This document shows, piece by piece, positions 1 to 22,698 of a DNA stretch of 22,698 nucleotides. The position numbers and the translations under genes are program-made. The notes below the pieces were generated by a model. The model was not told the origin of the DNA and did not search any database. It was given only the letters and a program-made list of their open reading frames with translations. Within the stretch, counting starts at the first letter, position 1, and each line of letters begins with the position of its first letter. This DNA comes from a virus. The stretch spans positions 1 to 22,698 of IMG/VR virus record IMGVR_UViG_3300018432_000050. One strand, written 5' to 3'.

Positions 1-1911
1 AAGAGCGAGCTTGTCCGTAAGGAGAGATGAATCGTCGCCTCCCTCCTCTTCGGCTCCAAACAATTTGTCTAAGAGATTGACCTCAGGCACGCCCAGAGTG
101 GTCAACCATTCCTGTGCGCCTTCCCATGCAGCCACCAGTGGCGCGAGAATCGGATTCTCTTCCGCTTCAGCGTCACCCATCATTACGTCTATGAGCCCAG
201 GCTTGCCCGCTTGCTGCTCCTCGACCCAGGCAAGCCCGGCATCTATGGCGCTACCTATGGCCCCCCCGATTGTGGTCTCCTCGAGACCGGCCGCCAGAGC
301 GTCGATAAACGAAGTTGCGACCCCTTGCCCGCCAGATCGCGCTTGCTCATAGGTCGTATTGAAGGCTTCAGTAATGTCCGGCCAGTTGACGACTACATCT
401 ATGGCAATGTAAGACAATGCAAACAAGGCGAGCAGCGGCGCGTGTACGGCCCACAACCCTGCCGCAGCCGCAAAGAATCCCGGCGCGGAGCTTATGGCCC
501 AGGTCGCCAACCCGGCGAGGCCGAGATTCACCAGGCCGATGTTCTCAGAGATCCAGGTGAGCCCGCCGAGAAGCCCTTGAACGGCTGCTGAAATAGCATC
601 TATGGCCCCCGGCAGGCCACCCCCTGCCACCTCGCTGAATTTCAGCAGAGCACCGCCAATGCCTACCGCTGCATCCCATAGGGACTGAAATACAGGTACG
701 GCGAGCTCTATAGCATCGGTAATCTGCTGTTGCCCTTCGGCGCTCTGAGCCCAGGTAGAAAAGGATTCGCCAATATTGCCGATGTAGTCGGCAAGCTGAA
801 TAGCATAGGGCATCGCCGCCGATATGATCGCTATGAATCCTTCGACAAAACCGGTTGTCGCCGTCGTAAGATCCGCCATAATCGAGGGCACGCCCTCAAA
901 AATGTTAGAAATGAACCCTTGCGCCGTCTCTCCCGACAACCACTCGAAGAAAGAACCTAAGCTAGCCTGCATCGCCAGAGCAGTAGCAGTGGCCGCCTCT
1001 CCCATCATGGGGATGTAACTCTCTGCTACATCCATCGCCGCCATGCCTATATCTGCTATGACCAAGGAGGCCGGTCCTAATGCGGTTACAGCCTGTGCCC
1101 CCAACTCCGACCACCTGGCCTGCAGAACCTCCATCGCGGCACCACCGTCATAGAGCCCTTCGGCCAAGACGTAGGCAGCCCCAGCCAGGAGTCCCAAACC
1201 AACCCCGGCGGCCGCCCCCAGGCCGCTTATAGCCGCGATCCCCCCCAGCAGGGGCACGGTGGCCGACGCAGCAGCCACAACAGCCGGCACGAGCAGGGTG
1301 AACCCGGCCCCCATGCGGGCGAGCATGGTGTCCATCGCCGTGCCCACAGTGGCACCCTCATCGGCGGCGGCGTTGAAAGCGAGAATCCCCGCCGTGGCTG
1401 CCCCGCCGTCGAAATCAGCGTTGACAGTCATCGTAGTATCGCCAGAGGCGGCCGCCCGGAACGCCGACACTTCGGAGCCCGCCCCCGCGAGACCTCGGGT
1501 GTCCGCGTCAACGGTAAACGTCGCGCCGTTGGAGGCATCCGAGCGCAAGCTAGAGAAGTAACTACGAACACTAGATAGCCCGGATTGATCCGCTCCTATG
1601 CGGAAGGTAGCTCCGGTATTGGCGTCTTGACGCAAACCAGAAAGAGTGTTTTTAACACCCGAGAGGCCGCTTTGGTCAGCACGAATGTTAAAGTCCGCGC
1701 CCTTCTTCGCGTCGGTCTGAGCACCTTGAATAGACTTACTCAACTTGCCCATAGCCGCGGCACCCTGGACAGCAGACTTGTCCGACGACGTACCGATCTT
1801 GCCTATCTCGGACTCGAACTTCTTGGCTTCGGCAGCGCCGGCCTTGAAGCCACGAGACATAGGCGAGGTGTTAACGTCGAGAACGACTGTTAAGCGGTCG
1901 AGTTCCGGCAA
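1..1911 (-). CDS. Tail tape measure protein (N-terminal 637 residues, runs off window)
   Basis: The frame is open for 637 codons down to base 1 without a stop, so the C-terminus lies outside. I chose the TTG at 1911 because AGGAGG sits 9 bases upstream; an in-frame ATG at 1860 is the alternative. Tape measure proteins set tail length, act as the scaffold for tail-tube assembly and often help DNA entry. Support: position directly after the frameshifted tail chaperone, great length, an alanine- and glycine-rich composition, several hydrophobic stretches (about residues 200-250 and 430-490) and an N-terminal coiled region. Residues 71-185 hold four 29-residue repeats. No lytic transglycosylase or peptidase domain is visible in the part shown. 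Identification is strong from context and composition. Confidence 0.92.
   Translation of the reverse strand, partial: MPELDRLTVVLDVNTSPMSRGFKAGAAEAKKFESEIGKIGTSSDKSAVQGAAAMGKLSKSIQGAQTDAKKGADFNIRADQSGLSGVKNTLSGLRQDANTGATFRIGADQSGLSSVRSYFSSLRSDASNGATFTVDADTRGLAGAGSEVSAFRAAASGDTTMTVNADFDGGAATAGILAFNAAADEGATVGTAMDTMLARMGAGFTLLVPAVVAAASATVPLLGGIAAISGLGAAAGVGLGLLAGAAYVLAEGLYDGGAAMEVLQARWSELGAQAVTALGPASLVIADIGMAAMDVAESYIPMMGEAATATALAMQASLGSFFEWLSGETAQGFISNIFEGVPSIMADLTTATTGFVEGFIAIISAAMPYAIQLADYIGNIGESFSTWAQSAEGQQQITDAIELAVPVFQSLWDAAVGIGGALLKFSEVAGGGLPGAIDAISAAVQGLLGGLTWISENIGLVNLGLAGLATWAISSAPGFFAAAAGLWAVHAPLLALFALSYIAIDVVVNWPDITEAFNTTYEQARSGGQGVATSFIDALAAGLEETTIGGAIGSAIDAGLAWVEEQQAGKPGLIDVMMGDAEAEENPILAPLVAAWEGAQEWLTTLGVPEVNLLDKLFGAEEEGGDDSSLLTDKLAL
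1357..1701 (-). repeat. Four 29-residue tandem repeats in the tape measure N-terminus
   Basis: Residues 71-99, 100-128, 129-157 and 158-185 align with a strict 29-residue (87 base) period; the last is one residue shorter. Each starts with a beta-like segment such as GADFNIRADQSGLS or GATFRIGADQSGLS, then a helix-like segment such as TLSGLRQDANT. The first two are closest and the fourth most diverged. DNA identity is much lower than protein similarity, so the duplication is old. Confidence 0.8.
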
Positions 1912-1927
1912 ATTAACTCACCTCCTC

Positions 1928-2332
1928 TCATGGCCTGTGCTCACGCAGCTTCTTGGGAACGGGCAGACGTGCGGCACGCTTTTGCATCTCGCGCTGCTGT
2001 TCTTCGATATCCTGGGGCGTGGTTCTCTTCTTCAACCGCTCTTCTTCTTGCTTCTTGCGGTCGAAAACGTCGGTCGCCTTGATCTTGCGCTGTTTGTTAG
2101 AAGTGCGGTTACTGTTCACGATCCAGGCGGTGTTATGGGCGAGTATTTCGCGCTGGTCGTCTAGGCGGGACTGATATCCTTGGATAATGAGCCCTGTCTC
2201 AATGTAATCCTGCTCATCCCAGAACTCGTTAGGCGCTATCCCAACGTTTACTGCTTCCTCTAGGAAGCTCTCCCAGCTTCCGTAAGGGGTCCGGAATCCT
2301 TGGGCTTCTTCTCTTTCCCCGGCGGCGGATCT
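1928..2332 (-). CDS. Tail assembly chaperone T domain, made by -1 frameshift (gpGT)
   Basis: This is the -1 frame continuation of the tail chaperone at 2260-2811. Slipping on the heptamer at 2338-2332 gives a 294-residue fusion: 160 residues in frame 0, then 134 in the new frame. The new frame contains WESFLEEAVNVGIAPNEFWD, then DYIETGLIIQGYQSRLDDQ, an AW, and a basic, strongly helical tail rich in K, R, E and Q. This fits the T half of lambda gpGT-like proteins, which bridge the chaperone to the tape measure and tail tube. A GTG at 2119 could start a 63-residue fragment, but it begins inside the T domain and lacks a good ribosome site, so I treat it as part of gpGT. The stop lies 16 bases before the tape measure start. 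Confidence 0.85.
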   Translation of the reverse strand, partial: RSAAGEREEAQGFRTPYGSWESFLEEAVNVGIAPNEFWDEQDYIETGLIIQGYQSRLDDQREILAHNTAWIVNSNRTSNKQRKIKATDVFDRKKQEEERLKKRTTPQDIEEQQREMQKRAARLPVPKKLREHRP

Positions 2333-2811
2333 TTTGGGCCCTCATCCGGGGGGGTCTCCTCATTCAGTGGGGTATCGATAACACGACCCTGGTCGTCGTA
2401 CTCCTCGCCTTCATCCTCATCGTCTGGGATCTCGTCACCTGTTTGGACTTTCTCGATCTCTTCGCGGATCTCCGCCTTCGTGCGCCGCGAGTAGGCAGCT
2501 ATCAGCGACAGCGAGAGGTCTTCCATAGCCTCTACCTCTTCAGCCTGATCCATGATCGTATCCACCAGGGCGGTGCTACGAACTTGCCGAGAGTGGAACA
2601 TCCGGGTGGCGCCCCAGAGCATTGCAGAGAGCAGCGTAGGGCCTACCTTGCCGGTGGCGAGGGCGAAGTCGATCTCGGGCTGAGACATTCCGGCTTCTGA
2701 TTCGAGAGCCTTGCGCCCTGCGTTGTTGAACTTGAGCCGGTAGCGTTTAGTCGGCCCGTCGTCAAGGGCCGGCAAGTCGAACGTAACCTCGCCTCGTGTG
2801 TCGTTGCTCAT
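2260..2811 (-). CDS. Tail assembly chaperone (gpG-like)
   Basis: A 183-residue protein starting at ATG 2811 behind GGAG. The N-terminal 105 residues look folded and resemble phage tail chaperones (a DLPALDDG beta start, then helices). The C-terminal 75 residues are an acidic then lysine- and proline-rich linker typical of the region where the frameshift occurs. Lambda G-type proteins bind and protect the tape measure during tail assembly and are not in the virion. It lies between the major tail protein and the tape measure, the conserved place for this gene. It is expected in excess over the frameshift product gpGT. Confidence 0.88.
   Translation of the reverse strand: MSNDTRGEVTFDLPALDDGPTKRYRLKFNNAGRKALESEAGMSQPEIDFALATGKVGPTLLSAMLWGATRMFHSRQVRSTALVDTIMDQAEEVEAMEDLSLSLIAAYSRRTKAEIREEIEKVQTGDEIPDDEDEGEEYDDQGRVIDTPLNEETPPDEGPKDPPPGKEKKPKDSGPLTEAGRAS
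2332..2338 (-). promoter_or_regulatory. Programmed -1 ribosomal frameshift site CCCAAAA
   Basis: On the minus strand the bases read C CCA AAA in the chaperone frame, a canonical X XXY YYZ slippery heptamer. The -1 frame then stays open to the T-domain stop at 1928. A second weaker slippery string, G GGG AAA at 2320-2314, is in the same phase 18 bases downstream and could share the work. A few bases of GC-rich sequence follow, but I cannot name a stimulatory structure with confidence. Confidence 0.8.
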
Positions 2812-2825
2812 GCTTCTCCTTCGTG

Positions 2826-2868
2826 CCTGGATTAATGCCCGCCCCCGATCCAGGTGACAGAGGCGGGC
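2826..2868 (-). other. Two mutually exclusive stem-loops between major tail protein and chaperone
   Basis: Bases 2837-2843 pair with 2862-2868 (GCCCGCC/GGCGGGC). Bases 2826-2832 pair with 2848-2854 (CCTGGAT/ATCCAGG), overlapping the first pairing. No U-run follows on the minus strand, so this is not a standard terminator. It may protect the 3' end of the abundant major tail mRNA or modulate translation of the next gene; this is inference. Confidence 0.45.
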
Positions 2869-2893
2869 GTCTAGGTAGTTGGTAGGTTTGGTG

Positions 2894-3346
2894 TTAGGCG
2901 ACCAGCGTAAGCGGCTCGTTAAGATTGATGGTCAACTCGAACGTTACCGCGGCCTCCTGCTCGCCAGCCTTGGAGAACGTGAGGATGTAGCCTTCCGCCT
3001 CGTACACATCGTCTTCAGAGCCGTCTACGTTCGCACCCGGGAACGTCGAGACCTCCTGAACGAAGACCGGGAGACGGTTCTGGTAAGAGTTGCGTAGAGC
3101 AGCGTGGGTCGCGTCATTGGTGCCGGGCTTCAGAGCCAGCAGCGAGAGGGTAATGGTCCCCGCCTCACGTCCGGGCAGGGTCATGGAGTGGTCGGTGCCC
3201 TTGTGGGACACGTCGATGGCGCCGCGCTCGGACTCGTGGGAGTAATTCGTCTGGTAGGCGACCTGCTGGTAATCAGGTGCGCCCTCGGTACCGACATTTA
3301 CGGTCAGATAAATGTCATTACCAATCATCGCATTGGTTGATGCCAT
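2894..3346 (-). CDS. Major tail (tube) protein
   Basis: A 150-residue protein of the TP901-1/phi13 type major tail protein family, which polymerises into the hexameric tail tube. Recognisable features are the N-terminal MASTNAMIGNDIYLTV, the DVSHKGTDHSMTLPGREAGT segment that contacts neighbouring rings, and a C-terminal beta segment ending AAVTFELTINLNEPLTLVA. Length matches the short members of the family. The start ATG has GGAG 10 bases upstream. An intrinsic terminator lies about 90 bases upstream, and the tail chaperone follows downstream, as in most siphoviruses. Confidence 0.88.
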   Translation of the reverse strand: MASTNAMIGNDIYLTVNVGTEGAPDYQQVAYQTNYSHESERGAIDVSHKGTDHSMTLPGREAGTITLSLLALKPGTNDATHAALRNSYQNRLPVFVQEVSTFPGANVDGSEDDVYEAEGYILTFSKAGEQEAAVTFELTINLNEPLTLVA

Positions 3347-3433
3347 AATGGACTTGCTCCTTTCCTATTGGGTTCGGGGCAAGCTCGGGGCCGGTCTCTT
3401 GGTCGGGTCTCGGCTCCGAGCTCTAGTTGCTGC

Positions 3434-3464
3434 AAAGAAAAAGCGCCCCCAGAAAAGGGACGCT
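3434..3464 (-). terminator. Intrinsic terminator upstream of the major tail gene
   Basis: On the minus strand an 8-bp stem (AGCGTCCC pairing with GGGGCGCT, one G-U) with a 7-base loop is followed by TTTTTCTTTGCA. It lies just after the stop at 3488. Its tail matches the terminator at 3868-3889. Confidence 0.75.
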
Positions 3465-3487
3465 CGTGGACTTCTGTATGGTTGGTG

Positions 3488-3838
3488 TTAGGGCATCTTG
3501 AGAACGGCAGCGGAGACCTCGCCGGGCGTGGCGTCGATGTCCACGAAAACCTTGTTCGAGTCGTCTCCAGGCTGGTTGTACAGGCTGGGCGTGAACGGCC
3601 CAGCGAGCTTCGTTACTCCGGCGGCTATGGTTACCTCCCGCTCGTCCACGTCAAGATCGTCACGGGTTGCCGGGGTCTGGATAGTGACGGTGTGAGATCC
3701 GGCGCCCGTGTTCTTGAGCAGCAGAATCTCCTCTCCGTGATTCACGAAGGACGTTCCGTCGGCGGTCTGTGCGGTACCCGCAGGCAGAACCACCCCCGAA
3801 TCATCTAGGGTTGTAGGCGCTAATAGGCCCCTCGCCAT
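3488..3838 (-). CDS. Small beta-rich virion protein candidate (decoration-like)
   Basis: A 116-residue protein. I chose ATG 3838 because AGGAAGGAG sits 5 bases upstream; an upstream in-frame ATG at 3865 lies inside the terminator tail. The sequence is nearly all beta-type: MARGLLAPTTLDDSGVV, then HTVTIQTPATRDDLDV, a GPFTPSLYNQPGD turn and a C-terminal VFVDIDATPGEVSAAVLKMP. Actinophage genomes often carry proteins with this GPF-P-YNQ pattern among structural genes, generally unannotated. Its own ribosome site and flanking terminators suggest separately tuned, high expression. I infer a decoration or tube-associated beta-sandwich; no function is proven. Confidence 0.6.
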   Translation of the reverse strand: MARGLLAPTTLDDSGVVLPAGTAQTADGTSFVNHGEEILLLKNTGAGSHTVTIQTPATRDDLDVDEREVTIAAGVTKLAGPFTPSLYNQPGDDSNKVFVDIDATPGEVSAAVLKMP

Positions 3839-3867
3839 ACTTTCTCCTTCCTCTTGAGGTTGCAAAG

Positions 3868-3889
3868 AAAAAACGCCCCGAAAGAGGCG
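3868..3889 (-). terminator. Intrinsic terminator directly upstream of the small beta-rich protein
   Basis: On the minus strand CGCCTC TTTC GGGGCG forms a 6-bp stem with a tetraloop, followed by TTTTTTCTTTGCA. The U-run ends 29 bases before the next start codon, so no full promoter fits between. Confidence 0.8.
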
Positions 3890-3922
3890 CCGAAGTTGCT
3901 TTCGATTATTTCGTTTAGGGCA

Positions 3923-4309
3923 TTAGGCCAGCGGCGAAAGCTCCTTTGTAGTTTCAAAGTTACAGACGAAATGAATCCGCCCCGCTTCGTCTGGTGGTAG
4001 ATCCATCGGCGGCCCCAACGCCTTAATCCGTTCGTAGGTCACGCCCTCAATCACCCCGGAGTACCCCGAAAGCAACTGATAAACCCTCTCGGCCTTGCGG
4101 CGTGCGGTAGGGTAGTCCTTAGAGCGAGTAGCAAACTGAAAGCGGGGATACTCCATGATCGCTTCCTGTTGGCCCTTGATGTGGCGTGGCGCCTCACCTC
4201 CGTACCCTCGCAAAGCAGTAGCATCGTCGGGGGTAGTAGGGAGAGAGCCTATCTTCGGCCGACCTTCGCCCTGATCTTCCAGGTAGCTTTGTACTTCTTC
4301 TAAAAGCAT
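3923..4309 (-). CDS. Tail terminator-like protein
   Basis: A 128-residue protein starting at ATG 4309, sharing the A of the preceding TAA stop (TAATG coupling). The pattern fits the phage tail terminator / minor capsid family: N-terminal helix LLEEVQSYLED, a P.FQFATRSKDYPTARRKAERVYQLL core and a C-terminal strand VCNFETTKELSPLA. Tail terminators cap the tube and form the tail side of the neck. Its place after the gp10-like connector and before the major tail protein agrees. A terminator follows the gene. Confidence 0.72.
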   Translation of the reverse strand: MLLEEVQSYLEDQGEGRPKIGSLPTTPDDATALRGYGGEAPRHIKGQQEAIMEYPRFQFATRSKDYPTARRKAERVYQLLSGYSGVIEGVTYERIKALGPPMDLPPDEAGRIHFVCNFETTKELSPLA

Positions 4310-4644
4310 TACACGGCACCACCTCCTGCACGCTGCCCCGGAGTCTTAGGCGTCAGGAATTTCTCGTATTGCTTCCTCTTCGCCTCTTGGAGCAACTGCC
4401 AGTCGTCTTCGTCTATCAACCGGGTAGACTGCAGGCGCTTCCACTGTGCCTCATCTATCAGGTATCCGGTAAGGTGAATGCTCCCGCCTGTAGGAAAATA
4501 AACTAGCTCGACCTCTATGGTCGTCTCTTCCATGCCGGAGTCCACGATCACCCGGCGCTGGTAAGGTACGATTTCACCGTCCACCTTGAGCATCAGCCCC
4601 ACACCAGGCTCGTTAACTACCTCTACGAGCTTGCCGTGGATCAT
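4309..4644 (-). CDS. Neck-region protein of unknown function
   Basis: A 111-residue protein from ATG 4644, with AGG 7 bases upstream. A longer version from ATG 4698 adds 18 residues, overlaps the previous gene by 29 bases and has AAGGA 11 bases upstream, so the start is unsettled. The N-terminal half is beta-rich (KLVEVVNEPGVGLMLKVDGE, then TTIEVELVYFPTGG). The C-terminal half is helical and charged, ending in a flexible GQRAGGGAV tail. I do not recognise the family. Its place between the gp10-like and tail terminator genes suggests a small head-tail joining component. Confidence 0.65.
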   Translation of the reverse strand: MIHGKLVEVVNEPGVGLMLKVDGEIVPYQRRVIVDSGMEETTIEVELVYFPTGGSIHLTGYLIDEAQWKRLQSTRLIDEDDWQLLQEAKRKQYEKFLTPKTPGQRAGGGAV

Positions 4645-4669
4645 TGCGCTACCTGTTTGCTCTCCATTC

Positions 4670-5086
4670 TCAGCCACGCACACCCTTTCTCGCCGCATCC
4701 TTTACCGCATCCTTGTAGCGCGGTTTGTTCTCCATAAACGGCCGCTCTAAGAACTTGTCCCCGGTCCCCGGCGTAGTGTAGTTCTCAATGTCCACCGGGC
4801 CATTCTTGCCCATATGATTAAGCCAGCCGCCTTCGTGCTGGGGGATAATGTACGGCAGACCCTCGTAACCAACCTCTACCCCTAGACCGGGGATAAGCCG
4901 GAAGAAGGCATGAGCTCGGAGATCACTCTCTCGCATCGGCGCGACCCTTTGGCTCTTGCCCTGGAGGTCGGCGCCGATGCGAGGTAACGTCCTCTTAACT
5001 TCCCCCTCGACACGCCCGGGCATGGCCCCCAACTTGGATATAAGCCGGTCCGCTCCGTCAACTCGCAAGGTTAAATTCCTCGACAT
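4670..5086 (-). CDS. HK97 gp10-like head-tail connector / tail completion protein
   Basis: A 138-residue protein resembling the HK97 gp10 family: a helical N-terminus (ADRLISKLGAMPGRVEGEVK), a RVAPMRESDLRAHAF segment corresponding to the family's S/T-L-R pattern, a beta hairpin (GLGVEVGYEGLPYIIPQHEG), and a C-terminal RPFMENKPRYKDAV helix. Such proteins help join capsid and tail. ATG 5086 overlaps the previous gene by 29 bases and has no clear ribosome site. TTG 5068 has AGGA 8 bases upstream and may be the real start, six residues later. Confidence 0.75.
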   Translation of the reverse strand: MSRNLTLRVDGADRLISKLGAMPGRVEGEVKRTLPRIGADLQGKSQRVAPMRESDLRAHAFFRLIPGLGVEVGYEGLPYIIPQHEGGWLNHMGKNGPVDIENYTTPGTGDKFLERPFMENKPRYKDAVKDAARKGVRG

Positions 5087-5867
5087 AGGGTAGGGCCAGG
5101 TGCCGACAATTCGGGTGATACGGCGGCAGGTTCCCGAGAGCAGACGGATACTCGGGATGCGTGCCGCTTATCGAATAGATGTTGTTCTCATACGGTGTGC
5201 ATATGTCGAGGTCGTGGGCGTGCTCTGAAATCTGTACTAGATCAACGCCAACTTCGGCCAGTCGCTCGACGGTTCCTCGAGTGTGCGCCTCTCGCGCAGT
5301 CGTGCGTGCCGCCATCTCCGCGTACTTGGACAGATCCCACTCTCGGCCGACCCTATCGGTAAATCCCTTTATGCCCCGGTCCCTTAAATTGTCCTCGACT
5401 CGGGCGCTACGTTGCGGGCTCGTCTCACCTTGGATGAGGCCCTGCAGCGTCTCTTCCATCGTCGCCTTACGAAACACGTCGTCTACGCGGCGACCCACGT
5501 TGTTTACAGCATCCGTGAGGCGTCCGACAAGCCCCTCAAATAGCGCCCGTGCCGTTGCAAGGTGTGTGCCCCCAAGGCTCCCCGCTGGCTGTCCTGTGCC
5601 TTCCTCGGCCCGCTGCGCCCCGGTCCCATAGGCACTCTTCACTACATCCCACGCCGGCCCTGCTGCGTCCGTGCCCACGGCGCGATTCAGGAGCCTACTA
5701 AGAATTGCTCTTATCTCTGCCTGGCGCTGGCGCCGATAAGCAGATGTGAAGTCAGCGGCAGTAGAGAATGCCGACGCGAGAGCACGCGTAATCTGTAGCT
5801 CGGCTTGTTGAAAAAGAGCAATCAGGCGCAGAATGTCGCGCTCCATTTCAGGGGGCTGGTCCTGCAT
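5058..5867 (-). CDS. Minor capsid protein with MuF-like C-terminal domain
   Basis: A 269-residue protein. Residues 1-180 are mostly helical. The C-terminal 80 contain ARTTAREAHTRGTVERLA, EHAHDLDICTPYENNIYSISG and PPYHPNCRH, the hallmark of phage minor head proteins of the SPP1 gp7 / Mu F class (Phage_min_cap2 type). The conserved His, Asp and Cys residues look like a metal site. These proteins sit inside or at the portal vertex and affect DNA retention or ejection. The start ATG directly follows the stop of the gene upstream. Unusually, it lies after the connector genes rather than between portal and scaffold. No toxin domain is fused to the C-terminus. Confidence 0.82.
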   Translation of the reverse strand: MQDQPPEMERDILRLIALFQQAELQITRALASAFSTAADFTSAYRRQRQAEIRAILSRLLNRAVGTDAAGPAWDVVKSAYGTGAQRAEEGTGQPAGSLGGTHLATARALFEGLVGRLTDAVNNVGRRVDDVFRKATMEETLQGLIQGETSPQRSARVEDNLRDRGIKGFTDRVGREWDLSKYAEMAARTTAREAHTRGTVERLAEVGVDLVQISEHAHDLDICTPYENNIYSISGTHPEYPSALGNLPPYHPNCRHLALPYVEEFNLAS

Positions 5868-6110
5868 TTACCTGGTGTCACCGGTATCTGGATCGTAACC
5901 ACATTCCAGGGCGTGCTCAGTCAGAGCTTGCCCGAGCGCATGAGCATCTTCGGGCACGAGCGGGTAGTTTACAAGCCGCTGCTCATTAACCCCATAGCCC
6001 GGACCAATATTCAGACGAACGTAGCGCCGATCATCCTCGGGCGTAATCACCGCCATTGCAAGTGTGCCCTCCAGCTTGATCTCACTACGCTGTAGCTTGC
6101 CCTCTGCCAT
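5868..6110 (-). CDS. Small protein of unknown function, head-tail region
   Basis: An 80-residue protein. I chose ATG 6110 because AGAGGGG lies 6 bases upstream; starts at 6140 or 6137 overlap the preceding stop and lack a site. Sequence: an N-terminal charged segment, two beta strands (IKLEGTLAMAVITPEDD and YVRLNIGPGYGV), a PLVPEDAHALGQALTEHAL helix and an acidic C-terminus. I recognise no family. It lies between a head closure-like gene and the MuF-like gene, so a structural or assembly accessory role is likely. Confidence 0.65.
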   Translation of the reverse strand: MAEGKLQRSEIKLEGTLAMAVITPEDDRRYVRLNIGPGYGVNEQRLVNYPLVPEDAHALGQALTEHALECGYDPDTGDTR

Positions 6111-6136
6111 CTGATGCCCCTCTCTATAATCCTGCA

Positions 6137-6463
6137 TCACAATCGGGCCTCGAATCCTATTGCCCTACCTTTGAAAATGATCGGTGTCACCCTCCGAACC
6201 TCGGCGTCCTCTACTTCGTAGGTCGAGCCGTCCGGTAGCTCTATTTGACCACTTACAAGGTCTCCCAACTGGAGCCTATCTACGGTCATTAGGTTACTCT
6301 CTACCGCAACGTCCTGGCCCATAGCAGACTGCTTGAGGCCATCGTCAGGCTCGAACATGGCCGGGACCTCTACAGGGTCCTCGTAATCGAACTGGTTGTA
6401 ATCGTTCGGCTCACCACGGCGGCGGATAGTCACAACCTGTTTTAAATGCGTCAGAAGATTCAT
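6137..6463 (-). CDS. Head closure / head-tail adaptor protein (SPP1 gp16-like)
   Basis: A 108-residue, mainly beta protein: TIRRRGEPNDYNQFDYEDPV, LMTVDRLQLGDLVSGQIELP, then STYEVEDAEVRRV and FKGRAIGFEARL. This layout (N-terminal arm, small beta-barrel, final strand) matches head-tail joining stopper proteins. They close the portal after packaging and carry the tail interface. The ATG overlaps the preceding stop by four bases (ATGA). Its position as the second gene after the capsid-linked connector supports the call. Confidence 0.72.
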   Translation of the reverse strand: MNLLTHLKQVVTIRRRGEPNDYNQFDYEDPVEVPAMFEPDDGLKQSAMGQDVAVESNLMTVDRLQLGDLVSGQIELPDGSTYEVEDAEVRRVTPIIFKGRAIGFEARL

Positions 6464-6918
6464 GTGGTCGCCTCAAAGGTGCTCGTGTCAAAACTACTCG
6501 CCACCCCTAGCGTCCAGAATCCGCCCGTGTTCAACTGGTAGGGCACGAGCAGCCGTGCCATCCTAACTTCGTTCTGAGAGGGCTTCGGGTCGGCATACGT
6601 CACGGACACCCGGCCCGCACTCTCGCTCTTTACCGCCGGGTCCTCGTCGGTGGATAGCTGAAAGGCTCGCAAGGCAACCCAGTCGAGAACCGGCGGCGGG
6701 ATCTCCTCGTCGGCATTATCCGTGCCGTCCGGGTTCGTATCGCGGGGGAACTGGAGAGCTTGCGGAGTTACGGTGTCCAGCTTCTCCCCTATAAAGGGAC
6801 CGGCTGCGTCAAGCTCAGAGGACGCTATATCAGCATCGGCCTTTACTATGACCGCCGTAATGTCGAAACGGTCGAGAAGCCGCGTAGCTATTTCGGTGTT
6901 GTCTAAATACGGTGCCAC
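6460..6918 (-). CDS. Head-tail connector protein (gp6/gp15-like adaptor)
   Basis: A 152-residue protein starting at GTG 6918 with GGGAGG 5 bases upstream. It begins TEIATRLLDRFDITAVIVKA and has a central PPPVLDWVALRAFQLSTDED helix. A later VSVTYADPKPSQNEVRMARL segment resembles the helical adaptor ring proteins (HK97 gp6, SPP1 gp15) that dock under the portal. It is coupled to the head closure gene by ATGA overlap. Family assignment is from pattern and synteny. Confidence 0.68.
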   Translation of the reverse strand: MAPYLDNTEIATRLLDRFDITAVIVKADADIASSELDAAGPFIGEKLDTVTPQALQFPRDTNPDGTDNADEEIPPPVLDWVALRAFQLSTDEDPAVKSESAGRVSVTYADPKPSQNEVRMARLLVPYQLNTGGFWTLGVASSFDTSTFEATT

Positions 6919-6950
6919 GCGGCCTCCCTAGATGCTTGGATCACCCTTCG

Positions 6951-7298
6951 TTACTCGGCGCTGTTTACGCCACCCTTTTTACCGGGAACTTCGCCCTGCT
7001 CAGCAGCACGCTCAGCCTGGGCCTTAACCCTGACCCACGGGCCGCCCTCTTCGCGCTCCTCGACCGGAATAGCCTCGGTTGTATGCGGGTTGTAGTACGA
7101 GTCCCCAAGTCGCCCAGAGTAGTCGCCCCTCTTAGGGCCGGGGCCGAGCGCATCTTCGGGGCCAGTCGGCTCCGTGCGATCACCCTGGAGCATGGGCACG
7201 CCCAAGTCGAGAACGTCGTCTCGAGTCGTTACCCCACCAACGGAGTGCGTCAACCCTTCGTCCTGCTGGGTATCGCCCTTCTTTTCGTCCTTAGCCAC
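6951..7298 (-). CDS. Hydrophilic structural-region protein of unknown function
   Basis: A 115-residue protein starting at GTG 7298 with AGGAGG 8 bases upstream. It is strongly hydrophilic and probably partly disordered: charged ends, many G, P, E and K residues, and no hydrophobic core apart from DDVLDLGVPML. It follows the capsid gene and precedes the connector genes. Proteins in this place can be capsid decoration or portal-associated accessories, but nothing in the sequence decides that. Confidence 0.6.
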   Translation of the reverse strand: MAKDEKKGDTQQDEGLTHSVGGVTTRDDVLDLGVPMLQGDRTEPTGPEDALGPGPKRGDYSGRLGDSYYNPHTTEAIPVEEREEGGPWVRVKAQAERAAEQGEVPGKKGGVNSAE

Positions 7299-7341
7299 TT
7301 TCGCGGCCTCCTCTCTCTCGAATCCCTGCTAAGAGATTTGT

Positions 7342-8277
7342 TTAGGCAGCCAGAACTCCGGTAAGCCGGGCCGCAGCCTTGCCACCGAAGATGCCGAGAC
7401 CACAGAAGAACTCGAGGCGTGTACGGAAGACCGGCTTAGAGTCGATCTCCCCGAGATCCTTGACCTGCACCCCGCCATTCGTGAGCCCGGTAACGGCCTG
7501 GTCGGCTTCGTCCTCGCCAAACCGCACGGCGTAGATCGAGGATGCCACGGAGCTAGAGCCCTGTGTTTCGGTCTGGGGAATGATCGCCGTACCATCGGCC
7601 TTAGTGCCAATGTCGATCATCGGGATACCGTTATAGGTCTCGATGGGCTTACCAGTAGCTATCTCCTGGTAGGTATCCCAACCCCCGAGCCTACGCGCTG
7701 AAGAACGGATCTTGGAGCGCACACCAGCGTTCATATACAGAGCATCCGGCCCGCCCTGTACCGCGGCGATGAGCTCGTCTAGCTTGTCGAAGAAGTCATG
7801 GCCGCCGGCAACCGGGCCTAGCCCGTTCGTGGCCGCACCGATAACCTGTGCTCCCGTAAGCCGCTCTTTTAGGCCGTCGAAGCTGTTAGCATCAGCGCCA
7901 ACATCTCCGTTGATAAAGCCATCTTGGAACTTATAGGCCGCCGCCTTGACCTTCATGCGAGTCTGTATCGCCCGCTGATCGTTGAGGTTGCCTCGAGTCT
8001 GGACTATGAACGTATCCACGTCCGCGTCCCCACCAAGGATAACCAAGTTCTCGGTCTTCTGGTTAACCGTGCCCGTGCTCTCCGCGTAGGCGGCGTTCAC
8101 GGCCCGGAACTCAACGCCCGGAAGGCTGCCCTCTTCGTTGTACGCGAAAGCATTGCCCTCTATGCCCATGAGCGGGATGCGGTCGAGCACCGAAGACTCT
8201 ATAACGAAAGTCTCCAACACCCCCCGCTGCAAATCATTTTCCGAGAGCTTCGCGCTCTCAACAAGCGTCATCGCCAT
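7342..8277 (-). CDS. Major capsid protein (HK97 fold)
   Basis: A 311-residue protein with the features of HK97-fold coats: N-arm (LSENDLQRGVLETFVIESSV), E-loop region with GVEFRAVNAAYAESTGTV, P-domain spine helix (NLNDQRAIQTRMKVKAAAYK), then YMNAGVRSKIRSSARRLGG and the A-domain YNGIPMIDIGT. The C-terminus (RTRLEFFCGLGIFGGKAAAR) closes the fold. No N-terminal delta domain is present, which matches the separate scaffold gene directly upstream. The start has GGAG 10 bases upstream and lies 7 bases past the scaffold stop. It forms the icosahedral shell. Confidence 0.93.
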   Translation of the reverse strand: MAMTLVESAKLSENDLQRGVLETFVIESSVLDRIPLMGIEGNAFAYNEEGSLPGVEFRAVNAAYAESTGTVNQKTENLVILGGDADVDTFIVQTRGNLNDQRAIQTRMKVKAAAYKFQDGFINGDVGADANSFDGLKERLTGAQVIGAATNGLGPVAGGHDFFDKLDELIAAVQGGPDALYMNAGVRSKIRSSARRLGGWDTYQEIATGKPIETYNGIPMIDIGTKADGTAIIPQTETQGSSSVASSIYAVRFGEDEADQAVTGLTNGGVQVKDLGEIDSKPVFRTRLEFFCGLGIFGGKAAARLTGVLAA

Positions 8278-8284
8278 TTAGTTG

Positions 8285-8854
8285 TTACTCCTTTGCCCCA
8301 TAAGCGTGACGCAGCCGACCAATACCGGGAGTTCCGTCGTACCCACCATCTCCATTGCCACTAGCACCACCGTCCGCCGACCCGTCCCCGAACTCACGAG
8401 GAAACTCCTGTTTGAGAGCCTTGCGAACTTTCTCTAAGTTCTTAGGCCGGTAGTCGTCGTCGTATTCGACCTCTATAGAGAGATCATTAAGTGATGCGTA
8501 GGCAAGGCGTGGGGTAGGTAGCCCGATGGTCTCGATAAAGTTGGACCGTCTGACACGCTCTTTTAGGCTTTCGTTTTCAGTTCTTAGATCATCACGCTCA
8601 CTAGAGATTGTCGTAAGCTCTTCGCTCTGATTACCCTCTAGCTCTTTGATTCTGCCTTCGGCGGTCTGCGCCCTGGTGCGATAGCCAGCCGACTCTTTAC
8701 GAAGCGTCTTTACGTAATCTTCGCTAAAGGTCTTGCCGCTATCTTGGCCTTCCTGGCCCTCGGTGCCTTCTTGGCTGCCCTCGGTGCCTTCGGTACCCTC
8801 CTGGCCTTCTTGGCCTTCCTGGGTACCTTCCTGGCCTTCCTGTGTATCGTCCAC
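8285..8854 (-). CDS. Capsid scaffolding protein
   Basis: A 189-residue protein starting at GTG 8854 with AGGAGG 5 bases upstream. Residues 1-37 are a low-complexity run of GQE, GTE and GSQE units. Residues 43-105 form a coiled coil (YRTRAQTAEGRIKELE, then ISSERDDLRTENESLKERV). A conserved-looking helix-loop follows (PTPRLAYASLNDLSIEVEYD) and the end is Gly-rich. This agrees with phage scaffold / GP20-type proteins that guide capsid assembly and then leave. A terminator-like hairpin lies just upstream of the ribosome site. Confidence 0.85.
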   Translation of the reverse strand: MDDTQEGQEGTQEGQEGQEGTEGTEGSQEGTEGQEGQDSGKTFSEDYVKTLRKESAGYRTRAQTAEGRIKELEGNQSEELTTISSERDDLRTENESLKERVRRSNFIETIGLPTPRLAYASLNDLSIEVEYDDDYRPKNLEKVRKALKQEFPREFGDGSADGGASGNGDGGYDGTPGIGRLRHAYGAKE

Positions 8855-8873
8855 ATCTGCCTCCTGGGCATAG

Positions 8874-8894
8874 AAAAAGCCCCACCTGGGGGCT
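8874..8894 (-). terminator. Intrinsic terminator between portal and scaffold genes
   Basis: On the minus strand AGCCCC pairs with GGGGCT around a 5-base loop and is followed by TTTTTC. The U-run ends about 20 bases before the scaffold start codon, leaving room only for its ribosome site. Confidence 0.72.
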
Positions 8895-8942
8895 GTAGAA
8901 AACTGCTAGGTTATGGTGCCTGGATTACATCATCGCATCCCC

Positions 8943-10331
8943 CTACTCCTCCTCTTCCTCGTCGTCATTGAGACTAGCCCCATCGGGCAGGGCCGGAGCC
9001 ATCGCCATCCGGGCTTCGGCTTCTTTCTTCTTCTCTTCCTCGAAGGCGTCGATCTGTTCTTCCGTGTACCCCTGCTCGAGTAGGATCTGCCGGCGCGAAA
9101 CGCCCATCTCTTCCTTAATCACAGCCTTCTGCCACTCCTCTAGCTCATTACGGGGCTTCGTATCGGCCCAGTTTGTGTCCAACTCCAAGCCGTCCACCGC
9201 AGCCCCGCGAGCGATCCGCATGGCAAAAGCCATAGCGTTAGACCAGCCCTCACCGAACGATATGCTCCGGTCCGTTACCTTCCGGTCTAAGGTCTGCTCT
9301 GCGGTTTTCTGGCTCTCTCCGGAGACCATGCCCGAGGGCAACATGAAGTAATGCGGTGGGGTTTGCGTAACCTGGGCCATATCCAGGGACCAACCCTGCT
9401 TGACCTTCAGCATCTTCTCTAAATCAGCCGCATTGAACTGCCCGAGCTGCGTACCCTCGCCACCGTTAAGAACCCACACCCGCTCAGGACCGGCTTTGAA
9501 CGGTGAGATCGGGTTGCCCTTATCGTCCTTCACTACCTCAATATTCAGCGCCCACCGCTGAGGGAAGGATTGAAACTCACCGCCCACCAGCATATCCATG
9601 ACAGCTTTGTTGAGCCCGTCTTGAACCGGAAGAGCATCCCAAAGCTCAGACTTCCCGAACTCTTGAACGTCAGGAGCATTAGCAAAATGAAACACGGGCA
9701 CTTGCTTATACTGGTTTACTAGCGGCCACGCTTCTCCGGGTACCACTCGATACCGGAAGTTCTGAGCGTTAAGCTGAGAGCCCATGCTTTGCTTCTTATC
9801 CGTCATGTACTTTTCAATACGGTCGGGATAGTAGAGGGTTAGGTAATGGTTCCCATCGCGTTCTTTCCAGAGCTTCGCGGCTCGCACGATAAACCCTACA
9901 CTCTCGGGATCATACTCTACGCAGACCTCTAAAGGCGTGTTGGGGAACATGGTAGGGAAGCCGGTCTTATCGGGCCACACTACGACGTAGGTGTCACCGC
10001 CAGCTATGGCTGTCTGGTGTACCGAGCCCGACCGCCGGATCATGCGGTTACGCTTCCATATATCCCATGCGTCTTGAGAGAACGTCTCATCATCGCCCGC
10101 GCTAAAAGACTGGACTTGGAGCCGGTCCGCTAAGGCGTCGGCCACGGCACTACACAGGTTTAAACGGAAGTTCTGAAACAGTTTCTTAAAGATCGTCTCT
10201 TCACGCTTGGAGTCGATCATGGGCTTGTGCTTGCCGTTGTAGTAGTCGAGATGCTTACGGTACTCGGGTTGCTTCTTTCCTAGCTCGGAGACGGCCCACT
10301 TGATCTCTTCAATTTGTGGTTTAGTGGGCAA
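8943..10331 (-). CDS. Portal protein (SPP1 gp6-like)
   Basis: A 462-residue protein of usual portal length. The start is TTG 10331, with GAGGAG about 5 bases upstream overlapping the stop of the terminase gene. It carries portal family patterns: YRKHLDYYNGKHKPM, FQNFRLNLCSAVADALADRL (membrane-proximal wing helix), TYVVVWPDKTGFPTMFPNTP and PVFHFANAPDVQEFGKSELW. It also has the SGESQKTAEQTLDRKVTDR clip/stem segment. The C-terminal 40 residues are highly charged and end in a run of D and E. The protein forms the dodecameric ring at one capsid vertex through which DNA is packaged and ejected. Confidence 0.92.
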   Translation of the reverse strand: MPTKPQIEEIKWAVSELGKKQPEYRKHLDYYNGKHKPMIDSKREETIFKKLFQNFRLNLCSAVADALADRLQVQSFSAGDDETFSQDAWDIWKRNRMIRRSGSVHQTAIAGGDTYVVVWPDKTGFPTMFPNTPLEVCVEYDPESVGFIVRAAKLWKERDGNHYLTLYYPDRIEKYMTDKKQSMGSQLNAQNFRYRVVPGEAWPLVNQYKQVPVFHFANAPDVQEFGKSELWDALPVQDGLNKAVMDMLVGGEFQSFPQRWALNIEVVKDDKGNPISPFKAGPERVWVLNGGEGTQLGQFNAADLEKMLKVKQGWSLDMAQVTQTPPHYFMLPSGMVSGESQKTAEQTLDRKVTDRSISFGEGWSNAMAFAMRIARGAAVDGLELDTNWADTKPRNELEEWQKAVIKEEMGVSRRQILLEQGYTEEQIDAFEEEKKKEAEARMAMAPALPDGASLNDDEEEEE

Positions 10332-10340
10332 TCTGTCTCC

Positions 10341-11639
10341 TCAGAAACTATAAACCGTTGCCTTGCCGCTCTCCGCAGCTCGCAACTCCGCCATGATGTA
10401 CCGCTCCGCGTCGAGGTAGTGAAATGTTTCTTTGTCTTCGATCTTCTCAGTAGGCTCGCCCTGTTCGTCCAGTTCCCGCGAATAGGTGAGCTTCTGCTCG
10501 AGGTACCCCTCAAGATCATCAAAGACCAGGATCTCCCCCCGAGCATGAGCTCCATACACCCGGTCGATACCAACCTCTACGTCCGATATCGGCGGCTCTT
10601 TCACGGGCAAACCGCCGGACCGAAACTCGTTACGCCACTGGTCTTCGGACTTCGACCCACCTACGCAGTTCGGAATCATCGGCTCGCCCTCGAGCAACTT
10701 CTTTGCATGATCCTTCGCGGTTCGGCCCCCAGCCTTGTACTCACGATAGAGATAGAGCCGATCCGTACCAGGTTCTTCCGCATAGAACATGCCCACGGTG
10801 TTGACGCCGCCGAAGTCGAGGCCAAGGTGCCGAGGCCACGAGTCCGGTATAGCAAAGCGGGGAATCTTGTGTTGAGTTTCGTTGAAAGAATCGTAAATCA
10901 GTCCTGCGGGCCGGGTAAACAACCCGAGGTAGAACATTGCATACTTCCAGTAGGGAAGATCACGCCTCGCCCGCTCTGCTTCTTCTTTCGGGAACTTCGG
11001 GTTCAGGGTAGAGGGGAAATTCACGACCATGTAGTCGGGGTCGCCAGCCTTCCACTTATCCCATACCTTTTGTTTGAGCCATCCGAGGTTGTAGGGCGTG
11101 GTCGTTATCAGGACGCGGCCCTGGTGGATAGACAGCCGCCGGAGAATCGCCTCCCAACTCTCTAGCTTAAAGGCTTTCTGGCCGGCTTCGTCCAGCCACA
11201 CCGCTTTGGCTGTAGCACTCTCCAGGCTCTCAGGATCTTGTGCATGTCCGAAGAAGACCACTGTGGGCTCATACTCCAGGCCGTCCGGCGGATCTCCGAA
11301 CGTCCGACGCATCCCCTCTTCCGAGAACCGGAACTCGGCAGCACCGGCATGGTAAGTGCCTACCCCTAGAATCGCCTCAAAGTAACGCCGGAACGCCGGG
11401 AGAGCCTTACGCGCTAAGAGCTTGTACGTCGGAGAGACCACGAGGTAATCCCCCGGTCCCCGGTTGATAATCTCCTGGTACAACCACGGCGGCCCTAGCA
11501 TCGTCTTGCCGGACTGCGCCCCAGCTATGCCAGCGTTGAATCGGGCAGTGCTATTCCAGAGCTTTAACTGCCCCTCGTGGAAGTTTAGCCGGAGCTTACG
11601 GCCATGAGGTTTCTCCCTCGTCGGTATCGCCGTTGCCAT
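10341..11639 (-). CDS. terL: Terminase large subunit (packaging ATPase and nuclease)
   Basis: A 432-residue two-domain terminase. The ATPase half has a Walker A-like GAQSGKT at 40-46, Walker B VWLDEAG around Asp150-Glu151 and the coupling motif ITTTPYN near 178-184. The nuclease half starts with HLGLDFGG (Asp275), an RNase H-fold active-site aspartate, with VFDDLEGYLEQKL later and a conserved HYLDAERY near the C-terminus. It pumps DNA into the prohead and cuts concatemers. ATG 11639 has GGGAG 5 bases upstream and overlaps terS by 44 bases in another frame. Confidence 0.95.
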   Translation of the reverse strand: MATAIPTREKPHGRKLRLNFHEGQLKLWNSTARFNAGIAGAQSGKTMLGPPWLYQEIINRGPGDYLVVSPTYKLLARKALPAFRRYFEAILGVGTYHAGAAEFRFSEEGMRRTFGDPPDGLEYEPTVVFFGHAQDPESLESATAKAVWLDEAGQKAFKLESWEAILRRLSIHQGRVLITTTPYNLGWLKQKVWDKWKAGDPDYMVVNFPSTLNPKFPKEEAERARRDLPYWKYAMFYLGLFTRPAGLIYDSFNETQHKIPRFAIPDSWPRHLGLDFGGVNTVGMFYAEEPGTDRLYLYREYKAGGRTAKDHAKKLLEGEPMIPNCVGGSKSEDQWRNEFRSGGLPVKEPPISDVEVGIDRVYGAHARGEILVFDDLEGYLEQKLTYSRELDEQGEPTEKIEDKETFHYLDAERYIMAELRAAESGKATVYSF

Positions 11640-12159
11640 CCGTACTCCCTACCTGGATTATCTGAATGGGGCCATCTGAAGGCCCAGAATGCTCGACCTT
11701 CTCGGTAAAGAGCTTCAGATGCTTACCCAACAACTCAAGTGAGCTCTTCTTGTCGGCTAACTTGAACTTCGTGCGCTTCACAAACTCGGCATCCTCGCCA
11801 CGACCATCAACATAGGTCTCGGAGGTGATCTCTTGAATCGCTGCGGCTTGCTCCCGAGTAAGGTTGCTTAGATCAATGTAGGCATCCCCGCCAGAGATCC
11901 GTATGTAATCCAGCATGTTAGAGAATCCAAGCCCAGCAAGCTCCTCGAGTACCCGATACGAAGTAACCCCGAGGCTCTTTAATCTCTCCCCGAGCGCCTG
12001 GTCAATAGCAGCGGCAATATCAGGTTTTTGTAGGTTCTCCTGTCCGATGCGTCCCGCGGTTTTCTCGCTGTACCCGGCGCGAATCGCCGCCTGGGTCGCA
12101 TTGAAATCCACCAGATACTCAGCAATAAATACCCGTTGCTTATTGGTTAAATCAGCCAT
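11596..12159 (-). CDS. terS: Terminase small subunit
   Basis: A 187-residue protein of the Terminase_2 family. The N-terminus LTNKQRVFIAEYLVDFNATQ then AAIRAGYSEKTAGRIGQENL is the DNA-binding helix-turn-helix of this family. The middle segment (LKLADKKSSLELLGKHLKLF-like) is the oligomerisation region, and the acidic, glycine-rich tail is probably flexible. It recognises the packaging site and hands DNA to the large subunit. The ribosome site (GAGAG 5 bases upstream) is modest and lies directly behind the U-run of a terminator hairpin, so leader structure may control expression. Confidence 0.92.
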   Translation of the reverse strand: MADLTNKQRVFIAEYLVDFNATQAAIRAGYSEKTAGRIGQENLQKPDIAAAIDQALGERLKSLGVTSYRVLEELAGLGFSNMLDYIRISGGDAYIDLSNLTREQAAAIQEITSETYVDGRGEDAEFVKRTKFKLADKKSSLELLGKHLKLFTEKVEHSGPSDGPIQIIQVGSTDGNGDTDEGETSWP

Positions 12160-12170
12160 GCCAACTCTCT

Positions 12171-12213
12171 AAAAACTGCGCTCTCGAGAAAGGATCAGAA
12201 ACCGAGAGCGCAG
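12171..12213 (-). terminator. Strong intrinsic terminator immediately upstream of terS
   Basis: A perfect 11-bp stem (CTGCGCTCTCG with CGAGAGCGCAG) around a 16-base loop is followed by TTTTT on the minus strand. The U-run ends 11 bases before the terS start codon. Confidence 0.85.
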
Positions 12214-12217
12214 TAGC

Positions 12218-12310
12218 TTAAATACCTAAATCCTTGATAAACATTATCAAGACCATAATGAACGTCAGAAGCGTAAGAAGACCACCAACGTAAGGCCCAT
12301 ACTCGCCCAT
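12218..12310 (-). CDS. 30-residue single-helix membrane micro-protein
   Basis: ATG 12310 has a perfect AGGAGG 4 bases upstream. The protein reads MGEYGPYVGG, then the hydrophobic LLTLLTFIMVLIMFI, then KDLGI. One transmembrane helix with a short polar N-terminus and one lysine after the helix is clear; there is no cleavable signal. A longer frame from 12457 adds an unlikely proline-rich extension through structured leader DNA, so I reject it. Being alone between a structured leader and a strong terminator suggests a separately expressed unit. Function is unknown; a role in lysis timing or membrane signalling is possible but unsupported. Confidence 0.7.
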   Translation of the reverse strand: MGEYGPYVGGLLTLLTFIMVLIMFIKDLGI

Positions 12311-12330
12311 ATTGCCTCCTAAGTCAAAGT

Positions 12331-12422
12331 GCGGGCGCCCGGGGAAAGGGGGGATTGCAGACGCCCGCGAGGGAGCTCGTGGGTTCGGTCCCGTCCCGGA
12401 TTCGTCCGGGAGGGCCACGAGC
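12331..12422 (-). other. Structured GC-rich leader with two strong hairpins
   Basis: Hairpin one pairs 12331-12337 with 12362-12368 (GCGGGCG/CGCCCGC). Hairpin two pairs 12375-12382 with 12415-12422 (GCTCGTGG/CCACGAGC) and contains an inner 6-bp stem, CCCGGA TTCG TCCGGG, at 12395-12410. No U-run follows either. The stretch 12311-12460 holds no convincing gene. It is a candidate 5' leader, cis-acting RNA or packaging (cos/pac) site close to terS. Confidence 0.5.
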
Positions 12423-12460
12423 AAAGGCCCCGCCCCACTAGGGACAGAACCATACACACC

Positions 12461-12492
12461 AAAAGGCCCCGAAGATTTAAACCTCCAGAGCC
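12461..12492 (-). terminator. Intrinsic terminator after the HNH endonuclease gene
   Basis: On the minus strand GGCTCTGGAGG pairs with TCTTCGGGGCC, with several G-U pairs, around a TTTAAA loop, followed by TTTT. It lies 47 bases past the HNH stop. Confidence 0.6.
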
Positions 12493-12538
12493 TCTTTTCG
12501 CATAGTAACCAAATGCTACACCGACTGCAGTAGACTCG

Positions 12539-13045
12539 TCAAGTGCCACGAGGAAAGTTTAGACATGCAAATTCGCCCCATTGTTCAGAAGCCGCCCGAT
12601 CGTAGGCACGAGCCGCATCGGCTTCGTTGGAGAATCTACCAAGGTTTTGATGCCTCCGATTGACTTTGATCTTTGCTAGCCACTGCCCCCTAGACTTATC
12701 CCACTGCACGCCTTTGTACCGCGACACACCACGAATCTTGCGCCGATTAGCATGGTTATTAGAACGAGAACACAAACGCAAATTCGCACGCTGGTTATCA
12801 AGTCCGTCATGATTGTGGTGATCTACATCTTGAGAACTATTCATTACCACGCCAAGAATCTCTCGGTGCATATAAACATTTCTGGGCAGTCCAACCATGC
12901 GTTCAACGCGCGATGCACTCCGAACAGCATAAACACGATCATTCGGAGCAACTAACGCCCACCACGACTGCTCAGACAACCGTTCGTAATCTTCGTCGTC
13001 AACAACTGTGACGTAGCCCTTGGTCAGGGGTATAGTTCGACTCAC
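12539..13045 (-). CDS. HNH homing endonuclease with C-terminal AP2 DNA-binding domain
   Basis: A 168-residue protein. I chose GTG 13045 because MSRTIPLTKGYVTVVDDEDY is the usual start of this family; the frame could extend 15 codons upstream. Residues 58-100 form the HNH nuclease: VYMHREIL, DVDHHNHDGLDNQRANLR and NNHANRR. Residues 108-164 form an AP2/ERF-type fold: SRYKGVQWDKSRGQWLAKI, then LGRFSNEADAARAYDRAA and CLNF. Such free-standing enzymes cut intron-less or intergenic sites and spread by homing. It has a possible promoter and its own terminator, so it looks like an inserted cassette at the early/late boundary. Confidence 0.92.
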   Translation of the reverse strand: MSRTIPLTKGYVTVVDDEDYERLSEQSWWALVAPNDRVYAVRSASRVERMVGLPRNVYMHREILGVVMNSSQDVDHHNHDGLDNQRANLRLCSRSNNHANRRKIRGVSRYKGVQWDKSRGQWLAKIKVNRRHQNLGRFSNEADAARAYDRAASEQWGEFACLNFPRGT

Positions 13046-13115
13046 GCTGCACCGGCCCTTTCGGTGTAGAGCCCCGGCGTGTTGACGCACGGCATCGGGG
13101 CACTTTGTTTCTTCT

Positions 13116-13124
13116 ATTTTACCA
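13116..13124 (-). promoter_or_regulatory. Possible extended -10 promoter for the HNH gene
   Basis: The minus strand reads TGG TAAAAT, an extended -10 element one mismatch from TATAAT, 70 bases upstream of the HNH start and in the only gap of this region. No good -35 box is seen at the right distance. Confidence 0.35.
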
Positions 13125-13145
13125 TAAAGCCGATAGATATGCGGG

Positions 13146-13874
13146 TTATGCGGATTGCCTGCCGGTCACAATGTCCCACGCACGACGCTCCGAGTACCCG
13201 GTCATGTCAGCGGCAACTTTCACTGCATCGGTCTTTTTTTTGCCGTCGTCTCTAAGCCGGGCATACAGAGCGTAAAGCTCATCGTTACGCCTGTCGATTT
13301 CCTTTTCCTCTTGAGAGGTCATTCTGGCCGGCCACACTACATGCAACTCTTCGTGCTGCAAATCCTTCGCAAGCCACTCGATAGCAGCGTCGTGCCGTTC
13401 TAAGAATCGCCGGGGAGACACCAATGCTACTTTCGGAGGCTTCGAGGGTTTGGCCCTTTGCCGCTGCTTATTCTCCTTATCAAGCTTACGGACCCGATCC
13501 CTCAAGTCTTGCACTATCGAAAAATCTGCAGGATCTGACAAATACGGCTCGATAAGGGCGCTGTAGGCACTTGAGCCGGTAATATCGCGGTCACCAGGCA
13601 TACAGTAACCGCAACTAGAGTGCTTGCCTACGGAGGCTTGCCGCTGCATCCTAGTCAGCGATCCCCACAGAGCGAGGAAGCTCTGCTCGAGTAGCTTGCG
13701 GTCGGTCTTATCGAACTCCGCCCCGGTGAAGATCATCCCGGCGGGACCGTAGGAACCTTTGGCGTCGAGGTTCAGCTCCGCATCCGTGGAAGCCGCGGCG
13801 CCGAAGGCAGAATGCCACGTCCTCCAATCTTTGAGAAGCTGTAGAACCTCCCGTTTCTTGGCCTCGGTACTCAA
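13146..13874 (-). CDS. HTH-containing protein of unknown function (possible late regulator)
   Basis: A 242-residue protein. TTG 13874 has GGGAGG 5 bases upstream and overlaps the stop of the preceding gene (TTGA), so I prefer it to ATG 13916. Residues 1-80 are helical, with a Trp-rich LKDWRTWHSAFG. A CGYC pair lies near residue 90. A basic coiled coil (VRKLDKENKQRQRAKPSKPP) follows in the middle. The C-terminus (KTDAVKVAADMTGYSERRAW) looks like a helix-turn-helix. It is the last gene of the early operon before the late region, a place where late-gene activators often sit. That role is inference. Confidence 0.65.
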   Translation of the reverse strand: MSTEAKKREVLQLLKDWRTWHSAFGAAASTDAELNLDAKGSYGPAGMIFTGAEFDKTDRKLLEQSFLALWGSLTRMQRQASVGKHSSCGYCMPGDRDITGSSAYSALIEPYLSDPADFSIVQDLRDRVRKLDKENKQRQRAKPSKPPKVALVSPRRFLERHDAAIEWLAKDLQHEELHVVWPARMTSQEEKEIDRRNDELYALYARLRDDGKKKTDAVKVAADMTGYSERRAWDIVTGRQSA

Positions 13875-14047
13875 GCATTCCTCCCGTATCCTCGCGTATA
13901 AAACTCCCCAACGCATTTATCGGAACAGAACTGCCATCCTTCGGGAGGATCACGTTTGTAACGCCATCGTCCCTCTACTTCCACTTTTAACCATCTATTG
14001 TGAACATTCACTTCGGTCTTGCAGTTGTCGCAACGGATCAATTCCAC
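13871..14047 (-). CDS. 58-residue zinc-ribbon micro-protein
   Basis: GTG 14047 follows GAGGAG and AGGGG. The protein has CDNC at residues 6-9 and CSDKC at 41-45, four cysteines spaced like a treble-clef or ribbon zinc site, separated by a basic, aromatic strand region (NRWLKVEVEGRWRYKRDPPE). The stop overlaps the TTG start of the next gene by four bases. Frame, ribosome site and coupling all agree, so I consider it real although short. It may bind DNA, RNA or protein; no family is recognised. Confidence 0.72.
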   Translation of the reverse strand: MELIRCDNCKTEVNVHNRWLKVEVEGRWRYKRDPPEGWQFCSDKCVGEFYTRGYGRNA

Positions 14048-14053
14048 CCCTGG

Positions 14054-14248
14054 CTACTCCTCTCTCAGCCGGACACGATCCACGCGACCACAATCGCCGT
14101 CACGCACACGATCACCAGGCCCACGAACCCAAAGTCGCAACACAGCCTTAATGTGGCCGTTTACTGTTAGCTCCCACGGAGCGAAGCTCGCTTTCTCTGC
14201 CTTCTCTAGCGACTCGTCTGCCAGGGCTAGGATGTCCTTGTCACTCAC
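14054..14248 (-). CDS. 64-residue protein of unknown function
   Basis: GTG 14248 overlaps the stop of the gene before it (GTGA). The N-terminal MSDKDILALADESLEKAEKA is an amphipathic helix. A strand segment (PWELTVNGHIKAVLRLWVRG) follows, and then a charged tail alternating Arg, Asp and Val (PGDRVRDGDCGRVDRVRLRE). The tail may be disordered or a short repeat. No family is recognised. The next gene starts 7 bases after the stop. Confidence 0.65.
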   Translation of the reverse strand: MSDKDILALADESLEKAEKASFAPWELTVNGHIKAVLRLWVRGPGDRVRDGDCGRVDRVRLREE

Positions 14249-14367
14249 TCCGACCACCGATCTCCGCAAACTTTGCACTCGTAAACAGGCCAGTATTCGC
14301 CCTCGTCATATTCTGTATCGCCCGTTTTCTCCGCATTACATACGCAACAATGCTCTTTGTCGCTCAC
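14245..14367 (-). CDS. 40-residue double-CxxC zinc-ribbon micro-protein
   Basis: GTG 14367 directly follows the stop of the previous gene and has AGGAGG 5 bases upstream. The protein contains CCVC (Cys7, Cys8, Cys10) and CKVC (Cys31, Cys34) with an acidic loop between (EKTGDTEYDEGEYWPVYE) and ends GDRWSE. This is a minimal zinc ribbon. The stop overlaps the next start as GTGA. Its first residues MSDKE resemble the next protein's MSDKD. Its length puts it below usual annotation cut-offs. Confidence 0.72.
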   Translation of the reverse strand: MSDKEHCCVCNAEKTGDTEYDEGEYWPVYECKVCGDRWSE

Positions 14368-14547
14368 CTACTCCTCCTCTCTCGCTCGATCATTTACTAA
14401 CCAAAAATCCCCACACCGAAAGCACTTAGCTATCCTGCGTGGCGCTCCCGATACACGTGGCCCGTAAACCGGATTAGGATGGTCACACGCCCGAAGCCTC
14501 CACCACCACCGGAGCAAACGTTCGCGTAAAGAAAGGTGGTTAAACAC
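14368..14547 (-). CDS. 59-residue CxH-CxxC zinc-binding micro-protein
   Basis: GTG 14547 has AGGAG 7 bases upstream. The N-terminus is basic and Trp-rich (SLRERLLRWWWRLRACDH). The probable zinc ligands are Cys21, His23, Cys42 and Cys45 (KCFRCGDFW). Small phage proteins with this C-x-H ... C-x-x-C-G pattern are common in actinobacterial phages and usually unannotated. The stop abuts the GTG of the next gene. The gene follows the MazG-like stop by 15 bases. Confidence 0.72.
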   Translation of the reverse strand: MFNHLSLRERLLRWWWRLRACDHPNPVYGPRVSGAPRRIAKCFRCGDFWLVNDRAREEE

Positions 14548-14562
14548 TGTCTTTCTCCTCTC

Positions 14563-14829
14563 TCATCCCGCAGCCTCCTCCGTCCACTCGCCCAACGCCT
14601 GGTCGTGGTCCGCTATCATCACCGCGACCCAGACGAGATCCCCGAGCTCTTCGCACACCCGCTCCAGGTCCCCGGACAGCACCGCCTCGTGGAACTCCTG
14701 AGCCTCTTCGTCTAGCTTGTCGAAGAGCTTTCTAAGCGGCTCGCGGCGCCAGTCGGGTTTACCGGTATTCCTCACGGCAGCTTTCTGGGCTTCGACGGCC
14801 GCGGCGCGGATCGCGTGGGCGCCTCTCAC
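14563..14829 (-). CDS. MazG-like nucleotide pyrophosphohydrolase
   Basis: An 88-residue all-alpha protein with the MazG signature: EEAQE at 41-45 and EELGD at 60-64, giving the ExxE plus ExxD metal-binding acids, with a hydrophobic helix (LVWVAVMIADH) after it. MazG-type enzymes hydrolyse (d)NTPs to NMP and pyrophosphate. In phages they are thought to adjust nucleotide or ppGpp pools. It is close to the minimum length for a four-helix MazG unit, with the N-terminal helix serving as helix one. GTG 14829 has GGAGG 7 bases upstream and overlaps the previous stop. Confidence 0.8.
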   Translation of the reverse strand: MRGAHAIRAAAVEAQKAAVRNTGKPDWRREPLRKLFDKLDEEAQEFHEAVLSGDLERVCEELGDLVWVAVMIADHDQALGEWTEEAAG

Positions 14830-15038
14830 GAATCTGCCTCCAGGGCAGGCAGAGCAACTAGAGATAGCCGAGGATCAGCAAACGTAAAGACGGCAGTAAC
14901 TCCTTGACCGAAATCCAAACGGCAGTAATCTTCTATACAGTCCGCTACCGTCAACTTCCCTCGCCAAAGCGTGCAGGGATGGTTAATATCAAGAACCTCA
15001 TAGGTTGCACCCATCGTCATCGTAACTGGTTCGCTCAC
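14826..15038 (-). CDS. 70-residue beta-rich protein of unknown function
   Basis: GTG 15038 overlaps the preceding stop (GTGA) and has GGGAGG upstream. Predicted strands are TMTMGATYEVLDI, GKLTVADCIEDYCRLDF and VTAVFTFADPRLSLVALP. The pattern suggests a small barrel or Sm-like fold, but no family is recognised. It sits between a coiled-coil protein and the MazG-like enzyme. Confidence 0.65.
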   Translation of the reverse strand: MSEPVTMTMGATYEVLDINHPCTLWRGKLTVADCIEDYCRLDFGQGVTAVFTFADPRLSLVALPALEADS

Positions 15039-15271
15039 CCCATCGCCTCCCGAATCTCCCGGTCCTGCCGATCCATCTGCTGTACTTCTAGTTCTTCCAA
15101 CAACTTACCGGCCTCTTTGTTCTGCTCCTTGTACATCTCCGTAAGATCAGCGAGGCTGTACAACTCTCCATAAATCATCACCTGTGACCTACTTCCCTCG
15201 GCCATCCCTAAGCTGTAAGCCGTCAGCAACAGTTCTTCTATCGCCTTCTTAAACTCCGCTTTGCCTTTCAC
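15035..15271 (-). CDS. 78-residue helical/coiled-coil protein of unknown function
   Basis: GTG 15271 has GGAGGT 5 bases upstream and overlaps the preceding stop. The whole protein is predicted helical: AEFKKAIEELLLTAYSLGMA, then SLADLTEMYKEQNKEAGKLL and a charged EELEVQQMDRQDREIREAMG end with heptad spacing. It probably oligomerises. No enzymatic motif is seen. Translational coupling to the two-HTH regulator upstream suggests joint expression. Confidence 0.68.
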   Translation of the reverse strand: MKGKAEFKKAIEELLLTAYSLGMAEGSRSQVMIYGELYSLADLTEMYKEQNKEAGKLLEELEVQQMDRQDREIREAMG

Positions 15272-15723
15272 CCCATCACCTCCCTTACTTCCATAGCCTC
15301 GTTCTCCCGCTTCTGCCTCCGCAACGCCACCACCGTCTCCAAGATCCGCTCCCTGTCCTTAGCTGAAATCCACATGCCCTCTATAGTCTTGCGGACGAAC
15401 TCGAACTCCAAGCCACTAATAAACGCGAACTCCTCGGGGGTCATGTCCAGGTCCTCGAGCACGGCTTTCAGGCCGGGGACCGTGCCGGCGGGGCAGATGT
15501 GCGTACCGGTGCTCTTCTTATGTCTCACAATCACACGCTCGCCATTCTCGGATGCTTCCTCTTTAATGAACGGCAATAATGCCTCCTTGTAAAACTTCCA
15601 CTGGCGGCCTACTCTCCAGGCGGGGATCTCTTCGTCCTGCGCCATTTTGCAGACCGCAGAATGGCTCAAGCCTAAAAGTTTGGCGGCCTCAGCCGCAGTC
15701 AGAACTTGGCCTTGCTCTGTCAC
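15268..15723 (-). CDS. DNA-binding regulator with excisionase-type and XRE-like HTH domains
   Basis: A 151-residue protein. Residues 7-55 (LTAAEAAKLLGLSHSAVCKM, IPAWRVGRQWKFYKEAL) are a MerR/excisionase-type winged helix, with the characteristic W-R-G-x-W-K-F strand. Residues 84-135 (PGLKAVLEDLDMTPEEFAFI, FVRKTIEGMWISAKDRERIL) look like a Cro/C1-type HTH. The linker is short and basic. GTG 15723 has GGAGGT 7 bases upstream and overlaps the upstream stop. It may act at the repeat array upstream or as a lysogeny-type switch or excision factor; no integrase is in view. Confidence 0.78.
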   Translation of the reverse strand: MTEQGQVLTAAEAAKLLGLSHSAVCKMAQDEEIPAWRVGRQWKFYKEALLPFIKEEASENGERVIVRHKKSTGTHICPAGTVPGLKAVLEDLDMTPEEFAFISGLEFEFVRKTIEGMWISAKDRERILETVVALRRQKRENEAMEVREVMG

Positions 15724-15962
15724 GCGGCCACCTCCCGCACCTTTTCATAAGTATCGATAAACTTGTTAGCGGGCATCATGGTGTACGCCGGCTGGTGGAC
15801 TTCTTCCGCAAAAGAGATGTTTCGGACGGTGCGAATATGAAAGCATCTCTCGCCCTTAAACTCAGAACTAATGGGCCCGCCGCCCGGTATCGGATAGCAA
15901 GCCACGTCGTACTCGATCTCTGGCCTCTCCCGATGCCTGTAGCGTATCCAGTTCGCTGTCAT
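15720..15962 (-). CDS. 80-residue protein of unknown function
   Basis: ATG 15962 has GGAGGT 6 bases upstream and overlaps the previous stop. Sequence: WIRYRHRERPEIEYDVACYP, a glycine turn, then FKGERCFHIRTVRNISFAEE and a helical C-terminus (ANKFIDTYEKVREVAA). Mixed alpha/beta; no motif recognised. It is the only ATG start in the run 16162-13874. Confidence 0.65.
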   Translation of the reverse strand: MTANWIRYRHRERPEIEYDVACYPIPGGGPISSEFKGERCFHIRTVRNISFAEEVHQPAYTMMPANKFIDTYEKVREVAA

Positions 15963-16162
15963 GCGCTCACCTCCGGTCGAAAGGTGCTCTCAATATCCTC
16001 CCAGTCCTCAGATCCACACTCAGGACACTCCACGGGCCTATCTGCAAAGAACCATCGGTTAATGATGTACGCGCCTCGCTCTCCCCAACCGGCTCCGCAG
16101 TCCTGACAATAGACCGTAACGGAGCCTCTAGGACTATCGCTCTCAAGAATCACTTCCTTCAC
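15959..16162 (-). CDS. 67-residue zinc-ribbon protein
   Basis: GTG 16162 overlaps the stop of the gene before it (GTGA), so I prefer it to the 45-base upstream extension. Two CxxC knuckles, CQDC at 19-22 and CPEC at 46-49, flank a 23-residue beta insert (GWGERGAYIINRWFF). This is a classic rubredoxin-like zinc ribbon. It may bind nucleic acid or a protein partner. It starts the run of small zinc proteins encoded downstream. Confidence 0.72.
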   Translation of the reverse strand: MKEVILESDSPRGSVTVYCQDCGAGWGERGAYIINRWFFADRPVECPECGSEDWEDIESTFRPEVSA

Positions 16163-16590
16163 GCCCCCACCACTTCCTGCTTGATCTCGAAGACCTGCCG
16201 CGCACATTGGATTTTCCCGGTTCGCACGAAAGCCATATCCTGCATAGCCCTCACAATCTGTACCTTATGGCGCCGGATGCCGGCAGCCAGCTCAGGAGTT
16301 AGGTTCTTGCGCGGCCTCGCCCACAGCTTCTCCTCGCCGTCCGAGTTGCAGCGCAGGCCGATGCCACGCTCCGAGAGTTCAACCAGTAGCTCATATATCT
16401 CCTGATCTTGGTATCGGGCCCGGAGTTCCGACCGGATGCCGGGGAGTTCTTCTTCACGTTGGCGGAAGGCTTCGGCTATCTCTTGCGCCACCGCGGCACC
16501 CCGATCAGGCTCCGGGGCCTCTTCTACCTCCGTATCCGGGCCACGTAGCGCGGCCAAAACCTCTCCCTTGGTCTTATTAGTATTAAACAT
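16159..16590 (-). CDS. TubC-like docking-domain protein
   Basis: A 143-residue protein from ATG 16590 with AGGAGG 9 bases upstream. The N-terminal part is acidic and helical. Residues 78-130 (IYELLVELSERGIGLRC, EEKLWARPRKNLTPELAAGI, RRHKVQIVRAMQD) match the TubC N-terminal docking-domain pattern LLxxLxxxGIxLxxx...LTPELxxxIRxHKxxI. That module is known from polyketide and peptide synthases and is also attached to phage and plasmid replication proteins. Here it follows the candidate origin, suggesting a protein-protein adaptor for replication. The role is inference. Confidence 0.68.
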   Translation of the reverse strand: MFNTNKTKGEVLAALRGPDTEVEEAPEPDRGAAVAQEIAEAFRQREEELPGIRSELRARYQDQEIYELLVELSERGIGLRCNSDGEEKLWARPRKNLTPELAAGIRRHKVQIVRAMQDMAFVRTGKIQCARQVFEIKQEVVGA

Positions 16591-16615
16591 TACCAATAAC
16601 CTCCTATACTCGAAA

Positions 16616-16897
16616 GGTGACAGCAAAGGTGACAGACAACGTTTTTTACTGTCACCGCGTATTCCCGATAGGTATGGCGAATTCGTAGAAGCGGTGACAG
16701 CGGTGACAGCAATTTCCCTATTGTTTCCTGTTCTTGCCTTATTTGTCCTATACACCTATGACACTTTCTATTAATTACCTTTTTTTCTAAAATAGGTGTC
16801 ACCGCTGTCACCATGACTAGAATTCCCAATAGATAAGCCAAAAGACCGGTGACAGAAATCCGCATTTGTCTATCACCCACTGTCACTGGCTGTCACC
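16616..16897. repeat. GGTGACAG iteron-like array: candidate replication origin or operator
   Basis: Exact GGTGACAG begins at 16616, 16628, 16693, 16702 and 16848. Its reverse complement CTGTCACC begins at 16649, 16805 and 16890. One-mismatch copies lie at 16796 (GTGTCACC) and 16880 (CTGTCACT). Pairs are spaced 9-12 bases. The block 16693-16709 is an inverted repeat of 16796-16812 (16 of 17 bases) around an 86-base core of 30 percent GC. The array lies between the SF3 helicase and the TubC-like gene and overlaps the helicase's last codons. No convincing gene is present at 16591-16882. Confidence 0.8.
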
Positions 16898-18199
16898 GCC
16901 TAAAGTGCTCTTGAGTCGCACGCCTTGCCACATACGATTCGTATTCGTGGGTTTGTAGACGAACCCAAGGCGCTGCCATTCCTCCTTCATCCGGCTCTTG
17001 CTGAGCGGCGTGTGGCCTGCATTCTTTGCCCAATCCCGGTACCGCTCGTACAGGTACCCGGAGGCGGTTTCATGCTCGGGGCCGACGAAGCATTCCTCGT
17101 CCACGAACTGCGCCGGTAGATCGTTGGAGAACTCCCATTCGGCAGTGGCACTACGCATCTTCTCCGGGAACTCGAAGCCCCCGCGCTCGCTGAGTCGGGT
17201 TAATCCCTCGAGGGCCCAGTTGAGGATGCCGGCGCCTTCGGTCTTGATCAATTCCTTGATCTGCGGATCGCGTTCACCCTTGAGAGCAGGAAACGGAAGG
17301 ATATGAACCCGCCGGAAGATCCCGCCCTGTGCGCTGGCAATGCGCGGGGCTTCGTTCATTGCCCACATAATCTTTGCTATCGGGCGGTAACGTTCGGCGG
17401 CCTTATACTTCCGGTCGATGTTTAGCGGTTCGCCGGAAATCAGCGCGTCGATAACGTGCGTGCTCTTGAGGAAGGACGCGGGTTGCTCGGTGCTGGTGAG
17501 TAGCGTTTTCCCCGGGATGCCCTCCAGGGCAAACGATGAGTTTTCTATCTCGGCCAGTCCCAACGTGCCGGCACGAGGTCCGAGCATCGCCTGGAAGCCC
17601 TCTATAACCGTGCTCTTGCCGCTTCCTTGTGGCCCCTTCAGCCATAGGGCTGTTTCTAGGGATGTGTCCGTAGTCAGACAGTAGCCCGCAAACTCCTGTA
17701 GGAATAGCACCGCATCCGGCACCACCTGATTCAGCACGGCGAGGAACACGTCGGCCGTCGCTGTGGGTTCGTAATCGTAGGTTAAAGCCCCGGTCGCATA
17801 GTCCTCGGGGCTATGATCCCGTAGAATCCTTTTCTCTATTTCAAGCGTCCCGTTCTGACAAACTAGAATCCCCGGGTTCGCGTCCCATATATCGCGCTTC
17901 GTGTAAGTCGTGGCTCTGGCGAGCTTGAGGACGCTGCCCATCAAGTGCCCCGTAACCTTCACGCCCTCGTCACGAGAGCCCTCTAAAACGTCTATCACCT
18001 GGCTCTCGATAACCCCGTCGTCTTCACGCTCCCAAAACCCCGCCCGATAAGCCCACCAATCATCACCGGAGCGGACATGATGCGGGTAGCGTTCCATCCA
18101 GCGGTCCCGGAGCTCATCATGTCCGAGGCCCCCATCCGACTTGCTGGGCTTGGTCTTGATGCGGTCCTCCCACATCTGTCGAGCGGACTTTTCGCTCAT
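16883..18199 (-). CDS. SF3 replicative helicase (D5/P4-type primase C-terminal domain)
   Basis: A 438-residue protein. Walker A is GPQGSGKST at 189-197. The SF3 acidic motif B is near LLTSTEQP, motif C is KIMWAMNEAP and the arginine-finger region is IFRRVHILPF. The region before Walker A contains a D5_N-like segment (FLQEFAGYCLTTDTSLETAL). The C-terminal 90 residues look like a winged-helix DNA-binding domain (LYERYRDWAKNAGHTPLSKS). It unwinds DNA at the phage origin as a hexamer. There is no AEP primase domain, unlike full P4 alpha-type proteins. ATG 18199 overlaps the upstream stop, and its final codons contain the array repeats. Confidence 0.9.
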   Translation of the reverse strand: MSEKSARQMWEDRIKTKPSKSDGGLGHDELRDRWMERYPHHVRSGDDWWAYRAGFWEREDDGVIESQVIDVLEGSRDEGVKVTGHLMGSVLKLARATTYTKRDIWDANPGILVCQNGTLEIEKRILRDHSPEDYATGALTYDYEPTATADVFLAVLNQVVPDAVLFLQEFAGYCLTTDTSLETALWLKGPQGSGKSTVIEGFQAMLGPRAGTLGLAEIENSSFALEGIPGKTLLTSTEQPASFLKSTHVIDALISGEPLNIDRKYKAAERYRPIAKIMWAMNEAPRIASAQGGIFRRVHILPFPALKGERDPQIKELIKTEGAGILNWALEGLTRLSERGGFEFPEKMRSATAEWEFSNDLPAQFVDEECFVGPEHETASGYLYERYRDWAKNAGHTPLSKSRMKEEWQRLGFVYKPTNTNRMWQGVRLKSTLGGDSQ

Positions 18200-18714
18200 G
18201 GCAGCGGCAACTTCTGGAATCGAGACCAGGCGAGATCCGTTTCCTGCTTGCGCTCCGCCTCGGGCTGTACGTGCTCGAGCTCGGGTAGGATCAGATACTT
18301 GAACAGCCGCCGGCGCTTGATCTCGCGCCTCTCCTTCTCCTTAGTCTCGCGGATCTTGGCTTGCCGGTCCTGCTTGCGATACCACGACTCCGGGCGCTCC
18401 GGCAGATCTACGTTGAAGCGGTCTCCGAGCCAGGCGCACGCCATAGCGGGAGGCATATCGTTGAACTTCGCGGCGAGGGTTATAACGTCCCCGCCTTCCA
18501 TGCAGGCGAAGCAATGCCAGAGAGTTTCACCCGCGCTGAAGGCCCCTGAGGTGCCGCCGTTGTGACACAGAGGACACTCCCCTCGCCATCGTCCCCCGGT
18601 CCTGTGCCACTCGACGCCGAGCTCTGGCTGAAGTATCGGGATCGTGACGGCTTCCTTGACTAGATCAAAGCGGCGGCGCTGGAGGGCTGAAGTGGTATTA
18701 ACAATTACCATCAT
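18196..18714 (-). CDS. CHC2-type primase zinc-finger protein lacking a catalytic domain
   Basis: A 172-residue protein from ATG 18714, with GGAG 5 bases upstream and a four-base overlap with the upstream gene. Residues 40-80 carry the DnaG-type zinc-binding domain: GECPLCH (Cys47, Cys50), LWHCFACMEGGD (Cys68, Cys71) and VITLAAKF. The C-terminal half is a basic helix (YRKQDRQAKIRETKEKERRE), then a linker. No TOPRIM or RNA polymerase motifs follow. The domain recognises template start sites in primases; here it probably supplies template recognition to a separate partner such as the SF3 helicase. Confidence 0.82.
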   Translation of the reverse strand: MMVIVNTTSALQRRRFDLVKEAVTIPILQPELGVEWHRTGGRWRGECPLCHNGGTSGAFSAGETLWHCFACMEGGDVITLAAKFNDMPPAMACAWLGDRFNVDLPERPESWYRKQDRQAKIRETKEKERREIKRRRLFKYLILPELEHVQPEAERKQETDLAWSRFQKLPLP

Positions 18715-19388
18715 GACATCTCCAACGGTAGGACTTCTTGAGCGAGGCGTTTGGCGGCTATCTCGCAATACTTCTCTTCTATCTCTATGCCTATGGCTTT
18801 ACGGTTAAGGTTCTTGGCGGCGAGTAAAGTGGTTCCTACACCCATAAACGGATCCAATATGGTTTGGCCGGAGAGAGAGATGTTATTGAGCAGTGTTTGC
18901 CAAGTGCGCGGCGGCTTTGGGCATGGGTGGCCTAGCCGCGGAGGAGGTTCAACAAGGCGGTAAGAACACGGAACTCCCATGACTCGCTTTGATGCATTCT
19001 TGCCGTAATAGAGAATTGGCTGAGCATCAGTATTGCCAAAGGTTTGGAGGCCCACCGCTGCCGGCTGATAAAAAACACCAAAGCTTTGCGCCGCTGGATA
19101 TAAATCTAGGCAACGATTGCCTGGCGTAAGGACAACCGCTGTGGCAGTCTTGCGCAAGGACTGAATAACTGGCACCACAACACCTTCGACGTACACGCGG
19201 TCGTCTATAAATCCACCGGCATAATCACCTTTGCCTCTCGCTACGCCACCACTACGGCCACCCTCAATGCCATAGGGCGGGTCGGTAAGCACAACGTCAA
19301 CGGGCCCAATCTCAGAAAGTACCTCCCGACAATCCCCATGAAATATCGTACAAGAATCGTCCTGGTAGTAAGGCTTTGGCAAACTCAT
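18711..19388 (-). CDS. Orphan DNA methyltransferase (amino-MTase, DPPY type)
   Basis: A 225-residue protein starting at ATG 19388 with GGAGG 4 bases upstream, coupled by ATGA. Motif IV is TDPPYG at 35-40 and the SAM-binding motif I is DPFMGVGTT at 179-187, with HPCPKP at 154-159 between them. Catalytic before SAM-binding motif is the beta-class order of N6-adenine or N4-cytosine methyltransferases. No restriction enzyme is adjacent. It may protect phage DNA or mark it for replication or packaging. The target sequence cannot be read from this. Confidence 0.9.
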   Translation of the reverse strand: MSLPKPYYQDDSCTIFHGDCREVLSEIGPVDVVLTDPPYGIEGGRSGGVARGKGDYAGGFIDDRVYVEGVVVPVIQSLRKTATAVVLTPGNRCLDLYPAAQSFGVFYQPAAVGLQTFGNTDAQPILYYGKNASKRVMGVPCSYRLVEPPPRLGHPCPKPPRTWQTLLNNISLSGQTILDPFMGVGTTLLAAKNLNRKAIGIEIEEKYCEIAAKRLAQEVLPLEMS

Positions 19389-20038
19389 GCTACCTCCAAA
19401 GATTTTGCAACCTTGTTTCGATTCTGCCACCACCAGAGCTCTACCGCCGCCCTGGCCGCTTTTACGTCACCAGCATGGTCGTTGTAGAACCTCGCGTACC
19501 ATTGGCCCGGAGCGTCCTTTTTGATCCTGACCACGATCCGCTTGTTGACCTCGTAACCGTGCTCACGGAGCAGGAGGGCATAGAGCGCCGTCTGTAAGCC
19601 GTACTCCCGGCACAGTTGCGCCGAAGTCTTATAGTCCACCACCGCATACGATTCGTCGTGTAAGCGGCAATAGAGATCAAGTGTCCCGCCGACTCTCTCC
19701 CGCTCACTAACTAGGCTCAATTCGGTTTTTATCGGCTTGGCAACATGGGCGGCGAGGAAGGATCGAATAGCAAGAGCGTAGAGTTCCAAGTCTGCCGGAA
19801 CGTTCTCCGCTCCGGGCCGAGGCTCCCACGCGAGTCTATTTGCTAGCGCGTGAACTTGTGTCCCTATCAATGTGGCGGTATTACGTACTCGGTCGGCTTC
19901 TGTGCGTCCTACCTTGTGGCGCCATGCCTCGAGGTGCCTTTTCTCGATAATCTGAAGCACTTCCGTGACCGATGGGACGGCGAACCCCTGGCCCTGGTAC
20001 AGCCGAGGCCCGCCGCCCGATTTGTGAAGCTTTACCAA
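19385..20038 (-). CDS. PD-(D/E)XK nuclease of RecB/Cas4 type
   Basis: A 217-residue protein starting at TTG 20038, four bases after the upstream stop. Motifs of the RecB nuclease family are in order: GTQVH at 59-63, VGGTLD at 116-121, VVDYKTS at 133-139 and LQTALYALLL at 148-157 (the QxxxY helix). The active-site Asp and Glu/Lys residues are present. Phage members act as exonucleases in recombination or DNA repair, often beside single-strand annealing or OB-fold proteins, as here. No helicase domain is fused and no iron-sulfur cysteines are seen, so it is not a full Cas4. Confidence 0.85.
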   Translation of the reverse strand: MVKLHKSGGGPRLYQGQGFAVPSVTEVLQIIEKRHLEAWRHKVGRTEADRVRNTATLIGTQVHALANRLAWEPRPGAENVPADLELYALAIRSFLAAHVAKPIKTELSLVSERERVGGTLDLYCRLHDESYAVVDYKTSAQLCREYGLQTALYALLLREHGYEVNKRIVVRIKKDAPGQWYARFYNDHAGDVKAARAAVELWWWQNRNKVAKSLEVA

Positions 20039-20041
20039 CGC

Positions 20042-20569
20042 TTAGACTTCGAGCTCCGCGAAATCTTCATCGTTGGCGGCCTGCGCTGCAGCCTTGGTGG
20101 CCTCCTCATCAGAGTTATCCGCTTGAGCCTCAGCAGCAGCCTTACTCCGGCCCTTTTTGTTCGTCTTGGGCCTCACCTTTTCTATTCCGTTGCGGTGAAT
20201 ACCGGCTTTATCATCGAAGTAGCTATCCACGTCCAGCATGGCCTCTAGGCCGACAAGTGGATCGGTGTCATAATCCCAATCGTCGCCTACGAGCTTCCAA
20301 AAGCCCTTTTGGTTAAAGCCGGAACGCTCCCCGGTGGCGAGGGAGGTATGGCACGCAACCTCTATAACCCCGGTAAAGTCCGTTTCATATTCCACGTCCG
20401 GGTCCAAGTCCTCTTCAGAGGCCAGAACCTCGAAAATCCAGGCCAGTTTTTCGGTTGGCCCGGTCTTGTATTCCTTCGTGTATTGCTTTACTTCCTTGAG
20501 CCTCCCGAGGTAACGCTCCTCGAGCAAGATCGGTTCCTGCTTTAGTTCACTATCGTTCATCTTCGGCAT
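20042..20569 (-). CDS. OB-fold-like single-stranded-DNA-associated protein
   Basis: A 175-residue protein from ATG 20569 with GAGGA 4 bases upstream. The first 125 residues fit an OB-fold pattern seen in phage recombination modules: YLGRLKEVKQYTKEYKTGPT, EKLAWIFEVLAS, a central TGVIEVACHTSLATGERSGF strand pair and LVGLEAMLDVDSYFDDKAG. A Lys/Ala-rich linker and an acidic tip (NDEDFAELEV) follow, recalling the acidic tails of SSB proteins. It sits next to the RecB-type nuclease. I infer it binds single-stranded DNA or a nuclease partner. Confidence 0.6.
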   Translation of the reverse strand: MPKMNDSELKQEPILLEERYLGRLKEVKQYTKEYKTGPTEKLAWIFEVLASEEDLDPDVEYETDFTGVIEVACHTSLATGERSGFNQKGFWKLVGDDWDYDTDPLVGLEAMLDVDSYFDDKAGIHRNGIEKVRPKTNKKGRSKAAAEAQADNSDEEATKAAAQAANDEDFAELEV

Positions 20570-20621
20570 TCGTTCCTCTTTCTTCGTTCTTCGTTAGGCT
20601 GTCTGTCCGTGTGTCGAGCGT

Positions 20622-20894
20622 CTACATAGCAACCTCCTCCGGTATCGGACTTGGCACGGCCAACCACGAGGGACAATCAGGGTCCGGCGGTGGTGCAGGA
20701 AGTTCTCCGGTAAGGTGCTCGACCCGAACCCCGAGCAGTTCGGCTAGGGCGTCTGCAGTCTCGTCGCGCACGGCGGTCCCGCGGTACTCAGCGTTCCAGA
20801 TTTCGGGGTACGGCACGTCGGTCTGTTTATGGATCATGCGTAGGCTCACGCTGCGCTCTTCGCGGATTCGCTTTAGTTCGGGTATTAGGATCAT
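20622..20894 (-). CDS. XRE-family (Cro/C1-type) transcriptional regulator
   Basis: A 90-residue protein. I chose ATG 20894 because GGAGG sits 7 bases upstream and it overlaps the preceding stop (ATGA). Residues 3-58 are a Cro/C1 HTH: ELKRIREERSVSLRMIHKQT, PYPEIWNAEYRGTAVRDETA and DALAELLGV. The C-terminal 30 residues are proline-rich and probably flexible. It may repress the early promoter. A 52-base gap with no gene separates it from the replication module. Confidence 0.82.
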   Translation of the reverse strand: MILIPELKRIREERSVSLRMIHKQTDVPYPEIWNAEYRGTAVRDETADALAELLGVRVEHLTGELPAPPPDPDCPSWLAVPSPIPEEVAM

Positions 20895-21058
20895 GTAGTG
20901 TCCTCCTTCTCGTCCACGAGCACCCATCCGTCTTCACAGTGGCGCCACTTTTGCCCTACGAGGTCCTCCATACTTCTAGGACGCTCCTCACGATCTATCG
21001 TGTAACCCATCTTCAACAGAAGCATCTCCCCCTCTGAAAGCGTGGTTTTTTGCGTCAC
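20891..21058 (-). CDS. 55-residue protein of unknown function
   Basis: I chose GTG 21058, with GGAGG 5 bases upstream, over TTG 21088 or ATG 21070, which lack good sites. The sequence has a helical start (TLSEGEMLLLKMGY) and a WRHCEDGWVLVDEKE strand pair near the end, with one cysteine. It overlaps the XRE regulator start by four bases and so is co-translated with it. The function is not recognised; it may modulate its neighbour. Confidence 0.6.
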   Translation of the reverse strand: MTQKTTLSEGEMLLLKMGYTIDREERPRSMEDLVGQKWRHCEDGWVLVDEKEDTT

Positions 21059-21089
21059 GACTTCCTCCATTTCTTCGCCTGGGGGCAAG

Positions 21090-21671
21090 TCACGCTGCGC
21101 CCCTACGATTAAGTGTTTTCATACGTTCGTAGTACTGGTGCTGACGGGTTTCATACTCTGCGTCATGTGTTCCACCGTGTTTCTGACCTTGATAGTCGAG
21201 CCCCAGGAGCAATTTCTCGCGGACCCGTTGAACCCGACAGTAAGGCTCTATCGCGGTGAGAAACCTTGCAGCCTGTCGAGTAGAAATCACCCATGCCCAG
21301 GCATCCTTGCATTCGGACCGCGTGGTGCGTTCCTTGAAGTATCCACCCCACCACCGATGGAACGGCTCCAGCATATCTTTATCCGTACTCACGATCTGTA
21401 CGATGAGCGCACCCCAGTTGCGATGCGTCCGCGAATTAATCCTTACCGAGCCTTCTCCCTCCATGATGCCAGCGCACCAAGCAAGATCCGTAGCTGGCAA
21501 GTCTGTGGGAGCAGGATGTAGAGGCGCGTGAGAAATCGGTTTGCCGTGCTTCCGCCACCTTTGGTAGTGCATCTGGCACCATCCACGCCCATAGGGGCGA
21601 CGTTCACACCCCCATTCCTTGCACCTAGCGTTCTCGGAATATGCTTGCACCGTTCGCACGCGTTCGACCAT
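21090..21671 (-). CDS. LAGLIDADG-type homing endonuclease with N-terminal zinc finger
   Basis: A 193-residue protein. ATG 21671 is preferred because AAGG lies 7 bases upstream; ATG 21677 overlaps the previous stop but has its site too close. Residues 17-40 (CKEWGCERR, GWCQMHYQRWRKHG) are a C-C-C-H zinc finger common in phage endonucleases. Residues 63-75 (LAWCAGIMEGEGS) are the LAGLIDADG helix with its catalytic acid. VIVSTDK-like and WVISTRQAARFLTAIEPY segments complete a single LAGLIDADG unit, probably dimeric. It is embedded without gaps in the early operon. Confidence 0.85.
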   Translation of the reverse strand: MVERVRTVQAYSENARCKEWGCERRPYGRGWCQMHYQRWRKHGKPISHAPLHPAPTDLPATDLAWCAGIMEGEGSVRINSRTHRNWGALIVQIVSTDKDMLEPFHRWWGGYFKERTTRSECKDAWAWVISTRQAARFLTAIEPYCRVQRVREKLLLGLDYQGQKHGGTHDAEYETRQHQYYERMKTLNRRGAA

Positions 21672-21673
21672 CG

Positions 21674-21958
21674 TCATCCCTTCTTGCGCCACTCTCCGCT
21701 GTGCTGGCACGTAGCGAAATGTGAAACGTAGAGTGGGCTTGTACCGTGGAAGGGACTCCCTTCTCCGGGGTGCGTGTACACCGCCGTTAGAACAATCTCC
21801 TCACGCACCAACGGACCGCGCCCGTACACCGCATGCCGGCGCTCCTCGAGGCGGATATTGCCGTCCGCGACCGGCTCTGAGTCGACTGGTATAGGCTTCC
21901 CCTTTTCGGTCGTGGCCCAGATAATTTCTGCGTCACAGCATCGGCAGCGGGTGCTCAT
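21674..21958 (-). CDS. 94-residue zinc-binding protein of unknown function
   Basis: ATG 21958 overlaps the preceding stop (ATGA); a start four codons upstream is less likely. The N-terminus MSTRCRCCDAEIIWATTEKG has Cys5, Cys7 and Cys8. After KPIPVDSEPVADGNIRL comes a beta region, and near the end YVSHFATCQHSGEW gives His, Cys and His ligands. Small phage proteins with this CxxC, PVD, H-x-x-x-C-H layout are widespread but uncharacterised. Zinc binding is inferred from the pattern. Confidence 0.7.
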   Translation of the reverse strand: MSTRCRCCDAEIIWATTEKGKPIPVDSEPVADGNIRLEERRHAVYGRGPLVREEIVLTAVYTHPGEGSPFHGTSPLYVSHFATCQHSGEWRKKG

Positions 21959-22407
21959 ACGGCCTGCCACAGCATTCGTTGATAAGGTTCGCTCTTGTCT
22001 ACTCGGGGGCGTGAAATGCTAGCCTCAGACCACGACCGTGCCTTTCGCTCTCCAATCACCCTCCAACCTGCCGCTCTAAGAGAGGAACCGCTTTCATCTG
22101 AACGCGTGTAGGTAATGAGCTTGCGATACCCAAGAGCCTTAGCAGCTCTCCAGGCCGCGCCGTAGAGCATTGAACATGCGTTCTTAGAACCGTCTGTACA
22201 GCACCTAGTAACTTCTGCCGTGTAGCCGTCATCGTAATGGCGAGCCACCGGACGGCCAACCATAATTACTCCTACGACCTCCGAACCGTTATTAAGAGCG
22301 CAGCCAAACAGCCAGCCTATCGGCGGATTGTGGTGCCGATGGTGCCTGTGGATATACTCGACAGCTTCAGCAAATCGGATCGGTTGGAGCTCCAGCGTGC
22401 CGGTCAC
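21955..22407 (-). CDS. XF1762-family protein (GNAT-like)
   Basis: A 150-residue protein starting at GTG 22407, overlapping the upstream stop (GTGA). It matches the phage- and plasmid-linked XF1762 family in order: YIHRHHRHHNPPIGWLFGCA, VVGVIMVGRPVARHYDDGYT, AEVTRCCTDGSKNACSMLYG, AAWRAAKALGYRKLITYTRS and ESGSSLRAAGW. The fold resembles GNAT acetyltransferases, with a strongly conserved HH-x-HH-xPP start. The substrate is unknown. It usually occurs among phage early genes, as here. Confidence 0.85.
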   Translation of the reverse strand: MTGTLELQPIRFAEAVEYIHRHHRHHNPPIGWLFGCALNNGSEVVGVIMVGRPVARHYDDGYTAEVTRCCTDGSKNACSMLYGAAWRAAKALGYRKLITYTRSDESGSSLRAAGWRVIGERKARSWSEASISRPRVDKSEPYQRMLWQAV

Positions 22408-22698
22408 AACCCCGGACCTCCCGTACTAGGCAGCTTCGGCGCCTCTGTAGTTGGCGTAGTTACCTGCTCAACCTCTACCTCGGCCACGCCGTCAACCCCG
22501 AGCACCTTTGCCGCTCCAGCAGAGAGGTCAAGATCGCGCCCGGGTGTAAAAGGGCCACGATCTGCCACCGTAACGGCGACCCCCCGGCCCTCATGCTTGA
22601 CCAGTAGTCGAGTGCCGCAGGGAAGCGTTTTGTGGGCCGCTGTAAGACCGCTAGGGTCGTAGGGGGTGCCGGAGCAAGCTGTGGGGTTGCCTTTCAGC
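22404..22698 (-). CDS. RlpA-like double-psi beta-barrel protein, partial, ending in LPSTGG
   Basis: The frame is open from the window edge (first full codon at 22697) to the stop at 22404; 97 residues are visible and the N-terminus is outside. It reads ACSGTPYDPSGLTAAHKTLP, CGTRLLVKHEGRGVAVTVAD, RGPFTPGRDLDLSAGAAKVL, the core of the RlpA-like double-psi beta-barrel with its Asp in TVADRGPF. RlpA proteins act on peptidoglycan glycan strands. After a Thr/Pro linker the chain ends KLPSTGGPGL, a sortase-like motif without the usual hydrophobic anchor. Identification of the fold is firm; the role in the phage is not. Confidence 0.85.
   Translation of the reverse strand, partial: LKGNPTACSGTPYDPSGLTAAHKTLPCGTRLLVKHEGRGVAVTVADRGPFTPGRDLDLSAGAAKVLGVDGVAEVEVEQVTTPTTEAPKLPSTGGPGL

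Follow-up and report, generated by a model that had tools for sequence, protein, structure and literature searches.

A candidate P4/SaPI-type iteron replication origin directly 3' of a P4-family helicase gene in an uncultured tailed phage

Among the described replication systems, that of satellite phage P4 is one of the closest to the locus analysed here. P4 carries crr, its cis-required replication region, directly 3' of its alpha gene, with 10 annotated type 1 repeats, and six more of these repeats are located in a separate ori. The repeats mostly read TGTTCACC, with neighbouring copies 9 bp apart and arranged in inverted groups. In PICIs, the origin consists of an AT-rich region between two sets of iterons, 3' of rep, and the pri-rep-ori type of layout was described as unique to these elements (PMC6092414). 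The C-terminal domain of the SaPI Rep protein recognises iterons that are located immediately downstream of rep, and the isolated C-terminal domain of Cch2 likewise binds repeats downstream of cch2 (PMC7581432). The origin of the plasmid pRN1 was described as a stem-loop, which lies directly 3' of the P4-family replication gene and is necessary and, with the replication operon, sufficient; one lethal change in the stem could be rescued by making the stem symmetrical again, and specific binding was not observed (PMC4234260).

The window, which is the whole stretch of DNA that was analysed, is a viral record of 22.7 kb with terminase, portal and major capsid genes. The match to the PBSX-type terminase large subunit falls below the cut-off, while the major head protein matches PHROG 212 at 2.3e-88. 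The window encodes a helicase with Pfam matches to PF08706 (5.8e-14), PF19263 (1.7e-12) and PF03288 (residues 359-417), of which D5_N and Pox_D5 exceed the Pfam cut-offs. The protein also passes the curated profile NCBIfam TIGR01613 (163 bits; cut-off 108.7), which assigns it to the P4-family (SF3/D5) primase-helicases. The AlphaFold2 model of this helicase (mean pLDDT 80) confidently predicts a C-terminal winged helix, with helices and strands at residues 346-429 and a pLDDT of 84-92 over this block. Its nearest solved structure, by profile as well as by fold, is the SaPI5 primase-helicase 7ola. The neighbouring primase-like protein shows a partial match to dnaG (TIGR01391) and no match to a Toprim domain, and the TubC_N-like protein on the other side of the array matched neither NCBIfam nor PHROG profiles. 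The gene at 15268-15723, about 0.9-1 kb from the array, encodes an excisionase-type HTH protein, which also weakly matches MAD1, the regulator found in a methylation-associated defence system.

Table 1. Features of the candidate origin region and its flanking genes (window coordinates)
Feature	Position	Strand	Remarks
Iteron array	16616..16897	.	8 exact copies of GGTGACAG and 3 with one mismatch
Octamer pair, 12-bp spacing	16616..16635	+	In the TubC_N-like leader, shortly before the ribosome-binding site
Left inverted pair	16693..16709	+	GGTGACAGCGGTGACAG, 9-bp spacing
AT-rich core between the inverted pairs	16710..16795	.	86 bp, 30.2% GC; candidate DNA-unwinding element
Right inverted pair	16796..16812	-	Reverse complement GGTGACAGCGGTGACAC; 16/17 match to the left pair
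Octamer triplet, 10-bp steps	16870..16897	-	Extends across the 3' end of the helicase gene
TubC_N-like small protein	16159..16590	-	Downstream of the array; PF18563, 26.7 bits vs cut-off 26 (borderline)
P4-family (SF3/D5) helicase, 438 aa	16883..18199	-	D5_N, DUF5906, Pox_D5 winged helix; proposed origin-binding initiator
CHC2 zinc-finger (DnaG-type) primase-like protein	18196..18768	-	Overlaps the helicase start; PF01807, 4.9e-8

The array is built from the octamer GGTGACAG, with exact copies at 16616+, 16628+, 16649-, 16693+, 16702+, 16805-, 16848+ and 16890-, and copies with one mismatch at 16796- (GTGTCACC), 16870- (GGTGATAG) and 16880- (AGTGACAG). An isolated ninth exact copy is found at 2853. 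The sequence-only reading had counted eight exact copies, all of which were recovered, and two copies with one mismatch, of which there are three. Its description of pairs one helical turn apart agrees with the within-pair spacings of 12, 9, 9, 10 and 10 bp, and the 17-base inverted repeat that it placed around a core of 30% GC was found as described (Table 1). In 100 Markov shuffles of the window, no 8-mer of any kind exceeded 5 copies per 300 bp, compared to 8 for GGTGACAG. Over the whole window, 28 matches with at most one mismatch were found against 17.2 expected, a number that was reached in no shuffle. The AT-rich core holds the 60-mer with the lowest GC content of the window, starting at 16734. 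The array region is intergenic from 16591 to 16882, and to this extent no gene explains the stretch, as had been claimed; the claim does not extend to the copy at 16890, which lies inside the helicase coding sequence, nor to the copy at 16880, which overlaps the stop codon. Because it reaches into the 3' end of this gene, the array is not wholly outside genes. A 98-aa open reading frame overlapping the array (16590-16886) gave no PHROG match, and no DnaA-box pattern was matched within 16001-17200.

The locus resembles P4 in its P4-family helicase, in an array that follows the helicase gene directly on the 3' side, in the 9-bp spacing and in the inverted groups around an AT-rich stretch. The words are close but not identical, the CTGTCACC of the window having one T fewer than the TGTTCACC of P4. 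The two systems further differ in that in P4 a further ori lies apart from crr and combines the same iterons with type 2 repeats, and the alpha protein is a fusion of helicase and primase, whereas the window contains only one array within its 22.7 kb, encodes its CHC2 protein separately and has the structural genes of a tailed phage. As in the pri-rep-ori systems of PICIs and SaPIs, the candidate origin of the window adjoins the 3' end of the gene for the proposed initiator helicase and has two sets of iterons around an AT-rich region, and the SaPI5 protein 7ola is the nearest structure. However, the window is no satellite, since it carries structural and large-terminase genes of its own. A similar case is Cch2 of SCCmec, an AAA+ initiator helicase that binds, with its C-terminal domain, repeats situated just behind the cch2 gene (PMC7581432), but it belongs to another helicase subfamily, has AAGTG iterons and is associated with a CCPol-MP primase. 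The crenarchaeal pRN-family plasmids, such as pRN1 and pHEN7, combine a P4-family primase-helicase with an essential origin directly 3' of it; this origin was published as a stem-loop without iterons. Because SaPI iterons differ, the identity of the iteron word does not define the wider P4/SaPI kind, of which the window shows iterons 3' of the helicase gene, two sets flanking an AT-rich region and a P4-type word. Literature searches with the bare octamer GGTGACAG and with the P4 word TGTTCACC found no relevant paper among those listed.

The association of such arrays with helicase genes was studied in viral contigs scanned for octamer pairs alone, from which 213 loci were fetched and classed by the number of octamers per 400 bp; a locus was counted as associated when the 3' end of an SF3-type gene was at most 600 bp from the array. 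This was the case for 14 of 34 loci with at least five octamers, for 8 of 35 with three or four, and for 4 of 144 with the searched pair alone. Arrays with at least three octamers are thus strongly enriched beside SF3-type 3' ends (22/69, against 4/144 for the sparse ones; Fisher p 6e-9), a result that describes the neighbours of arrays and not the frequency of arrays among helicases, because the loci were picked by the octamer. Half of the densest arrays (17/34) are without a recognised SF3 gene, in part as a consequence of cut contigs. By Pfam, the adjoining genes are of the D5, VapE, DUF927 with Cch HTH, NrS-1 and Prim-Pol/DUF5906 types, with AAA_25 in two loci, and the octamer is therefore not limited to one helicase subfamily. 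A 60-mer among the lowest 2% in GC content of the locus was present in 26 of 38 dense arrays.

Some of these loci stand apart. In L008, L165 and L216, the last of which was grouped by sequence only, the octamer arrays lie beside a gene for AAA_25, a RepA-like ATPase, and not beside an SF3 gene. L010 (2977-3433) and L028 (598-1054) share an identical arrangement of 12 GGTGACAG copies, and no helicase was recognised in the available DNA of either. In L139, the C-terminal residues TVTTVTTVTEA of the helicase (2473-5133) are encoded by the iterons themselves.

Loci of VapE-type helicases were fetched by protein, so that the octamer played no part in their selection. Within 600 bp of the gene, a 7-mer with five or more copies was present on the 3' side in 45 of 76 of these loci and on the 5' side in 1 of 75; a second VapE set gave 3' arrays in 35 of 63 loci and 5' arrays in none. 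The sequence-only reading had proposed to search related phages for the same octamer array next to SF3 helicase genes; in its general form, with arrays of any iteron behind related helicase genes, this check is positive in both surveys. At the VapE loci, the 3' flanks (77 kb) contain 38 copies of the octamer GGTGACAG itself, compared to a single copy in the 5' flanks and two in the genes (179 kb), and most repeat-bearing loci have other iteron words, among them TGTCCCAC, GTCCCAAC and GTCCAAC. In isolated phages with D5-type helicases, a significant 3' array was found in only 5 of 13 and a 5' array in one. The latter, Alteromonas phage R9Y2 (L300), has eight copies of CGTTACA 530 bp 5' of its helicase gene, possibly a moved origin.

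In 42 VapE loci, the similarity of iterons correlates with the identity of the winged helix (r 0.75) and with that of the ATPase domain (0.60). When the ATPase domain is controlled for, the winged helix retains a partial correlation of 0.60 (0 of 2000 permutations), and the converse calculation gives -0.26, values that correct for shared ancestry only in part and apply to VapE-type helicases, not to the D5 branch of the window. In VapE loci, the iteron sequence thus tracks the winged helix and not the ATPase domain. Within the VapE motif W[TSG][KR]x[DE]Q[MT]RV, Lys is found with iterons ending in CCAC (11) and Arg with iterons ending in CCAAC (9), with two others, as counted over distinct helix sequences with ancestry not fully corrected. 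At loci outside the discovery of this rule, Arg coincided with CCAAC in 5 of 5 cases and Lys with CCAC in 10 of 12. The pairing of Lys or Arg with the iteron ending may represent a code of protein-DNA specificity. In loci L217-L296 and L334-L399, the residues beside the Lys/Arg position also seem to be paired with TGTCCC vs TGTCACC. From its family, fold and position, we infer that the D5 helicase of the window would read its iterons in the same way.

A multi-site operator for control of the TubC_N-like or the helicase operon, bound either by the helicase itself or by one of the HTH regulators (15268-15723 or 20622-20927), appears improbable as an explanation of the array. It would account for the two octamers in the leader of the TubC_N-like gene, an excisionase-type HTH protein is indeed encoded at 15268-15723, and autoregulation by the origin binder would also fit an origin. 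However, arrays are found again downstream of SF3-type helicase genes that are unrelated and have differing neighbours, and they track the winged helix of the helicase. In addition, the sole promoter-like site in the array region (16796-16823, + strand) is weak and directed away from the flanking genes, and 11 sites with an AT-rich core exceed the usual operator.

Still less probable is that a site for some other DNA transaction, such as a packaging start, arm sites for integration or excision, or a recombination site, is located here by chance. The att arm sites of P4 are likewise short repeats near crr, and the excisionase-like gene is only about 1 kb away, but across the sampled loci the array follows the helicase and not integrase or terminase genes, and no integrase was recognised beside the array of the window. 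Coding or low-complexity repeats without a function in cis are the least probable explanation of all, despite the last copies falling in the helicase 3' end and the octamer arrays of L015 and L192 overlapping long open reading frames and lacking an AT-rich core; the repeats of the window are on both strands, mostly intergenic, with helical spacing and around an AT-rich core. GC skew falls steadily across the array region with no inflection, all genes being on one strand, and supports neither side.

The reading that these comparisons support best is the iteron-type phage origin already proposed from the sequence alone, on account of the P4-family helicase, the P4-like word and the recurrence of arrays 3' of helicases. 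With a probability of roughly 0.85, the array would be a P4/SaPI-type iteron replication origin, or a helicase-loading site similar to P4 crr, that is read by the adjacent helicase. Its reader is likely this helicase, through the predicted C-terminal winged helix, rather than the HTH or TubC-like proteins, a reading that the co-variation seen in VapE-type helicases supports indirectly. In such an origin, the winged helix would bind the GGTGACAG iterons, and the inverted iteron groups would place two helicase assemblies, one on each side of the AT-rich core. The helicases would be loaded as the core is melted at the expense of ATP, and synthesis would be started by the neighbouring CHC2-type primase protein or by host enzymes.

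The design is already known from P4 and the staphylococcal islands; here it occurs with nearly the P4 word, and it is also present in many unrelated phages. This suggests that the layout called unique to PICIs (PMC6092414) is found in many phages too. For the window, a candidate origin is placed on an uncultured tailed phage and tied to a named initiator, while the VapE data provide a testable rule of helicase-to-iteron specificity. More tentatively, and with slightly less than an even chance, phages, satellites, SCC-type elements and archaeal plasmids may have a common system of origin recognition, in which a winged helix of the P4/VapE/Cch type reads short iterons, often with TGTC, directly behind the helicase gene by a residue-to-base code. 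If so, what has been called a stem-loop in the origins of pRN plasmids would consist of iteron pairs in inverted orientation, with a spacing of 9 bp. The stem of pRN1 (L329, 1088-1183) has two TGTCCA words at this spacing, which are inverted around a loop that is rich in AT and includes TGTCCCAC, and pHEN7 (L331) has TGTCACCAC and TGTCACAAC, with TGTCACC words at 9-bp spacing that are inverted around an AT-rich core. Reading the pRN1 and pHEN7 origins as iterons is a lead, not a conclusion; it would cast new light on the pRN1 origin, at which specific binding has never been observed.

Searches of viral and genome contigs recovered no relatives of the window helicase, and the viral and genome collections, searched also through the terminase, contained no relatives with the same flanking genes. 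A blastn search of the array against phages returned chance matches only. An alignment of nine D5 helicases was too divergent to be used in scanning, and when one D5 protein (L196) or one divergent VapE protein (L202) served as the query, nothing but the query itself was recovered. The relatives found by terminase have almost nothing else in common with the window. One of them, L325, carries TGTGACG/CGTCACA iterons at 5790-6080, directly 3' of a DUF927-like gene of 923 aa.
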